A stretch of DNA of 64,000 nt from the NCBI GenBank assembly GCA_031275085.1, contig JAISPG010000073.1, positions 62,001-126,000 of the forward strand. Reading direction: 5' to 3'. The DNA is from Bacteroidales bacterium. GTDB taxonomy: Bacteria; Bacteroidota; Bacteroidia; Bacteroidales; ML635J-15. Each line of letters starts with the position of its first letter. The first letter of the stretch is position 1. Positions 1 to 64,000 of this stretch are shown piece by piece. Below the pieces are notes generated by a model. It saw only the letters and a list, made by a program, of their open reading frames with translations, was not told the DNA's origin and did not search any database. Made by a program: the position numbers and the translations under genes.

Positions 1-2
1 TA

Positions 3-608
3 TTATCTGCTAGGTTAATTACAGGAATACAAAAACCTATAGAGTTCGAAGAATTGAAAGATAAAAGATTTAATTTAACTATAGAAAGACTTAAAGATAT
101 TAGAACAGGTCAGATTGCATATAAAGAAAAATATGGATCATTCACTCCGTCATTGGATTCATTAATTAACTTTATAAAATCAGATAGTATGCGTATTATA
201 CGTGCTATCGGTTTTGTTCCTGATTCTTTAACAGAAGCTCAGGCTTTGAAATTAGGAATCATATCCCGTGATACATTTTTTGTAGGAATTAAAGATTCTT
301 TATTTAAAAAAATGAGATATCCATTGGATTCAATGAAATATATTCCGACAGGAACAAAAGTTCAGTTTGTAATGGATACTGCATCGGTAATGACAGGTTC
401 ACAAGTCGAAGTTAAAGTATTTGAAGCAAGTGCTACTTATGATGACGTTTTATATGGTCTGGACGAACAAGAAATCATAAACTTAAAAGCTAAGTACAGA
501 GCTGCTGATAAAAACAACCCTGAAAAAATAGATCCTAAATTAGTTGTTCCTGTATTAAGAGTTGGAAATCTAAAAGAAGCTAACAATAATGCAGGTAATT
601 GGGAGTAA
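3..608 (+). CDS. Conserved hypothetical protein, 5' end outside the window (partial)
   Basis: The reading frame is open from the first bases of the window, and the first possible internal start is only a TTG at 54, so the gene begins upstream and its N-terminus is missing. What remains is about 200 residues, starting with a charged helical stretch that includes the motif RLKDIRTGQIAYKEKYG, then an alpha/beta region. From memory, Bacteroidota genomes often carry a protein of this kind, with one N-terminal membrane helix, just before a DUF3822 gene, and that is the arrangement here (9 bp to the next gene). The start of the visible part resembles pseudopilin-like or anchored periplasmic proteins, but no function can be assigned. 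Confidence 0.75.
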   Translation, partial: LSARLITGIQKPIEFEELKDKRFNLTIERLKDIRTGQIAYKEKYGSFTPSLDSLINFIKSDSMRIIRAIGFVPDSLTEAQALKLGIISRDTFFVGIKDSLFKKMRYPLDSMKYIPTGTKVQFVMDTASVMTGSQVEVKVFEASATYDDVLYGLDEQEIINLKAKYRAADKNNPEKIDPKLVVPVLRVGNLKEANNNAGNWE

Positions 609-617
609 TGCATAATA

Positions 618-1466
618 ATGAAAAATATTAGCATTAAGAATAAAGGCGAAAACAATAAACTTATTGATAATAAATTGTCCATCTTGATAACACAGGATGG
701 ACTTTCTTATTCTTTATATTCTGTATTGGAAAACCGCTACAATACTTTAGTAGCAAAAACATTCAGTCAAAAAGACAATTATATTGAAGAAATAAAAAAA
801 ATCCTGACAGAAGAGGAATTAACAAACAAAGATTTTAAACAAGTAAATATTGTAGTTTCAGGAAATAGAACTACAATAATACCTAACGTTCTTTTCAGTA
901 AAAACGAATACGAAAAAATATATTATTTAAATTTTGGCGTTCCAGAAAACCAGAATATTTATTACTCTCAAATGCCAAAATCTGCAAATACATTGATCTA
1001 TTCTGCAGATAAAGCACTGATAAATATGTTGGATAATATTTTTTTAAAATACAGCTTATACTCTCATGCAGAACCTTTTGTTGAATCCAATTTCACAAAG
1101 AATAAGATAAGTGAAAACAGAGACAAAACAAAAGTATTTATACAGGTTTTTGAAAACTTTACAGACATACTCGTTTTTAAAAACGAAAAAATATTACTTT
1201 ACAATACTTTCAAATACAAAACTAATAATGATCTTTTATATCACATAATAAATGTATTTGAACAATTAAAACTATCTCCTGAGGAAACAGAAGTTTCTCT
1301 TTCGGGCTTTATTGAAACAGATGATCTGGTTGTAATTCATCTTAGAAAATTTGTTCGCATAGTATATTTTGAATCGCTAAATACAGAATTTAAATATTTT
1401 TATAAATTTCAGGAAATACAGCCTCATTACTTTATAAACTTCTTAAACATAATAAAATGCGAATAA
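618..1466 (+). CDS. DUF3822 family protein
   Basis: A 282-residue protein without signal peptide or membrane segments. The N-terminal pattern (LSILITQDGLSYSLYS near residues 20-35) and the overall alpha/beta layout match the DUF3822 family, which is found in Bacteroidota and sits next to rsmD. The fold of that family resembles the actin/hexokinase-type ATPase superfamily, but no catalytic role is established. Its 3' end overlaps the rsmD start by 10 bp, which indicates a shared transcript and probably coupled translation. Family assignment is from recognition; function remains unknown. Confidence 0.8.
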   Translation: MKNISIKNKGENNKLIDNKLSILITQDGLSYSLYSVLENRYNTLVAKTFSQKDNYIEEIKKILTEEELTNKDFKQVNIVVSGNRTTIIPNVLFSKNEYEKIYYLNFGVPENQNIYYSQMPKSANTLIYSADKALINMLDNIFLKYSLYSHAEPFVESNFTKNKISENRDKTKVFIQVFENFTDILVFKNEKILLYNTFKYKTNNDLLYHIINVFEQLKLSPEETEVSLSGFIETDDLVVIHLRKFVRIVYFESLNTEFKYFYKFQEIQPHYFINFLNIIKCE

Positions 1467-2008
1467 TAGGAGGGAAATATAAAGGTAAAATCATAACACC
1501 TCCTTCTAACTTTAAAGCCAGACCAACTACAGATTTCGCTAAAGAAGCATTATTTAATATTTTACAAAATCATTTTAATTTTGAAAATGTAGATGTCCTG
1601 GATTTATTTAGTGGCACAGGAAGTGTTTCTTATGAATTTGCAAGCCGGAACTGTAAATCTGTAATTGCGGTAGACAGTAATTATAATCATGTAAAATATA
1701 TTGAAAAACAATTTGAAACAATGGGATTTTCCCAGGCAAAAATATATAAATCAGATGTTTTTCGCTTTTTGAATTCCTGCAATAAAAAATTTGATATTAT
1801 TTTTGCCGATCCACCTTACGATCTGGAAAATATTGAAGAAATATATGATCTGGTTTTTAAAAATAAACTATTATCGGATACGTCTTTATTGATAATAGAA
1901 CATTCGGAAAAAAATGATTTTTCGCAATATCCTCATTTTATGATGTTAAAAAAATACGGAAGTGTACATTTTAGTTTTTTTGATATTGAAATAAACAATA
2001 CTCTTTAA
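1457..2008 (+). CDS. rsmD: 16S rRNA (guanine(966)-N2)-methyltransferase RsmD
   Basis: A 183-residue SAM-dependent methyltransferase of the usual RsmD length. It methylates N2 of G966 in 16S rRNA during small-subunit assembly. Visible signatures are the N-terminal MRIIGGKYKG, RPTTD (residues 22-26), the SAM-binding motif LDLFSGTGS (48-56) and the catalytic DPPY (118-121). It overlaps the DUF3822 gene and ends convergently with the next minus-strand gene, sharing 4 bp, so there is no room for a separate terminator. Confidence 0.95.
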   Translation: MRIIGGKYKGKIITPPSNFKARPTTDFAKEALFNILQNHFNFENVDVLDLFSGTGSVSYEFASRNCKSVIAVDSNYNHVKYIEKQFETMGFSQAKIYKSDVFRFLNSCNKKFDIIFADPPYDLENIEEIYDLVFKNKLLSDTSLLIIEHSEKNDFSQYPHFMMLKKYGSVHFSFFDIEINNTL

Positions 2009-2592
2009 GATTTTAAACTATCTCTTACTATATATTTTTCATCTAAATTTAGCGAATACACAGCATTATCCAAATCAATAATAATATATTTGTGAAATTT
2101 CCATGCCGATCTTGTCAACAAACAACAAATCAATATCCCTGATAAAAAATAGTATATATTATAGTTATTTATAAATATAAAGAGTAGTAAATCGTACACT
2201 AGTATAATAAATGCGATATTGGATGACATCTTTTTCAATACATTAAAATCCTCAATATTTTTAAAATTATTCGGAGCAAGCTCTCTTACCAGGCAATATT
2301 TTGTTGATTGATTTAAATTAGGGCATTTTTTGGGAGAAACTTGTGTAAAGATTTTCTCTATCAAAATTAAATAAAGGGTTCCTAATATACTTGTTATAAA
2401 GCCTGTCAAATATGACAAAACTGCTAATAACGCTATTGATACAAAATTAAAATCCATAGATATAAGATTTGATAGATTAGTATTAATCATTCCATCACTA
2501 CTCTTATATAAAATAAATGAAATTACTAAAATTATAGATCCGGGAATTGCATAGGCAAATAAATCAAAAATCCCTATTTTCAAACTATTCAT
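2005..2592 (-). CDS. Hypothetical integral membrane protein
   Basis: A 195-residue protein with about four hydrophobic segments (near residues 10-32, 50-78, 122-140 and 143-160) and a hydrophilic middle loop containing two cysteines (KKCPNL and KYCLV). The start, FDLFAYAIPGSIIL, is a pattern seen in several uncharacterised multi-pass membrane proteins. No family was recognised. It is 122 bp downstream of the DUF456 gene on the same strand and convergent with rsmD. Its role is unknown. Confidence 0.6.
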   Translation of the reverse strand: MNSLKIGIFDLFAYAIPGSIILVISFILYKSSDGMINTNLSNLISMDFNFVSIALLAVLSYLTGFITSILGTLYLILIEKIFTQVSPKKCPNLNQSTKYCLVRELAPNNFKNIEDFNVLKKMSSNIAFIILVYDLLLFIFINNYNIYYFLSGILICCLLTRSAWKFHKYIIIDLDNAVYSLNLDEKYIVRDSLKS

Positions 2593-2714
2593 ATAATAAA
2601 TATTTGATACTATATATATGCAATATAATGATAATTATTTAATCGGCAAAATTCAGACGAATTTATTTAATATAGCATTCTATTATAATTTTTGTAAATA
2701 TAAATAACAAAAAT

Positions 2715-3218
2715 CTAAAAGAAATTTATAATTGTTTCTTTTATATATATAAATACTATAAAACAACAAACTGCTAATTTAAAAACAACTCCAAGCATTA
2801 ATCCGAAAAATGATCCGACAGCAGCTCTAAAGGATATTGAAAAGTTATTATTCTTATTTATATTATACTGATATAATAATTCTCCGGTTAATGCTCCTAT
2901 GAATGGAAATAAAAATACCCCGATTACTCCAAAAAATAATCCAAGGATCAAGCCTATTGCACTTCCGCGCATTCCCCATTTGGACCCGCCGGATAGTTTC
3001 GTTCCCCATATCGGAACTAAATAATCAAGAATAGTTACAATAATTACTAATACCGCCATGTAGATAAGTGTAAAAGTAGTTAGATCAACTCTTGATGTAA
3101 AATGCAACAACAGTAAGCCTATGTAACTTAGAGGAGGGCCTGGTATTGCAGGCAAAATACAACCAATAACTCCGGCAATTACCAATAAAAAACCTGTGAT
3201 AAGTAAAAAAATATCCAT
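2715..3218 (-). CDS. DUF456 domain-containing membrane protein
   Basis: A 167-residue, very hydrophobic protein that spans almost its whole length with membrane helices. The glycine/proline-rich motifs GCILPAIPGPPLSYIG (about 19-34) and KWGMRGSAIGLILGLFFG are typical of the DUF456 family, which consists of small inner-membrane proteins of unknown function with glycine-zipper-like repeats. It follows the lipoprotein gene by 11 bp, so it is probably the distal gene of the batD-batE transcript. Confidence 0.85.
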   Translation of the reverse strand: MDIFLLITGFLLVIAGVIGCILPAIPGPPLSYIGLLLLHFTSRVDLTTFTLIYMAVLVIIVTILDYLVPIWGTKLSGGSKWGMRGSAIGLILGLFFGVIGVFLFPFIGALTGELLYQYNINKNNNFSISFRAAVGSFFGLMLGVVFKLAVCCFIVFIYIKETIINFF

Positions 3219-3229
3219 TTTTGAATTAT

Positions 3230-3640
3230 TTATTTGTTCAGTCTGCCAGAAATTTCTTTATCTACATCTTCTTTTGATATTTCAACAGCGATGAAAGATT
3301 TATACATTTCTCCTTTTTTCATAGTTTTTGAACAAATTATTTTTATATCTGAAAGTATTGTATTCCTTGCTATTGTTATTTTATCCTCAAATTCACTATC
3401 GGAAAGAAAAGACTTATAATTACATTTTTCGATAATGTAATTGTCAATATCTTCTGCAATTACTTTTTTGGCCAGTAATAGTGCTTTTTCTTCCGCAAAT
3501 TGGATATTTGTACTCATTGCTTCGGAATGTGCCCTAAAAACAATTGAATCAGTATGATATTTTTTACAATTATTAAAATTCAGAATATTACACGATTGTA
3601 AAATTATTATTACAAAAAATAGCAGAAGTAATTTTTTCAT
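3230..3640 (-). CDS. Putative lipoprotein (LPP20-like)
   Basis: A 136-residue protein with a lipoprotein signal: charged MKK start, hydrophobic core and lipobox LQSC with Cys17 as the lipidated residue. The mature part has an alternating pattern of a helix rich in alanine and glutamate (AEEKALLLAKKVIAEDI) followed by strands, with a C-terminal phrase YKSFIAVEISKEDVDKEI, which resembles LPP20-type periplasmic domains. It lies 15 bp after batE and 11 bp before the DUF456 gene. No enzymatic function is apparent. Confidence 0.7.
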   Translation of the reverse strand: MKKLLLLFFVIIILQSCNILNFNNCKKYHTDSIVFRAHSEAMSTNIQFAEEKALLLAKKVIAEDIDNYIIEKCNYKSFLSDSEFEDKITIARNTILSDIKIICSKTMKKGEMYKSFIAVEISKEDVDKEISGRLNK

Positions 3641-3655
3641 TGGAAAATCATATCA

Positions 3656-4411
3656 TTATAATCTTTTAATATTCTTTCCGGGAACCCATCCTTCCTTACC
3701 GTCAGCCAGGCGAACATTAATCCAGATATTTATCGAATCAATAACTTCAACTTTCAGGCCTTCATTTATTTCGAAAAGATTCATACTGTCTTCTGACGGG
3801 GAAGATTTTACCATAGATGGCTCAAAAACTATTGCATAAGTGTTGTTATTTATTAAATGTGCCTGACTTTTTGCAAAAATAAAGGACATAATCGACGTTA
3901 TAAAAAATATTATTCCTAAAATAAAACCTGTTTTTCTTATAATTATTTTCCTTGAAAAAAGAAATAATATTACCAGGAGTAATGATGTAACAAAAAACAC
4001 TATGCTGATGACTGCCCACGAATCTGAACTCATAATTGAAATGAAATTATTGTACCATGTGACATAAAAAACTTCAGGTATCTTTTCGACTTTATTTCTG
4101 ATGTTTGATGTGGCAATTTTTAAGTTGTGATCAATATCTTTATCTCCGGGTTTTAATATATGTGCTTTTTCATAAAAATAAACAGCATTTGCAATATCTC
4201 CGTTTTTATAATAACAATTTCCCATATTATAATAAAGATCAGCAGATGAATAATCCTGTTCGTAAAGATTCGAATATATCCTTAATGCATTATCATAATC
4301 TCCTTCCAGATAATAATTAAATGCTGAATCAGTAAATGTTTTCAGATCATCATTTGCAAAAATATTTAATGAAAAAACTATTCCTGTTAATATTATAAAA
4401 TACTTTTTCAT
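3656..4411 (-). CDS. batE: BatE-like TPR and SH3 domain protein
   Basis: A 251-residue protein with a signal peptide (residues 1-19), tetratricopeptide repeats (about 24-100, including DLYYNMGNCYYKNGDIANAVYFYEKA), two membrane helices (about 125-150 and 158-180) and a C-terminal bacterial SH3-type domain (about 190-251, ending GWVPGKNIKRL). This architecture matches BatE of the Bacteroidota aerotolerance (bat) operon. It starts 2 bp after batD on the same strand. BatE is thought to act in the envelope with the von Willebrand-type proteins BatA/BatB, which are not in this window. Confidence 0.82.
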   Translation of the reverse strand: MKKYFIILTGIVFSLNIFANDDLKTFTDSAFNYYLEGDYDNALRIYSNLYEQDYSSADLYYNMGNCYYKNGDIANAVYFYEKAHILKPGDKDIDHNLKIATSNIRNKVEKIPEVFYVTWYNNFISIMSSDSWAVISIVFFVTSLLLVILFLFSRKIIIRKTGFILGIIFFITSIMSFIFAKSQAHLINNNTYAIVFEPSMVKSSPSEDSMNLFEINEGLKVEVIDSINIWINVRLADGKEGWVPGKNIKRL

Positions 4412-4413
4412 AA

Positions 4414-6270
4414 TTATTTTATTTTTTGTTCAAGAACATCAATGATTTCTACTGCTTCTTTATAAATATAATCTAATTGTACTTCTGTTGAAGAAGGGGA
4501 AAAATGGGCAAATTCACATTTTTCTATTATATTTATTAATTGATTTATTGTGCTTTCATCTATTCCACGGGTCTCCAGAGCTATTCTGATTTTTGGTTTT
4601 GTTAGTTCCGCAACAGGAATACTGAGTTTATCTCCGATATATCCCCATAATGCTGAAATGACTTCTTTATAAAATTCAGTTTTATTGGATTGTAACATGT
4701 ATTTTTTTGCTTTTTTCAATCTTCTTTGCGAAATTTTATTAGCTTTCTTAGCTTTTACTTTAGTAAGATCTGAATTTTCTTTTATTTGTTTTCTGAGTAT
4801 AATAATTATTACTATAAATATGATAATTGGTATTATATAAAACAAACTAAATAAGGAATTTAATATTAGTGGATTATAGCTTTTCTTTAAGCCAAGTTCC
4901 GTATTTTTTATAAATCTGATATCTTCATTTCCTATATATTCAACATTGCGTTGGGTGTAATTATATTCACTTAATTTTGTATCATTAGCATCTTTTCTTA
5001 CAGCGAGGCTTAAATTATCAATAACTTGAGTTTTATATTCATGTGAGCTTAAGTCAAAATATGTAAAATTTATTTTACCCATTTTATACATTCCAGGGTA
5101 ACGGGGAACAACAGTATATTCCCAGGTTTTTGAACCGGATATTCCGGATGTTGTTACAGAGGTTTGATCGCTTATTACCGGATCATAAACTTCAAATTCA
5201 TCAGGCCATAAAATTTTAGGAGGCTCAATCATATTAAAATTCCCTGTTCCGGATAAAGTAAGTTTAAAGTTTACAGCATCATTTACATTTACAGTATCAG
5301 CAGTTTTGTCAAGTTTTATATTATAATTACCTACAGCTCCGTTAAAGCTACTGATATTAGTTGAAGGCAGATTTTTTACATTTATTTTTAATTCAGGAGA
5401 ATAAATAATTTTCTTTACTGTCTGATAGTTCCCAAAAGGATTCCAAAAACCACCGCCTCCTGTACTCTGACGTATTTGACAATCCAGTTCACATGGTTCA
5501 ATAGTTAATTCTCCTGAAACTCTTGGATAAAGAATATATTTTTTCAGTACGGCAGTATTATATGACTTATTATTATATATTTCTCTGGTGAAAGTGATTC
5601 TCTCAGGCGATTCAATTTCCTGTGCGTAAAAAGAATTAAAAGCAGGTATTTTAAAATCCTCAAAACCATAAAGATCTACAGAAGTAAAAACTTTAATTGT
5701 AGCAATTATAGGCTCTCCTTTATATAATTCTGTTTTGTTAATAAAAATTCTTACAAAAAGATCTTCATTTCCAACCGGTTGTGGTTGTACCTGTTGATTT
5801 TGTTGTCCACCGCCGAACATATTATCAAATTCTTCCCACGGATCTGTAAAACCGCGGTTTCTGTTGCCACGGCTGTTGTTACTCTGTACCGGATCTTTTT
5901 GTACTTCTATGCTTACAACCTGGGAGGTATATGTTTTACCATCAACTGTCACTGAAAAAGTCGGAAGATTAAATTTGCCGACAGATTTTGGTTCAAAAAC
6001 ATATGAATATGAATAGGTGTTTGATTGAGAAATAGAGCCGTTTATTATTTGTACATTATTACTGCTGGATGTACTTGGACCATTCACCAAAATAAAATTT
6101 GAATAATCCCCAAGTTTAACATTCGAAGCCTTCTGATTTATCGAATATTTTACCTCAAATCTTTGGCCAACACCTACTTTAGATGGGGCAGAGGTAGTAA
6201 TATTAACTTCATCTGCATATGTAAACTGAAATAAAAACAAGCTTGTTAAAATAAATACTAACCTTCTCAT
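4414..6270 (-). CDS. batD: BatD family protein (oxygen-tolerance operon)
   Basis: A 618-residue protein with an N-terminal signal peptide (cleavage near residue 19, FTYA), a long periplasmic region of beta-sandwich (immunoglobulin-like) repeats, one membrane helix near residues 468-490 and a basic cytoplasmic tail with a helical domain. The phrases PSKVGVGQRFEVKYSINQ, SYSYVFEPKSVGKF and KTWEYTVVPRYPGMY are typical of BatD. A glycine/glutamine/asparagine-rich stretch lies at about residues 128-162. BatD is a component of the Bacteroidota aerotolerance operon; its biochemical role is unresolved. Its usual upstream genes moxR, DUF58, batA and batB are absent here and replaced by a TonB-like gene. 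Confidence 0.9.
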   Translation of the reverse strand: MRRLVFILTSLFLFQFTYADEVNITTSAPSKVGVGQRFEVKYSINQKASNVKLGDYSNFILVNGPSTSSSNNVQIINGSISQSNTYSYSYVFEPKSVGKFNLPTFSVTVDGKTYTSQVVSIEVQKDPVQSNNSRGNRNRGFTDPWEEFDNMFGGGQQNQQVQPQPVGNEDLFVRIFINKTELYKGEPIIATIKVFTSVDLYGFEDFKIPAFNSFYAQEIESPERITFTREIYNNKSYNTAVLKKYILYPRVSGELTIEPCELDCQIRQSTGGGGFWNPFGNYQTVKKIIYSPELKINVKNLPSTNISSFNGAVGNYNIKLDKTADTVNVNDAVNFKLTLSGTGNFNMIEPPKILWPDEFEVYDPVISDQTSVTTSGISGSKTWEYTVVPRYPGMYKMGKINFTYFDLSSHEYKTQVIDNLSLAVRKDANDTKLSEYNYTQRNVEYIGNEDIRFIKNTELGLKKSYNPLILNSLFSLFYIIPIIIFIVIIIILRKQIKENSDLTKVKAKKANKISQRRLKKAKKYMLQSNKTEFYKEVISALWGYIGDKLSIPVAELTKPKIRIALETRGIDESTINQLINIIEKCEFAHFSPSSTEVQLDYIYKEAVEIIDVLEQKIK

Positions 6271-6421
6271 TTTCTATTTATTTTCGATTGTCGCAAATTT
6301 AAAAATTTAACTTTGATTGTAAAATATATTTTCAGGAATTTAACGAAAGCCTGATATTGATTGTTTTGCTGTAATTGTTAAAAAAAAGTTAATATAACTA
6401 TGAATTGAAAAATCCATAATC

Positions 6422-7177
6422 CTATTGTTCTATAAATTGATAGGTAATTTTACCGTTTTCGGTTCCGCTGCCGGCAACTGTGGTAAATCTGGATTTTAAG
6501 GCAGCATCTTTTGCCGCATTGCTTATACAGGAAGCATCTCCTTTGGAGTTTGCCGATAGAACGTTTGCAGACCTGACTCGCCCGTCAGTATTTATAGTAA
6601 TATTAATAATTACGGTACCTCCATCACGACAGGTAAAAACAGGCACATGAATATAAGAATTGCCTCTATTGGGATTTTCCAGTTCAACAAATACCAAAGC
6701 AGGACCACTATATGCTGAAGACTGTGAATTATTTTTATTATCATAACTTTGCTTTGTATTGTTTGAGTTGCTTTCAGAAAGGTAATCTTCGTATGTTCTG
6801 TTTGTTATTTTTTCATAATCATCGCCATATTTTTCCCGTAAAAGCTCTGATTCATATTTTTTTCTTAATTCTTCCTGGGACATTGCATCTACATTATTTG
6901 TCCTGTTGTCCGAAGAAGAATAATTTGAACCGATATTTCTTATCCCGGTGATATAATTTTCAATATCAAAGTTTTCCATATCAACATTTGTACTGTTTTT
7001 CTCTTCTTCGTGAGATTCTTTTAATATTTCTTCAATAAAATCCAGTTCTACATATGTATATGCTTCTTTGTAAACAGTGGAGGTACTTATCGAGAACATA
7101 AGAGCCGCTGCTATTGCAATAAGGTGAAACAGTACGGTTCCAAGCAAAGCATTTATATTTCCTTTAAAAATACCCAC
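6422..7177 (-). CDS. TonB-like energy transducer protein
   Basis: A 251-residue protein with a short cytoplasmic start, one membrane anchor (about residues 10-32), a charged and asparagine/serine-rich linker, and a C-terminal domain (about 175-251) containing GGTVIINITINTDGRVRSANVL and ending in TYQFIEQ, which is the TonB C-terminal pattern. Unlike classic TonB the linker is not proline-rich. Some Bacteroidota proteins of this form are paired with ExbB/ExbD; none is visible here. It precedes batD by 151 bp and a -7-like element (CAAAAATA at 7193-7200 on the plus strand) lies just upstream. Confidence 0.78.
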   Translation of the reverse strand: MGIFKGNINALLGTVLFHLIAIAAALMFSISTSTVYKEAYTYVELDFIEEILKESHEEEKNSTNVDMENFDIENYITGIRNIGSNYSSSDNRTNNVDAMSQEELRKKYESELLREKYGDDYEKITNRTYEDYLSESNSNNTKQSYDNKNNSQSSAYSGPALVFVELENPNRGNSYIHVPVFTCRDGGTVIINITINTDGRVRSANVLSANSKGDASCISNAAKDAALKSRFTTVAGSGTENGKITYQFIEQ

Positions 7178-7328
7178 AAACTAAATTTTTTACAAAAATA
7201 TATTATTTAATAAATTTTTTTTACAAAATTCATAAAGCTTAACAAATAATTTAGTTTTTTCATCAGGAGAATTTAAAGTAAATCAATAATATATTAAAAA
7301 TATTAGAAGCATATATGACAAATAACAA

Positions 7329-7358
7329 TTGTATCTTCTAAGAAATATTTTATATTTG
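7329..7358 (+). promoter_or_regulatory. Bacteroidota-type promoter of the dsr-like operon
   Basis: TTG at 7329-7331, a 19-bp spacer, and TATATTTG at 7351-7358. This fits the Bacteroidota consensus (TTTG at -33, TAnnTTTG at -7) with the preferred spacing. The predicted start site is about 5-8 bases further, giving a leader of roughly 20-25 nt before the ATG at 7388. Confidence 0.7.
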
Positions 7359-7387
7359 CATTCGTTTTTGTATATGATTTTATATTT

Positions 7388-7630
7388 ATGGCTAATCCGA
7401 AAAAATGTCCTAACTCAGGTAATTGCATTATATTAGGCAATAATAATTTAGCAGGAGATATGGATATGAAAGAATTTTATATCAATCAATATTGTGATAA
7501 TGATACATTAAACGGATTTATTCAATGTAAAAGGTTCAATACAAAAAATGAGCTGGGGTTTTGTCCCGATTTCGTTTTACCGGATTCAGGTATGACTATA
7601 GATGAAATAATAAGTAAATTAGAAGAATAA
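7388..7630 (+). CDS. Small cysteine-rich protein heading the dsrC-dsrMK-like operon
   Basis: An 80-residue soluble protein with five cysteines: Cys7, Cys13, Cys36, Cys47 and Cys59. The first pair lies in KCPNSGNC, the third in INQYC, the fourth in IQCKRF and the last in GFCPDF. No signal peptide is present, so it is predicted to be cytoplasmic. The cysteine spacing suggests metal or iron-sulfur binding. It loosely recalls a short Cys-containing module (M-x-E-x-Y-x-x-x-YC...CxRY) that I remember from some anaerobes, but the family is not certain. It is 8 bp from dsrC and directly behind a strong promoter, so it is very probably co-expressed with the DsrC/MK proteins and may be an electron carrier or partner. 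Confidence 0.8.
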   Translation: MANPKKCPNSGNCIILGNNNLAGDMDMKEFYINQYCDNDTLNGFIQCKRFNTKNELGFCPDFVLPDSGMTIDEIISKLEE

Positions 7631-7638
7631 CTATAATT

Positions 7639-7932
7639 ATGGCAGAATTAAAATTTGACGGAGACGGTTTTTTAATTAATCCCGAAATATGGGATAATGA
7701 AGTTGCAGAACAGATTGCAAATGAAGATGGTATTGCAATGACAGATCAACATTGGTCTATCGTAAAAGTAATACGTAACAATTACGAAGAAAAAGGGAAT
7801 GCTCCGATGATACGTACAATCTGTAAAGAAACAGGACTTAAGTTAAAAGATATTTATGAATTATTTCCTTTAGGTCCTGCACGTGGTGCTTGTAGAGTTG
7901 CCGGCTTACCTAAACCTGACGGTTGCGTATAA
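7639..7932 (+). CDS. dsrC: DsrC family sulfur-carrier protein (two-cysteine form)
   Basis: A 97-residue protein with the full DsrC/TusE pattern: DGDGFLINPEIWDNEVAEQIA at the N-terminus, the helical central part with TDQHWSIVKVIRNNY, and the mobile C-terminal arm GPARGACRVAGLPKPDGCV. Both arm cysteines are present: the penultimate Cys96 (CysA) and Cys85 (CysB) eleven positions before it. This two-cysteine arm separates true DsrC from TusE, which keeps only the penultimate one. In sulfur metabolism DsrC carries sulfur as a trisulfide or cycles between dithiol and disulfide, and the membrane DsrMK complex acts on it. It lies 8 bp after the Cys-rich gene and 10 bp before the dsrM-like gene. No dsrAB is present in the window, so its sulfur donor is unknown. 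Confidence 0.95.
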   Translation: MAELKFDGDGFLINPEIWDNEVAEQIANEDGIAMTDQHWSIVKVIRNNYEEKGNAPMIRTICKETGLKLKDIYELFPLGPARGACRVAGLPKPDGCV

Positions 7933-7942
7933 AAATATAAAT

Positions 7943-8575
7943 ATGTATTGGTTCCAATATCTAAGTCTGGGGTGCTTATCTATTTGTATTTTAACACTCT
8001 TATGGCATTTTTTCCGTTTGATAAAATTAGGAAAACCTAAAGACCTTTCTGAAAAAAGTGGAAATATCCCAAAAGCTGAAATGTATTCATATACAATAGC
8101 TATGATGCCGACAAACAAAGAAACGGCATATTTACATATTCCTACTTTTACATTAGGTATGCTCTTCCATATAGGCACATTTGCCGGATTTATCCTTTTT
8201 GTTACATGGTTTTTTGTAAATCCTGAACAGTTTCCATATTGGCTGACAATATGTTCATCAATAATTTTAGCTATTGGTGCAGTATCCGGGATTTCTTTAT
8301 TTGTAAAAAGAATCCTTTTCAAAAAAATGAGAGAATTATCAAACCCTGATGATTTTTTATCTAATATTTTTACAACTTTATTTCAAGTAGCTACTTTGGC
8401 ATACTTAATGCTGGGATATGATTTTGCCATTCCGTATTATATAATAACTTCCATGTTGCTATTATATTTGCCGGTTGGAAAATTAAGGCATGTTGTATAT
8501 TTTTTCGCAGCACGTTACCATTTAGGTTTTTTTTATGGCTGGAGAAATTCATGGCCACCGCAAAAAACAAGTTAA
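7943..8575 (+). CDS. DsrM-like membrane cytochrome b subunit (NarI-like)
   Basis: A 210-residue membrane protein with about five hydrophobic segments (near residues 5-27, 70-92, 100-120, 143-160 and 163-180). Histidines at 22, 65, 76, 183 and 193 sit in or next to helices, as expected for b-heme ligation. The Leu-rich start, the loop TAYLHIPTF and the end LRHVVYFFAARYHLGFFYGWR fit the DsrM/NarI-type quinol-interacting family. I chose ATG 7943, which follows the dsrC stop by 10 bp; an upstream in-frame start at 7883 lies inside dsrC and is unlikely. Immediately followed (3 bp) by a dsrK-like gene. It probably exchanges electrons with menaquinone. Confidence 0.85.
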   Translation: MYWFQYLSLGCLSICILTLLWHFFRLIKLGKPKDLSEKSGNIPKAEMYSYTIAMMPTNKETAYLHIPTFTLGMLFHIGTFAGFILFVTWFFVNPEQFPYWLTICSSIILAIGAVSGISLFVKRILFKKMRELSNPDDFLSNIFTTLFQVATLAYLMLGYDFAIPYYIITSMLLLYLPVGKLRHVVYFFAARYHLGFFYGWRNSWPPQKTS

Positions 8576-8578
8576 ACT

Positions 8579-9868
8579 ATGGAAAAATTAACCAAACAAC
8601 AAATAGATAATGCAATAAGGCTGCTAAAAATGCCACCCGACAGTAAACTTGTGACTCATCTTAATGCATGTGTCCATTGTGGTTTATGCGGAGAAAGTTG
8701 TATGTATTACAAAACTATGGGAGATAACAGATTCTTACCTGCAAGAAAGGTAGAACTGGTGGCATCTCTATACAGAAAATATTGTACTCTTACAGGTAAA
8801 ATAGTGCCATCCCTGGTAAATGCCCGTGAACTTGATGAAAAAATGGCCGAAGAAATGGTTGATATGCTTTTCGGAGCATGCACTATGTGTGGTCGTTGCG
8901 TAAAACATTGTTCTATTGGTGTTGATATTTCCTATATCGTTCATGTTGGAAGGCGAATGCTGGCTGCTATGAATCTGGTTCCGGAAACACTTCAGGCTAC
9001 TGTAAACGCAGCGCTTGAAACAGGAAATAATATGGCAATCCCTACTGAAGATTTTGTTGATACTATAGAATGGATGGAAGAAGAGCTTATAGAAGAATAT
9101 GGGGAAGATGCCAGAATTCCATTAAATGAAACCGATAAAAAAGTTTTTTATACACTTAATCCAAGAGAACCAAAGTTTTTTCCGTTATCAATATCAGCTA
9201 TGGCAAAAATATTTTTTGCTGCAAAAGAAAGCTGGAGTATATCAACAAACATGTATGATGTAACTAATTATGGGATTTTTAACGGAAATAATTCTCAGGC
9301 GGCACAAATAGCCAAACGATTACACGACGAAGTACTAAGTAAAAAAAGTAAAGTCCTTGTTCTGGGAGAATGCGGCCACGGCACACGTGCTAACCGCTGG
9401 GAAGCTCCGAATTATTTGCAACAACCATATAATTTTGAGGTAACTACAGTTGTCGAACTTATAAATGACTATATTAGAAGCGGCAGAATCAAATTAGATA
9501 AATCATTGAACGACGAACTGGTAACAATACATGACCCTTGTAATTTAGTTCGTAATGGCGGACTATTATCTGAAATCCGTTTTACTGTAAAAAATTCTGT
9601 AAGTAATTTTATAGAAATGAATCCATACGGGCTTGATAACTTTTGTTGCGGCGGCGGCGGCGGACAGTTAGCTATGAGCGAATACAACGAACGCAGGATT
9701 AAAATAGGAGAGATTAAAGCAGAACAAATCAGGGCAACAGGAGCAAAAATAGTTGCAACTCCCTGCCATAATTGTGTCGATCAGTTAGCTCAACTAAATC
9801 ATACTTATAAACTCGGTGTTAAGATAAAAACTCTGGCAGAAATAGTAGCTGATGCTATTGTGTTATAA
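8579..9868 (+). CDS. DsrK-like iron-sulfur protein (HdrD family, CCG domain)
   Basis: A 429-residue cytoplasmic protein. Two ferredoxin-type [4Fe-4S] motifs are visible: Cys31/34/37/41 and Cys101/104/107/111. The C-terminal half holds one cysteine-rich CCG region: Cys265 (GECGHGTR), Cys321 (HDPCN), Cys356-Cys357 in CCGGGGG, and Cys396/Cys399 (TPCHNC). This is the architecture of DsrK and of heterodisulfide reductase HdrD, where the CCG region binds the special cluster that reduces or oxidises a disulfide. Together with the DsrM-like protein it should form a two-subunit membrane complex, with DsrC as the natural disulfide partner. DsrJ, DsrO and DsrP, found in many sulfate reducers, are missing. 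Related HmcF/TmcB-type proteins remain an alternative label. Confidence 0.9.
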   Translation: MEKLTKQQIDNAIRLLKMPPDSKLVTHLNACVHCGLCGESCMYYKTMGDNRFLPARKVELVASLYRKYCTLTGKIVPSLVNARELDEKMAEEMVDMLFGACTMCGRCVKHCSIGVDISYIVHVGRRMLAAMNLVPETLQATVNAALETGNNMAIPTEDFVDTIEWMEEELIEEYGEDARIPLNETDKKVFYTLNPREPKFFPLSISAMAKIFFAAKESWSISTNMYDVTNYGIFNGNNSQAAQIAKRLHDEVLSKKSKVLVLGECGHGTRANRWEAPNYLQQPYNFEVTTVVELINDYIRSGRIKLDKSLNDELVTIHDPCNLVRNGGLLSEIRFTVKNSVSNFIEMNPYGLDNFCCGGGGGQLAMSEYNERRIKIGEIKAEQIRATGAKIVATPCHNCVDQLAQLNHTYKLGVKIKTLAEIVADAIVL

Positions 9869-10148
9869 TAATAACAATTATAACTTTCAAATAATTCTTT
9901 AGCTTATAAAATTCATAATTAATAAAATTATTAAATATTTTTTTCACTTAAGGTAGTGGAATTGAAAATATAAGTGTCATAACAGTAATATTCAATTTTA
10001 CATAATTATGACAATAAAGAGCCTCGCCAGCTTTTAAATGTTTCATTTTGTAAAAAAATGTAAAAACTAAATAATATAACGGCGTAAATAATTAAAAGTT
10101 ATCATGTGGATTTTTAACTAAAAAATTAATTTTAAAAATAATAAATTT

Positions 10149-11975
10149 ATGAAAAAGAAAACTTTTACCTTAGTTACAGTCAGTATATTACTGATAACCG
10201 GCGTTTCTTACGGACAAGTTGTCACAACAGACGAGATTCATGTAAATAATATAAAAGCTCTTATATCTAATGTAGGAAATCACTTTGGAGATTCTGAAGG
10301 TCGTGCTAAATACGAAGTCCCGGCAGGTAGTAATTGCCATACTATGCTCCGCAATTCATTATGGATAGGAGGGTTGGATGCTAACAGTCTTATATCTGGA
10401 AGTGCAGAGTTATATAGACAGGAAGAGGTTGATGGTATTACCTATTATCCTGGTCCGCTGGTTACATCAGGGGCTTGTATAGGAACAACTAATAATGAGA
10501 CCGTACATGAATATAACAAGATATGGAAAATAAATCGTTTTGAAATAGAAGAATTCAGGGAGCGGTTTGAGAATAATAATATGAATGATTATGTAATTCC
10601 TGAATCTATTCTGTCATGGCCTGCAAATGGCGATACAGATTTAGGGCACAGTGCAAAGTTAGCACCTTTTACAGATAGGAATAATGACGGTATATATAAT
10701 CCCGAAGATGGCGACTATCCATTGATAAAAGGCGATTATGCCATGTTTTTTATATTTAACGATGCTTTCCGGAATAATATGGAAAAAGTAGGAAGAATAA
10801 TGGGAATAGAGGTTCATGGAATGGTTTATGCATTTTCTACTGATGATGATATTTTCGGAAATACAATATTTATGAATTATAAAATCATCAATCGTTCCAG
10901 CCATACTTATTATAATACTTATGTAGGATTATATACCGACTTTGATATTGGTTTCCCTAATGATGATTATATTGGTTGCGATGTGCCCAGATCTTGTTAT
11001 TATGCATATAACGGAGATAATAATGATGAGTCAGCGGGAGGGTATACAGGTTATGGTAATAATCCACCCGTTCAGGCAGTTGTATTACTTGCAGGTCCTC
11101 CATTGGATAATGACGAAACAGATAATCCCAGTAGTTATCAAATTATTGATGGTGAAAATGTCCTGATTTGTGATGAAAATATTTTTAATGGAAATATTAA
11201 CGGTATGAATTTTGGAGATGGGATTGTTGATAATGAAAGGTGGGGAATGAACCGTTTCATGTATTTTAACAACAATCCTAATGGTCATCCAGCTACCCGT
11301 ACGCCGGAAAAGCCTTCAGATTATTATAACTATCTTACTGGTAAATGGACAGATTCTACTAATTTATATTATAATGGAACAGGACATTATTCGGGAGCAA
11401 CTACTACTGATACATCTGCATATTTTATGTTTCCGGGAAATTCGGATAAATGTAACTGGGGAACCGAAGGATTGTCGTTGCCTGCATGGAGTATGGAAAC
11501 AGAGGCTAATACGCCTGTTGATGTAAGAGGAATCGCAAGTAGCGGACCATTTACTTTCAAACGCGGACAAGAAATTGAACTGGATTTTGCTTTTGTAACA
11601 ATTTTTCCTTCCGAATCCGAAAGAAAGTCTATTGATATTAACGATATGCTGCGAAATATAGATGCTGTCAGAGAAGCATTTATCAACAATGATTATCCTG
11701 AGGGAACACAGCTTTCCATAATTAATAATAACGTTGAAAATAACGAAAATATTATATTATATCCTAATCCTGCAAATAAACAAGTAGAAATAATTCTCAC
11801 TGCAGATGTTAAAATAACTAATATTGAGATCCTTGACATTAACGGACGTCTGGTAAATATAATAAAAACATCAGACAATAATAAAATAGATATATCTTCA
11901 CTTACATCCGGAACTTATTTTGTTAAGATTTATACCGGAAAAAAATATGAGGTCAAAAAACTTATAGTACAATAA
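10149..11975 (+). CDS. Secreted protein with type IX secretion (T9SS type A) sorting domain
   Basis: A 608-residue protein with a signal peptide (residues 1-22, ending VSYGQ). The mature region has many Asn/Asp/Tyr-rich segments, including DRNNDGIYNPEDGDYP, a pattern that resembles calcium-binding loops. The last about 75 residues (from NIILYPNPANKQVEI to GKKYEVKKLIVQ) form the C-terminal beta domain that directs proteins through the Bacteroidota type IX secretion system, after which it is normally removed. No catalytic motif was recognised; many such proteins are surface or cell-wall-associated with unknown roles. It stands alone between the dsr-like operon and a desulfurase-family gene, 280 bp after the former. 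Confidence 0.88.
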   Translation: MKKKTFTLVTVSILLITGVSYGQVVTTDEIHVNNIKALISNVGNHFGDSEGRAKYEVPAGSNCHTMLRNSLWIGGLDANSLISGSAELYRQEEVDGITYYPGPLVTSGACIGTTNNETVHEYNKIWKINRFEIEEFRERFENNNMNDYVIPESILSWPANGDTDLGHSAKLAPFTDRNNDGIYNPEDGDYPLIKGDYAMFFIFNDAFRNNMEKVGRIMGIEVHGMVYAFSTDDDIFGNTIFMNYKIINRSSHTYYNTYVGLYTDFDIGFPNDDYIGCDVPRSCYYAYNGDNNDESAGGYTGYGNNPPVQAVVLLAGPPLDNDETDNPSSYQIIDGENVLICDENIFNGNINGMNFGDGIVDNERWGMNRFMYFNNNPNGHPATRTPEKPSDYYNYLTGKWTDSTNLYYNGTGHYSGATTTDTSAYFMFPGNSDKCNWGTEGLSLPAWSMETEANTPVDVRGIASSGPFTFKRGQEIELDFAFVTIFPSESERKSIDINDMLRNIDAVREAFINNDYPEGTQLSIINNNVENNENIILYPNPANKQVEIILTADVKITNIEILDINGRLVNIIKTSDNNKIDISSLTSGTYFVKIYTGKKYEVKKLIVQ

Positions 11976-11984
11976 TTATTAGAC

Positions 11985-12061
11985 AACAACTGTCCCGAAG
12001 ATATTATTTTCTGTACATTCATTATTACAGATATATGTTTTTTCAGGACAGTTGTTTTTTT
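11985..12061 (+). terminator. Long-loop hairpin with T tract after the T9SS gene
   Basis: Perfect 11-bp arms AACAACTGTCC (11985-11995) and GGACAGTTGTT (12046-12056) are followed by a T tract. The 50-nt loop contains its own small hairpin (CTGTA 12011-12015, TACAG 12026-12030). It lies 10 bp after the stop codon, so it is a likely intrinsic terminator with an unusually large, branched head. Confidence 0.65.
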
Positions 12062-12167
12062 ATTTGAATCATTTATTGTTGATAAAGAGTTTTTATTTTT
12101 TAAAAGTTTTATTGTAGTTTTGCCTTCATTATTTATCAGACTTTTTATTTATTTAACCAAAGAAGAT

Positions 12168-13322
12168 ATGATATATTTAGACAATTCAGCAACCACATTT
12201 CCAAAACCGGATGCGGTTTATGATTTTATGACGAATTTCTATCGTAAACATGGTGTAAATCCCGGACGTTCCGGATTTGACGCTGCAATCGAAACAGAAG
12301 AAGTTATTTTCAATACACGTAAATTATTAACAGACTTATTTAATGGCGGTGGAGATCCGAATCGTTTGACATTCAGCCATAATGCTACCGATTCATTAAA
12401 TCTTATATTACAAGGATTATCGGAAAAAGGAGATCATGTTGTAACTACGATGCTGGAACATAATTCTGTTTTACGTCCCTTATATTGTATGCAACAACAA
12501 GGAATTATAGATGTAACATATGTTCCTTTCGACAATGCAGGTTATGTTGATCCTGACGATATAAAAAAAGCAATACGTCCGAATACTAAATTTGTTGTGT
12601 GTACTCATAGTTCAAATGTTATCGGAACTATTCAACCACTCAGCGAGATCGGAAAAATATGTAAGGGGGCTGGAGTCATTTTTGTTGTTGACGGCAGCCA
12701 GGGAGCAGGTGCTGTGAATGTCGACATGGTTGCTTCAAATATTGATGTTTATATATTTACCGGACATAAATGTTTAATGGGACCAACCGGGATAGGAGGG
12801 TCTTATGTTCGTGAAGGTATTAATATAAGACATACCAGATATGGTGGAACAGGAGTGAGGTCTGCATATCCGGCACATCTCGACGAATATCCTTATCGCC
12901 TTGAAACAGGAACTTTGAATTTATTGGGTATTGCAGGATTAAATGCAGGTGTTAAATGGATTACAGAAAAAGGTATTGAAAATTTACATAAACAAGAATT
13001 AATCCTTTGGGACAAACTTCGTTTAGCATTGCAAAATATTGAAGGAATTACAACCTATTGTGCAGTTGATGCCAATAACCAGAATCCCGTATTGAGTTTT
13101 AATATAAAAGGTTTTGAGGCAGGCGATGTTGGCATGATGCTTGATGTTGATTATGATATTGCCTGTCGTACAGGACTACAGTGTGCTCCTAAAGTTCATG
13201 AAAAAATTGGAACTATTGATATGCACGGTACTGTTCGTTTAAGTTTAGGACCTTTTAGTACCGAATCAGATGTCAATGCTGCAATTGAAGCAGTTAAAGA
13301 AATTTCTGCGATTAAAAATTAA
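12168..13322 (+). CDS. Cysteine desulfurase family protein (class V aminotransferase, EF2568-type)
   Basis: A 384-residue PLP enzyme. The start is taken as ATG 12168 (MIYLDNSATTFPKP); an upstream TTG would add 16 residues not seen in the family. Features: HNATDSLN (residues 71-78), LEHNS with His98, Asp175 in VVDGSQGAG, PLP lysine Lys201 in TGHKCLMGPTG, and the C-terminal RTGLQCAPKVH with candidate active-site Cys339. This is the pattern of the EF2568/TIGR01977 subfamily rather than IscS/SufS. Such enzymes are thought to remove sulfur or selenium from cysteine derivatives; the exact substrate is not known. It is about 2.3 kb downstream of the dsrC operon on the same strand but separated by a gene and a terminator, so linkage in function is only a suggestion. 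Confidence 0.85.
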   Translation: MIYLDNSATTFPKPDAVYDFMTNFYRKHGVNPGRSGFDAAIETEEVIFNTRKLLTDLFNGGGDPNRLTFSHNATDSLNLILQGLSEKGDHVVTTMLEHNSVLRPLYCMQQQGIIDVTYVPFDNAGYVDPDDIKKAIRPNTKFVVCTHSSNVIGTIQPLSEIGKICKGAGVIFVVDGSQGAGAVNVDMVASNIDVYIFTGHKCLMGPTGIGGSYVREGINIRHTRYGGTGVRSAYPAHLDEYPYRLETGTLNLLGIAGLNAGVKWITEKGIENLHKQELILWDKLRLALQNIEGITTYCAVDANNQNPVLSFNIKGFEAGDVGMMLDVDYDIACRTGLQCAPKVHEKIGTIDMHGTVRLSLGPFSTESDVNAAIEAVKEISAIKN

Positions 13323-13346
13323 AAACAATATAATAATATTGAAACC

Positions 13347-13378
13347 AAAAACCGGATGATAGTATTCTCCGGTTTTTT
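13347..13378 (+). terminator. Intrinsic terminator of the desulfurase-family gene
   Basis: Stem AAAAACCGGA (13347-13356) and TCCGGTTTTT (13368-13377), 11-nt loop, with a T run on the plus strand, 24 bp after the stop codon. Confidence 0.8.
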
Positions 13379-13481
13379 ATTTAGAATTTTTATAAAAATA
13401 ATCTGTTATTTTGATGTATTAAGTAATACAAATAAACGAACAGCATAATAGGGAACCCTGTATTATATCAGGTAAATGTAT

Positions 13482-13513
13482 AACAAAAAAGTTACGATAT
13501 AACCCGTAACTTT
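13482..13513 (-). terminator. Intrinsic terminator of the DUF5606 gene
   Basis: Perfect 9-bp arms AAAGTTACG (13488-13496) and CGTAACTTT (13505-13513) with an 8-nt loop. Read on the minus strand the stem is followed by a T tract. It is 38 bp beyond the DUF5606 stop. Together with the hairpin at 13347 this separates two convergent genes; the rest of the 13323-13551 gap shows nothing else. Confidence 0.75.
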
Positions 13514-13551
13514 CCGAATTAATAATTTTGCTTCAAACAGAAATTAATTCT

Positions 13552-13980
13552 TTATTCTTCAGAATTAATTTCTTCTTTTTCTTCTTCTTTTATATTCTCC
13601 TTAGTAAGAATTTTATTAGTTATCAGACAGTTATACCAGTTTACCATTTTTTTTGCATCGGAAGCATAAACCCTGTCTCTGTCATAATCAGGCAAAATAG
13701 AACCTAAAAGTTCCATAAGTTCCTTATTGGATGGTTTACCAGTCAAAACGGTTTCACCATTATATTTTTCAAATATATTCAAAAAGACCTTACGTAACGG
13801 TACATCTTCATTTTCAGTATAAATTGCTACATCTTCAAGAGTACTAATATTAGATGTACTGAAAACAGGCATTCTTTTGCCATTCAACAATGATTCAACA
13901 ATTACATTTGTTTTCCCTTTTGAAACCAGCTTAAATAATCCTGGTTCTCCGGATATCGCTAATATTCCTTCTAAAAACAT
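13552..13980 (-). CDS. DUF5606 domain-containing protein
   Basis: A 142-residue soluble protein. The N-terminal half, GILAISGEPGLFKLVSKGKTNVIVESLLNGKRMPVF followed by NISTLEDVAIYTENEDVPLRKVF, matches the DUF5606 family of Bacteroidota. The C-terminus is a highly acidic tail (EEEKEEINSEE). Function unknown. A -7 element (CAAATGTA at 14002-14009 on the plus strand, reading TACATTTG on the coding strand) lies 22 bp upstream of the start. Confidence 0.88.
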   Translation of the reverse strand: MFLEGILAISGEPGLFKLVSKGKTNVIVESLLNGKRMPVFSTSNISTLEDVAIYTENEDVPLRKVFLNIFEKYNGETVLTGKPSNKELMELLGSILPDYDRDRVYASDAKKMVNWYNCLITNKILTKENIKEEEKEEINSEE

Positions 13981-14143
13981 ATATTAATTTTTTTTTACAT
14001 GCAAATGTAATGATTGAGTTGTTTCAAGAAACCTGTTTGTTAATTTTTTTTTCACAAGGATACTAAAAGATATTTTGTGTTTAATTATCTATAAAGCACT
14101 ATTTTATAAAGACGGAAATAAATTTATTAACAAAACAGTAAAT

Positions 14144-14866
14144 TTACTTCATGTTTCTTTCTTTCCTTATGGCATCGTATGCCTGATTAACTTTTTGAAA
14201 TTTTTCTTTGGCAGCATTCTTAACATCTTCCCCCATAGTGTTTACCTTATCAGGATGATATTTTTTTGCCATATCCCTGTATGCTTTTTTGATTTCATCA
14301 TCGCTGGAGTTTTTTGATACTCCTAATATTTCATATGCAGAATCTGTCTGTACAATGAACATATTTTTTATCGAATTATTATCGGCATATGATAATCCTA
14401 TTTTAATTGCAATATTTTCAATCACTCCAAGCTCCTGTGCATTTAAAGCACCATCGGCATTTCCCAGTTGATACAAATAATGAAGAATTTGTAGTTTCAA
14501 CGGTGTTGTCATTGAATGTTTTATTTTATAACATACTTCATCAATCGGAGTTCCGTTATCCAAATAATCTTTCAGAATTTGTAAAGCCTTGAGAGTATCC
14601 TGTTCACCAAAATTTGATAATAGAAATTGTTTTACTACATCCAGTTCTATCTTTTTTACGATATGATCAGATTTTAATACAGCAGCCGTCAGAGCCATTA
14701 AGTATGAAATAAAACTCCCACGCTGAGAAATATTTACTGTACCGGAAGATTGTTTTGTACTGACAAAATCATAAATATATCCGAGAAAATAACCGATAAC
14801 AGCTCCGAAAAAACCGAAGAAAATCAATCCTAACAAAGCTCCAATCCATCTGCCTATTGACGACAT
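14144..14866 (-). CDS. DnaJ-domain protein with TerB-like region (DjlA-type co-chaperone)
   Basis: A 240-residue protein with an N-terminal hydrophobic, glycine-rich membrane segment (about residues 7-33), a helical TerB-like region (about 52-165, with [19 protein letters not shown]) and a C-terminal J domain (176-236) with the essential HPD tripeptide at 204-206. The order membrane anchor, TerB, J domain is that of DjlA, a membrane-bound co-chaperone that stimulates DnaK. It overlaps the end of coaE by 13 bp and is the last gene of the nusB/yajC/coaE run. Confidence 0.88.
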
Positions 14867-15444
14867 TTTGTTTTAATTATTTTATGAATATTAAGAATCT
14901 GTTCTAATACAGAAGATTTTTCATCATTAATGATCACAAAATTAGCTTTTTTTTCAAAATTCTGAGACATCATCTGAATATTTATTCTGTTTTTAGCTTC
15001 TTCAACAGATATGTTATCCCTCAATATCAATCTTTTTATTAATAATTCTACCGGACTTTTAACTTCAACAACATAATCGATGATTTTATCAACCTGTGCT
15101 TCGTACAATAATGCAGATTCTATTGCTATTATATTAAAATTCTGATTATCGCTCCATCTCTGGAAATCTTTTATAACCATTGGATGTACTACCGAATTAA
15201 CAAATTTCCGATCACTGTCCAAAGAAAAAATTCTTTCACTTAAAAATTTTTTATTCAAAGAATTTCCGTCATATACTATATCACCAAAATATTCGATTAG
15301 CTTATCTTTTACAATATTATCATTCAACATTATCCTTTTTGCATTGACATCTGCATTGTAAACCGGAATTTCCAATATCTCCAGGATATTACTTATTATT
15401 GATTTTCCGGATCCTATTGTTCCGGTAATTCCAATCTTAATCAT
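14854..15444 (-). CDS. coaE: Dephospho-CoA kinase
   Basis: A 196-residue P-loop kinase that phosphorylates the 3'-hydroxyl of the ribose in dephospho-CoA, the last step of CoA synthesis. The Walker A motif GTIGSGKS is at residues 8-15; the LID region ([20 protein letters not shown]) and the start MIKIGITG fit the family. The gene overlaps ybbR by 8 bp and the dnaJ-like gene by 13 bp, indicating tight translational coupling. The order yajC-ybbR-coaE is common in Bacteroidota. Confidence 0.95.
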
Positions 15445-16456
15445 CTGTATTATTCTTTTCCAGGAGATATTTTACAAAAATGGGGGTTATTTTTGTTATT
15501 TCAATAATTTGATTCCGTGATTTTATATCCACAGGTATTATATCATTTTTTCTTTTGTTATAGTTAACCGAAACTTCAAAATTATCATTTTCTATGTTAT
15601 TATATAAACTCAGAGGAACCTTATAATATACCTGTACATTAGCAGGGCTTAAAACAATATTAGTATTGTCGGGGAAATACAGGGGTTGTATCTGCACTTC
15701 TTTATATGTTTCAGTATACTTTTCAACCGGGAATTCTACTGTTATATTTTCCGTAGAATATTGAATACCCGGCAACATTTCTATTTCTACTGTTTTTTTA
15801 TTATTTTCATCAATAATACCAATATTTTGTTTACTGGTAAAAACCTTTTTTATTGTATCGATTATTTCCTGTTGACCTGAAATTACTATAGAATCTTCAC
15901 TTAAAACAGGAGAATTTACCAATAAATATTCGGGATGAATGTTATATTCTACAGCCAAAGTAACAGGGACTTTTTTTGAATCCATTTTTTCTTCAGGGTA
16001 AAAATATATTGTATCCGGAAGAATAGAAATTATCTGGATATTATCGCCAAACCTTCTGGAAATAGTGGAATATAACTCTCCGGTCAGCAGATATGATATG
16101 TTTTCGTCTTTTAAACCTTTATATAAAGTAACGTTATTGGTTTTGTTGTTGAAATCTATTAGAAGCGGAAGCCTGATACGGTCTATTTTTGCTTTTAATA
16201 AACTATAACCATGACCGTAAATATCTATTCTTAATTCTCCGGCTTCTTTATCTTTTACAATCAGATTGCCCGGAATATTCTCTATTTTAAGAGTAACAGT
16301 AACTGTAGTTGTATATTCTTTATTAAGTGCATTAAGAAACCATAAAAATGCAGATAATAAAAGAAAAAACAGAAAAACAAAAATATTCCGGTTTTTTATA
16401 TTTCTTTTGAAAAGCGATATAAACTTTTCTATTTTTGTTTTTCTGCTTTTATCCAT
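15437..16456 (-). CDS. YbbR-like domain-containing membrane protein
   Basis: A 339-residue protein with a basic N-terminus, one membrane helix (about residues 25-44, IFVFLFFLLLSAFLWFL) and a large extracytoplasmic part made of repeated beta-rich YbbR-like domains. Firmicutes YbbR (CdaR) regulates the diadenylate cyclase CdaA; in Bacteroidota the role is not established and no cdaA is visible here. It lies 9 bp after yajC and overlaps coaE. Confidence 0.82.
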   Translation of the reverse strand: MDKSRKTKIEKFISLFKRNIKNRNIFVFLFFLLLSAFLWFLNALNKEYTTTVTVTLKIENIPGNLIVKDKEAGELRIDIYGHGYSLLKAKIDRIRLPLLIDFNNKTNNVTLYKGLKDENISYLLTGELYSTISRRFGDNIQIISILPDTIYFYPEEKMDSKKVPVTLAVEYNIHPEYLLVNSPVLSEDSIVISGQQEIIDTIKKVFTSKQNIGIIDENNKKTVEIEMLPGIQYSTENITVEFPVEKYTETYKEVQIQPLYFPDNTNIVLSPANVQVYYKVPLSLYNNIENDNFEVSVNYNKRKNDIIPVDIKSRNQIIEITKITPIFVKYLLEKNNTDD

Positions 16457-16465
16457 TAAGATTAC

Positions 16466-16795
16466 TTATTTCTTTTCTTCATTAACGTTGGACTGCTGAC
16501 TTGTTGCAATAGATCCTTTATCTATTTTTATCTTCACGTTTGAATCAACTTCGATAATTGCATAATTATCATGTACTTCAACTATTTTTCCATATAAACC
16601 GCCGGTTGTAACTATTTTATCACCTTTTTGAAGATTATCCCGGAAATTTCTAGCTTCTTTTTGCCTTTTTGTCTGTGGTCTGATCATAAAAAAATAAAAA
16701 ATAACAATAATAAGACCAAGAAAAATAAACGAACTCCATGGATTACTTTGCCCGCCTTCAGGACTTGACATTAATAAAATTAATAAATGATTCAT
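16466..16795 (-). CDS. yajC: Preprotein translocase subunit YajC
   Basis: A 109-residue protein with a single N-terminal membrane helix (about residues 22-40) and the YajC signature FYFFMIRPQTKRQKEARNF followed by LQKGDKIVTTGGLYGKIVEVHDNYAIIEVDSNVKIKI. YajC joins SecD/SecF in the accessory part of the Sec translocase. It starts 24 bp after the DUF1573 lipoprotein gene. Confidence 0.96.
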   Translation of the reverse strand: MNHLLILLMSSPEGGQSNPWSSFIFLGLIIVIFYFFMIRPQTKRQKEARNFRDNLQKGDKIVTTGGLYGKIVEVHDNYAIIEVDSNVKIKIDKGSIATSQQSNVNEEKK

Positions 16796-16819
16796 AATAT
16801 AAATTTAGTTATTTAACAA

Positions 16820-17275
16820 TTATTGAACAACATCACAACGTATTAATAATTCATTGGTATTTGGAGAAGTATTGGAATATACAGTTGCAGATTTAGTCTG
16901 TTTTCCCATTCTGTTGGCACTATCGAATACTAATTCGATTGTCCCTGTTTCTCCTGGTTTTATGGGTTCCTTAGGCCATTTTGGCACAGTACAACCACAA
17001 GATGCTTTTACACTGGATATAACAAGATTCCCGGTTCCATTATTTTTGAATACAAAACTATGAGCAACTTTTTCTCCCATAATCACAACACCAAAATTGT
17101 ATTCCGTTTCTGTAAAATCAATTGTAGGAATGCCGTTAGTTTCACCAGAAACAGGTTTATTTGCTGTTGCATGGTTTAATATATTATAGTCACTCCCTGT
17201 TTGTTTGTTATCATTTTTACATGATAACAGGATCATGCTTAATATCAAAAATAATAAAAACAATCTCTTTTGCAT
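16820..17275 (-). CDS. DUF1573 domain lipoprotein
   Basis: A 151-residue lipoprotein: basic start, hydrophobic core and lipobox LLSC with Cys19 as the acylated residue. The mature part is a single Ig-like DUF1573 domain with DFTETEYNFGVVIMGEKVAHSFVFKNNGTGNLVI, KASCGCTVPKWPKEPIKPGETG and a C-terminal strand. The family is abundant in Bacteroidota and of unknown function. A TATATTTG -7 element lies upstream (17304-17311), so the yajC-ybbR-coaE-dnaJ run may start here. Confidence 0.9.
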   Translation of the reverse strand: MQKRLFLLFLILSMILLSCKNDNKQTGSDYNILNHATANKPVSGETNGIPTIDFTETEYNFGVVIMGEKVAHSFVFKNNGTGNLVISSVKASCGCTVPKWPKEPIKPGETGTIELVFDSANRMGKQTKSATVYSNTSPNTNELLIRCDVVQ

Positions 17276-17303
17276 ACTTTTACAATTTTAAATTCAACTT
17301 TTG

Positions 17304-17311
17304 CAAATATA
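17304..17311 (-). promoter_or_regulatory. -7 element TATATTTG upstream of the DUF1573-yajC operon
   Basis: On the minus strand this reads TATATTTG, a perfect TAnnTTTG -7 box 28 bp before the DUF1573 start. No clear TTTG was found at the -33 position. Confidence 0.5.
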
Positions 17312-17378
17312 ATAATTTTGTATGTTTTTACTTTTAATAACTTTCAATTTTATCAAATTATTTTAATATTTATCAAGA

Positions 17379-18329
17379 TTATACATCAACCAATCCCAAT
17401 CCTGATTTATTAAAATTATTCTCTTCTCTAAGTTTAACATATATTTTATCTAATATACCATTGATGAATATACTGCTTTTTTCCGTACTGTAATATTTTG
17501 CTATTTCCAGATATTCATTTATTGTCACCTTAACAGGCATATTGGGCATTTCGGTAAATTCACACAGCGCAAGATGGAGTATTACCCTGTCGGTAAAGGC
17601 TACGCGTTCCAGTTCCCACTTTTGCAAAGTATTTATTATTATGTCATCAAACTTATTTTTATTTAATGCTGTCTTTTTTATCAGTACTTTCGCAAAATTT
17701 TCATCATCTTCATTTTTAAAAACAGGTAATAAATGAAACTGTCCTATATTTTTATCATTTAGTTTTTTTATGCTCTGCAAAATATTGCTTAACATAAATT
17801 CGACATCATCATTCCAGTAAATACTTTTTTCTTCTAAAAAATCGTCCAATTCATCATTTTGAGATATAGTTTTTAAAATAATATTTTCAATAATGTTATA
17901 ATCCTCTTTTACTGAAATTATATCCGAAGCCATAAATTTACTGTAATATTCAGAATTTGTTATTAAAATCCACAGGTTATTAATAAATTGAGAATATTCT
18001 TGCCAGTTATAATCATTGTTGGACATATATTTATTTATAACAGGATTAGATCTGAATGTGTCTATTATTTTGTTATCAATAAACTTAGTATTCGGATTAA
18101 GATTCTCATGTGTAGGAATTAATTTTTTACGATTTATTTCAACTCTTTCTGCAGCAAAATCGAATACTGCGATCAAAAGACAGTGTAAATAAATGTATAA
18201 TTCATAGGACTTGTTAATACTACGCTCTAATTCGTTCCAGACTTTTGAAACAGGTAAATTTTCATTACCCTGCAAAAATGAGTAATAAGTCTGCATTGCT
18301 TTTATCCTGACCAACCTACGACTAATCAT
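17379..18329 (-). CDS. nusB: Transcription antitermination factor NusB (long Bacteroidota form)
   Basis: A 316-residue protein from ATG 18329 (MISRRLVRIKAMQ); an upstream in-frame ATG would add 10 atypical residues. The start RRLVRIKAMQTYYSF and the C-terminal RVAFTDRVILHLALCEFTEMPNMPVKVTINEYLEIAKYYS with FINGILDKI are diagnostic of NusB, which binds boxA RNA with S10/NusE. It is about twice the length of E. coli NusB because of a long helical insertion, as is usual in Bacteroidota. A CAAAAATA element (18357-18364, coding-strand TATTTTTG) lies just upstream. Confidence 0.93.
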   Translation of the reverse strand: MISRRLVRIKAMQTYYSFLQGNENLPVSKVWNELERSINKSYELYIYLHCLLIAVFDFAAERVEINRKKLIPTHENLNPNTKFIDNKIIDTFRSNPVINKYMSNNDYNWQEYSQFINNLWILITNSEYYSKFMASDIISVKEDYNIIENIILKTISQNDELDDFLEEKSIYWNDDVEFMLSNILQSIKKLNDKNIGQFHLLPVFKNEDDENFAKVLIKKTALNKNKFDDIIINTLQKWELERVAFTDRVILHLALCEFTEMPNMPVKVTINEYLEIAKYYSTEKSSIFINGILDKIYVKLREENNFNKSGLGLVDV

Positions 18330-18416
18330 GTAATTGAACTTTAAAAATAAGAACTGCAAAAATAACCTTTATTTTATATATCAGTGACCGGGAAAATAAA
18401 TTTTTATGAAAAATTT

Positions 18417-18444
18417 TTGAAATAAAAAAAATTATTTAAATTTG
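18417..18444 (+). promoter_or_regulatory. Promoter of the PUR-domain gene
   Basis: TTG at 18417-18419 (within TTTTTG), 17-bp spacer, and TAAATTTG at 18437-18444. It lies 24 bp upstream of the ATG at 18469 and supports that start over an in-frame TTG at 18442 that falls inside the promoter. Confidence 0.6.
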
Positions 18445-18468
18445 TATTTGACAATAATTTCTAAAAGC

Positions 18469-18807
18469 ATGGAAAACAGGGAGAAAAAAAGAGATGAAGT
18501 TTATTCAAACTCGGTAAAAGCAGGAAAAAGAACTTACTTTTTTGATGTAAGGGAAAACAGAAACGGCGATTATTACTTAACTATTACAGAAAGTAAAAAA
18601 CGTTATGAGGATGATGGAAGTTTTAAGTTTGAAAAACATAAAATTTATCTCTATAGGGAAGATTTTCAAAATTTTCTGGATGGTTATAAAGACGTTGTGG
18701 AATATATAAAAAATAACAAACCGGAGTATTTTGAAGAAACTGCTAAAACTGACGAAATAGTTGAATTAAATTCTGAAGAAGTTACAAAAGAAACTCCTGA
18801 AGAATAA
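18469..18807 (+). CDS. PUR family DNA/RNA-binding protein (DUF3276)
   Basis: A 112-residue protein from ATG 18469 (MENREKKRDEVYSNSVKAGKRTYFFDVREN). The core KAGKRTYFFDVRENRNGDYYLTITESKKR and KHKIYLYREDFQNFLDGYKDVVEYI is the PUR/DUF3276 fold, a small nucleic-acid-binding domain of Bacteroidota and spirochaetes related to eukaryotic Pur-alpha. The acidic C-terminal tail (ELNSEEVTKETPEE) is common in these proteins. Its cellular target is unknown. Confidence 0.9.
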   Translation: MENREKKRDEVYSNSVKAGKRTYFFDVRENRNGDYYLTITESKKRYEDDGSFKFEKHKIYLYREDFQNFLDGYKDVVEYIKNNKPEYFEETAKTDEIVELNSEEVTKETPEE

Positions 18808-18885
18808 ATTCTTTTTATACCACTATGTTTTAAACTAAATATAGTAGGATAAATGTAGATGATTTTATCATTTTTTGATTTTTTA

Positions 18886-18956
18886 TAAGGTTAAGTTAAA
18901 ACCAAAATCAGTATTATTTCCCTGAAAGCAACAACCTGCTTTAAATAATAACCTTA
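18886..18956 (+). other. Possible structured element upstream of rimO
   Basis: Inverted 8-mers TAAGGTTA (18886-18893) and TAACCTTA (18949-18956) enclose a further hairpin AAAGCA/TGCTTT (18925-18930, 18937-18942). It ends about 125 bp before rimO. It could be part of the PUR gene 3' end or an independent RNA; no T run follows. Confidence 0.3.
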
Positions 18957-19051
18957 AATATATATTCAATAATTATCCTCAATAAAATACCAAATATTAT
19001 TGTTTTTTAGTATATAAAGTAAAGAACATAAAAAATTTAGTCCATATATTT

Positions 19052-19059
19052 TACTTTTG
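19052..19059 (+). promoter_or_regulatory. -7 element TACTTTTG upstream of rimO
   Basis: A perfect TAnnTTTG match 20 bp before the rimO ATG at 19080. No -33 TTTG at suitable spacing was found. Confidence 0.45.
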
Positions 19060-19079
19060 CACAACAAAAAATATTTAAT

Positions 19080-20378
19080 ATGATTAAAACTGAAAAAAAA
19101 ATCAACATTATTACTTTAGGTTGTTCTAAAAATCTTGTAGATTCAGAACAGTTAGCTGCAAAATTAGAAGAAAATAATTATAAGATTTCCCATAACTCCG
19201 AAATTTTTGATTTTGAGATTGCAATAGTAAATACATGTGGATTTATAAACGATGCCAAAGAAGAATCAATAAATACTATTATAGAACTGACTAATGCAAA
19301 AAATAATTCAAAACTAGAAACAATAATAGTATTTGGTTGTCTTTCCGAACGTTACATGAATGAACTTAAAGAAGAACTTCCAGAAGTTGATGTGTTTTTT
19401 GGAAATTATAATATTGACCAAATTTTAGAATATCTAAACAAAACGAATAATAAACAAAAATATACCAGAATATTCGATTCTCCCGGACATTATGCATATC
19501 TTAAAATAGCAGAAGGTTGTAATAGAAATTGTTCTTTCTGTGCTATTCCGTTGTTTAAAGGTAAGTATATATCACGAAATATGGAAGATATTCTTGACGA
19601 AGCCAGTTATCTGGCTTCTATAGGAGTTAAAGAACTTATATTAATAGCACAGGACTTATGTTACTACGGATATGATAAAAACAAAACTTTTGAATTACCT
19701 GAACTTGTTGAAAATCTTGCAAAAATAGATGGAATAGAATGGATCAGATTACATTATTTATATCCTTTTTTATTTCCTGAGAGATTATTGGATATTATTG
19801 CAGAAAATCCGAAAGTTTGTAAATATATTGACATTCCTTTACAACATATTTCGGATAAAGTACTAAAGTCAATGAACCGCGGTGGTACTAAAGAACAAAC
19901 AATACAACTATTAAACAGAATACGAAAAAAAATTCCGGAAGCTGTTATTCGGACAACAATGCTTGTCGGACATCCCGAAGAAAGTAAATATGAGTACGAT
20001 GAACTACTTGGATTCATTAAAGAACAAAGATTTGAAAGGTTAGGTGTTTTCACATATTCAGCAGAAGAAGGAACGCGCTCTTTTTATAATTATAAAGATG
20101 AAATTACCGAAGAAGTAAAAAATGAAAGAGCTGAAAAAATTATGGAAATTCAACAGCAAATATCTTATGAGCTTAATTCGGCAAAAATAGGGAAGATCTT
20201 TAAAGTCCTGATCGACAGGATTGAAGGTGAGTTCTACATAGGTAGAACAGAGTTTGATTCAGTTGAAGTGGATAATGATGTTATAATAAAATCGGAGAAC
20301 ATTTTAAATATAGGAGAATTTTATAATGTAAAAATAACAGGATTTGATGATTTTGAACTATATGGAACAGTTATCTAA
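19080..20378 (+). CDS. rimO: Ribosomal protein S12 methylthiotransferase RimO
   Basis: A 432-residue radical SAM enzyme that adds a methylthio group to the beta carbon of an aspartate of ribosomal protein S12. The N-terminal methylthiotransferase domain has Cys15 (LGCSKN), Cys53 and Cys87 for the auxiliary [4Fe-4S] cluster. The radical SAM motif GCNRNCSFC gives Cys147, Cys151 and Cys154. The phrase TLGCSKNLVDSE and the C-terminal TRAM domain separate RimO from the tRNA enzymes MiaB and MtaB. It ends 2 bp from a convergent minus-strand gene. Confidence 0.96.
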   Translation: MIKTEKKINIITLGCSKNLVDSEQLAAKLEENNYKISHNSEIFDFEIAIVNTCGFINDAKEESINTIIELTNAKNNSKLETIIVFGCLSERYMNELKEELPEVDVFFGNYNIDQILEYLNKTNNKQKYTRIFDSPGHYAYLKIAEGCNRNCSFCAIPLFKGKYISRNMEDILDEASYLASIGVKELILIAQDLCYYGYDKNKTFELPELVENLAKIDGIEWIRLHYLYPFLFPERLLDIIAENPKVCKYIDIPLQHISDKVLKSMNRGGTKEQTIQLLNRIRKKIPEAVIRTTMLVGHPEESKYEYDELLGFIKEQRFERLGVFTYSAEEGTRSFYNYKDEITEEVKNERAEKIMEIQQQISYELNSAKIGKIFKVLIDRIEGEFYIGRTEFDSVEVDNDVIIKSENILNIGEFYNVKITGFDDFELYGTVI

Positions 20379-20380
20379 AC

Positions 20381-20929
20381 TTAATCCTGAAATGAGTAAA
20401 CAATTTTAAGCCTTTTTTCTCCATTATTATTTATATACATTTCTTTTGTTTCTTTGGGCATAGGGCACAGGCTGCGAGATATTTTCATTGATAGTAATAA
20501 TGAAAATAAAGGAAGACCAATAGTAGCAACTGACAATATGTTATATTCTACAGAATAAAAAATCTGTATTCCGATTGACATAATAATTAAAATTGCAGAA
20601 TATATGGATATCCAAATATAAAACTTTATTTTTTTAGTTATAGTAATATATATTAACGATAAATGAATTGCTAAAACCACGATATTATAAGATGAAACAA
20701 AAAAAATCAAAGCCAGACTCAACAAAATACTTCCTAATATAATATTATGAATTTTATATTGGCTTTCGATTTCCGGATTAGGTATATATTTAATTACATC
20801 AGCAATAGGCTTTGTTGCCGAATATTTTTCTTTTAAAATATCATATGTTTCTTGTTTTGAAAGTCCGGATTGTAACATTTTTACCGATTCTTCCTTTATT
20901 TGATTTTTATTAATACCGGAATTTTTCAT
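20381..20929 (-). CDS. Hypothetical membrane protein
   Basis: A 182-residue protein. A soluble N-terminal helical part (residues 1-60, KMLQSGLSKQETYDILKEKY, resembling a short helix-hairpin) precedes about four closely spaced membrane helices (about 62-160), and a short polar tail follows. No family was recognised. It is convergent with rimO with a 2-bp gap. Confidence 0.6.
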   Translation of the reverse strand: MKNSGINKNQIKEESVKMLQSGLSKQETYDILKEKYSATKPIADVIKYIPNPEIESQYKIHNIILGSILLSLALIFFVSSYNIVVLAIHLSLIYITITKKIKFYIWISIYSAILIIMSIGIQIFYSVEYNILSVATIGLPLFSLLLSMKISRSLCPMPKETKEMYINNNGEKRLKIVYSFQD

Positions 20930-21016
20930 GATAAAAATTAATATTTCAAATTTAATAAATTAATATTTGAGAACAATAAATAAATTTAATACTTAATTTT
21001 GTAAAAAAAAATTAAA

Positions 21017-21544
21017 ATGGAACATAATACTGGAAAAAAGCTAACGAAACAACAGGTTGAGATTTTAAAGAAATTATATGATAATAAAGAAGAGGAAATA
21101 CTTTCCGGAGTTAAAATTTTACGTGAAAACGGCGGAGACTTCAGTATTGTTCCATTAATGGAAATATATTTTAATACACCTTATCCTGAAGTAAGAAATA
21201 CAATAGGGTATTTATTTTCAGATATTAAGGACAATAAATTGGAAAATATTATTTCCGGCAATATTTTAAAATATCTCAACAACCAATACTTAAATATTTT
21301 CTTATCAAAATTATGGCAATCAACTCTAAAATTTTCAGATTTATCGGTTTTTGTTGAATTATTCATAAAAGGCGATGACAAAACTGCACTTGAAGCAATT
21401 ACGATAATCGAACAGAGTTCCGCAGATGCCAGAAATGAAGATAAGAAGAATGCCATAGAACTTCTTAATCAAAATATGGAAAAATTGGATAATGAATTCA
21501 AGCGTCATTTAGCTGTTGATCTGCTCAATTATTTGAACAATTAA
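21017..21544 (+). CDS. HEAT-repeat-like protein
   Basis: A 175-residue, wholly helical soluble protein. Repeating helical pairs (ILRENGGDFSIVPLMEIYFNTPYPEVRNTIGYLFSDIKD and following) resemble HEAT/armadillo repeats, which mediate protein binding. No catalytic residues are expected or seen. A TAATTTTG box at 20994-21001 lies 15 bp before the ATG and probably serves as its -7 promoter element, implying a very short leader. Biological role unknown. Confidence 0.7.
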   Translation: MEHNTGKKLTKQQVEILKKLYDNKEEEILSGVKILRENGGDFSIVPLMEIYFNTPYPEVRNTIGYLFSDIKDNKLENIISGNILKYLNNQYLNIFLSKLWQSTLKFSDLSVFVELFIKGDDKTALEAITIIEQSSADARNEDKKNAIELLNQNMEKLDNEFKRHLAVDLLNYLNN

Positions 21545-21668
21545 ATTAACCGTAGGTGGTTAAAAACTTTTGATTTTATCTACTAAAATGCCAATTAATT
21601 TATGAGCTATTTCTGTATTTTTGTTGACTCAAGGTAACGATTACACTTTAACAATAAAATTAAATCTT

Positions 21669-22340
21669 ATGAAAAAAATATATTTATTTATCATTTTTGT
21701 ATTTATTGCTACAATATTCATTTCCTGTGAAAAGGATAGAACAACTAATGTGAATATAAACTACAATCAAAGTGGCTTTTTGAGAATTAAAACAATAAAT
21801 CCGGATAATTCAGTATTACCCGGAGCTGCAGTAACATTATTTGATGAAAACGGAACCTTATTTCATGGAATAACAAATAATTATGGTTTATGTGAAGCCG
21901 GGTATTTTTTACAAAATTCGTATGAATGTACCGCATCTATAGAAAAGGATGGTAAAAAATATATGGATTCAAAATATTTTCAAATAATCTCCGGACAAGA
22001 AAAGGAAATTGTATTAGATCCGTTTAGTAATTCCGGTAAAGTTATATTAAAATTAAAATTTGAATATAACAATACTCCAGCAACCGGATTAAATGTTTCC
22101 CTTATTCCTGAAGACGATTACTACACCTATAATTCTATTGGAGAATATCTGCAGGTAGCGCAATTTACAGGTAAAGTTGATGTAAACAGCCAAGTGGTTT
22201 TTGAAGATGTCCCTGCTGATTTAACATATGTAGCAATCATTTATAATAATGATCTTTTTATGCATTCAAATAATACACCACATATTGTAGCAACAAAAGA
22301 CATTGAAAAAACATATAAGATAATTATTTTTGCTTACTAA
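21669..22340 (+). CDS. Putative lipoprotein with carboxypeptidase-regulatory-like domain
   Basis: A 223-residue lipoprotein from ATG 21669; an upstream TTG would place the signal peptide internally. Lipobox FISC with Cys20. The mature part has a beta-sandwich of the carboxypeptidase-regulatory/Big-like type (GFLRIKTINPDNSVLPGAAVTLFDENGTLFHGITNNYGLCEAGY), common in Bacteroidota surface proteins. A TATTTTTG box at 21616-21623 may be the -7 element. It abuts the convergent KAS-reductase gene with no gap. Confidence 0.75.
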   Translation: MKKIYLFIIFVFIATIFISCEKDRTTNVNINYNQSGFLRIKTINPDNSVLPGAAVTLFDENGTLFHGITNNYGLCEAGYFLQNSYECTASIEKDGKKYMDSKYFQIISGQEKEIVLDPFSNSGKVILKLKFEYNNTPATGLNVSLIPEDDYYTYNSIGEYLQVAQFTGKVDVNSQVVFEDVPADLTYVAIIYNNDLFMHSNNTPHIVATKDIEKTYKIIIFAY

Positions 22341-24158
22341 CTAAACATCAACTTCCAGTTTATAACCGATACGTCCCAGTAACATTGCATTTTCATAGCA
22401 ATATTGAACATGTAAAATTTTAGGTAAATAAACAGATTTTACAATATCATTCGCAATAGTTTCGATATTTAACAAGTCGTTTTGACCAACGTTCATCATA
22501 AATCTGAAAACGTTTTTTTCATTTAGTCTTTCAATGATGCCTTTATTCAAAAATCCAGACTGTAAGTAAATAGTTCTTATTCCATATTTAAAAAATTCTC
22601 CGCTGGCAGATGAAAGATATCCATGAAAAGCTCTGTTGGACGAAACCCATGAATCATTTTCATTTAAGCATATATCTTCAGTTGCTGATCCAAAATTTAC
22701 AATAGCTTTTTTTATCCTGTCAATAATTGAATTAATTATTTTAACCGGAGAATAAAAGTTAACATATAATGATGTGTTTTCATCAATACTGCCGGAAACT
22801 TTAATAAGATAATCAAATTCTATATTACTGTTTTTTAATTTATTAATAAAATCATTCACAGAATAATCGTCTGTAAAATCACAAACAAATTTTTCTGCAT
22901 TTTTAAATTCATTTAATTTATTAATGTTTTTATTCGCATGAAGCCATAAATTAGCACCTCGCTTTTCTAACTCTCTGGAAACATTCATACCAACTGAGCC
23001 AGATGCTCCAAGTACCAAAACATTTTTATTTTTTAGATCATCTTTATGTATGTAATAATTATTTTGCTTGTCACAATTTTTATGAATATATGTAAATGCT
23101 CCATAATTACCTCCGACACCCGCTGTAGCACTTAATATTCTTGTATTTTCCTGTAGTCTATTTTGCTCATTCAGTAGGGCAAAACTTAATGGTACTGTTG
23201 AACCGGAAACATTCCCATAATTATTTTGTGCATACAGGAAAACTTTTTCTAATGGAATATTTAAAGACTCTGCTGCAGGTTTTAAAATTATGTTTCCGGT
23301 CTGATGTGGAACAAACCAGTCGATATCATCAGTTTTCCATCCACTAAAATTTAAACAATTATTTGATGCAAAAGGAATGTTTACTATCGCTCTGTCCTTA
23401 ATTAATTTATCATCCATATATAGATTCCATTTTGAATCTACACCTACATAATCTAACATATTAAGGTCCTGATAATTAACAATATTAATGATTCCTGATT
23501 TTTCATTTCCTGTAATACGGGATAAAATCACAGCAGCAGCCGTATCACCAAAAGTTACAAATGGAACAAATTTTATTCTTTGAGTTAAGAATAAAGACAT
23601 TGTTTCTGTATGTGCAACAACAATATGTTTAGCTTCAGGATGTAAATTAAAATATTGTATAGCTTTTTCAAGGTTCATATTAAATCCTGCACAACCAGAA
23701 GCAATAGTAAAAGCAGGATTAGTATTTTCAAACCCGGTAAAAAATGCTTTTATAGTAGCTGCAATTCCTGGAGCTTGTTCATGTGGGGAAACCGTACTTA
23801 TGAACCATGCATCAATTTCGTCCGGATACACTTTAGCATCTGTAAGCGCATTTGAAATAGCTTTAACTCCCAATTCCAGGGATGTTTCAGAATAATAAAA
23901 CTTTTTACGGGTAGGAGGGAAAGGAGCAACATTGTACCGTTCCGAAAAACCCATTACTTCACCTGCAAAATACCCCAATGGAAAAGCATCTTTATTATTT
24001 TTTTTGTATTCTCGATATTTCTGGCTTTCTTCAATACGTTTTTTGCTGAACCCGGTAAGAAATTCCTTATCAACAGCCTCAGAAATATCCGAATTATTTA
24101 TTTTATATTGTCCTGCAGAATAGCCAAATCCTGAGAATATGAAATTTTCATATACCAT
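22341..24158 (-). CDS. KAS III ketosynthase fused to a degenerate short-chain reductase
   Basis: A 605-residue protein from ATG 24158 (MVYENFIFSGFG); a TTG 12 bp upstream is less likely. The N-terminal half (about 1-360) is a FabH-like ketosynthase with the triad Cys156 (SGCAGFN), His285 (PHQTGN) and Asn316 (NYGNVSGS). The C-terminal part (about 375-605) is a short-chain dehydrogenase/reductase with a modified nucleotide loop GASGSVG (384-390). The YxxxK catalytic motif is lost: after Tyr514 the lysine position holds alanine (YLSSA). It is therefore probably not an active reductase, or uses another residue. It is a clear tandem paralog of the preceding protein (24171-26033) and starts 12 bp after it. 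Substrate and product unknown. Confidence 0.85.
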   Translation of the reverse strand: MVYENFIFSGFGYSAGQYKINNSDISEAVDKEFLTGFSKKRIEESQKYREYKKNNKDAFPLGYFAGEVMGFSERYNVAPFPPTRKKFYYSETSLELGVKAISNALTDAKVYPDEIDAWFISTVSPHEQAPGIAATIKAFFTGFENTNPAFTIASGCAGFNMNLEKAIQYFNLHPEAKHIVVAHTETMSLFLTQRIKFVPFVTFGDTAAAVILSRITGNEKSGIINIVNYQDLNMLDYVGVDSKWNLYMDDKLIKDRAIVNIPFASNNCLNFSGWKTDDIDWFVPHQTGNIILKPAAESLNIPLEKVFLYAQNNYGNVSGSTVPLSFALLNEQNRLQENTRILSATAGVGGNYGAFTYIHKNCDKQNNYYIHKDDLKNKNVLVLGASGSVGMNVSRELEKRGANLWLHANKNINKLNEFKNAEKFVCDFTDDYSVNDFINKLKNSNIEFDYLIKVSGSIDENTSLYVNFYSPVKIINSIIDRIKKAIVNFGSATEDICLNENDSWVSSNRAFHGYLSSASGEFFKYGIRTIYLQSGFLNKGIIERLNEKNVFRFMMNVGQNDLLNIETIANDIVKSVYLPKILHVQYCYENAMLLGRIGYKLEVDV

Positions 24159-24170
24159 AATTAAATTCAA

Positions 24171-26033
24171 TTAAAAGTTTAAATAACCATCTTTAATTAC
24201 CTTTAAATTAGTCTCATAATGAATTCTTGCATTTTGAATTTTTAACCTATATACAGATTTTAGCATTCTTTCTGCTATATCTCTCACAGGAATTAATTTT
24301 TTTTGTCCAACCATATTCATTGATGCTTTTTGTTGTGAGTGATCCAGTCTTTCGACCATTCCCGAATCAATAATACCAGGAATATAGTAAACACAACGAG
24401 TACGACCTTTTTCATATATTTCGGCTGCAAAACTTACAGCAAAACTTCTTAATGCTCTTTTGGAAGCAACATATGATGATGAACCAGGGAACTGAGCTTC
24501 TTCTCCAACTGAACCTGTTATTAAAATACAATCTTTTACATTTTCTTTCAATCCTTCACATAATCTTTTAACTGAAAGATAATTAGCATTCATAACCGTT
24601 TCAAATTCTTCCGGAGATACTTTACTGGCTTTTCCCAAACCTCCTGTTATTGCATGGGTATTTATTAAGTAATCAATAAACAAGTATTCTTTTTTCAACT
24701 CATTTAAAAAGACATTTATATTTTCTTCCTGAGAGAGATCAGCTTTTTTTATAACTGCTTTTACACCATATTCTTTTGTTAAATCCCTAAGTAATTGATT
24801 GGCTACACTATCATTAGAATTATAGTGTAATATTAGTTCCGCTCCCTTCTGAGCTGCTAATTTTGCAATTTCTTTTCCGAGAGCTCCCGTTGCTCCTGTT
24901 ATCAGGATTTTTTTACCACTCAGTTCTGGTTTTGAGTTATATACTGGAATATTTTCAGGAACAATATATGAAAAACCACCTGATTCTCCACCCAATCCTG
25001 TTACTGCTGTAATAATTTTCCCTCCCGGAATCAACCTTTTGGAATCTTCAAGCAAACAAAAACATGCAGGTATTGAAGCTCCTGATAAATTACCATAGTT
25101 TTTTTGTATTTCCTGAAATACAACGTCTTTTGAAATTCCAAGCTCCTTAGCAGCCGATAAAACAATAATATCTCCTGTCTGGTGTGGTATAAAATATAAT
25201 AAATCGTTTTTATTCCATCCTGATTTTTCAAGCAATTGTGATGAAATATTTATAATATTAGGAACAGCCCTGTATTTTACCATGCGAGGATCCATATACA
25301 GACGTCCTTTTCTATCAGCACCAAGAAAATCAAGCATTTGTGTATCTTCAATATTTAATATATCAATAACTCCTGTTTTAACAGAAGTTTCAACACGACT
25401 AAGAATGACAGCTGCTGCAGAATCTCCAAAAGTAGAGTAGGGGACAAAATCTCTTTCTTCAAGCAATAATCTGGACATTACTTCCGAATGCGCCACTACA
25501 ATATGTTTAGCATCTTTATGTGATTTAAAATATGCAATAGCACTTTCCAGATTTATATTAAACCCTCCACATGCTGAAGTTTGTGAAAATGTAGGAGAGA
25601 AATTATCGATATCTGTAAAATAAGCTTTAACAAATTCTGCTATTCCCGGAGCTTTTTGATGTGCGGTTGCAGTACCAACAAACCATGCGTCTATATCGTT
25701 GCCGGATATCCCGCTTTTCTTTAAAGCCTTATCTATTGCATCTATACATAAATCAAGAGAATTCTTTGCTTTTTGGTATTGATATTCGGATGGGGGAAAC
25801 GGGACTACATAAAAACGTTTTTTAAAACCCATCCTTTTTTCAACCATATAGTCAATTGGTGAAATTTCAGAAGTTTCCTGCAATACTTGTTTGAAATCAT
25901 CAGACTCAATTACACGACCTTCATCAAACCCTTCCAAATAACCTGATTTTATGTGTTCATATATATCCTGATTTGTCACCTTATAATCTCCTGTAACAAA
26001 TCCCATTCCTGTAAAAATAAAACTTTCTGTCAT
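24171..26033 (-). CDS. KAS III ketosynthase fused to an intact short-chain ketoreductase
   Basis: A 620-residue fusion. The ketosynthase part (about 1-360) carries Cys155 (SACGGFN), His284 (PHQTGD) and Asn315 (NYGNLSGAS), so condensation of an acyl thioester with a malonyl unit is plausible. The reductase part (about 370-620) has the Rossmann motif TGATGALG (379-386), a conserved Asn483, Ser508 and the catalytic Tyr521-x3-Lys525 (YVASK), as in FabG-type ketoreductases. Joining both steps in one chain would make a 3-hydroxyacyl product. It overlaps the enoyl-CoA hydratase gene by 4 bp and is followed by its paralog. No acyl carrier protein is adjacent. Confidence 0.9.
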   Translation of the reverse strand: MTESFIFTGMGFVTGDYKVTNQDIYEHIKSGYLEGFDEGRVIESDDFKQVLQETSEISPIDYMVEKRMGFKKRFYVVPFPPSEYQYQKAKNSLDLCIDAIDKALKKSGISGNDIDAWFVGTATAHQKAPGIAEFVKAYFTDIDNFSPTFSQTSACGGFNINLESAIAYFKSHKDAKHIVVAHSEVMSRLLLEERDFVPYSTFGDSAAAVILSRVETSVKTGVIDILNIEDTQMLDFLGADRKGRLYMDPRMVKYRAVPNIINISSQLLEKSGWNKNDLLYFIPHQTGDIIVLSAAKELGISKDVVFQEIQKNYGNLSGASIPACFCLLEDSKRLIPGGKIITAVTGLGGESGGFSYIVPENIPVYNSKPELSGKKILITGATGALGKEIAKLAAQKGAELILHYNSNDSVANQLLRDLTKEYGVKAVIKKADLSQEENINVFLNELKKEYLFIDYLINTHAITGGLGKASKVSPEEFETVMNANYLSVKRLCEGLKENVKDCILITGSVGEEAQFPGSSSYVASKRALRSFAVSFAAEIYEKGRTRCVYYIPGIIDSGMVERLDHSQQKASMNMVGQKKLIPVRDIAERMLKSVYRLKIQNARIHYETNLKVIKDGYLNF

Positions 26034-26797
26034 TTATTTTTCTTATTTTGAAAAAAATCCTTTATCCTTTCTTTTCCAACACGCTGTAAAACGGAACTAA
26101 ATTCAAGAGATTCCATTTTTAAACAATTATCAACATTTGAAAAAAGACCTGCAAATAAAATTCTTTTTATGGTAGAAATAGATTCTTTTGGTTTTGTACT
26201 AATTGTTTTAGCAAATTCTAAAGTAAAATTATATAAATCATCACGACTCACAATTTTCTGAACAAGTCCTTTTTTGTATGCTTCTTCAACCGGTATTTGT
26301 TCTCCTGTATACAAATAATAAGCGGCATCTGAAATAGAAAAGAATTTCGAAAATATACTTATACCGCCGGAACCTGGAATAAGCCCTAAGTCTACTTCCG
26401 GAAGTTTAAATACAGTTTCAGGAGTGCAAAATCTAATATCACAATGTAAAGACATTTCAAATCCACCTCCGTAAACTAATCCATCCAATGCTGCTATAAC
26501 AGGAATTTCAAGACTCATTAATGATTCAAAAGATTTCTGGGCTCTTACACACATCTGATACGATTTTTCATAATCTGCATCAAGCATTTCCTTTAAATCT
26601 CCTCCTGCAGAGAAAACAGTTTCACTACCTTTTATAATGAGTACTTTTATATTTTTATCCCTATTTATAAATTCCAATATTTCATTAAATTCATCAAAAA
26701 ATAATTGACTTAATACATTAAGTTTCGATGGATAGTTTAAAGTAATTACTTTAATTGTATTATCAACAGATTGTAAAGAAATTGTTTTGTAATCCAT
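26030..26797 (-). CDS. Enoyl-CoA hydratase/isomerase family protein
   Basis: A 255-residue crotonase-fold protein. It has the oxyanion-hole loop around FSAGGDLKEM, the motif GGGFEMSLHCD with the first catalytic glutamate, and PEVDLGLIPGSGG with the second, so both acid/base residues of a true hydratase are kept. It would hydrate, dehydrate or isomerise an acyl-CoA or acyl-carrier intermediate. It is the first gene of a three-gene transcript with the two KAS-reductase fusions (4-bp overlap), which suggests it acts on their 3-hydroxyacyl product. Confidence 0.88.
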   Translation of the reverse strand: MDYKTISLQSVDNTIKVITLNYPSKLNVLSQLFFDEFNEILEFINRDKNIKVLIIKGSETVFSAGGDLKEMLDADYEKSYQMCVRAQKSFESLMSLEIPVIAALDGLVYGGGFEMSLHCDIRFCTPETVFKLPEVDLGLIPGSGGISIFSKFFSISDAAYYLYTGEQIPVEEAYKKGLVQKIVSRDDLYNFTLEFAKTISTKPKESISTIKRILFAGLFSNVDNCLKMESLEFSSVLQRVGKERIKDFFQNKKNK

Positions 26798-26987
26798 TTT
26801 TATTTTTTTTGTAAAAATAGAAAGAATGTAGATTAATAACTTAAAAAGCGATAAATTTATTTTTCATAAATCTATTAAAGGGTTATTGGCAAACAAAAAA
26901 TATTATGTTTACACAATCAAAATAATTTTTAATTATGCAAATCTTGTGTGTATTTTTTATTTATTTTGCAATAAATAGAAGTTTAAT

Positions 26988-28238
26988 ATGAAAACGTTGA
27001 TAAAAAATATCAAAGAATTAATTCAGGTTGATGATAATTCAAGGCTTTTAGTAAAAGGAAAAGATATGGCAAATCTTAATACGATAAAAGATGCTTATCT
27101 TATAATAAAAGATGAAATAATAGAAGATTATGGCTCTATGGCAAACCTTAAAGAGGATTGGAGTATCGATTGTGATGATTCAATCGAACTGGATGCTACC
27201 GGGCGTATGGTATTTCCGTCATTTTGTGATTCTCATACCCATCTTGTATATGCCGGAAGCCGTGAAATAGAATATAGTGACAAAATTCGTGGATTAAGTT
27301 ATGAAGAAATTGCCAAAAGGGGTGGAGGTATATTAAATTCTGCTAAATTATTACATAATACGAGTGAAGATATTCTTTACGAACAATCATTGGAAAGAAT
27401 ACATGAAATAATATTACAAGGGACCGGTGCTGTTGAAATTAAAAGCGGTTATGGACTTTCTGTATCAGATGAAATAAAAATGCTACGAGTTATAAAAAGG
27501 CTGAAAGAGACAACTCCGGTAATAATTAAATCAACATTTTTGGGTGCACATGCTGTTCCTCAGGAATTTAAACACAATCCTGACGAATATGTTGACCTTA
27601 TAATAAACGAAATGATTCCCCAGGTAGCAGCAGAAGAACTTGCAGATTTTATAGATGTTTTCTGTGATCATGGCTTTTTTGATGTAATACAAACAGACAG
27701 GATTTTAATGGCAGGGGTTAAACACGGAATGAAACCTAAAATTCATGCAAATGAACTGGCAAAATCGGGAGGGATACAAGTAGGAGTAAAGTATGATGCT
27801 CTTTCCGTAGATCATATTGAATATACAGAAGAAGAAGAAATAAATGCATTATTAAACAGTGCTACAATGCCGACAATACTTCCGGGAGCTGCTTTCTTTT
27901 TAAATATGCCCTATGCACCCGCACGCAAAATGATGGAAGCTGGTCTTCCAATAGCAATTGCATCTGATTTTAACCCGGGATCTTCACCTTCAGGAAATAT
28001 GAAATTAATGATGTCTTTTGCTTGTGTAAATTATAAAATGTTACCTGAAGAAGCAATTCATGCAACTACTATAAATACAGCATATGCAATGGGTGTAAGT
28101 GACATTGTGGGAAGTATTTCCAAAGGAAAAATAGCGAATTTATTCATTACAAAAGAAATTCCTACATATAATTTTATGCCGTATGCTTATGGCTCAGATT
28201 TAATTAATACAATAATACTTAAAGGCAAGATATTATAA
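26988..28238 (+). CDS. hutI: Imidazolonepropionase HutI
   Basis: A 416-residue amidohydrolase that opens the ring of 4-imidazolone-5-propionate in histidine breakdown. The metal motif HTH (His83, His85) lies in FCDSHTHLVYAGSRE, and GAVEIKSGYGLS, FLGAHAVP, KIHANEL and ASDFNPGSSPSGNM are diagnostic for HutI. No other hut gene (hutH, hutU, ftcD, hutG) is present in the window, so it stands apart from its pathway. Confidence 0.95.
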   Translation: MKTLIKNIKELIQVDDNSRLLVKGKDMANLNTIKDAYLIIKDEIIEDYGSMANLKEDWSIDCDDSIELDATGRMVFPSFCDSHTHLVYAGSREIEYSDKIRGLSYEEIAKRGGGILNSAKLLHNTSEDILYEQSLERIHEIILQGTGAVEIKSGYGLSVSDEIKMLRVIKRLKETTPVIIKSTFLGAHAVPQEFKHNPDEYVDLIINEMIPQVAAEELADFIDVFCDHGFFDVIQTDRILMAGVKHGMKPKIHANELAKSGGIQVGVKYDALSVDHIEYTEEEEINALLNSATMPTILPGAAFFLNMPYAPARKMMEAGLPIAIASDFNPGSSPSGNMKLMMSFACVNYKMLPEEAIHATTINTAYAMGVSDIVGSISKGKIANLFITKEIPTYNFMPYAYGSDLINTIILKGKIL

Positions 28239-28249
28239 TTTTTCACATT

Positions 28250-28281
28250 TTTTTAACATTTTGATAGGAAAATGTTAAAAA
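28250..28281 (+). terminator. Hairpin after hutI
   Basis: Perfect 13-bp arms TTTTTAACATTTT (28250-28262) and AAAATGTTAAAAA (28269-28281) around a 6-nt loop, 11 bp after the hutI stop. The stem is AT-rich and its T run precedes rather than follows it on the plus strand, so strength is uncertain. Confidence 0.5.
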
Positions 28282-28296
28282 TTATATTTTATATAT

Positions 28297-28304
28297 TATA
28301 TTTG
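28297..28304 (+). promoter_or_regulatory. -7 element TATATTTG upstream of the lipoprotein gene
   Basis: A perfect TAnnTTTG match 61 bp before the ATG at 28366, just after the hutI terminator hairpin. No good -33 element seen. Confidence 0.45.
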
Positions 28305-28365
28305 TATGAATTTTACTTTGCTTCTGTAGAAGGTATATAATATTTTGTAAAAATAATATATAAAA

Positions 28366-29232
28366 ATGAAAAAAAATTGGGGAACTATTGTTAGTATTTG
28401 TTGTTTTATTATTTTATTAGGCGGCATGTATTCATGCGGTGGTCGTATTAATTCTTCTGAAAGTCTTTTTCGTGCTATTGAGAAAAAATACAATGGAAGA
28501 TGGTTTGATCATATAAAGTTTTGCAGGACAGTAAAATATTTTGATAATAATGAAATTGTAAAAACAGAAAAATGGATATCTGAATATAAATATCCAGGTC
28601 AATCAATAATAAAAATAAATCATGAAAATAGCCAGAATGGGTATTTATATCGTAACGATTCTGTATATATATTTGAGAATAATAAGATTGCAATTAGCCG
28701 AAAACATAAATATGATATATTAATATTCTGTATGGATATATACAATATTCCACATAAAAACCTTAATAATTCTTTTACTGAATTAGGTTTTGATATGAAA
28801 AAATTTCATGTTGCAAAAAATAAAAATAATGGAAATACATGTTACGTACTTGGTGCGGAAAAAGGAGATTTAACTTCTGACCAGATTTGGTTTAATACTA
28901 AAAACTTACTTGTGGAAAAAGTTATTAAAAATGTGGATGACGGTATAATGGAAACATGTTATGATAATTATATAAATGTAAGCAGCATCGGCTGGGTTAA
29001 TCAAAATGTTTCTATAAAAGTTAATGATGAAATGTACTTTTTAGGATCAAGTTATGATATTATAATTCCTGATGAACAGAAACGTGAAATTTTAATATCA
29101 GATTTTTTAAATAACAATTTAGCAATTGATAATTTATTATTTGAAGATTTTGATAATAAATATTATTACAAATGTCTTGAAACTGTTTCACAGATTTTCA
29201 AATTTGATACAACAAATTTAGGAAAGTACTAA
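28366..29232 (+). CDS. Putative lipoprotein of unknown function
   Basis: A 288-residue protein with a lipoprotein signal and lipobox MYSC (Cys24). The mature part is rich in beta strands and aromatic residues (KWISEYKYPGQSIIKI, DSVYIFENNKIAISRK, DQIWFNTKNLLVEKVI), a layout seen in LolA/LppX-like hydrophobic-cavity folds, but the similarity is only visual. It is likely anchored in the outer membrane. No close family was recognised. It is convergent with lpxB. Confidence 0.65.
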   Translation: MKKNWGTIVSICCFIILLGGMYSCGGRINSSESLFRAIEKKYNGRWFDHIKFCRTVKYFDNNEIVKTEKWISEYKYPGQSIIKINHENSQNGYLYRNDSVYIFENNKIAISRKHKYDILIFCMDIYNIPHKNLNNSFTELGFDMKKFHVAKNKNNGNTCYVLGAEKGDLTSDQIWFNTKNLLVEKVIKNVDDGIMETCYDNYINVSSIGWVNQNVSIKVNDEMYFLGSSYDIIIPDEQKREILISDFLNNNLAIDNLLFEDFDNKYYYKCLETVSQIFKFDTTNLGKY

Positions 29233-29316
29233 GAATAAAAGCCTGTAGAAGTTAAATTTTTTTATGATAATTTGTCTCATAATTTATATTATGTTAAATA
29301 GAAAATTTTAATCTCT

Positions 29317-30450
29317 CTATTTAATACTATCCTTCTCCGACCTTATTAATCTTAAAATACTATCAGCTATACTTAAATAAATATCAGGATTATTTAAAAT
29401 ATTATAAAGATTATTATAATCATCCATGATTTTTTTATAATTAACTCCTTCCGGAATAACTTTTTCTAACTCTTCTTTAATATTCTTTACTGTTAATTTA
29501 TTTTGAATTAATTCTTTTACACACTCTTTATCCAAAATAATATTAACTAATGAAATATGCTTTATATGTAAAATTAAGCCGGCAATAATTACAGAAATAA
29601 TATTTCCTTTATAACAAACAACCTGAGGAACTTTAAACAATGCTGCTTCTAATGTTGCTGTTCCTGAAGTTATTAAACCTGCAACAGAATGTGATAATAT
29701 TTCGTATGTTTGGTTAAAAATTAATTTTACATCATAGCCTTTTAAATATTCATCATAAAATCTTTTTTCAATTGCTGGTGCACCTGTTATAATAAACTCA
29801 TAATCAGGAAAATAAGTTGAAGATTTTAACATTAAAGGTAACATTTTTTTGATTTCCTGTTTCCTGCTGCCAGCCATTAAAGCAACAACAGGTTTTCCTG
29901 AAAGATTATTTTCTCTACAGAAAGTATCAAAAGTTTTCGGCGAATAGTTATTCACTAAATCAACTAACGGGTTTCCAAAATATTCTACTTCAATATCATA
30001 TTTTTTATAAAAATCTTTTTCAAATGGTAAAATTACATACATTTTGTCTACGTAATCCTTAATTTTATAAACCCTTGATGTCTTCCAAGCCCAAACATTC
30101 GGAGAAATTAAATAAATAGTTCTAAAATTATTTTTCTTGGCCCATTCTGCCATCCTTAAATTAAAACCAGGATAATCTACAAAAATTATGACATCGGGAT
30201 TGTATGATTTTATTTCTGCTTTACATTCTTTAAAGTTTTTTTGAATAGTAAACAGATTTTGCAATACCTCAACAAATCCCATAAAAGCTAAGTCTTTTAT
30301 GTGTTTTTTTACATCAACGCCTGCATCAATTGAAAGGTCTCCTCCCCAACCTGCAAAAACGGCATTTTCATCTAATATTCTTAATTGCTTTACTAAGTTT
30401 GAAGCATGTAAATCTCCTGATGCTTCTCCGGCAATAATAAAATATTTCAT
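29317..30450 (-). CDS. lpxB: Lipid-A-disaccharide synthase
   Basis: A 377-residue GT-B glycosyltransferase that joins UDP-2,3-diacylglucosamine and lipid X to make the lipid A disaccharide. The start FIIAGEASGDLHAS, the phrase VIFVDYPGFNLRMA, ISPNVWAWKTSRV and the C-terminal SGTATLEAALFKVPQVVCYK are diagnostic. It overlaps the preceding membrane-protein gene by 1 bp, in the common surE-orf-lpxB arrangement. It implies a Gram-negative outer membrane with lipopolysaccharide. Confidence 0.96.
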   Translation of the reverse strand: MKYFIIAGEASGDLHASNLVKQLRILDENAVFAGWGGDLSIDAGVDVKKHIKDLAFMGFVEVLQNLFTIQKNFKECKAEIKSYNPDVIIFVDYPGFNLRMAEWAKKNNFRTIYLISPNVWAWKTSRVYKIKDYVDKMYVILPFEKDFYKKYDIEVEYFGNPLVDLVNNYSPKTFDTFCRENNLSGKPVVALMAGSRKQEIKKMLPLMLKSSTYFPDYEFIITGAPAIEKRFYDEYLKGYDVKLIFNQTYEILSHSVAGLITSGTATLEAALFKVPQVVCYKGNIISVIIAGLILHIKHISLVNIILDKECVKELIQNKLTVKNIKEELEKVIPEGVNYKKIMDDYNNLYNILNNPDIYLSIADSILRLIRSEKDSIK

Positions 30451-30767
30451 TATATAAATTTTATAACAAACACTGCAAGTGTATAGACTAAAACTGAAGC
30501 AACCACTCCTTTTATTGCATACCAGTAATCTAATTTTTTAAATATCAAATACAAAATTAAATTAGGTAATACACAAACACTTATAACAGGGACAAGAACT
30601 TCACTGGATTTTAGATATACAATAAATTCTGAAAGGTCAAGCCCCTCTCCTTTTATTTTTAAATATAAAAAATATATAAGAAAACAAATAAAAGGAGTTA
30701 GTATTCCTAATGCTAATCCAAAAACCGGTTTATTGAATTTTTTTATTTTATTTGGCTTTATTTCCAT
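30450..30767 (-). CDS. Small membrane protein between surE and lpxB
   Basis: A 105-residue protein with a basic start (KPNKIKKFNK) and three membrane helices (about 14-36, 53-72 and 84-104). Proteins of this size and layout lie between surE and lpxB in many Bacteroidota. Function unknown; the position suggests an envelope role. It is 3 bp after surE and overlaps lpxB by 1 bp. Confidence 0.75.
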   Translation of the reverse strand: MEIKPNKIKKFNKPVFGLALGILTPFICFLIYFLYLKIKGEGLDLSEFIVYLKSSEVLVPVISVCVLPNLILYLIFKKLDYWYAIKGVVASVLVYTLAVFVIKFI

Positions 30768-30770
30768 AAT

Positions 30771-31544
30771 TTAAATATTCCATTTTTTTAGTTCATTAAT
30801 TAAGTTATATTCTGTAAAATCTGGTTTTACAGGAACAATAGCTGCATAATTATTCTTCAATGCCCATTCATCAGTAGCATTATCATCCGGTTCAAAATTG
30901 TAAAATTTTCCTGTGTACCAATAATAATCTTTTCCCAGTGGATCTATTCTTTTATCAAAACCTTCTTTCCATACTCCTGCTGTTTGTCTGCAAACCATAT
31001 AACCCTTAAAATCATTTTTATTTACTACAGGATAATTTACATTTAAAGAAACTTGTTCTGGTAAACCATTTTCAAGTACTTTTTTTATAAGTACCGGACC
31101 ATGACTTTCCACAATACTAAAGTCAGCATTTTTACTATGATCATCAACAGAAAATCCTATTGATGGAATTCCATGAAGACTGGCTTCAATTGCAGCTCCC
31201 ATTGTACCGGAATATATTATATTTATTGCAGCATTAGAACCATGGTTTATTCCGGATACCATCAAATCTGGTTTCCTATCGAGTAAGCTATTAATAGCCA
31301 ATTTAACGCAATCAACAGGAGTTCCTGAAACCGAATAGATAGCTATTTTTTCAGATTCTTCAATCTTAGACACTCTTAAAGGATCAAATGAACTTATGGA
31401 ATGACTCATCCCTGATTGTCCTTTATCAGGAGCAACTACAAGAAGATCTCCAAAAGGTTTTACTATATCAATAAGAAATTTTAACCCACGTGCATCTATT
31501 CCATCATCATTAGAAACCAGTATCAATTTTCTTTTTTGTTTCAT
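30771..31544 (-). CDS. surE: 5'/3'-nucleotidase SurE
   Basis: A 257-residue metal-dependent nucleotidase that removes phosphate from nucleoside monophosphates. The start ILVSNDDGIDARG (Asp13-Asp14 as metal ligands), PDKGQSGMSHSIS, and LMVSGINHGSNAAINIIYSGTMGAA are the SurE signature. First gene of the surE-orf-lpxB transcript; a TATTTTTG box (CAAAAATA at 31561-31568 on the plus strand) lies 16 bp upstream. Confidence 0.96.
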   Translation of the reverse strand: MKQKRKLILVSNDDGIDARGLKFLIDIVKPFGDLLVVAPDKGQSGMSHSISSFDPLRVSKIEESEKIAIYSVSGTPVDCVKLAINSLLDRKPDLMVSGINHGSNAAINIIYSGTMGAAIEASLHGIPSIGFSVDDHSKNADFSIVESHGPVLIKKVLENGLPEQVSLNVNYPVVNKNDFKGYMVCRQTAGVWKEGFDKRIDPLGKDYYWYTGKFYNFEPDDNATDEWALKNNYAAIVPVKPDFTEYNLINELKKWNI

Positions 31545-31640
31545 TCTTATTGTTTTTTTGCAAAAATAGTAAATATGTTTTATAAAGTTGAAAATCTCAT
31601 AATCTTAATAAAATTAAAAATTATGACAAATTCAAAAATA

Positions 31641-32567
31641 TTAATTTTTACTTTTTATATAAATTAATAAACCGTCTTTTGCTTCAACAGTATCAGGAAA
31701 AATATCCCTGGCTTCATTAAGTAGAATATCTACATTTTTATATCTAGATGAAAAATGTCCTATTACTAACTCGCCGGCATTTACTTTTTTGGCAATTTCG
31801 GCTGCTTGTGAAGCTGTTGAATGCATTGTTGTTTTTGCCATTTCTTTCATATCCGAACCAAACGTTGCTTCGTGATATAATATATTTACATTATTTATAT
31901 ATTTTTTAATATTTGGTATTGGTAAAGTATCTGTACAGAATGCATAAGAGCATGGCGGTATTGGAGAATGAGTAAGTTCTGTATTTAAAATAACTCTACC
32001 ATCAGGAAGTACAAAATCATTACCGTTTTTTATATCAATAATTTGCTTTATCGATAGGTTATATCTGGATATTATTTCTTTTCTTATATTTAATTGTTTT
32101 GGTTTTTCTTCAAATAAAAAGCCGAATACAGGTTTACTATGCTTTAAAGGAAAACTATAAACATTAAGATGTTTATTGCTAAAAATTAAACTCTTACCTG
32201 AGCAATCCAAAGAGTAAAAATTTATTTTATAATTTAAATTATCATTATTCAGATCAAGAACTGTTTCATATAATTTCTTAAGTTGTTCTGGAGCAAATAT
32301 ATTAAGATCCTGCTTCCTCCCCAATAAGTTAAAACTCGAAAGTAACCCGAATATCCCATAAATATGATCTCCGTGTAGATGAGAAATAAATATATTTTTT
32401 AACCTTCCAAAATGAACATTATATCTTCTCATTTGCATTTGAGTCCCTTCACCGCAATCAATAAGATATGGTACTTCATTATATAGTACCGCTTGTGCTG
32501 TTGTCATTCTGGTGGAAGTCGGCAATGCACTACTACTACCTAATATCCTTACTTTAAAATCATGCAT
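31641..32567 (-). CDS. rnz: Ribonuclease Z
   Basis: A 308-residue metallo-beta-lactamase-fold nuclease that trims the 3' end of tRNA precursors. The zinc motif HLHGDH is at residues 63-68, preceded by LGSSSALPT and IDCGEGTQMQMRRY, and followed later by YHEATFG and TMHSTASQAAEIAK. These are characteristic of bacterial RNase Z. It is a stand-alone gene, 96 bp upstream of the surE start. Confidence 0.95.
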   Translation of the reverse strand: MHDFKVRILGSSSALPTSTRMTTAQAVLYNEVPYLIDCGEGTQMQMRRYNVHFGRLKNIFISHLHGDHIYGIFGLLSSFNLLGRKQDLNIFAPEQLKKLYETVLDLNNDNLNYKINFYSLDCSGKSLIFSNKHLNVYSFPLKHSKPVFGFLFEEKPKQLNIRKEIISRYNLSIKQIIDIKNGNDFVLPDGRVILNTELTHSPIPPCSYAFCTDTLPIPNIKKYINNVNILYHEATFGSDMKEMAKTTMHSTASQAAEIAKKVNAGELVIGHFSSRYKNVDILLNEARDIFPDTVEAKDGLLIYIKSKN

Positions 32568-32621
32568 TTATAGTTAAATTAAAGATTTTTTTTACATTCG
32601 AAAGATACTTAAATATAAATT

Positions 32622-32651
32622 AAAAAAACTGGAGTAAACTCCAGTTTTTTT
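32622..32651 (-). terminator. Intrinsic terminator between the beta-barrel gene and rnz
   Basis: Perfect hairpin with core ACTGGAG (32628-32634) and CTCCAGT (32639-32645), TAAA loop, flanked by A and T tracts so it can work in both directions. It lies 25 bp beyond the beta-barrel gene stop. Confidence 0.88.
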
Positions 32652-32675
32652 ATTTAATATATTTCTGAATAATTA

Positions 32676-33287
32676 TTAAAATTTATAAGCTGCTCCTATA
32701 GTAACATTACCAAGATTTTTAATATTGTTCATATCTAAACCTAAATTAAAATTAGTTTCAGAACCGGCATCTTTATACATATTGTGAGTAAATCCAATAT
32801 TTAGGAAATTTAAACTTGTAAAAAGAACTAATTTATCTGAAACATCATAAGTAAATAAAGGACTAATTGCTAATCCTATACGTGAGGATTTAATCTCAAT
32901 ATCATCACCTGCCAAAGGAGTAGTGGTAACATTATGACTTCCAAAAAATAAAGAAGCTTTTCCTAAAATTTTGAATTTACCAAAGCTACAAAATGAATAA
33001 CGAAAATATGGAGCAATTGAAAAATCAGTAGTATTAATTTTATCTACTGTAACTTCAGTTTTGTTTGATGCAATACTAAAACCTATTTCTAAACCGATAT
33101 CCATTTTATCATTTAGTGAATATCCAACTTCAGGCGAAATACTAAACCCGAATAATGATGTTTTTTCTCCAGCTTCTGGTTTATAGGTTGTAGAATTTAC
33201 TCCTAAAGAGCCACCAACATACAATTGTGCATTTGCAAATAAAACTACACAAAAAATAAAACTTACTAGTAAAAATAACTTTTTCAT
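32676..33287 (-). CDS. Outer membrane beta-barrel protein
   Basis: A 203-residue protein with a signal peptide (cleavage after FANA, residue 20). The mature protein alternates hydrophobic and polar residues in about eight strands (QLYVGGSLGV, YSLNDKMDIGLEIGFSIA, IGLAISPLFTYDVSDKLVLFTSL) and ends in a strand with terminal phenylalanine (VTIGAAYKF), the usual signal for outer-membrane insertion. It resembles the OmpW/PorT-like small barrel group of Bacteroidota. No substrate can be assigned. It has its own terminators on both sides. Confidence 0.85.
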   Translation of the reverse strand: MKKLFLLVSFIFCVVLFANAQLYVGGSLGVNSTTYKPEAGEKTSLFGFSISPEVGYSLNDKMDIGLEIGFSIASNKTEVTVDKINTTDFSIAPYFRYSFCSFGKFKILGKASLFFGSHNVTTTPLAGDDIEIKSSRIGLAISPLFTYDVSDKLVLFTSLNFLNIGFTHNMYKDAGSETNFNLGLDMNNIKNLGNVTIGAAYKF

Positions 33288-33333
33288 AATTCTATATATT
33301 TAATGATTAATAATTTAATATTTAATAAAAAAT

Positions 33334-33369
33334 AAAAACTGCTCCTAATGTAACATAAGAGCAGTTTTT
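33334..33369 (-). terminator. Intrinsic terminator of rpsA
   Basis: Perfect 11-bp arms AAAAACTGCTC (33334-33344) and GAGCAGTTTTT (33359-33369), loop of 14 nt, 14 bp beyond the rpsA stop, with a T tract on the minus strand. Confidence 0.85.
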
Positions 33370-33382
33370 TCTTATTAAAATA

Positions 33383-35308
33383 TTATTGTTTATTTTTCTT
33401 TTCTTGTTGTAACAATTCTTCTTTTAGTGCAGCAAGATCTGTTACATCTCCCAGAGTTGTTTTTTCTATTTTATCCGCGGGTTTATTTACTTTTTTACTT
33501 ACTTTTTCCCCACTCTGTTTTACTCTCTTTTCTTCTTCAGCTGCTTTATTTATGTCTTCATGTATTCTTGAATGAGATACGAAGATTTTTTTAGCATCTT
33601 TATTGAATTCAATAACTTTAAATTCAAGTTTTTCATCAATTCTAGCCGGAGTACCATCTTCTTTAATAAGATGTTTCGGAGTAGCAAAACCTTCAACTCC
33701 ATAAGGAAGTGCAATTATTGAACCTTTATCGTTCATTTCTATAATTGTTCCTTCATGAATTGAATCAACAGTAAATATAGTTTCAAATACTTCCCATGGA
33801 TTCTCTTCAATTTGTTTATGACCAAGGCTTAAACGACGGTTTTCCTTATCTATTTCCAGTACGATAACTTCAAGTTCAGAACCTATTGAAGTAAATTCTG
33901 CCGGATGTTTGATTTTTTTAGTCCATGAAAGATCTGATATATGAACAAGTCCGTCAACTCCTTCTTCAAGTTCAACAAATACGCCGAAGTTGGTAAAATT
34001 CCTTACTTTTGAGTTATGTCTGGATCCTATTGGATAACGTTCTTCAATATTTTCCCATGGATCAGGATATAACTGTTTAATACCTAATGACATTTTGCGT
34101 TCTTCGCGATCTAATGTCAGGATAACTGCTTCAACATCGTCTCCGATTTTCATAAATTCCTGTGCAGAACGTAAATGCTGAGACCAGGACATTTCGCTTA
34201 CATGGATAAGTCCTTCAACACCAGGTGCAATTTCTACAAATGCACCATAATCTGCAAGAACCACTACTTTTCCGGTAACTTTGTCTCCAACTTTCAGATT
34301 TTCGTCCAATGAATCCCATGGATGTGGAGTCAATTGTTTTAAACCTAATGCAATACGTTTTTTGTCATCATCAAAATCCAGAATTGCAACCTGAATTTTT
34401 GAATCTAATGTAACTATTTCTTCAGGATGAGTTACTCTACCCCATGATAAATCCGTAATATGAATCAATCCGTCTACTCCGCCAAGGTCAATGAATACAC
34501 CATAGCTTGTAATATTTTTAACAGTTCCTTCAAGAACCTGACCTTTTTCAAGTTTAGAAATAATATGTTTCTTTTGTTCTTCAAGTTCTGCTTCAATAAG
34601 AGCTTTATGAGATACAACTACGTTTTTAAATTCTTCGTTTATTTTTACGACTTTAAATTCCATAGTTTTACCAACATATATATCATAGTCGCGGATAGGC
34701 TTAACATCAATCTGGGACCCGGGTAAAAACGCCTCAATACCAAATACGTCGACTATCATACCACCTTTAGTACGACATTTAATGTAACCTTTAACAATTT
34801 CGTCATTGGCACATGCTTCATTAACACGCTCCCATGATTTAAGAGATTTTGCTTTTTTGTGTGATAAAATCAATTGGCCGTCGATACTTTCCATGTTTTC
34901 TACAAAAACTTCTACTTTATCTCCGACTTTTAATTCATCTTCATTTCTAAATTCATTTGCATTGATTACGCCCTCAGATTTGTAACCAATATTTACAACA
35001 ACTTCACGTTTATTAATAGCAACAACTGTTCCTGTTGCAACTTCGCCTTCCTGTACTAATTTGAAAGTGTTGTCATAAACTTCTTCAAGTTTTTCACGAT
35101 CTGCTTTTGAATATGATTCATCTTTTTTTCCAATCATATCCCAGTTGAAATCTTCAAGAGGTTGAATATTTCTCGCTGATGGTTTTGATGCTGAAGATCT
35201 GGGCTTCACTTCTTTTTTTTCTTCATTAACAACTTCTGTTGTTATATCAGAACCTTGTTCCACTATTGGATCCTGATTCAAAATTTCTTTGTTTTCTTGT
35301 TCTGTCAT
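33383..35308 (-). CDS. rpsA: 30S ribosomal protein S1
   Basis: A 641-residue protein with six successive S1 RNA-binding domains from about residue 95 to 580 (for example KGQVLEGTVKNITSYGVFIDLGGVDGLIHITDLSWGRVTHP and similar repeats). S1 binds mRNA on the small subunit. The N-terminus is acidic and low in complexity, and the C-terminus is a lysine/glutamate-rich tail; both are typical of the Bacteroidota form. It stands alone behind a good promoter (35371-35400) and before a strong terminator. Confidence 0.96.
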   Translation of the reverse strand: MTEQENKEILNQDPIVEQGSDITTEVVNEEKKEVKPRSSASKPSARNIQPLEDFNWDMIGKKDESYSKADREKLEEVYDNTFKLVQEGEVATGTVVAINKREVVVNIGYKSEGVINANEFRNEDELKVGDKVEVFVENMESIDGQLILSHKKAKSLKSWERVNEACANDEIVKGYIKCRTKGGMIVDVFGIEAFLPGSQIDVKPIRDYDIYVGKTMEFKVVKINEEFKNVVVSHKALIEAELEEQKKHIISKLEKGQVLEGTVKNITSYGVFIDLGGVDGLIHITDLSWGRVTHPEEIVTLDSKIQVAILDFDDDKKRIALGLKQLTPHPWDSLDENLKVGDKVTGKVVVLADYGAFVEIAPGVEGLIHVSEMSWSQHLRSAQEFMKIGDDVEAVILTLDREERKMSLGIKQLYPDPWENIEERYPIGSRHNSKVRNFTNFGVFVELEEGVDGLVHISDLSWTKKIKHPAEFTSIGSELEVIVLEIDKENRRLSLGHKQIEENPWEVFETIFTVDSIHEGTIIEMNDKGSIIALPYGVEGFATPKHLIKEDGTPARIDEKLEFKVIEFNKDAKKIFVSHSRIHEDINKAAEEEKRVKQSGEKVSKKVNKPADKIEKTTLGDVTDLAALKEELLQQEKKNKQ

Positions 35309-35370
35309 TTTTCTTTTTAATGTTTTTCTAATTAATTGTGTTAGACATTATATTACTAAATTTCGAAGTG

Positions 35371-35400
35371 CAAAAGTATCTTTTTTTTCTGAAAATCAAA
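35371..35400 (-). promoter_or_regulatory. Promoter of rpsA
   Basis: On the minus strand: TTTG (35397-35400), 18-bp spacer, TACTTTTG (35371-35378). Matches the Bacteroidota consensus. It lies 62 bp before the start codon. Confidence 0.65.
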
Positions 35401-35517
35401 TACTTTAATTAAAAAATCTTTATTTTTTTAAATTAATTGACTATACTCTCTTATAACAGATTTATTCTTATAAATACTAAAAAATTGTGTCAGTAATTTT
35501 TGTCAGTAATTTTTTTA

Positions 35518-35525
35518 TAAATTTG
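35518..35525 (+). promoter_or_regulatory. -7 element TAAATTTG upstream of ansA
   Basis: A perfect TAnnTTTG match 10 bp before the ATG at 35536, which predicts a nearly leaderless mRNA. A TTTTTG lies 15 bp further upstream (35497-35502), slightly short spacing. Confidence 0.45.
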
Positions 35526-35535
35526 CCGAAAAAAA

Positions 35536-36558
35536 ATGGCACAGTCAAATATATTAATAATATATACCGGTGGAACTATCGGCATGATAAAAAGTGAATC
35601 AGGAGTTTTATTGCCTTTTAATTTTGAAAATCTTTTAAATTATATTCCTTTATTAAAAAATTTTCCGGCAAATATTCATTCATATAGTTTTGATACACCT
35701 ATTGATTCTTCAGACGCAAATCCTGATTTTTGGGTTAAACTGGTGAAAATAATAAGCGAAAACTACGATAATTATGATGGTTTTGTTATTCTTCATGGTT
35801 CAGATACAATGGCATTTACTGCATCAGCATTAAGTTTTATGCTTGAAAACTTAACTAAACCTGTTATTCTTACAGGTTCTCAATTACCTATAGGGCTATT
35901 ACGTACAGACGGAAGAGAAAATATTATTGCAGCTATAGAACTTGCTGCCCTCAAAAAAAATGAAAAACCTATAATTTCTGAGGTTTGTATATATTTTGAA
36001 AATAGTTTGTATCGAGGGTGCAGGACAAATAAATACAGCGCTGAAAATTTTGATGCATTTATATCTCCCAATTATCCGAAACTGGCAAGTGTCGGAATTG
36101 ACATTACTGTTTATGAAGATAGATTGATGCATAGTAACCTGGATTTTTTAATAACACATACAGAACTTTGTAAGGAAATTGCAATTATAAAATTTTTTCC
36201 CGGAATTCAATCAAAAACAATAGATGCCATAATTAACATCCCAAACCTTAAAGGCATTATTATTGAGACATACGGGTCAGGAAATGCTCCTACCGATCCT
36301 GAAATTATAGCATCTTTAAAGCATGCTATTGATAATAATATTATTGTATTAAATATTACTCAATGTACAGTTGGAAAAGTTAATCAAGGTAAATACTTAA
36401 CAAGTACACAATTGAAAGAAATAGGTGTTATAAGTGGCAGTGATATGACAACAGAAGCAGCTTTGACAAAACTAATGTATTTATTAGGTAAAAAGTTTTC
36501 AGGCTCAGAGTTGAGTAAATTACTTTCTCTTTCGTTAAGAGGTGAACTTACACCATAA
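35536..36558 (+). CDS. ansA: Type I L-asparaginase
   Basis: A 340-residue cytoplasmic-type asparaginase that hydrolyses asparagine to aspartate and ammonia. The first catalytic threonine lies in YTGGTIGM (residues 10-17), the second in LHGSDTMAFTASAL, and LTGSQLPIG and ETYGSGNAP are also typical. No signal peptide, so it is a type I enzyme. It ends inside a large palindromic terminator. Confidence 0.93.
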   Translation: MAQSNILIIYTGGTIGMIKSESGVLLPFNFENLLNYIPLLKNFPANIHSYSFDTPIDSSDANPDFWVKLVKIISENYDNYDGFVILHGSDTMAFTASALSFMLENLTKPVILTGSQLPIGLLRTDGRENIIAAIELAALKKNEKPIISEVCIYFENSLYRGCRTNKYSAENFDAFISPNYPKLASVGIDITVYEDRLMHSNLDFLITHTELCKEIAIIKFFPGIQSKTIDAIINIPNLKGIIIETYGSGNAPTDPEIIASLKHAIDNNIIVLNITQCTVGKVNQGKYLTSTQLKEIGVISGSDMTTEAALTKLMYLLGKKFSGSELSKLLSLSLRGELTP

Positions 36559-36599
36559 AAAAACTCCTGAGTTTAAAACTCAGGAGTTTTTTTATGGTG
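36551..36599. terminator. Perfect 24-bp-arm palindrome between ansA and the TPR gene
   Basis: Arms at 36551-36574 and 36576-36599 are exactly complementary around a single central base (36575). The left arm includes the ansA stop codon (36556-36558). The core ACTCCTGAG/CTCAGGAGT with A/T tracts on both sides makes it a bidirectional terminator for the two convergent genes. Confidence 0.88.
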
Positions 36600-36614
36600 A
36601 TATTATAAATCATT

Positions 36615-37886
36615 TTAATCTGTTAATGCTTCTAATTCTTTTCTTACCTTTTCAAATTCTTCCATTTTTCCCAAACGGTAATATATTGTTCTCAATGTAT
36701 TTAACACGTTCAAATTTGTTGGCTGTTGTGAATATGACTTTTCTAAGTACGGTAAAGCATTGCCAAACAAGCTGTTGGATATTTCTTTATACTCATTCAT
36801 TTTCGCAAATTCATTTATCGGGACATTTTCTTCAGCCCAATCTAATGTATCAACTGCACTATTGTAATAAAATGCTCCCATACTGTAATTTGCATCAAAA
36901 TTTTCAGGATCGATTTCCAATGCTTTTTCATATTCATTTTTAGCATCTTCTTTTCTCTTCATTTCTTCAAGTAATGTTCCTTTAATTACATAAAACTGAG
37001 GATCATTCGGATTTTTTTCTATAGCTAAATTAATATAATTAAATGCTTTTTCTGTTTCACCGATATTTACATAATAATTAAATAATTCAATTACTAAAGG
37101 ATAATTAGAGTTCGGATATTTTTCTATACCTTTTTCGAGCGTTTTCAGCATTTTTTCAGTATTTTCCATAGCCTGGTATGCGCGGGATTGATTCATGTAT
37201 ACACTTACCTTTTCTTCTTCGTCAACACCATAGTTCAATTGAATAAGTGCTTCATTTAAATCAATAGCTTCTTTGAATTTTTCAGATCGCATTGCTGCAA
37301 GTGATGTGAAATAAATCAATTGAGTATCAACTTTAAATGACAATGTTGCAATATCCAGCGCTTTTTCAAACTGACTATAAGCTTCTTCATAGTTATTTGT
37401 TTGAAAATTAGCTACGCCTTTATTTACAAATGCATTTGACAAAGCAGGGAATCTATTCATCAATATATCGATTAATGATTCGGAATCTTCAAAGTTACGT
37501 TCATCATTTTCACTTAAAATTTTCACAAATCGCATAAATCCTACTTCACTCTCAAGGTCTATATTTTTATCTTCAGGATTTTTTAAGTTATACTTAATTG
37601 ACTTCAAATATGCATCATAAGCTATATCAAGACAAGTTTCACCACATAATGCATTATACTTTTTATTATCAGTAATTCCAAGAGCCTGATATATCTGACC
37701 TTTATAATAATAAGTTCTAAACCATTCTTTTGTCTGAGCATGGTCTTCAGCTTTATCAATAGCTTTCTTGGCATCTTCTAAAAAGCCATCTTTCAAAAAG
37801 TTAAAAGCACTAGTAACTGCTGTTTTCTGAGAAAAACCGGAAATACTAATTATAAACAATATCAACAATAAACCTACTTTTTTCAT
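36615..37886 (-). CDS. Secreted or periplasmic TPR repeat protein
   Basis: A 423-residue protein from ATG 37886 (MKKVGLLLILFIISISGFSQ); longer in-frame starts lie in or upstream of the promoter. A signal peptide is followed by many tetratricopeptide repeats (for instance NNYEEAYSQFEKALDIA, EKAFNYINLAIEKNPNDPQFYVIKGTLLEEMKRKEDAKNEYEKALEIDPENFDANYSMGAFYYN). TPR arrays bind other proteins. The arrangement is like many Bacteroidota periplasmic TPR proteins; no specific partner is suggested. It starts 75 bp downstream of gyrA on the same strand. Confidence 0.85.
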   Translation of the reverse strand: MKKVGLLLILFIISISGFSQKTAVTSAFNFLKDGFLEDAKKAIDKAEDHAQTKEWFRTYYYKGQIYQALGITDNKKYNALCGETCLDIAYDAYLKSIKYNLKNPEDKNIDLESEVGFMRFVKILSENDERNFEDSESLIDILMNRFPALSNAFVNKGVANFQTNNYEEAYSQFEKALDIATLSFKVDTQLIYFTSLAAMRSEKFKEAIDLNEALIQLNYGVDEEEKVSVYMNQSRAYQAMENTEKMLKTLEKGIEKYPNSNYPLVIELFNYYVNIGETEKAFNYINLAIEKNPNDPQFYVIKGTLLEEMKRKEDAKNEYEKALEIDPENFDANYSMGAFYYNSAVDTLDWAEENVPINEFAKMNEYKEISNSLFGNALPYLEKSYSQQPTNLNVLNTLRTIYYRLGKMEEFEKVRKELEALTD

Positions 37887-37914
37887 AATTAACACTTTTA
37901 CATTTAACATAAAA

Positions 37915-37944
37915 CAAATGTACAAATAGTTTGCCAACAAACAA
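37915..37944 (-). promoter_or_regulatory. Promoter of the TPR protein gene
   Basis: On the minus strand: TTG (37942-37944), 19-bp spacer, TACATTTG (37915-37922). It lies 28 bp before ATG 37886 and argues against a longer start at 37940. Confidence 0.55.
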
Positions 37945-37961
37945 TATAATTTTAAAATAAT

Positions 37962-40523
37962 TTAATCTTCACTCTTCTCCAAGGATATTTCGTCCGCAGT
38001 ATTGTCAACATTACTTGTGGAATCCTCATTGTCTGAATTATAAGCTTCATTTTTTTCATCCAAAGCTCCATCTTCTATTTTAGCAACAGAAGCAATAGCA
38101 TCATCATCTCTAAGATTTATTAATTTTACCCCTTGGGTTGCCCTACCCATAACTCTTAAATCTTCAACTGCCAATCGTATGGTAATTCCGGACTTATTTG
38201 TAATCATCAAGTGGTCATTGTCTGTTACGGCAGAAATATCTATTAATTTTCCTGTTTTTTCTGTTATGTTTATCGTTTTTACTCCTTTCCCACCACGATT
38301 TGTTATTCTGTAATCATCAATACTTGAACGTTTTCCATATCCATTTTCAGAAACAACAAGTATTTCCTGATTTGGCTTAACGGTTATCATACCAATAACA
38401 ACATCATCATCTTCAAGAGTTATACCTTTAACTCCTGTAGCTGTTCTTCCAATTGGTCTCACATTATTATGAGGGAAACGGATAACCTTACCGTTCCTTG
38501 CACCCATCATTATATTTACAGGCTCTTCATCAGTAGTATATTCTATAAGATTTGCCGTAAGCAAACTGTCTCCTTCTCTTACATTTATTGCAAAAACTCC
38601 ATTTTGACGAGGACGAGAATATTCAACTAATCTTGTTTTTTTGAATACTCCTTTTTTAGTACACATAATTACGTATGAATTATATGTATAATCATACTCT
38701 TTCAATGATTTTACATTAAGGAATGCTTTTACTTCATCATCCGGCTCTATATTTATTAAGTTCTGAATGGCACGACCTTTTGAAGTTTTGGTTCCTTCCG
38801 GGATTTCATAAACTTTTAGCCAATAGCATTTACCAGATTTTGTAAATAAAAGCAGAGTATTATGCATTGTTGCAACAAACATATGCGCAATAAAGTCTTC
38901 ATCCCGTGTTGTTGAACCTTTAGAGCCTACGCCTCCTCTATTTTGAGCTTTAAATTCGGTCAGTAATGTTCTTTTTATATAGCCTAAATGCGAAATAGTT
39001 ATAACCACATCGTCATCAGCATAAAAGTCTTCAGGATTCAATTCTTCAGAAGCATATACAATTTCGGTCCTTCTTTTATCGCTATATTTCTCTTTTAACT
39101 CAAGCATCTCATCTTTAACAATTTGCATCCTGAGATCAAAATTCTCCAGAATTTCTTTAAAATGAGATATTTTTTCCAGTAATTCATTATATTCCAGACG
39201 GAGTTTATCCTGTTCCAGCCCTGTCAACTGGCGTAGACGCATATCAACAATAGCACGTGACTGTATATCTGTAAGGTCAAACCTCTGTATAAGAGATTCC
39301 CGAGCTTCATCAGGACTTGAAGAATTTCTTATTATACTTACAACTTCATCAATATTATCACTTGCAATTATTAATCCTTCTAAAATATGAGCTCTTTCCT
39401 CAGCTTTACGAAGATTAAACTGAGTACGGCGCACTACAACCTCATGACGATGTTCTACAAAATTTGAAATAAGTTCTTTCAAATTCAACAACTGAGGGCG
39501 CCCCTTTACTAAAGCAACGTTATTGATTGAAAAAGAAGACTGTAGAGCTGTATACTTAAACAATTTATTTAATACGATATTAGCAACAGAATCTCTTTTG
39601 ATATCAATAACAATTCTCATACCTTCACGGTCGGACTCATCATTAATATTAGAAATTCCATCCAGTTTCTTTTCATTAATAAGCTCAGCTATTTTAATAA
39701 TAAGCTCAGCTTTATTTACCATGTATGGAATTTCTGAAACAATAATCTTCTCTCTGCCGCTATCCGATACTTCTATTTCTGTTTTGGAGCGTATTATTAC
39801 TCTTCCCCTACCTGTTTCATATGCTTCTTTAACACCTTCCACACCGTATATTATTCCACCTGTAGGAAAGTCAGGGGCCTGAATTAATTTACTTAATTCT
39901 GAAATTTCTATATCATTGTTATCAATATATGCAATAATACTGTCAACTGTCTGTCCTAAATTATGAGGAGCCATATTCGTAGCCATACCAACAGCAATAC
40001 CGTTAGTACCATTTACTAATAAATTTGGCAACTTGGTCGGCATTACAGAAGGCTCTTCCAATGAATCATCAAAATTCAGATGAAAATCAATAGTTTCTTT
40101 ATCAATATCTACCAGAACTTCATCTGCTATTTTTGCCATTCTGGCTTCAGTATAACGCATTGCTGCAGGACTATCACCATCTACCGATCCGAAATTTCCC
40201 TGTCCGTCAACCAGAGGATATCTTAATGACCATTCCTGAGCCATTCTTACCATTGCAAAATATACGGAAGAATCTCCATGTGGGTGATATTTACCCATTA
40301 CTTCTCCTACAATCCTGGCCGACTTTTTAAATCCTTTGTTTGAAAACAAACCTAATTCCGACATTCCATAAAGTATCCTGCGTTGCACAGGTTTCAGCCC
40401 ATCTCTCACATCGGGTAATGCTCTGGAAACAATAACTGACATTGAATAATCAATGTAAGCAGATTTCATTTCCTCTTCTATATTAACCGTAAGAATTCTT
40501 GATCCTCTTTGTTCGTCCGACAT
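37962..40523 (-). CDS. gyrA: DNA gyrase subunit A
   Basis: An 853-residue type II topoisomerase subunit, full length. The DNA-cleaving tyrosine is Tyr124 in AAMRYTEAR. The C-terminal DNA-wrapping domain has the GyrA box-like phrase [10 protein letters not shown] and repeated beta-pinwheel blades ([31 protein letters not shown]). The quinolone-resistance region reads [12 protein letters not shown]: serine is kept at the position equal to E. coli Ser83, while the position of Asp87 is Phe89. Acidic C-terminal tail. No gyrB is in this window. Confidence 0.97.
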
Positions 40524-40615
40524 ATTTTTATTATTTTAAAATCTTATTATGCTAATAATCAATAAGTTAGTTTTTTAAAAACTAAAACACTAAGATACAA
40601 TTTTTATTCCGTCTT

Positions 40616-40673
40616 ACCAAAAGGCGCACAATTTGTTTTCAACAAACAATGTTTATAAAAAATGTCTTTTGGT
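40616..40673. repeat. Nested inverted repeat between gyrA and the aminotransferase gene
   Basis: Outer arms ACCAAAAG (40616-40623) and CTTTTGGT (40666-40673) enclose an inner hairpin TTTGTT/AACAAA (40632-40637, 40641-40646). It lies in the 210-bp divergent intergenic region and could be a regulator site or a leader structure. Confidence 0.35.
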
Positions 40674-40709
40674 TTTATTCAAAGCCTGTTAAGCATATGA
40701 AATATTTTA

Positions 40710-40717
40710 TACTTTTG
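40710..40717 (+). promoter_or_regulatory. -7 element TACTTTTG upstream of the aminotransferase gene
   Basis: A perfect TAnnTTTG match 16 bp before the ATG at 40734. No clear -33 element. Confidence 0.45.
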
Positions 40718-40733
40718 ATAAAAAAATAAGATT

Positions 40734-41942
40734 ATGTTAGAAAATTTAGATCAGATTTTATCGAAAAATATGGCAGCAGCAAAAAGATCTGCTATCAGAG
40801 AAATATTGAAACTCACACAACGTCCTGAAATTATTTCTTTTGCAGGTGGACTACCTGCCGAAGATTCTTTTCCAGTAGAAGATATAAAAGAATGTATCAA
40901 TGAAATTTTAACCGAATCAGGAACAAAAGCTCTTCAGTATGGAACAACTGAAGGTTATGATGAGCTTCGCAAAGAAATTGTGAAACATTATAAAACTCAG
41001 GGTATAGATATTACAATAAATAATATTATGATCACAACAGCCTCTCAACAAGGTTTGGATCTCACCGGCAAAATATTTCTAAACCCTGGTGACACTGTAA
41101 TATGCGGTTTACCTTCATATCTTGGAGGATTATCTGCATTTAAATCTTACGGCGGCGAAATGGTTGGAATAAAATTCGATAAAAATGGGATGAATCCTGT
41201 AGAGCTGGAAAAAAAGCTGGAAGAATTAAAAAAACAAAACAGGTTACCTAAATTTATTTATCTAATTCCTGATTTTCAGAATCCTGCAGGGCTTACATAT
41301 CCGGAATCACGTAGACAGGAAATTTTGGACCTTGCTGACAAATATGATATTTTAATAATAGAAGATAGTCCATATCGTGAATTAAGATTTGATGGCGAAG
41401 AACAAAAAATGATTTACGAACTTGATAAAAACAGTCGCGTAATTATTCTCGGAACTTTTTCTAAAACACTTGCTCCGGGGTTCAGAATGGGTTGGGTCAT
41501 TGCACATGAAAAAATAATAGAAAAATATGTAACAGCAAAACAATCTACAGATTTATGCACTCCGGCATTGTTACAAATGGCTGTAGCCAGATATATGCAA
41601 AAAGGATATTTACAGAAAAATCTTAAAAAAACAATAGACTTATACAGAGAAAAAAGGGATCTGATGCTTAATTGTTTCAAGCAATATATGCCTGAAGGCG
41701 TTACATGGACAGAGCCTCAGGGTGGTTTATTCTTATTCCTTTATCTTCCTGAAAATATGGATGCAGAAAAACTTTTTGATGTTGCAATAAAAAATGATGT
41801 TGCATTTGTCATCGGACAGGTTTTTCACTGCGATGGAAGCGGAAAAAATACAATGAGGCTAAATTTCTCATTTCCGACACACGAACAAATTGACACGGGA
41901 ATACAAAGATTAGCTAAAGCAATTAGAGAATATGTCAACTAG
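40734..41942 (+). CDS. PLP-dependent aminotransferase (2-aminoadipate/MocR-type, class I/II)
   Basis: A 402-residue fold-type I aminotransferase. The PLP lysine is Lys244 in LGTFSKTLAPGFRMGWV; Asp211 and Tyr214 in EDSPYRELRF contact the cofactor; FAGGLPAEDSFP and QYGTTEGYDELR at the N-terminus fit the LysN/aminoadipate aminotransferase and MocR-domain group. No N-terminal GntR DNA-binding domain is present, so this is a free enzyme. The amino donor is probably an aromatic, branched-chain or 2-aminoadipate substrate and cannot be fixed from sequence. Confidence 0.87.
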   Translation: MLENLDQILSKNMAAAKRSAIREILKLTQRPEIISFAGGLPAEDSFPVEDIKECINEILTESGTKALQYGTTEGYDELRKEIVKHYKTQGIDITINNIMITTASQQGLDLTGKIFLNPGDTVICGLPSYLGGLSAFKSYGGEMVGIKFDKNGMNPVELEKKLEELKKQNRLPKFIYLIPDFQNPAGLTYPESRRQEILDLADKYDILIIEDSPYRELRFDGEEQKMIYELDKNSRVIILGTFSKTLAPGFRMGWVIAHEKIIEKYVTAKQSTDLCTPALLQMAVARYMQKGYLQKNLKKTIDLYREKRDLMLNCFKQYMPEGVTWTEPQGGLFLFLYLPENMDAEKLFDVAIKNDVAFVIGQVFHCDGSGKNTMRLNFSFPTHEQIDTGIQRLAKAIREYVN

Positions 41943-42071
41943 AATTGACGATCTGAATTAAGCAAATATTTAGCAATAAATTCAAATGCGTATTTGAAAA
42001 TCATTTTTATTGTTGAGTTGTCTGTTTGTTTATATCGCCCAATGTATATTTTTAATACAAAGCCTTAGTTT

Positions 42072-42103
42072 TCATACAGATATAAATTCTGTATGATTTT
42101 TTT
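42072..42103 (+). terminator. Intrinsic terminator downstream of the aminotransferase gene
   Basis: Stem TCATACAGA (42072-42080) and TCTGTATGA (42088-42096), 7-nt loop, followed by a T tract. It lies 130 bp beyond the stop. A second imperfect hairpin (AATATTTT-AGCTGT, 42133-42146, with ACAGCT-AT-AAAATATT, 42157-42172) follows. The rest of the 384-bp gap 41943-42326 shows only AT-rich sequence and the palindrome at 42297. Confidence 0.7.
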
Positions 42104-42296
42104 CTGAAATATTTAAAATAAGATATTATTAAAATATTTTAGCTGTTATTTTATTGACAGCTATAAAATATTATATCAAATTCACACTAAATAAATAAAA
42201 GTATAAAGATTTACTACGAGGATTATATTTTATAAAAAATTCTTAGCATTTTTGCAGCAAAATAAAATATGTATAATCTTTTACTTTATATTTCTA

Positions 42297-42309
42297 TTGT
42301 GTAACACAA
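42297..42309. promoter_or_regulatory. 13-bp palindrome upstream of the porin gene (possible operator)
   Basis: TTGTGT and ACACAA flank one central base, 17 bp before the porin ATG. Partly overlapping longer arms TTTTACTTT (42279-42287) and AAAGTAAAA (42308-42316) add further symmetry. A regulator site or leader hairpin is possible. Confidence 0.35.
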
Positions 42310-42326
42310 AGTAAAAAATAAAAAAT

Positions 42327-43583
42327 ATGAAAAAGCAACTACATAAAACAATATTTATTTTAATCTTATCATTGTGTTTATCTGTTATAAGCTTTGCGCA
42401 AGAGAAATTTGATTCTGTAGGAAACAAACCGGAAAAACCAATTAAGATATTTGATAATTTAAAAATTTCAGGATACATACAAACACAATTTCAATATGGA
42501 GAAAAAGATGCAATTTTAAGTGTAGGAGCTGATAATGAAAATACAAATAAATCTTTTAATAGAATAGGAATCCGTCGGGGAAGAATCAAATTTTCCTATG
42601 AAGAAAAAATAGTGACAGCTGTTTTTCAAATAGATCTTACAGAAAAAGGTATTGGTTTTAGAGATGTATATATTAACATTAAAGATCCATGGTTAAATTT
42701 AATTTCACTACGGACCGGGATTTTTGACCGTCCTTTTGGTTATGAAATAAGTTATTCGTCTTCACGTAGGGAGTCCCCCGAACGTTCCACTGTTTTTCAA
42801 ACATTATTTCCACAAGAGCGGGATTTAGGCACAATGCTTATTTTACAAGCTCCTAAGAATTCTGTTTTAGACTTACTTAAACTTGAAGCAGGTTTATTCG
42901 CAGGAAACGGAATAAAACAAGAAACAGATAATAAGATGGATTTTATCGGTCATTTATTTGCTGAAAAAAAGATTAATAATAATTTTTTATTAGGAGGCGG
43001 GATATCATATTATAACGGAAGCGTTTACCAAGGTACAGATAAAGTTTATAGAATGGAGGGAATTTCTTTTATTCCTGAAGATACTTTAAACACATTTGGA
43101 AAGTTTGCAAAACGTCAATATTTTGGAATAGACCTAAGATTCGATGTAAAAAGCATATTGGGGACAACACACTTAAAAGGAGAATACTTATTCGGACAAC
43201 AGCCCGGAAATGCAAATGACAGTAAAAGTCCAAATTCATCTACCCTACCGGAATATGATACATATATAAGGAATTTTAACGGATGGTATATAATGTTTAT
43301 TCAGGATATTGGCAAATTACCTGTTTCTTTAGTATTAAAATATGACGTATTCGACCCGAATATCAAAATATCCGGAAATGAAGCAGGATTACACAATACA
43401 AGTCCGGCAGATCTTGCCAGAAACACTCTTGGAATAGGATTATTATGGAACATTACAAAAAATATTCGTTTACAAACTTATTATGAATTCAATAAGAATG
43501 AAATTTCAGAAAATATCCCTGATTACGAAAGCAACAGAAAAGATAATGTATTCACATTAAGATTACAGTATAAATTTAACTAA
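42327..43583 (+). CDS. Phosphate-selective porin O/P-type outer membrane protein
   Basis: A 418-residue protein with a signal peptide (cleavage near residue 24, SFAQ). The mature part is a long beta-barrel: KISGYIQTQFQYGE, IGIRRGRIKFSYEEKIVTAVFQIDL, LRTGIFDRPFGYEISYSSSRRESPERS and a terminal strand FTLRLQYKFN ending in asparagine after phenylalanine. This matches the OprO/OprP-like porins of Bacteroidota. Anion (phosphate or polyphosphate) transport is the family role, but selectivity here is not proven. It stands alone. Confidence 0.85.
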   Translation: MKKQLHKTIFILILSLCLSVISFAQEKFDSVGNKPEKPIKIFDNLKISGYIQTQFQYGEKDAILSVGADNENTNKSFNRIGIRRGRIKFSYEEKIVTAVFQIDLTEKGIGFRDVYINIKDPWLNLISLRTGIFDRPFGYEISYSSSRRESPERSTVFQTLFPQERDLGTMLILQAPKNSVLDLLKLEAGLFAGNGIKQETDNKMDFIGHLFAEKKINNNFLLGGGISYYNGSVYQGTDKVYRMEGISFIPEDTLNTFGKFAKRQYFGIDLRFDVKSILGTTHLKGEYLFGQQPGNANDSKSPNSSTLPEYDTYIRNFNGWYIMFIQDIGKLPVSLVLKYDVFDPNIKISGNEAGLHNTSPADLARNTLGIGLLWNITKNIRLQTYYEFNKNEISENIPDYESNRKDNVFTLRLQYKFN

Positions 43584-43682
43584 GGACGAAAAATTAAGAT
43601 TTATTTATTAATAAAGACATAAACAACACTGCATTTTTACATATATTCTTTTATTTCATAAAAGTAAAATATTTTAAAATCA

Positions 43683-43690
43683 TATTTTTG
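43683..43690 (+). promoter_or_regulatory. -7 element TATTTTTG upstream of menA
   Basis: A perfect TAnnTTTG match 17 bp before the ATG at 43708; no clear -33 element. Confidence 0.4.
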
Positions 43691-43707
43691 TAAAAATAAA
43701 ATATAAA

Positions 43708-44604
43708 ATGAAACACTCAGTAAAAGAATGGTTTTTGGCAACTCGTCCCTGGTCTCTTACAGCATCAAGCATGCCGGCATTAGTAGCTATTTCATATATT
43801 TTCTATATAGATGATAAATTTATCAATATAAACTGGATATACGGACTATTAGGTCTTTTGGGCGCTATTATATTTCAGATCGGAGGTAATTTATTAAATG
43901 ATTATTTTGATTTTAAATATAATGTCGACCGTAAGGATACATATTCAAGCAGAACCTTAGTTGACAATATATTTACATCCAAATCTATTTTTAATTTTGG
44001 ACTGATTTCACTTATTGCCGGAAGCATTATTGGAATTTATTTAATGTTAAATACCGGATGGCATTTATTATGGATAGGAATTCTTGGCTTTCTCGGATCT
44101 TACTTTTATTACAAACTAAAATACATCGCTCTTGGGGATTTGAATATTTTTATTATTTACGGATTATTGATAAGTCTGGGAATTGGATATGTTATGACTG
44201 GTGAATTAATTTGGAATATTTTACTTGTATCTTCACCTGTAGGATTTTTAATTGTTGGTATATTACATGCAAATAATACACGGGATATTTTAAACGATCA
44301 AAAAGCCGGAATAAAAACTCCTGCAATGAAACTAGGGTTAAAAGCGTCAAAACTTTATTTTCTGCTGTTAAATTTTGGAGCATATATAATGATTTTATTA
44401 TTATTATTTTTTAAAATATTACCTCCACTTTGCATATCAATCTTTTTCATATTGCCAATATCTATAAGGAATATACGACAAATGAATGAAGCCGGCATAG
44501 AAAATCTTGAAAAAATAAAATATTTAGCTGAATCAATGGCAAAACTGGTAATGTTATTTAGTTTGATGTATGCAATTTCAAATTTTATTGCAGGATTAGT
44601 GTGA
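43708..44604 (+). CDS. menA: 1,4-dihydroxy-2-naphthoate polyprenyltransferase
   Basis: A 298-residue UbiA-family membrane enzyme with about eight membrane helices. It attaches the polyprenyl chain to dihydroxynaphthoate in menaquinone synthesis. The prenyl-diphosphate/Mg2+ motif is GNLLNDYFDFKYNVD (Asn64, Asp65, Asp68, with Asp74) and the second aspartate motif is NNTRDILNDQKAG. The presence of menaquinone fits the quinone-linked DsrM-like and NDH-2 proteins of this window. It ends 6 bp from the convergent tcdA. Confidence 0.93.
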   Translation: MKHSVKEWFLATRPWSLTASSMPALVAISYIFYIDDKFININWIYGLLGLLGAIIFQIGGNLLNDYFDFKYNVDRKDTYSSRTLVDNIFTSKSIFNFGLISLIAGSIIGIYLMLNTGWHLLWIGILGFLGSYFYYKLKYIALGDLNIFIIYGLLISLGIGYVMTGELIWNILLVSSPVGFLIVGILHANNTRDILNDQKAGIKTPAMKLGLKASKLYFLLLNFGAYIMILLLLFFKILPPLCISIFFILPISIRNIRQMNEAGIENLEKIKYLAESMAKLVMLFSLMYAISNFIAGLV

Positions 44605-44610
44605 TCAAAA

Positions 44611-45324
44611 CTATTTTAAATCAACAATTCTTCGTATTGCAGCATAAGCGCACATACATCCAAATACAACAGGCATATAACTTATTGTTCCTACATTTGA
44701 TTTTTTATTTTGAGTTTCTTCTTCAATGATAGAATCCTTATCTGTTTTTTGTATCGAATAAACCACTTCGATTCCATCATAAATTCCAATTTTATGTAAT
44801 CTTTTTCTAAGCATTTTTGCAAGTCCGCAGTTAAAAGATTTTGAAATATCATCAATCCGGATACTTAAAGGATCTGTCTTTCCTCCTGCTCCCATACTGC
44901 TAACAAAAGGTATTTTCTTTTCATAACATATTCTAATTAAATTTAACTTTGGCGATAAAGTGTCTATAGCATCAATAACAAAATCCCAGTTTTCATCCAA
45001 AGTTTTCTGTAAAAGTTCATCTTTTAAGAATATATTTCTGATATGAATATTTGCTTCAGGATTTATGGATTTAAGTCTTAAATAAAATTCATCTGTTTTA
45101 TTTTTTCCGATGTTATTATATGTTGCAATTATTTGTCTGTTGATATTCGTTTCTGAAATTGCATCAGCATCAATAATTGTAACATCTGAAGCACCTGCTC
45201 TTACCAATTGTTCAACAGTTGCTCCTCCTACTCCTCCTAACCCGCACACTAATATCTTTGCTGTTTTTAGCTTCTCCTGTTTCTCTTTTCCCAAAAGAAG
45301 CTCTGTTCTTTCAAACCAACTCAT
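44611..45324 (-). CDS. tcdA: tRNA threonylcarbamoyladenosine dehydratase TcdA
   Basis: A 237-residue E1-like ATP-dependent enzyme that converts t6A37 of tRNA to its cyclic form. The nucleotide motif GLGGVGG is at residues 28-34, followed by DADAISETNINRQ, and IDAIDTLSPKLNLI and GAGGKTDPLSI fit TcdA rather than MoeB/ThiF. It overlaps tatD by 4 bp and is the last gene of a four-gene minus-strand operon. Confidence 0.92.
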   Translation of the reverse strand: MSWFERTELLLGKEKQEKLKTAKILVCGLGGVGGATVEQLVRAGASDVTIIDADAISETNINRQIIATYNNIGKNKTDEFYLRLKSINPEANIHIRNIFLKDELLQKTLDENWDFVIDAIDTLSPKLNLIRICYEKKIPFVSSMGAGGKTDPLSIRIDDISKSFNCGLAKMLRKRLHKIGIYDGIEVVYSIQKTDKDSIIEEETQNKKSNVGTISYMPVVFGCMCAYAAIRRIVDLK

Positions 45325-45962
45325 ATTCCAATATCTTTTAAATTTGAATTAATGATATCAACCAATTCTTTAGAACTTAAATTTAATTTTGAAGCTATAA
45401 TATCATATATATTCTTTATATTATAGTTTTTATCATCTGTTTCAAGGAATAATCTGTTAAGAGGGATTAATGCAAGAAATTTGTCAATTTTTTCAGGAGT
45501 TCTCAAAATAGTTTCTGATATAGAAAAATAAATATTATGTTCAATTAATTCTTTTATAAGTCCCACCTTGCCAGTAAATCCATGAATTATCCAGGCTTGC
45601 TGAGGTTGTAACTTCTTCTTTAAGAAAATTAATTCGTTATAAAATTTCACACAATGTATGATCAAAGGTTTTTTATATACTTCCGAAAGATTAATGTGTT
45701 CTATGAAAATATCTTCCTGTACTTTTATATTTACAGGAGAATTAGGATCCAATCCTGTTTCTCCAATTGCTATAATATTTTTTTGTGAGATTTTGGCATT
45801 TATTTCCCTTATTTTTCCTAAATAATCATTTTCGGAATAATACCATGGGTGTAAGCCAATAGAATATATTTTATCAGTATCTTCAGGAAACTCTTCAGGA
45901 AATAAATTAATTATTCCGAATTTTTCACTTTTATTATGAGTATGAAAATTAAAGAATTTCAT
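45321..45962 (-). CDS. TatD family metal-dependent hydrolase
   Basis: A 213-residue TIM-barrel hydrolase, somewhat shorter than TatD (about 260). Ligand candidates: FNFHTHN near the start, GLHPWY, AIGETGLDPNSP (the TatD GExGLD motif), IIHCVK, and IIHGFTGK, ending with LFLETDD. Related proteins are nucleases or deacylases acting on D-aminoacyl ends; the substrate here is unknown. Overlaps its neighbours by 4 bp and 14 bp. Confidence 0.85.
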   Translation of the reverse strand: MKFFNFHTHNKSEKFGIINLFPEEFPEDTDKIYSIGLHPWYYSENDYLGKIREINAKISQKNIIAIGETGLDPNSPVNIKVQEDIFIEHINLSEVYKKPLIIHCVKFYNELIFLKKKLQPQQAWIIHGFTGKVGLIKELIEHNIYFSISETILRTPEKIDKFLALIPLNRLFLETDDKNYNIKNIYDIIASKLNLSSKELVDIINSNLKDIGI

Positions 45963-46899
45963 TTTTATATTTTTTTCCCTGATATGAATTTATTTTTTTC
46001 ATTTCAGAATTAACAAGATGAGCTACTTCAAAGTTCTTTTTCCCACCCCAATTAGGATAAATCAGCATATCTTTGGGAGATTCGCTGGTAAAACGGTCTA
46101 TAATTATTCTGGGATTTAGTAACTCCAGAAAATTAATTATAATCCTGATATAATTTTCTAAGGATAAGTCAATAAACAAATCCGGCTGAGAATAATATAT
46201 TTTAGCAAGACGGGTGTTTTTTAACACCTGCATTTGGTGAACTTTTAAAGTATTTAAAGGTAATTTTGATATATTTTCTGCATGTCTGTAAAAATCGTCT
46301 TCATTTTCGCCAGGTAAGCCTAATATTAAATGAAGTCCGCAATTTATACCAAAACTTTTTGTTAATTCCACCGCATTTATAGTTTGTTGATATGTATGAC
46401 CACGGTTTATAAACTTTAATGTTTCATCGTTGGTTGATTCTGCTCCAAATTCAATGCTTACATATTTATTATCTGCAATTTTGGAAAGCAAACTAAGAAT
46501 TTCTTTATTAATACAATCAGGACGTGTAGCAATAACAAGTCCTTCAACCCCATCAACCGATAATGCTTCGTAATATAATTTTTTCAGGATATCAATGTTT
46601 GCATAAGTATTAGTAAAAGCCTGAAAGTAAGCTAAATATTTTTGTGATTTATATTTTTCAGAAAAGAAAGAAATTCCTTTTTGTAACTGTCCGACAATAC
46701 TTATTTCCGGAGAACAATAAAACGGGCTAAAACTTTTGTTCGTACAATAAATACATCCACCTTCGCCTTTTAAATTATCTCTGTTTGGACATGTAAATCC
46801 TGCATTAACAGAAATTTTTTGAACTCTGACACCAAATATATCTTTTATATAGGATGAATAATCATTCCATAAAAGTTTATTTTGACTGTGAGAAATCAT
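45949..46899 (-). CDS. TIGR01212/YhcC family radical SAM protein
   Basis: A 316-residue radical SAM protein. The iron-sulfur cysteines are Cys37 (FTCPNRD), Cys49 and Cys52 (GGCIYC); the CxxxxxxxxxxxCxxC spacing belongs to the YhcC/TIGR01212 group. IVATRPDCI, SIEFGAES and CGLHLILGLPGE follow as expected. The family may act in tRNA or cofactor chemistry but has no agreed function. It overlaps the rhomboid gene by 4 bp and tatD by 14 bp. Confidence 0.9.
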   Translation of the reverse strand: MISHSQNKLLWNDYSSYIKDIFGVRVQKISVNAGFTCPNRDNLKGEGGCIYCTNKSFSPFYCSPEISIVGQLQKGISFFSEKYKSQKYLAYFQAFTNTYANIDILKKLYYEALSVDGVEGLVIATRPDCINKEILSLLSKIADNKYVSIEFGAESTNDETLKFINRGHTYQQTINAVELTKSFGINCGLHLILGLPGENEDDFYRHAENISKLPLNTLKVHQMQVLKNTRLAKIYYSQPDLFIDLSLENYIRIIINFLELLNPRIIIDRFTSESPKDMLIYPNWGGKKNFEVAHLVNSEMKKINSYQGKKYKNEIL

Positions 46900-47618
46900 T
46901 TTTCTGATTTTTTAATATTTTTCTTTTCCTCTTTATAAAAGTATTTTAGCTCAGTATCATCACTTTCTGTACAATTATAATCTTCGACTTTAAATTCGGT
47001 ATATACGATTTCATCGTCATCATCTTCATATATATCCACAAATTTGGGAGGACGGTAGATAAATGACAGTCCAATACCAACAGCAAGTCCCGATAAGTGA
47101 CCTTCCCAGCTGATACCATTATTCTGCGGAAATATCCCCCATATCATACTACCGTATAAAAACACAACAATTAAAGATACTGCTGTAAGATTACGGTTTT
47201 TGCTAAGTATCCCAGACGTGAAAATATATCCGGCAAATGCATATATCATTGCACTTGCTCCGATATGGATATTATCTCTTCCTATGATCCAGGTAAGTAT
47301 CCCGCTAAGAAAATAAGACCAAAGAAAAACAGAAAGTGCATCTTTTTTGTAAAAATAAAAGATCATTGTGCCCATAATTATGAAACTCACAGTATTGGAT
47401 AAGATATGGTCGAAACCACCATGCAAAAAAGGCATGGTAAATATTCCATACCAGTTAGATATACTTCTTGGCAATAATCCGTATTGAGATAGGTCTATGT
47501 GCAAACTGATTTCCAAGAGAAATACCATCCAGCACAAAAACATAAAGAATGCGGGAACTAATGATGCTATAAGAAATTTATGAAATTCATTTTTATGTTC
47601 ATATTTGTTTTCAGACAT
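46896..47618 (-). CDS. Rhomboid family intramembrane serine protease
   Basis: A 240-residue membrane protein with about six helices. The catalytic serine is Ser122 in HIGASAMIYAF, the catalytic histidine His174 in WEGHLSGLAVG, and HGGFDHILSN (66-75) is the conserved rhomboid loop. A cytoplasmic acidic C-terminal tail follows. It cleaves unknown membrane substrates. It is the first gene of the tcdA operon. A TATCTTTG box (CAAAGATA at 47623-47630 on the plus strand) lies only 4 bp before the ATG, predicting a leaderless or nearly leaderless mRNA. Confidence 0.92.
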   Translation of the reverse strand: MSENKYEHKNEFHKFLIASLVPAFFMFLCWMVFLLEISLHIDLSQYGLLPRSISNWYGIFTMPFLHGGFDHILSNTVSFIIMGTMIFYFYKKDALSVFLWSYFLSGILTWIIGRDNIHIGASAMIYAFAGYIFTSGILSKNRNLTAVSLIVVFLYGSMIWGIFPQNNGISWEGHLSGLAVGIGLSFIYRPPKFVDIYEDDDDEIVYTEFKVEDYNCTESDDTELKYFYKEEKKNIKKSEK

Positions 47619-47681
47619 GTGGCAAAGATAGTTTTTTTTAATAAAAGTTATACAGTAGAAGACTCCTTACATTTATCTAAA

Positions 47682-48527
47682 CTAATACAATTTTTTTAAT
47701 AATTTTGCTACGCCATTGTTTTCGTTGGAGTCAATAATATTGTAATTAAATTTTATATCATCAGGAGAGTTCTCCACAATGTATGAATTTTTCACATCAG
47801 CATAATTTAACATATCAAGATCATAATAATCATTGCCTACAATTACAATATCTTTTTTGAGTATATTTATTTTTTTTCTTATAAATTCAATCCCGGAAGC
47901 TTTGGATATTTTACCCGGAAGTATTTCGATCCATATTGATTTTCCATCTATGGGGCTGGTAGCTTTAACTATATTTAATTCGCCAAACTGTTTTTTTATT
48001 GTATTATAATGGTCTTGTTCTTTATTGCAAATAATAACAAACTGAGATGCTGTATCAGGACATTTGATAATTGGTTCCAGCCCATTATTTTTATAATGTC
48101 TGACACGGGTTATAAAATCTTTATTTAAATTCTTTCCTGAATAAAAATGATGAAAAAAATGATTATTCGGAACAGGTAATTGTACCATAAAATCATAATT
48201 ATTCTCGACAAGAAAGTCGTAAATATTTTTAGTTTGTATATAATCTATTTCACTTTTGTGCAGTAATTCTTTTTTTCTCCAATCATAAATTCCAATGCCT
48301 GAAGAACATATTAAATAGTCAACAGGAAAATCCTTATCCACAACTTTTTCAATTGAAAAAAGACTTCTGCCTGTTGCCACAGCTCTAATAATACCTAAAT
48401 TTCCAATTCTAACGAGTTCATCTATAGTTTCAGAAGATACCCTACTGTCATTTCCGGCTAAAGTTCCGTCATAGTCGGAGACAAACATTTTATTTACAAA
48501 ATATTGTTCCAAATTAATATTTATCAA
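47682..48527 (-). CDS. HAD-IIB (Cof-type) phosphatase
   Basis: A 281-residue HAD-superfamily protein. The nucleophile loop is SDYDGTLAG (Asp18-Tyr-Asp20), and GNDYYDLDMLNYAD carries the terminal metal aspartates, with a lysine in GKISKASG. The Cof/YbjI-type cap domain lies in the middle. Substrates in this group are sugar phosphates or nucleotides; the specific one is unknown. It lies 54 bp downstream of pyrD on the same strand. Confidence 0.85.
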   Translation of the reverse strand: MININLEQYFVNKMFVSDYDGTLAGNDSRVSSETIDELVRIGNLGIIRAVATGRSLFSIEKVVDKDFPVDYLICSSGIGIYDWRKKELLHKSEIDYIQTKNIYDFLVENNYDFMVQLPVPNNHFFHHFYSGKNLNKDFITRVRHYKNNGLEPIIKCPDTASQFVIICNKEQDHYNTIKKQFGELNIVKATSPIDGKSIWIEILPGKISKASGIEFIRKKINILKKDIVIVGNDYYDLDMLNYADVKNSYIVENSPDDIKFNYNIIDSNENNGVAKLLKKLY

Positions 48528-48581
48528 GTGTGATATTCTAAATTCTGACTTTATTTTATTAAAATGTACACATATACATAT

Positions 48582-49490
48582 TTAATTTATGGCACCTATT
48601 AATTCCGTGATGTTTTTTATTCCATGAATATTACAATAATGTTTAATTCCTTCTAATATCTTCATGGTAATGTCAGGATAAATAAAATTTGCTGTTCCGA
48701 TTTGTACGCAAGATGCTCCCGCAAGTAAGAATTCAATGGCATCATCTGCATTCATAATTCCACCTAAACCACATATCGGAATCTTTACAGCTTTTGAAAC
48801 CTGCCATACCATACGGACAGCTATAGGCTTTATAGCAGGACCTGATAATCCTCCTGTAATTGTTGATAATTTAGGTTTTCTGGTATTTATATCTATAGCC
48901 ATACCCAAAAATGTGTTTACAAGTGAAAGACTGTTAGCCCCCTGCTCTTCAACAGATTTCGCTATAGACACTATGTCTGTAACATTAGGAGAAAGTTTAA
49001 CCATAAGATGTTTTTTATAAACTTTTCTGACCTCTTTTACAACCTGTGCAGCTGAGGAACAATTTGTTCCAAAAGCCATCCCGCCTTCCTTGACATTAGG
49101 ACAACTTATATTTAATTCAATTCCCGGTATTTTATCCAGTTCATTAATTTTAGCTGCTGTTTCAACATAATCTTCAATTGCCGAACCACTAACATTTACT
49201 AAAATATTTGTATCATATTTGGATATACGTGGATATATTTCATTACAAAAAAAATCAACACCTTTATTCTGTAATCCCACAGCATTCAACATTCCTGATG
49301 CCGTTTCCGCCATTCTAGGATAAGGATTTCCTTCTCTTGCATTTAAGGTAGTCCCTTTTACTATAAAACCGCCCAAAGAACTTAAATCAACAAAATCTTC
49401 AAATTCATATCCATATCCAAACGTTCCGGAAGCAGTAAGTACTGGATTTTTAAAATTCAAGCCGTTAAAATCAATATTTAAATTTACCAT
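48582..49490 (-). CDS. pyrD: Dihydroorotate dehydrogenase B, catalytic subunit
   Basis: A 302-residue FMN-binding TIM barrel of class 1B. The FMN and substrate motifs [43 protein letters not shown] (with the candidate catalytic cysteine in NISCPN), [13 protein letters not shown] and [20 protein letters not shown] are present. It works with PyrK, whose gene is upstream and overlaps by 7 bp, and passes electrons to NAD+. Confidence 0.95.
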
Positions 49491-50254
49491 ATCAATTCTT
49501 TTACATTAAAAACAGGACCTTCTGTACAAACACACTTATGTCCGGACACTGTATCCTGGACACAACACAAACAAGCACCTATACCGCATGCCATCAAATT
49601 TTCCAGAGAAACCTCACAATCTATTCCCCTTTCAATTGCCCATTTGCCAAGGTCTTTTAACATAGCATCGGGACCACAAGCATAAATTTTCCCAAAAGGA
49701 AAAAATCTGGAATTTAATAGTGAATGTTCCAAAACTGTCCCCTTTTCTCCATAACTTCCATCATCAGTCGAATAATATACGTTTCCATATTTAGCATATT
49801 TATCCTTTAATAAAACTAATTTTGAATTTCTATATCCCATCAGTAATGTAGGTGTAATCCCAAAATTAAGCATGTATTTAGCAGTATATAATAATGGAGC
49901 CACGCCACATCCTCCTCCAATCAATAAAACTTTATTACATGAAGGCATGGAAAATGAATTTCCTAAAGGGTAAACAATATTAAGATACTCATATTTTTTT
50001 GTCTCAGACAATTTTAATGTTCCTTTTCCGGCAATTCGTATCAAAAGAGTTATTGTATTTTTATCATAATTTACATCATGAATACTGACCGGACGTCTTA
50101 AAAATGTCTCAGAAGTATCAGGTATTTTTACTTCAACAAATTGAGCAGGTAAAATAAATGGTAAATCTTCTTCGCTCTGGAGTTTTAATAAAAAATAGTC
50201 TTTATTTAACCTTTGATTTTTAACTACTAGCAAGCTATCAATATACTTTTTCAT
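49484..50254 (-). CDS. pyrK: Dihydroorotate dehydrogenase B, electron transfer subunit
   Basis: A 256-residue ferredoxin-reductase-fold protein that binds FAD and a [2Fe-2S] cluster and passes electrons from PyrD to NAD+. The FAD motif RRPVSI, the NAD-binding GGGCGVAPL and the C-terminal cluster cysteines Cys223, Cys228, Cys231 and Cys243 (CGIGACLCC...CTEGP) are visible. It overlaps pyrD by 7 bp. A CAAAATTA element (50275-50282) lies upstream, and the XRE regulator gene ends 34 bp upstream on the same strand. Confidence 0.95.
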
Positions 50255-50288
50255 TTTACTAAATTATACATTAGCAAAATTAAATAAT

Positions 50289-50789
50289 TTATTGATTTGG
50301 CAGGTAATAATCAAAACTTTTATCAGTATAAAACACAACAATTTTGTCAACATTTTTAATGTTTTTGTTAATTATTTGTTGTGTAGCTTGTTCTGTATAA
50401 ATATCACCCGATTTATTACTTTCTATTTTCCCGGATCCATTATTCGTATCTTCAACTACAGTAGGAGGAATTTTACTTTCATACATAACCGTTCCCTGAT
50501 TTTTAGGATTATTAGTAAATAAATCTAACTGAGGTTGTTCAAAAGTAGTATTTTCATCAAAATCGCTTTCTTTTACCGGAGATTTATACATATACCCTTT
50601 ACCTGTTAATAACCATTCAGGGTTTATGCCTCGAAATCTTTCAACAATTTTTATAATAAAATCAAGAGAAGGATTATTTCGTCCGGATAAAATATGAGAT
50701 ATGCTTGAGGCTTGTACTCCAATTTCATCTGCAAATTTTGTTGCAGTATATCCTTCTTCTCGTATAATTTTAGCAATTCTGTCTTTCAT
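50289..50789 (-). CDS. XRE family transcriptional regulator
   Basis: A 166-residue protein. Residues 1-60 form a lambda-repressor-type helix-turn-helix (KDRIAKIIREEGYTATKFADEIGVQASSISHILSGRNNPS), the version with ISHILSGRNNPSLD common in Bacteroidota. A polar linker follows, then a short conserved end VDKIVVFYTDKSFDYYLPNQ. No peptidase or sensor domain is seen. Two copies of its possible binding site form a perfect 24-bp tandem repeat just 11 bp before the start codon, so autoregulation is likely. It may also be transcribed into pyrK. Target genes are unknown. Confidence 0.88.
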   Translation of the reverse strand: MKDRIAKIIREEGYTATKFADEIGVQASSISHILSGRNNPSLDFIIKIVERFRGINPEWLLTGKGYMYKSPVKESDFDENTTFEQPQLDLFTNNPKNQGTVMYESKIPPTVVEDTNNGSGKIESNKSGDIYTEQATQQIINKNIKNVDKIVVFYTDKSFDYYLPNQ

Positions 50790-50800
50790 ATTTCTTATAA

Positions 50801-50848
50801 AAATTATTTTACAAATGTAATAATAAATTATTTTACAAATGTAATAAT
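50801..50848. repeat. Perfect 24-bp tandem duplication upstream of the XRE gene
   Basis: Bases 50801-50824 and 50825-50848 are identical. Each contains TTACAAATGTAA (50809-50820 and 50833-50844), which on the minus strand contains TACATTTG, a -7 promoter element. It therefore is both a promoter-like and an operator-like site. Confidence 0.8.
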
Positions 50849-51276
50849 TTTGATTTTATTTATAATTTACATTTGTAAAATGAGGTAATATAAAATTTTT
50901 ATATTATTTCAGAACTTTAAAGGCTTTGAGAAGTATTGAATCAAATTAAATATTATTTCAAATAAAGCTTTAAATTATATATCATAAATAACTGATTATT
51001 AATATTATATATATATATATAAATTAGCATTTTTTCATATAATATTAAATAATTTCACGAATGTAATTGATTTTATTAAATAATAAGTTCAAGTAAATCT
51101 TATATTTAATTGATTATAAGTATTTTAATCAAAATAATAATATTTCTTTGATTTATATTTATTATTTACATAAGTTAATTTACAATCTATTAATTATATG
51201 CTAATTTTGATATAATTCTCTTATGTTACATTTGTAAAATATGATTTATTTATAAATAATAAGTTTACAAATGTAA
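50809..51276. promoter_or_regulatory. Array of five TTACAwwTGTAA near-palindromes
   Basis: The 12-mer occurs at 50809-50820, 50833-50844, 50867-50878, 51226-51237 and 51265-51276. Copies 1, 2 and 5 read TTACAAATGTAA and copies 3 and 4 read TTACATTTGTAA, so their embedded TACATTTG boxes face left and right respectively. A weaker relative (TTCACGAATGTAA) is at 51054-51066. This is a likely operator set for the XRE protein and may also be overlapping core promoters. Confidence 0.65.
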
Positions 51277-51657
51277 CCTAGTATTATTTTTTACTATTTT
51301 AAAAATGTTATAAAATTGAAGAATAAAATTTTTTTAATAACTAATACTATCAAAAAAAATAATCTCTAAAATGGGATATAAATGATTAAAAAAACATACC
51401 TTCTCTACCCTCTTTTCTAATTTAAATTTATTAGAGGCATACTTAAAAAATTAAAATCAAACTTTGCTTTATGTACTTTTATTTGTTCATTAAGAAATTA
51501 AGAATGATAGATAAATTTCTAAATACAAAAAGTTTTTATTTCTTAAATTTTGCTGAGGAAAAGTAAAAAGTCTATTTGTCGTATCACCTCACCTGCATCA
51601 AGGTTTTTATTATTTTGTCTTTATTGTGAGTATATGTAGGGGTTAATCCAATAATAA
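50849..51657. other. Gene-free AT-rich region
   Basis: No credible coding frame, tRNA or terminator was seen in this part of the 868-bp gap 50790-51657. It holds a perfect 10-bp-arm AT palindrome (50886-50895, 50897-50906), a short TA run near 51004-51021, copies 3 to 5 of the 12-mer, and a somewhat less AT-rich patch near 51575-51605. Confidence 0.7.
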
Positions 51658-52962
51658 TTAATCTAGTTTTTTATATATCTTACTCATTTTAGGCAAAATA
51701 AGTAATCTTAAAGAAGTATCATAAGTGAAATAATTCCATGCCCAGTTAATAATAACAAAAATTTTATTTTTTAAACCGGTTGTGTATAACATATGTATTA
51801 TTAACCATAAAAGCCATGCAATAAATCCGCTAAATTTTAATTTACCTAAATCTGCAACAGCTGCATTTCTGCTAATTGTAGCCAGTGATCCCTTATCCTT
51901 ATAGTAAAATTTTTTCATTTTACTATTTCCTTTAACTACCCGATTCATATTTTTTGCAAGATTATTTGCCATTTGTAATGCGGTTTGAACAACTTGTGGA
52001 TGACCTTTAGGATATTGGTCATTTATCATCAATGAAATATCGCCAATACAATAAATATTTTCATATCCTTTTACTTGATTATATTCATTGACAAGTAAAC
52101 GTCCTTTCATATATACGTCATTATTCAATCCATTTATTGTATTTGCCTTAACACCTGCTACCCAAAATACATTCTGTGAATAAATTTCCTCTCCATTATC
52201 CATTTTTATACAATCATCTTCATAAGAAACGACAGCTCTATTTTGATGAATAATTACTCCTTTTTTCTGGAAATTTTCCAAGACCTTCTTTGATGCATAT
52301 TCAGACATGGAAGACAGAAGCCTTGTAGAAGAATCAATCAAATGTATATTCATTTTTGAGAGATCTAATTCAGGATAATCTTTGTGCAATATATTTTTCT
52401 TTATATCGCTTAAGGCTCCTGTTAATTCAACTCCTGTAGGACCACCACCAACAATTACAAAATTAAGGATCTTCTCTAATTCACATTCAGAAGTTGCATT
52501 TAATGCTTGCTCTAAACTTAATAAGATTCGGTTCCGGATCAATATGGATTCTGAAATACTTTTCATACCGAATACTGCATCAATCAAGGAATTATTTTCA
52601 AAATAATTAGTGTCGCATCCTGTAGCAATAACCAAATAATCATAATGGATTTTTCCGATATTTGTTTCAACAATACTTTCGGAAGCATTTATATTTAAAG
52701 CCCTGCATGTTCGAAAATGAAAATTGGCATGTTCCTTAAAAGCCTTTCTAAGGGGAAAAGCTATTGAACTCGGCTCAAGCCCTGCTGTTGCGACCTGATA
52801 CATCAAAGGTTGAAACTGATGATAATTAATTTTATCTATCAGTACCACCTGGAAAAGATTCGCATTTATTTTTCGTACAAACTTAAAACCTGCAAATCCT
52901 CCGCCGATAACAACTATCCTTTTTAATCCTTCTATATTAGGAATATCTACTGCTTCTCCCAT
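51658..52962 (-). CDS. Type II NADH dehydrogenase (NDH-2), FAD-dependent
   Basis: A 434-residue flavoprotein. The FAD-binding site is VVIGGGFAGFKFVRK (about 16-30) and the NADH-binding site VIVGGGPTGVELTGAL (about 168-183); DKINYHQFQPLMYQVATAGLEPSSIAFPLR is the typical NDH-2 signature, and YCIGDI is the second FAD motif. A C-terminal amphipathic/hydrophobic part (FIAWLLWLIIHMLY) anchors it to the membrane surface. It moves electrons from NADH to menaquinone without pumping protons. It stands alone, 695 bp upstream of the LOG gene stop of the next operon and with a large regulatory gap upstream. Confidence 0.93.
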   Translation of the reverse strand: MGEAVDIPNIEGLKRIVVIGGGFAGFKFVRKINANLFQVVLIDKINYHQFQPLMYQVATAGLEPSSIAFPLRKAFKEHANFHFRTCRALNINASESIVETNIGKIHYDYLVIATGCDTNYFENNSLIDAVFGMKSISESILIRNRILLSLEQALNATSECELEKILNFVIVGGGPTGVELTGALSDIKKNILHKDYPELDLSKMNIHLIDSSTRLLSSMSEYASKKVLENFQKKGVIIHQNRAVVSYEDDCIKMDNGEEIYSQNVFWVAGVKANTINGLNNDVYMKGRLLVNEYNQVKGYENIYCIGDISLMINDQYPKGHPQVVQTALQMANNLAKNMNRVVKGNSKMKKFYYKDKGSLATISRNAAVADLGKLKFSGFIAWLLWLIIHMLYTTGLKNKIFVIINWAWNYFTYDTSLRLLILPKMSKIYKKLD

Positions 52963-53101
52963 TTAATAATAAATTTTATTGGAGAACATATTAAAAAAGG
53001 ATTTGTTCAGAAAATACAGAACAGAATTTTTCTATATTTTTATAAAATCAAACAGTTAGTCTTAATAATTAAATCTATTTGATTTTTTGAGAAATATATA
53101 A

Positions 53102-53809
53102 TTAGAAATTTGGTTTCAATTTGAAAGACTGATAATAATCGTCAATAATTTTTACCGCTTCTTCGGGAGTATCAACAATATTGACAAGATCCAGATCGTG
53201 GGGAGAAATATTTTTTTCTTTTTCAAGCATAACTTCTTTTATCCATTTAAAAAGTCCGCCCCAAAATTCCTTATCCAATAAAACTATAGGAAAGCGGGCA
53301 GATTTTTTTGTTTGAATAAGTGTTATGGCTTCAAATAACTCATCGAAAGTACCAAAACCTCCCGGAAAAACCACAAACCCCTGAGAATATTTCATAAACA
53401 TAAGTTTTCTGACAAAGAAATAGTCAAAGGTTAACAATTTATCTTCATCAATATACTTGTTTGAATGTTGTTCAAATTCTAGTTTAATGTTACATCCTAC
53501 AGATTTTCCATTACCTATGCTCGCACCTTTATTACCTGCTTCCATAATCCCGGGACCTCCACCTGTTATTACACCAAAGCCTTTTTGAGTAAGCAGGTAA
53601 GCCGTTTCGGTTGCCATTTTATAATACTTGTTATCTGTAGACGTTCTTGCGGAACCAAAAACTGAGACACAAGGTCCTATTTGTGCAAAATTTTCAAATC
53701 CGGTAACAAATTCTCCCATTATTTTGAAAATACTCCAAGAGTCATTTGATTTTATTTCTGTCCAGGTTTTTTCGTCAATCAAACTAATAATTTTTTCTTC
53801 TTCTGTCAT
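53102..53809 (-). CDS. LOG family protein (TIGR00730)
   Basis: A 235-residue Rossmann-fold protein with the LOG motif PGGFGTFDE and GGGPGIMEAGNKGA. LOG proteins are phosphoribohydrolases that release free bases (cytokinins in plants and some bacteria) from nucleoside monophosphates; older annotations call them lysine decarboxylases, which is wrong. It is the last gene of the mtaB operon, 12 bp after the kinase. Confidence 0.92.
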   Translation of the reverse strand: MTEEEKIISLIDEKTWTEIKSNDSWSIFKIMGEFVTGFENFAQIGPCVSVFGSARTSTDNKYYKMATETAYLLTQKGFGVITGGGPGIMEAGNKGASIGNGKSVGCNIKLEFEQHSNKYIDEDKLLTFDYFFVRKLMFMKYSQGFVVFPGGFGTFDELFEAITLIQTKKSARFPIVLLDKEFWGGLFKWIKEVMLEKEKNISPHDLDLVNIVDTPEEAVKIIDDYYQSFKLKPNF

Positions 53810-53821
53810 TTATATATGCAT

Positions 53822-54745
53822 TTAATTTAATAATTTGTCCAAATCATTCTTAAAATCTTCTGCTGTTTGGTAGCGCAAAGATAAAGATTTTATTATTTCA
53901 AATTTCAAATCATATGTAGAATAATATGATTCTGATTTTGGAAGATTAGGTTTTGTTGTTGCTTTAGAAATAATATAATATAAATCATCATCAAACCTAA
54001 AATGTTTTTCAATTTTAACTACAGACTGTAAACGGCGTAAAAGCAGAGGATTAACTGTTTTTAATGCCGGTTCTTTAGCAATTGTTTCATACAAAACCAA
54101 ACCTGTACTAAAAATATCTGTATGCTCACCAATTAATTCAGGAAATCCAAATATTTGTTCGGGACTTCCATACATTACATTGTATGTTTTGTTGACTTTA
54201 TCCAGATCGTCAGCTTCATAAGATTTTTTTACATTTCCGAAATCAATGATTTTAATAACTGGATCATCAGTATTTATATCATACTCTGGATCTTCCAGAA
54301 TAATATTTGCAGGCTTTATATCACAATGGCAAATATCATTACTATGAATATAACTTAATGCATCCAAACATTTAATTATTATTTTATAAAAGAACTTATT
54401 ATAACGATAATCAAAATATTTCCTGTTTTGAATCAATTCCTTAAGTGTATATCCATATACAAATTCCTGGATCAAAAAAACAGCATTTTCTTCAACAATA
54501 AGATCTAATGTTTTTACAATTCCCGGATGTTTTAAATTTATACTTGACTCTATAAAAAACCTAAGTTTTGCAACTTCATTACCAAATAATGACGGAGATA
54601 ATTGTTTACATATAACTTTTTCTTTTGTTTTTACTTCTGCTGCAATGTAAACAACTGAAAATTTACCTTTACTGATAATAGTTTCTGGCTGATCCGGAAA
54701 ATAAAGATATTTAGAGTTATTCCCTTGTAGAATGTGAGCCTGCAT
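53822..54745 (-). CDS. Serine/threonine protein kinase
   Basis: A 307-residue Hanks-type kinase from ATG 54745 (MQAHILQGNN); a longer start would overlap the previous gene by 50 bp. Glycine-rich loop ISKGKFSVVY (24-33), ATP lysine Lys47, catalytic loop HCDIKPAN (Asp142, Lys144, Asn147), DFG at 168-170 and SPE at 194-196 are all present, so it should be active. It has no membrane segment or sensor domain, so its signal must come from elsewhere. It starts 1 bp after the GWxTD gene ends, in the same transcript. Confidence 0.9.
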   Translation of the reverse strand: MQAHILQGNNSKYLYFPDQPETIISKGKFSVVYIAAEVKTKEKVICKQLSPSLFGNEVAKLRFFIESSINLKHPGIVKTLDLIVEENAVFLIQEFVYGYTLKELIQNRKYFDYRYNKFFYKIIIKCLDALSYIHSNDICHCDIKPANIILEDPEYDINTDDPVIKIIDFGNVKKSYEADDLDKVNKTYNVMYGSPEQIFGFPELIGEHTDIFSTGLVLYETIAKEPALKTVNPLLLRRLQSVVKIEKHFRFDDDLYYIISKATTKPNLPKSESYYSTYDLKFEIIKSLSLRYQTAEDFKNDLDKLLN

Positions 54746-54746
54746 A

Positions 54747-56195
54747 CTATTTGTTAAATTCTTCCAATGCCCGGCTTCCCCATGATTCGTCAGCATTCAG
54801 GTTATCAAAATTGGAAAATGTATTATTACGTTTTTGCAACATACGTTCCCAGTTTGGGGCTTTAACTTCGCCAGTAGCATTAGAATGTAACAACTCAAAA
54901 TCTTTACCTACGATATTGGGATTATAAAAAACAAACTTTCTGTTTGTTTCTGTTGGAGTTTTCCAATATGTCCATATCTCATAAGGATATGCACTAGGCT
55001 CATGTTTTGAAGTATAAATAGAGTTAGGAGCTCCGTATTTAAGATATATTACTCCCATGTCAGTCTCATAGCCTTTACGTATAGAAGTTTGATAAAGCCT
55101 GTTCACATATTTTATCTGTTCATTATATTCTTTCCATACATCATTTGGATTTATATTATTCCTGGAAATCCAGAATTGAACGAAAAAATTTTGTAAAGCT
55201 CCTAACGATGAGCCTTTTACCTGATGATCTATAAACCGCTGCTCATTTATATTGGCAATGGGACGTAAAGATTTGATATAACCTACCAAAGAATCTATTG
55301 AGCTCATTTCACCACTGAAAGTAGCATAAATATCAAACTCTTTGACAAGTTCAGCTATTTCTGCATTTTCATCAACTAAATTACTACGCTGAAAAAAATA
55401 TTTCTCCTTTTTCAAAGACTGATTTTCCCTGTCTCTTATATCCAGTACCAAATTATAATTTCCGGAAGGTAAATCTTTTATATTCAACTCTCCAATAAAT
55501 GGTATAATATTTTTTCCAGACATTTTTTTAAACCTGCTGTACTTATCAATTTCCCTTGATGTTTCATAATTTTCTATATAATACCTGAGTATAAAATCAT
55601 CATTAATTACTTTGTCAGAATTATATAATTCAATATAAAAACTCAACTTTTCAACATTGGGAGGGAAAAAATTGGAAACATAAGGTATTATATCATATCC
55701 GTTTTTTGAAATAATTGTTTCCTGAGTTGTTTTGGAAACACTTTCAATAAATTCAATACCTCCGAAACTTAAGTCTTTATCCGAAAACTCAACAGATATA
55801 ATATCAGCATAAATACTTCCTGCGGATTCCGAATTTTTATCCTTAACATGTATTTCAAAGTTATAAATTCCGTTTGCTAAGCTTATTCTTTGTACATCAA
55901 CAAAATTCGGTTTTGTTCCTGAAATATCATTTATTTCAGGACTAAAAAGAGAATATTTATCAGCATGAACAATATTTCCACTTTGTTTAAACAATAATAA
56001 AATTTCTATTTCTGCCTGATATGTTCCAGATTGAGTTTCTTTGTAAACAAGAGATTCTCCTATAGTACTCATGTACGTTTCAACGTATGGTCCTTCCGGA
56101 GAATTATAAAATGCATATAAAAGATATACTTCAACATTCGCATAAGCTCCAACCCATAATACAATTGAAAATAATAATATAAAAATCTTCTTCAT
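54747..56195 (-). CDS. GWxTD domain-containing secreted protein
   Basis: A 482-residue protein with a signal peptide (cleavage after AYA, residue 19). The family motif, here GYETDMGVIYLKYGAPN (from residue 375), is the GWxTD pattern with tyrosine in place of tryptophan; SAYPYEIWTYW follows. The N-terminal part consists of beta-sandwich repeats. GWxTD proteins are typical of Bacteroidota and some other phyla, and their function is unknown. It lies between suhB and the kinase gene. Confidence 0.88.
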   Translation of the reverse strand: MKKIFILLFSIVLWVGAYANVEVYLLYAFYNSPEGPYVETYMSTIGESLVYKETQSGTYQAEIEILLLFKQSGNIVHADKYSLFSPEINDISGTKPNFVDVQRISLANGIYNFEIHVKDKNSESAGSIYADIISVEFSDKDLSFGGIEFIESVSKTTQETIISKNGYDIIPYVSNFFPPNVEKLSFYIELYNSDKVINDDFILRYYIENYETSREIDKYSRFKKMSGKNIIPFIGELNIKDLPSGNYNLVLDIRDRENQSLKKEKYFFQRSNLVDENAEIAELVKEFDIYATFSGEMSSIDSLVGYIKSLRPIANINEQRFIDHQVKGSSLGALQNFFVQFWISRNNINPNDVWKEYNEQIKYVNRLYQTSIRKGYETDMGVIYLKYGAPNSIYTSKHEPSAYPYEIWTYWKTPTETNRKFVFYNPNIVGKDFELLHSNATGEVKAPNWERMLQKRNNTFSNFDNLNADESWGSRALEEFNK

Positions 56196-56254
56196 ATTCT
56201 TGTTTGTTTTTGTTGCAAAATAATTATTTTTTTTAAGTTAACAAGCTATATTTA

Positions 56255-57052
56255 TTATCTGTTATTCATAAAATTATTAACTATAGTTATAAAATCTTCA
56301 AAGATAAGTTTATTTGATGCCACAATTTCCTTGCCAAAAAGATAATTATCAGTACCTTTAAAGTCACTTATTTTACCACCGGCTTCCTTTACAATAATTA
56401 TTCCTGCAGCGACATCATAAGGTTTAAGATCATATTCGTAAAAACCATCAAACCTTCCACATGCCACATAAGCAAGGTCGGTAGCTGCTGATCCTAAACG
56501 CCTGATCCCTTGTGTATTTTCTGTAAGGAATTTTAACAATTCAATATATTTATCAAGCCTATTAAATTCATGATATGGAAAACCTGTCGCCAACAAGGAA
56601 TCAGAAAAATTTTTCTTATCAGATACATTTATTCGATTTCCATTTAAGTAAGCTCCTCCGTTTTTGTATGCATAAAAACATTCATCAAAACCAATCTCAT
56701 AAACAACTCCTAAAATAATTTCATCATTCTTCTGTAATCCGATACTGACCGCACAAGGAAAAAAAGAATGGATAAAGTTAGTAGTTCCGTCAAGAGGATC
56801 AATTATCCAGTTATACTCCTTTTCTGTTTTCAATGTATCATTTTCTTCTGCAATAAAACCTGCTTCGGGTAAAAGTTTTTTCAATGACCTTATAATTAAT
56901 GATTCGCTTTCTTTGTCAATTGTTGTTACAAAATCATTCAATCCTTTTTTTTCTATATCAGAAGCAGATATTTTTCCAATATTATTTCTAATAATATTTC
57001 CAGCATCTTTAGCTGTTCTTATAACATAATTTAAAATTTTTTCCGGTTCCAT
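56255..57052 (-). CDS. suhB: Inositol monophosphatase family protein
   Basis: A 265-residue Mg2+-dependent phosphatase. Metal ligands lie in FIAEEND (Glu69/Glu70), IIDPLDGTTNFIH (85-97) and YDLKPYDVAAGIIIVKEAGG. Bacterial family members (SuhB) dephosphorylate inositol-1-phosphate and in some bacteria bind RNA polymerase/NusA for rRNA antitermination; the role here is not known. It starts 1 bp after mtaB. Confidence 0.9.
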   Translation of the reverse strand: MEPEKILNYVIRTAKDAGNIIRNNIGKISASDIEKKGLNDFVTTIDKESESLIIRSLKKLLPEAGFIAEENDTLKTEKEYNWIIDPLDGTTNFIHSFFPCAVSIGLQKNDEIILGVVYEIGFDECFYAYKNGGAYLNGNRINVSDKKNFSDSLLATGFPYHEFNRLDKYIELLKFLTENTQGIRRLGSAATDLAYVACGRFDGFYEYDLKPYDVAAGIIIVKEAGGKISDFKGTDNYLFGKEIVASNKLIFEDFITIVNNFMNNR

Positions 57053-57053
57053 T

Positions 57054-58355
57054 TTACAATATTTGAACAGTTAATGTTTCGCTGTCAGCAAAACCGGTTA
57101 ACTTAACTTTTACAATTTTATTTATCAAATCTTTATCGTAATTATACTCAACTTTTATATAATTATCAGTATACCCAAAAATTTTATTTCCTTTTCGTGT
57201 CGATTCAAATAAAACGTAAAATTCCTTTCCGATGTTGTCTTTCAGGAAATTATAATGCTTTTTATCCGATATATCCTTTATAACTTTCGATCTTTCCTGT
57301 TTTTGTTGTGATGTTACCTTAGGTTTAAAATTAAGAGCTTTTGTATTTTTTCTTTCTGAATACTGAAAATGGTGTATAAAAGAAATATCCAGAGAATTAA
57401 CAAATTTTACGGTTTCTTCAAAATGCTCTTCTGTCTCGCCATTAACTCCTACAATAAGGTCTATTCCAATAAACGCATATGGCATTACTCCTTTTATTTT
57501 TTCTATTTTGTATCTGAACAAATGAGTATCATACTTTCTGTTCATAAGTTTAAGTATTGTATCTGAACCTGACTGTAACGGGATATGAAAATGCGGCATA
57601 AATTTTTTGTTTGTTGCGGCAAAATCAATTATCTCATCTGAAAGCAGATTAGGTTCGATACTACCTATACGAAATCTTTCCAATCCTTCGATATCAGACA
57701 AAGAACATAAAAGTTCCTGGAAACTTTCTCCTGTTGTTTTACCAAAATCCCCGATATTAACTCCCGATATAATAATTTCCTTTATTCCATCATCTACAAT
57801 ATTTCTGGCATTAGATATTATTTCTGTAACTGGCTGGTTACGGCTTCTACCTCTGGCATACGGTATAGTGCAATAAGAACAAAAATAATCGCAACCATCC
57901 TGAACTTTCAGAAATGACCTTGTCCTGTCTCCTTTTGAAAAAGCAGGAAAAAAAGTTTTCATTTCTTTATGATCAGTGGTGATTATGTCAGGAACTTCAT
58001 TTTTCTTAAAATTATGAATAATTTTCCGGATTTCGTCTTTGTTGTTTACTCCAAATATATAATCTACTCCGAACGTTTTTTTTATCTCATCAGTATTAAG
58101 TTGCGCATAACAGCCTGTAACTATTATAACCGCATCGGGATTTATATGTAAAGCTTTTGAAATTGAATTCCTGCTTTTTTTATCTGCATTGGATGTTACG
58201 GAACACGAATTAATTACATAAAAGTCGGCAAATTCGTTGAATTTTACAATTTTAAAATTTTCCGTAATAAAAAAACGGGAAATAGTCGAAGTTTCTGCAA
58301 AGTTTAGCTTGCAGCCTAATGTGTAAAATGCGACTTTTTTAATTTTATTTTGCAT
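57054..58355 (-). CDS. mtaB: tRNA (N6-threonylcarbamoyladenosine(37)-C2)-methylthiotransferase MtaB
   Basis: A 433-residue radical SAM methylthiotransferase from ATG 58355 (MQNKIKKVAFYTLGCKLN); an upstream ATG at 58376 overlaps a promoter element. It turns t6A37 of tRNA into ms2t6A. The auxiliary cluster uses Cys15, Cys51 and Cys82; the radical SAM motif is Cys155, Cys159 and Cys162 in GCDYFCSYC. TLGCKLNFAET marks MtaB rather than RimO or MiaB. The TATAAATTTG-containing box (CAAATTTA at 58374-58381) is its likely -7 element. First gene of the mtaB-suhB-GWxTD-kinase-LOG transcript. Confidence 0.94.
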   Translation of the reverse strand: MQNKIKKVAFYTLGCKLNFAETSTISRFFITENFKIVKFNEFADFYVINSCSVTSNADKKSRNSISKALHINPDAVIIVTGCYAQLNTDEIKKTFGVDYIFGVNNKDEIRKIIHNFKKNEVPDIITTDHKEMKTFFPAFSKGDRTRSFLKVQDGCDYFCSYCTIPYARGRSRNQPVTEIISNARNIVDDGIKEIIISGVNIGDFGKTTGESFQELLCSLSDIEGLERFRIGSIEPNLLSDEIIDFAATNKKFMPHFHIPLQSGSDTILKLMNRKYDTHLFRYKIEKIKGVMPYAFIGIDLIVGVNGETEEHFEETVKFVNSLDISFIHHFQYSERKNTKALNFKPKVTSQQKQERSKVIKDISDKKHYNFLKDNIGKEFYVLFESTRKGNKIFGYTDNYIKVEYNYDKDLINKIVKVKLTGFADSETLTVQIL

Positions 58356-58451
58356 TAAAAAAAATTTATAATGCAAATTTATAATAAATAATAAAGCAGG
58401 GATATAAAATTTTATATTCCTACTTTATGAAGATATATTGTTTTAACATTG

Positions 58452-58658
58452 TTATCCCCTGTCCAATGTACCTGAATCAGGATTTATTTTTTCAACCGAT
58501 GCTTTTATTTCTTCATCGCTAAGTATGTCGTTTTTCTTATCGGTCTTTTTTTCAGCATTTAATTCATCAATTGTTATCTGAACGTCTTGATATTCCTCAT
58601 TACATGATTTAATAACAGTTTTTGTTGTCTTTTCCTGTTTGTTAACTTTTTCTGACAT
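58452..58658 (-). CDS. Small hydrophilic hypothetical protein
   Basis: A 68-residue charged protein from ATG 58658 (MSEKVNKQEKTTKTV). It has no hydrophobic core, and is rich in lysine, glutamate and aspartate (ELNAEKKTDKKNDILSDEEIKASVEKI), with one cysteine. It could be a disordered small protein or a chance frame. It lies between mtaB and the divergent Ca2+-ATPase gene. No family recognised. Confidence 0.45.
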   Translation of the reverse strand: MSEKVNKQEKTTKTVIKSCNEEYQDVQITIDELNAEKKTDKKNDILSDEEIKASVEKINPDSGTLDRG

Positions 58659-58800
58659 AATTAAAATATTTTTAGTTTTAGATAATAACATATTAATAAT
58701 TATTTTGTTTATTTATTAAGTTTTTATTTAAAATATGTTTTAACAATTTCTTAAAATAAGTACCCAAAACTTTTATATAATTTAGTGGCAAATTATTATT

Positions 58801-61440
58801 ATGGCAAATTATTATAATAAATCTACAGAAAATACAGAAAAGGATTTCGACACATCACATAATAGAGGGTTATCTTCTGAAGAAGTTGAAATCAGGATAA
58901 AAAAATATGGATACAATGAATTGAAAATTCATAGAAAAAGAAGTATCATCAAAATATTTATATCGCAGTTAAAAAGTTTTATGATTATTATCCTGATAAT
59001 AGCTGCCATTGTTTCAGGAGTAATAGGTATAAAAGAAGGAGAAGGTTTGCTGGATACTTATGTAATATTAAGTATAGTATTATTAAACGCTATAATAGGA
59101 ACATTACAGGAAAAAAAAGCTCAGTCATCGCTGGAGGCATTAAAAAAATTGAGTGCACCAAAATGTAAAGTTATAAGAAATGGTGAAGTTGTGGAAATTG
59201 AAGCAAAAGGCCTTGTTCCCGGAGATGTTGTTATAATAGAAACAGGAGATATAGTACCTGCAGACCTGAGATTAACTGAAACGACAAATTTAAAAATACA
59301 AGAATCTGCTATGACAGGCGAGTCTGTCCCTGTTGAAAAAAATACTAATATAATTGATCAGGAAAACGTTGCTCTGGGAGATCGGTTAAATATGGCATTT
59401 TCTTCAGGAATTGTAACATATGGCAGAGGTAAAGGAATTGTTGTAGCAACCGGAGCAAACACCGAAGTCGGAAAAATTGCCGATATGATTCAATCAGAAC
59501 CTTCTCCTGAAACTCCTATGGAACGAAGGTTGAATAATCTTGGAAAAATTTTGGGTATAGGAGTTTTAGCAATTTGTATAATAATATTTGTTGCAGGAAT
59601 ATTCTACGGACATTCATGGCTTACAATGCTCATGATGTCGATAAGCCTTGCAGTAGCTGCCATTCCGGAAGGACTACCAGCCATATCTACAGTTGTACTG
59701 GCAATTGGAGTGCAAAAAATGGTAAAACATAATACTATTGTAAGAACACTTCCATCGGTAGAAACATTAGGAAGTGCTACTGTTATTTGTTCCGATAAAA
59801 CAGGAACTCTTACACAAAATAAAATGACCGTAGTAGACTTATATGTTTTGGGAGAAAAAAATAAAATAGCAGATCAAACAACTACGGAAATTTCACCAAG
59901 TTTGAAATTATTGTTAGAATCATCTATTTTATGTTCGGATGCAAAATTATCCAATGAAGGAACAATAGGAGATCCGACAGAAACCGCATTAATTGATGTA
60001 GGATTAAAATTTGGCATAGATAAAAATGAACTTGAAAAAAAATATGTACGTGTGTCAGAAATCCCATTTGATTCCGACAGGAAATTAATGACTACTGTTA
60101 ATGAAGAAAATGGTATATACCGTGTTAACACAAAAGGAGGACTGGATGAATTACTAAATTGTTGTACACATATTCTGATAAATAATGAAATTACTGAACT
60201 ATCAGATTCAACTATAAAAAATATAAAGGAAAATAATATATCAATGGCTCAACAAGCTTTAAGAGTCCTGGCTGTTGCATATAAAGATATTAAAGATATC
60301 GAAAATAATGATTTTGAAAATAACCTTATATTTATTGGTCTAATTGGAATGATAGATCCGGCAAGGCCTGGAGTTAAAGAAGCTGTTGAAAAATGTAAAA
60401 CAGCAGGTATCAAACCGGTTATGATTACCGGAGATCATAAAATTACAGCTGCTGCAATAGCTACTGATATAGGTATCATGAAAGAAGGAGATAAAGTAGT
60501 TACAGGCGATGAATTGGAAAACATGTCTGATGAAAAACTCTATCAAGGCATCATGGATTATTCGGTTTATGCCAGGGTTTCTCCTGCACATAAAGTAAGA
60601 ATTGTTGATGCATTTCAAAAACATAAAGAAGTTGTTGCCATGACAGGCGACGGAGTAAACGATGCTCCTGCCCTGAAAAAAGCAGATATAGGTGCAGCCA
60701 TGGGAATTGTCGGTACAGATGTTGCAAAGGATGCGGCAGATATTATATTAACTGATGATAATTTTACTACAATAGTATCGGCTGTTGAAGAAGGAAGGCG
60801 TATTTATGATAATATTTTAAAAGCTGTACAATTCTTACTTTCAACAAATATAGGTGAAGTAATTTTACTTTTCATTGCATTTATGTCGAATATAGGTATT
60901 CCTTTATTACCTATACATATTTTGTGGATAAACCTTGTAACTGATAGCTTGCCGGCTTTAGCACTTAGTATGGATCCTGCAGAAGATGATATAATGACAC
61001 GTAAGCCCAGAAATCCGAAATCGGGTATATTTACAAAAGGTATGATCTGGAGAGTATCTTATCAAGGAATATGTCTGGGGTTAATATCCCTTGTTGCTTA
61101 CCTGATAGGGAAAAATGACGGAGGAGAAAGCATGGGACAGACAATGGCATTTATAACCTTGATATTGGGACAACTTTTACATGTACGCAATTTACATTCA
61201 AATAAAAAATCATTTTTCAGGACAAGTTTGCGTCATAATTATTACCTTCTTGGCTCAATAATAATATCTGTCGGATTAATGTTTATGGTACTATTTGTTC
61301 CTGCTTTAAGGGATATATTTAAATTTACTACATTAGACACTGTTCATTGGCTATATGCAATCGGTTTAGCCTTTGTTATGTTAATTGTTGTAGAAGTAAT
61401 GAAGCTATTTAAAATAAATACATCTAAAGATGAGTATTAA
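58801..61440 (+). CDS. Calcium-translocating P-type ATPase (P2A)
   Basis: An 879-residue P-type ATPase with about ten membrane helices. The phosphorylated aspartate is Asp332 in CSDKTGTLT; TGES (172-175) is the actuator motif; MTGDGVNDAPALKKADIG is the hinge. The membrane motif AAIPEGLPA (residues 287-294) has the glutamate of Ca2+-binding SERCA/PMR1-type (P2A) pumps. It exports Ca2+ (possibly Mn2+) from the cytoplasm. No metal regulator is adjacent. Confidence 0.93.
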   Translation: MANYYNKSTENTEKDFDTSHNRGLSSEEVEIRIKKYGYNELKIHRKRSIIKIFISQLKSFMIIILIIAAIVSGVIGIKEGEGLLDTYVILSIVLLNAIIGTLQEKKAQSSLEALKKLSAPKCKVIRNGEVVEIEAKGLVPGDVVIIETGDIVPADLRLTETTNLKIQESAMTGESVPVEKNTNIIDQENVALGDRLNMAFSSGIVTYGRGKGIVVATGANTEVGKIADMIQSEPSPETPMERRLNNLGKILGIGVLAICIIIFVAGIFYGHSWLTMLMMSISLAVAAIPEGLPAISTVVLAIGVQKMVKHNTIVRTLPSVETLGSATVICSDKTGTLTQNKMTVVDLYVLGEKNKIADQTTTEISPSLKLLLESSILCSDAKLSNEGTIGDPTETALIDVGLKFGIDKNELEKKYVRVSEIPFDSDRKLMTTVNEENGIYRVNTKGGLDELLNCCTHILINNEITELSDSTIKNIKENNISMAQQALRVLAVAYKDIKDIENNDFENNLIFIGLIGMIDPARPGVKEAVEKCKTAGIKPVMITGDHKITAAAIATDIGIMKEGDKVVTGDELENMSDEKLYQGIMDYSVYARVSPAHKVRIVDAFQKHKEVVAMTGDGVNDAPALKKADIGAAMGIVGTDVAKDAADIILTDDNFTTIVSAVEEGRRIYDNILKAVQFLLSTNIGEVILLFIAFMSNIGIPLLPIHILWINLVTDSLPALALSMDPAEDDIMTRKPRNPKSGIFTKGMIWRVSYQGICLGLISLVAYLIGKNDGGESMGQTMAFITLILGQLLHVRNLHSNKKSFFRTSLRHNYYLLGSIIISVGLMFMVLFVPALRDIFKFTTLDTVHWLYAIGLAFVMLIVVEVMKLFKINTSKDEY

Positions 61441-61498
61441 TAAAAAATACAGGTCAATAAATTTTCAATTAAATTAATTATTAAATAAATATAAATAT

Positions 61499-62650
61499 AT
61501 GAATAATTTCACATTTTGTAATCCTGTAAAAATAATTTTCGGGAAAGATACCATCTCAAAACTATCGAAAGAGTTATCAAATGATAGTAAAGTGATGATA
61601 ATATACGGAGGCGGAAGTATAAAAAATAACGGTGTTTATGATCAGGTAATAAATGCTCTTACCGGACATAAATTTGTTGAATTTTCCGGTATAGAACCAA
61701 ATCCTCATTATGAAACATGTATAAAGTGTGCAGATATGATACGCAGAGAAAATGTAGATTTTCTTCTTGCTGTTGGCGGAGGATCTGTAATTGATGCTAC
61801 AAAATTTATTGCAGCAGCAGCATTATATGACGGTGACGCATGGGATATAATGACAGGAAAAGGCAAAATAATAAAAGCTATGCCATTCGGAACAGTTTTA
61901 ACGCTTCCGGCAACTGGTTCTGAAATGAATTCCGGTTCAGTAATAACAAAAGCATCAACACAAGAGAAATTTGCATTTAACAGTACTCTTGTTTTTCCAA
62001 AATTTTCGGTGCTGGATCCTGAAACTACATTTTCTTTACCACCAAAACAAATTGCAAATGGTATTATAGATACTTTTGTTCATGTAATGGAGCAATATTT
62101 AACATATAACGTAAATGCAAAACTACAGGATTATTTTGCCGAAAGTATATTGAAAGTTTTGATTGAAGAAGGGTCAAAAGTTTTTGAGAATCCTTACGAT
62201 TATGATATACGGGCAAATCTCATGTGGGCTTCAACATGGGGACTTAATGGCTGGATAGCAAAAGGTGTGGCAGAAGATTGGTCGACCCATATGATAGGTC
62301 ATGAGTTGACAGCATTGCACGGAATAGACCACGGACAGACCCTTGCCATTGTATTGCCCGGAGTTATGGGTATTATGAAAGACGATAAAGAAGAAAAAAT
62401 ATTGCAACTCGGCGAAAGGGTTTTCAATATAACTGAAGGTTCTAATCAGGATCGTATAATAAAAACAATAGATGCTGTGGATAATTTTTTCCAGTCGTTA
62501 GGGATAAAAACAAGACTTACCGATTATAATGTTGGAAAAGAAACAATAGATAGTATTGTGAAAAGATTTGAAGACAGGAACTGGGCCTTAGGTGAAAAAG
62601 GAAATATAACTCCTGAGGTTGTAAGGGAAATATTAATTAAACGTATGTAA
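61499..62650 (+). CDS. Iron-containing alcohol dehydrogenase (YqhD-like)
   Basis: A 383-residue dehydrogenase of the iron-dependent family. The coenzyme motif is VGGGSVIDATKF, and the metal ligands lie around HVMEQYL, STHMIGHELTALHGIDHGQTLAI with several histidines. PATGSEMNSGSVIT and SLPPKQIANGIIDTFVH support the YqhD/butanol dehydrogenase subgroup, which uses NAD(P)H to reduce aldehydes to alcohols. It is 58 bp after the Ca2+-ATPase gene. Confidence 0.93.
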   Translation: MNNFTFCNPVKIIFGKDTISKLSKELSNDSKVMIIYGGGSIKNNGVYDQVINALTGHKFVEFSGIEPNPHYETCIKCADMIRRENVDFLLAVGGGSVIDATKFIAAAALYDGDAWDIMTGKGKIIKAMPFGTVLTLPATGSEMNSGSVITKASTQEKFAFNSTLVFPKFSVLDPETTFSLPPKQIANGIIDTFVHVMEQYLTYNVNAKLQDYFAESILKVLIEEGSKVFENPYDYDIRANLMWASTWGLNGWIAKGVAEDWSTHMIGHELTALHGIDHGQTLAIVLPGVMGIMKDDKEEKILQLGERVFNITEGSNQDRIIKTIDAVDNFFQSLGIKTRLTDYNVGKETIDSIVKRFEDRNWALGEKGNITPEVVREILIKRM

Positions 62651-62673
62651 TTGATAATAAATAGCATATATAT

Positions 62674-62722
62674 TAATTTGACATAGATTTTATAAAAAAT
62701 TTATAAAATCTATGTCAAATTA
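62674..62722. terminator. Perfect 23-bp-arm palindrome between adh and the nucleoid-associated protein gene
   Basis: Arms 62674-62696 and 62700-62722 are fully complementary around an AAA loop. It sits between two convergent genes, 23 bp after the dehydrogenase stop and 16 bp before the other stop. It is AT-rich, so it is a likely bidirectional terminator. Confidence 0.8.
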
Positions 62723-62738
62723 TTTTTGTGCTCACACT

Positions 62739-63779
62739 TTAATTTTCCTCGGTATAATAAATTTTGTAATATCTCCTCCCCTTTTCGTCTATTCCCTGCT
62801 CTATGAGATCACGATTTCCATGAACATAAATATGAAAATTTTTATCTAATTTTATTACACTTTTAAATATTCTTGCCTGTTTTTTTACAGCAGAACCTGA
62901 TATGTCAAACTCGTCTGCAATTTCCAGATTTCGTTCTTTTTCAAATACTGATTTATATTCGTTAAAACAATTTATAACTTCAGGTTGAGCCATAATTTCA
63001 TTTGCAAATTCAGTTAAGCCGAATTCGTCATTTTCTTTAAAATATTTTACAGATTTATTTAATAAATCAACCTGGTCTGCTTTTGTAATTTCAAATTGCT
63101 GAGGTAATTCCTTTGTTATAAAATCTTTTGTAAATGTAAGCAAATTATGAGTATTATAATATTTGTCTTTTATTTGCCTGACATGCAGAAAATCATCCAT
63201 CCAGTATTGAGCCTCCGCTCCTCTGTTTGTATGGTCAACTACCGCAACTACATAACCATTTTCCTGTTCTTTATTAAATATTATGCATCCTTTATCTAGT
63301 TTATTTATATTTATACCTTTCTCGGAATCGAGTTCAAAATTATCATGAAAACGGTCAACTTTCAGAAATGTATCTTTATTTTCGGATTTGAACAAACCTA
63401 CAGCATCAAAAGCTTCTCCGTCTAAAACCAAATTTTTGAAATATACTGTATAAAATTCGCCTTCTTTAATTTTTGGATGAATACTTTGTTCAAACAAATG
63501 TTTTGCAAGATTTACAGATTGTTCATATAATGCTCCATTATCTTCAAAAATCTTACTTATACATATATAAACCTCATTCATATTTATATCAATATCATGA
63601 TAAAAATGAAAATATTCTTCTGATTTGAATGGTGGAACAAAATAATTTAACAACAATTGTTTTATATTTTCTTCAACCCGTATTTCCGACTTTGACGGAT
63701 TAAAGAAATCATCTTCGGATTTATTTCCTACAAAATGAATTGCAAGGTTTGTTATTTCCGTATTTTCTAAGTATATCAT
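62739..63779 (-). CDS. Nucleoid-associated protein (NdpA/YejK family)
   Basis: A 346-residue soluble protein. It matches the 37-kDa nucleoid-associated protein family in length and by IYLENTEITNLAIHFVGNKS at the start, FHFYHDIDINMNEVYICISKIF, LFKSENKDTFLKV and the C-terminal FHIYVHGNRDLIEQGIDEKGRRYYKIYY. The family binds the bacterial chromosome, but its precise role is unclear. A TATATTTG box (CAAATATA at 63799-63806 on the plus strand) lies 19 bp upstream. Confidence 0.85.
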   Translation of the reverse strand: MIYLENTEITNLAIHFVGNKSEDDFFNPSKSEIRVEENIKQLLLNYFVPPFKSEEYFHFYHDIDINMNEVYICISKIFEDNGALYEQSVNLAKHLFEQSIHPKIKEGEFYTVYFKNLVLDGEAFDAVGLFKSENKDTFLKVDRFHDNFELDSEKGININKLDKGCIIFNKEQENGYVVAVVDHTNRGAEAQYWMDDFLHVRQIKDKYYNTHNLLTFTKDFITKELPQQFEITKADQVDLLNKSVKYFKENDEFGLTEFANEIMAQPEVINCFNEYKSVFEKERNLEIADEFDISGSAVKKQARIFKSVIKLDKNFHIYVHGNRDLIEQGIDEKGRRYYKIYYTEEN

Positions 63780-63862
63780 ACAAATATTTTAGGTGTCGCA
63801 AATATAATCAGAAATTTAGATCAATTACTAAAAATAGATAGCTACAAGATAATTAACATTGA

Positions 63863-63912
63863 TTAACAAATATATAAGTTCGTCAGAAACATATATTAAA
63901 CATATTTGTTAA
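63863..63912. repeat. 11-bp inverted repeat near the right edge
   Basis: TTAACAAATAT (63863-63873) and ATATTTGTTAA (63902-63912) are exact complements separated by 28 nt. It lies upstream of the nucleoid-associated protein gene; it could be an operator for it or for a gene starting at the window edge. The remaining bases to 64000 hold no clear gene. Confidence 0.4.
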
Positions 63913-64000
63913 CCACTCAAATTATTAATTCTACATAGTTATTAATTTAAGATGGTATCGAAAAAATCTATTTTTTTATTATTTACAAGATATTATTTAT

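What the first reader, a model, noticed from the sequence alone, without database searches (positions are those of the whole stretch)
7329..9868. Compact DsrC-DsrMK-like operon in a Bacteroidota genome, without dsrAB or DsrJOP nearby
Seen directly: a two-cysteine DsrC (Cys85, Cys96), a DsrM-like cytochrome b and a DsrK-like protein with two ferredoxin motifs plus a CCG cluster, in order with 3-10 bp spacing behind a consensus promoter. Known: DsrC and DsrMK act with sulfite reductase in sulfur metabolism. Inference: here the DsrC/DsrMK redox pair may serve another task, such as thiol-disulfide electron transfer with menaquinone, assimilatory sulfur relay or sulfur compound detoxification.
Basis: partly seen in the sequence, partly recalled or inferred. 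Interest (0 to 1): 0.85.

Follow-up and report, generated by a model that had tools for sequence, protein, structure and literature searches.

The report
Cysteine-fed DsrC membrane relay without sulfite reductase
Some Bacteroidota, many of them from gut or rumen samples, carry a sulfur-carrier protein and a membrane redox complex resembling those of sulfate reducers, but with no sulfite reductase found and paired instead with an enzyme that pulls sulfur off cysteine, which points to an unrecognised way of turning cysteine sulfur into sulfide at the membrane.

Summary
The window has DsrC (7639-7932, Cys85 and Cys96), a cytochrome-b-like protein M (7943-8575) and a CCG/ferredoxin protein K (8579-9868), 10 and 3 bp apart.

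This is a conserved module of Bacteroidota and Ignavibacteriota. DsrC-M-K is contiguous in 50 of 80 loci; the desulfurase is the next gene in 42 of 47 of those with room. Over its cut-off it occurs in 32 of 33 K-bearing genomes tested, but in 2 of 149 sampled class genomes, the same 2 that have K. PF01077 (siroheme sulfite/nitrite reductases) was found in 0 of those 33 genomes, the window's included.

K scores closer to TmcB/HmcF than to DsrK, so "DsrMK" is a loose name. Published text says the second DsrC cysteine occurs only with DsrAB, with few exceptions (PMC3397948); 31 of 31 DsrCs of the tested genomes break this.

Best reading: desulfurase loads DsrC with cysteine sulfur; the membrane complex reduces it, releasing sulfide. 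Direction and electron donor are unproven.

The parts
7329..7358 (+). Bacteroidota-type promoter-like motif TTG-N19-TATATTTG, 29 bp before the first ORF
   Evidence: 4 in window, 2.5 expected by chance; consensus recalled; position only, no function shown
7388..7630 (+). orfA, 80 aa, five invariant Cys (C7, C13, C36, C47, C59), unknown family, optional part of the module
   Evidence: no Pfam/NCBIfam hit; 11-sequence alignment; 8 of 46 loci
7639..7932 (+). DsrC, 97 aa, both tail cysteines (Cys85 codon 7891-7893, Cys96 codon 7924-7926) and Cys62
7943..8575 (+). M, 210 aa membrane protein, invariant His65, His76, His183; five hydrophobic stretches; weak HmcE/TmcC relative
8579..9868 (+). K, 429 aa, two [4Fe-4S] ferredoxin motifs plus one CCG domain; TmcB/HmcF/DsrK superfamily, nearest to TmcB/HmcF by HMM score
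10149..11975 (+). 608 aa ORF with a T9SS sorting tail, lies between K and the desulfurase in this genome; probably not part of the module
   Evidence: in L072, the relative with the highest K identity (85%), the desulfurase starts 34 bp after K
12168..13322 (+). cysteine desulfurase of the TIGR01977 type (ATG at 12168; the ORF list starts at TTG 12120)
   Evidence: 426 bits, cut-off 377; Lys217 and Cys355, ORF numbering, in 45 of 45 sequences with a letter there; their catalytic role is recalled
43708..44604 (+). MenA-like prenyltransferase (below NCBIfam cut-offs), possible quinone salvage; not part of the operon

Best explanation
A sulfite-reductase-independent DsrC reduction module fed by cysteine. 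Step 1 (inferred): the TIGR01977 desulfurase removes sulfur from cysteine and loads it as a persulfide on DsrC Cys96, directly or through TusA/DsrE2 where these exist. Step 2 (inferred from DsrC chemistry): Cys85 attacks the persulfide, giving an intramolecular disulfide and free sulfide, or a trisulfide-type species. Step 3 (inferred from anatomy): the CCG cluster of K reduces oxidised DsrC; electrons reach K from the membrane through b-type haem in M, most likely from menaquinol where the cell has it. Net: cysteine + 2 electrons -> alanine + H2S, a reductive sink for membrane electrons or a controlled sulfide source. Shown here: the gene set, its conservation, the co-occurrence, the absence of PF01077 in the genomes tested, the conserved cysteines and histidines. 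Not shown: any activity, direction, haem, or electron donor.
For: Desulfurase next to K in 42 of 47 contiguous loci. Over-cut-off desulfurase in 32 of 33 K-bearing genomes against 2 of 149 class genomes, the same two that hold K (Fisher p 9e-5, not corrected for kinship). Co-occurrence survives loss of linkage: in G621, G622 and G626, DsrC-M, K and the desulfurase are all present but not adjacent. PF01077 in 0 of 33. Both tail cysteines in 57 of 57 module DsrCs collected and in 0 of 20 other Bacteroidia DsrCs. All ferredoxin and CCG cysteines of K invariant in 83. PMC3397948 (passages; section 7 whole): A. vinosum DsrC was incubated with the cysteine desulfurase IscS plus cysteine, or with sulfide, and persulfuration on the penultimate cysteine is reported; the text does not separate the two donors for DsrC. 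DsrE2 and TusA genes follow the desulfurase in 4 of 80 loci and a SufS-like protein precedes DsrC in 6 of 80.
Against: No experiment. The in vitro precedent is not clean: the discussion of PMC3397948 credits DsrC loading to sulfide or persulfidic DsrEFH. Three K-bearing genomes with neither MenD nor MqnA/D also lack any MenA match (G607, G608, G623), so a quinol donor is doubtful there. One K-bearing genome (G611) lacks the desulfurase and two (G400, whose locus is at a contig end, and G623) lack a detected DsrC. The desulfurase is not adjacent in 5 of 47 contiguous loci, nor in any of 26 detached-K loci with room. One hen-caecum study found Butyricimonas abundance negatively correlated with H2S (PMC6813079, passages), which its authors connect with competition with sulfate reducers. 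L239, near one module copy, has a weak sulfide:quinone reductase-like gene and cytochrome bd, compatible with the oxidative direction.
Confidence: 0.5

Rival explanations
1. Oxidative direction: DsrC carries sulfide- or desulfurase-derived sulfane sulfur and M-K oxidises DsrC thiols/persulfide, passing electrons to quinone; the sulfane sulfur goes to other acceptors (biosynthesis, storage, export).
For: In a few loci the cluster continues into DsrE2 and TusA (4 loci) and FlpD, HdrA-like and QmoC-like genes (3 loci), which recall sulfur-oxidiser modules (from memory); one genome has a weak SQR-like gene plus cytochrome bd genes near a module copy.
Against: No PF01077 protein such as DsrAB to oxidise the sulfur further; the extension was seen in only 3-4 of 80 loci; many records come from rumen or faeces by title; cysteine desulfurases run from cysteine to alanine (recalled).
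Confidence: 0.16
2. General thiol-disulfide hub: DsrC is a protein redox carrier linking cytoplasmic donors to the membrane, as postulated for FlxABCD-HdrABC, Tmc and Hmc with DsrC in Desulfovibrio; the desulfurase mends or modifies and is not the substrate supplier.
For: TmcABCD, HmcABCDEF and FlxABCD-HdrABC are postulated DsrC partners (PMC6470260, passages); K is nearest to TmcB/HmcF; HdrA/FlpD/QmoC genes follow in 3 loci.
Against: Those Hdr genes were found near the module in only 3 of 80 loci, whereas the desulfurase is in 32 of 33 genomes.
Confidence: 0.15
3. Biosynthetic sulfur relay (TusE-like, tRNA thiolation or Fe-S/cofactor assembly) with K and M keeping DsrC reduced.
For: Desulfurase-to-DsrC-family relays exist (E. 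coli IscS-TusA-TusBCD-TusE-MnmA; PMC3397948 passages).
Against: TusE equivalog model not met (67 against 191 bits); in organisms without DsrAB the second cysteine is almost always replaced (PMC3397948), but it is kept in 57 of 57 here; a second DsrC-family gene coexists in 5 of 33 genomes (G172, G620, G624, G629, G634), shown to be of the single-Cys kind only for G172; a biosynthetic relay does not explain an Fe-S membrane complex.
Confidence: 0.12
4. Ordinary dsr operon remnant, acquired as a fragment and decaying.
For: DsrC itself falls on the side of the two-cysteine dsr DsrCs against the single-Cys ones (100/100, midpoint root). DsrK-clade proteins without an identified DsrAB are on record (7 assemblies; PMC10504309 passages).
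Against: Conserved in Bacteroidota and Ignavibacteriota with invariant cysteines; own DsrC clade (100/99); K scores less for DsrK than for TmcB/HmcF; parts kept although unlinked.
Confidence: 0.03

Closest known systems
DsrC-DsrMK(JOP) of dissimilatory sulfur metabolism
   Same: Two-cysteine DsrC; membrane protein plus CCG Fe-S protein in one operon
   Different: No PF01077 protein in 33 of 33 genomes tested; K fails the DsrK cut-off (226 of 400 bits; a control from family f75 scores 669); M has no Pfam hit; coupled to a cysteine desulfurase. DsrK-clade proteins without identified DsrAB have been noted before (7 assemblies, and basal Chloroflexi DsrM; PMC10504309 passages)
TmcABCD / HmcABCDEF of Desulfovibrio (TmcB/HmcF and TmcC/HmcE subunits)
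   Same: K and M are nearest to these by HMM (278/270 bits; weak for M); both postulated DsrC partners (PMC6470260 passages)
   Different: Far below equivalog cut-offs (735, 750; 240, 275); no neighbouring multihaem cytochrome c noticed (not searched genome-wide); hosts without PF01077
IscS-TusA-TusBCD-TusE sulfur relay
   Same: Cysteine desulfurase together with a DsrC-family protein
   Different: TusE has one tail cysteine and no membrane redox partner (recalled, and PMC3397948 passages); TusE equivalog model not met
FlxABCD-HdrABC with DsrC (D. vulgaris)
   Same: DsrC used outside sulfite reduction; HdrA/FlpD genes near the module in 3 of 80 loci
   Different: Soluble complex (PMC6470260); no such genes noticed near the window copy

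Membership tests
DsrC family (PF04358/TIGR03342) | HMM above curated cut-off | tested here: met
   120.7 of 24.9 bits; 104.3 of 53.5
DsrC family (PF04358/TIGR03342) | Two C-terminal redox cysteines (dsr type) rather than one (TusE type) | tested here: met
   57 of 57 module sequences collected
TusE (NF008562) | Equivalog cut-off | tested here: not met
   67.2 of 191 bits
DsrMK(JOP) / DsrK | NF045796 DsrK cut-off | tested here: not met
   226.3 of 400 bits; control L035 668.8; a second control, L028, also misses it at 280.6 but scores DsrK above TmcB
DsrMK(JOP) / DsrM | Recognisable DsrM/NarI-type domain by sequence | tested here: not met
   no Pfam hit at E 0.01; only weak HmcE/TmcC; fold not tested
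Dsr sulfite/sulfate reduction or reverse-Dsr | DsrAB (PF01077 proteins) in the genome | tested here: not met
   0 of 33 genomes; control rings in 11 of 14
Dsr sulfite/sulfate reduction or reverse-Dsr | DsrJOP, AprAB, Sat | not tested
Tmc / Hmc complex | TmcB or HmcF equivalog cut-off | tested here: not met
   278 of 735 and 270 of 750 bits
Tmc / Hmc complex | Multihaem cytochrome c partner (TmcA/HmcA) | not tested
   no genome-wide search; none noticed in the operon
HdrD/HdrB-type heterodisulfide reductases | CCG cysteine set for a non-cubane Fe-S cluster | tested here: met
   PF02754 41.8 of 20.6 bits, one stretch; cysteines invariant in 83; HdrD/HdrB have two such domains (recalled)
Cysteine desulfurase TIGR01977 | Curated cut-off and the Lys and Cys taken as catalytic (recalled) | tested here: met
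   426 of 377 bits; Lys217 and Cys355 in 45 of 45
Quinone-linked complex | Host makes or salvages menaquinone | tested here: inconclusive
   MenD over cut-off 4, MqnA/D 13, neither 16 of 33; of those 16, MenA over cut-off in 8, weak in 5, none in 3; the broad UbiA family in 31 of 33

The most novel reading that the evidence does not exclude
A new respiratory or electron-sink pathway: membrane electrons reduce sulfur taken from cysteine through a DsrC carrier and an HdrD-like membrane complex, releasing alanine and H2S (cysteine desulfuration respiration), in Bacteroidota and Ignavibacteriota that lack any siroheme sulfite reductase.
Probability: 0.3. Interest if true: 0.88.

Novelty: new variant of a known kind. 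Interest (0 to 1): 0.72.

Why it matters
Two-cysteine DsrC is read as a mark of DsrAB-based sulfur metabolism. Here is a conserved DsrC and membrane complex with no siroheme sulfite reductase found, tied to a cysteine desulfurase. If it reduces cysteine sulfur at the membrane, it adds an H2S-forming electron sink to gut and rumen bacteria, would explain some DsrC calls in metagenomes that are not sulfate reduction, and suggests that DsrC plus an HdrD-like complex is a module separable from sulfite reduction. A named isolate, Butyricimonas synergistica DSM 23225, has it (L143), which makes it testable.

Tried and rejected
Ordinary dsr fragment: rejected on K class, DsrC clade and invariance. 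Sulfite reduction, assimilatory or detoxifying: rejected for lack of PF01077 in 33 of 33 genomes tested. TusE role: equivalog not met. orfA: iterative search within the held loci found 8 members and the libraries no family; function not resolved. Promoter: E. coli-type scan at chance. I first thought Cys62 of DsrC was unique to the module, but it also occurs in the two f90 DsrCs, so I dropped it as a marker.

Limits of the samples. The one genome-contig scan kept the best 80 of 167 relatives; the other 87 were not seen, so presence in further phyla is open. In one search the copies L014 (stop inside) and L024 (partial) were left out of the single-Cys count. The 57 module DsrCs are those scoring at least 150 bits with my own profile. 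The DsrC tree used 23 of these 57, 105 columns, and 23 of 50 inner forks are open. No K tree with Tmc/Hmc references was built, since no named reference sequences were at hand. PMC6813079 was read (passages) for H2S and Butyricimonas and gave a negative correlation. On rechecking I lowered the best explanation from 0.52 to 0.50 and raised the oxidative rival from 0.15 to 0.16, because PMC3397948 does not separate IscS from sulfide as the donor to DsrC.
Full report
Observation. DsrC is above the Pfam and TIGR cut-offs. An 80-aa ORF with five conserved cysteines (7388-7630) precedes DsrC by 8 bp and is conserved in some relatives, so the operon probably begins there. A cysteine desulfurase family protein lies on the same strand at about 12168-13322, after one T9SS-tailed gene.

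What K and M are. K has ferredoxin and CCG cysteines, but its best NCBIfam models are TmcB (278 bits), HmcF (270) and DsrK (226), none over cut-off. K of Butyricimonas (297, 288, 231) and of L127 (292, 292, 239) behave the same way. As controls, a K from family f75 (unnamed; I take it for Chlorobi) scores 669 for DsrK and 173 for TmcB, and one from family f90 scores 281 and 177. M has no Pfam hit and weak HmcE/TmcC hits in the window, and in three of three relatives tested. In the M alignment His65 and His76 are kept in 60 of 60 and His183 in 61 of 61 sequences with a letter there; in 83 K sequences the ferredoxin and CCG cysteines are invariant. I therefore call the pair an HdrD-like membrane complex of the Tmc/Hmc/Dsr superfamily, not DsrMK.

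How widespread. Among 247 genomes of the class, 24 match PF04358, 23 over cut-off. Of the 25 loci fetched, only those of the window genome, G141 and G172 carry orfA, M and K beside DsrC (about 1.5 kb each side); 12 of the other loci were checked again with wider flanks and none had M or K. The other Bacteroidia DsrCs have one tail cysteine (20 of 20 readable). In 395 genomes of the phylum 63 match K at E 1e-30, but only G000 and G400 closely (67% identity for G400); the other 61 are at 28-32% identity, and the two of them tested score best as DsrK. A GTDB scan gave 167 relatives, 80 kept at 62-85% identity: 76 Bacteroidota and 4 Ignavibacteriota by record taxonomy, with titles that include rumen, horse faeces, groundwater, sediment and Lac Pavin sources, and Butyricimonas synergistica DSM 23225.

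Gene order. DsrC-M-K is contiguous in 50 of 80 loci; in 27 K lacks DsrC beside it although at least 1.2 kb upstream was held (two of these, L111 and L121, still have M); 3 were at contig ends. Of the 50, 47 had at least 700 b downstream and 42 of these have the desulfurase as next gene; 5 do not (L081-L085). Of 26 detached K loci with room, none has it adjacent. In the three detached genomes examined DsrC and M stay together. The distance from K to DsrC-M is about 7 kb in G626, about 29 kb in G622 (same contig by its length) and another contig in G621; the desulfurase is on a further contig in each.

Co-occurrence. In a draw of 149 class genomes, the desulfurase model TIGR01977 passes its cut-off in 2, G000 and G141, although 149 of 149 have weaker family hits; K occurs in the same 2. 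Fisher p is 9e-5, without correction for kinship. Among 33 K-bearing genomes the desulfurase passes in 32, the miss being G611, and DsrC is found in 31, the misses being G400, whose locus is at a contig end, and G623. Keeping the set while losing linkage argues for shared function rather than hitch-hiking.

No sulfite reductase. PF01077, which covers DsrA, DsrB, AsrC and assimilatory sulfite/nitrite reductases (coverage recalled), is absent from 33 of 33 K-bearing genomes tested, including Bacteroidales bacterium CF (record titled complete genome) and Butyricimonas synergistica DSM 23225; the control found it in 11 of 14 genomes. Most of the 33 are drafts, and the window genome is 89% complete. 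[quoted passage not shown] All 57 module DsrCs collected have it, and so do the 31 found in the tested genomes (29 of them among the 57; those of G621 and G622 read).

Phylogeny. In a tree of 55 DsrCs the 23 module sequences form one side of a branch with 100/99 support, apart from the f75, f90 and two solved dsr-type DsrCs; the single-Cys group is split off at 100/100. Resolution inside is poor (105 columns).

Mechanism. A. vinosum DsrC was treated with IscS plus cysteine, or with sulfide, and persulfuration of the penultimate cysteine is reported (PMC3397948, section 7); the text does not separate the donors for DsrC, and its discussion names sulfide and persulfidic DsrEFH. Direct desulfurase-to-DsrC transfer is thus plausible, not proven. 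With CysB present, persulfide can resolve to disulfide plus sulfide, and a CCG protein is the known kind of enzyme for reducing it (recalled; the trisulfide model is described in PMC10504309 and PMC6470260 passages). From recalled formation energies I estimate the cysteine/alanine+H2S couple near -0.1 V, close to menaquinone; this is not from a call. Direction and donor are inferred. The quinone question is open: MenD over cut-off in 4, MqnA/D in 13, neither in 16 of 33; of those 16, MenA is over cut-off in 8, weak in 5 including the window genome, and absent in 3. The broad UbiA family is in 31 of 33.

Extended clusters. In four loci (L100, L118, L119, L127; two from Lac Pavin records) DsrE2 and TusA follow the desulfurase, and in three of them FlpD, two HdrA-like proteins and a QmoC-like protein come next (the L119 stretch ends before that point); a SufS-like enzyme precedes DsrC in six loci. 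These link the module to sulfur transfer, and leave room for an oxidative or bidirectional use in that group.

Literature. Nine searches of the open library paired DsrC with Bacteroidetes, Bacteroidales, TmcB/TmcC, desulfurase, DsrE/TusA, Odoribacter/Butyricimonas, heterodisulfide reductase, trisulfide, or lack of DsrAB; three listings were cut (20 of 57, 20 of 62, 8 of 31). In the listings, and in the passages read of nine papers (one section whole), I saw no description of this module. PMC10504309 does note seven assemblies in a basal DsrK clade, and Chloroflexi DsrM, without an identified DsrAB, so a DsrK-type protein without DsrAB is not new in itself. Most subscription papers are not held, so prior description cannot be excluded.

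Verdict. A real, conserved system (desulfurase, DsrC, M, K, with optional orfA), a new variant of DsrC/HdrD-type redox modules, with a testable proposal that it reduces cysteine sulfur to sulfide at the membrane.

Noticed in passing
window 7388-7630: Small ORF with C-P-N-x4-C, C, C-K/R-R and F-C-P-D cysteines before DsrC; no known family; present only in some module loci.
   Followed up: partly
L004-L025, L058-L069: About 9% of the class genomes (22 of 247, two of the copies not readable) carry another DsrC-family gene; the 20 readable have a single tail cysteine, and no M/K within about 1.5 kb.
   Followed up: partly
L100, L118, L127: Module continues into DsrE2, TusA, FlpD, an HdrA fused to a GltD-like domain, a second HdrA and a QmoC-like protein.
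   Followed up: partly
L239 4469-8951: Weak type III sulfide:quinone reductase-like gene followed by cytochrome bd genes, near a module copy.
   Followed up: no
window genome and 15 other K-bearing genomes: Neither MenD over cut-off nor MqnA/D found, while 8 of the 16 have an over-cut-off MenA: possible dependence on outside quinone precursors.
   Followed up: partly
window 7639-7680: The DsrC of the window lacks about 7 N-terminal residues that those of G141 and G172 have.
   Followed up: no
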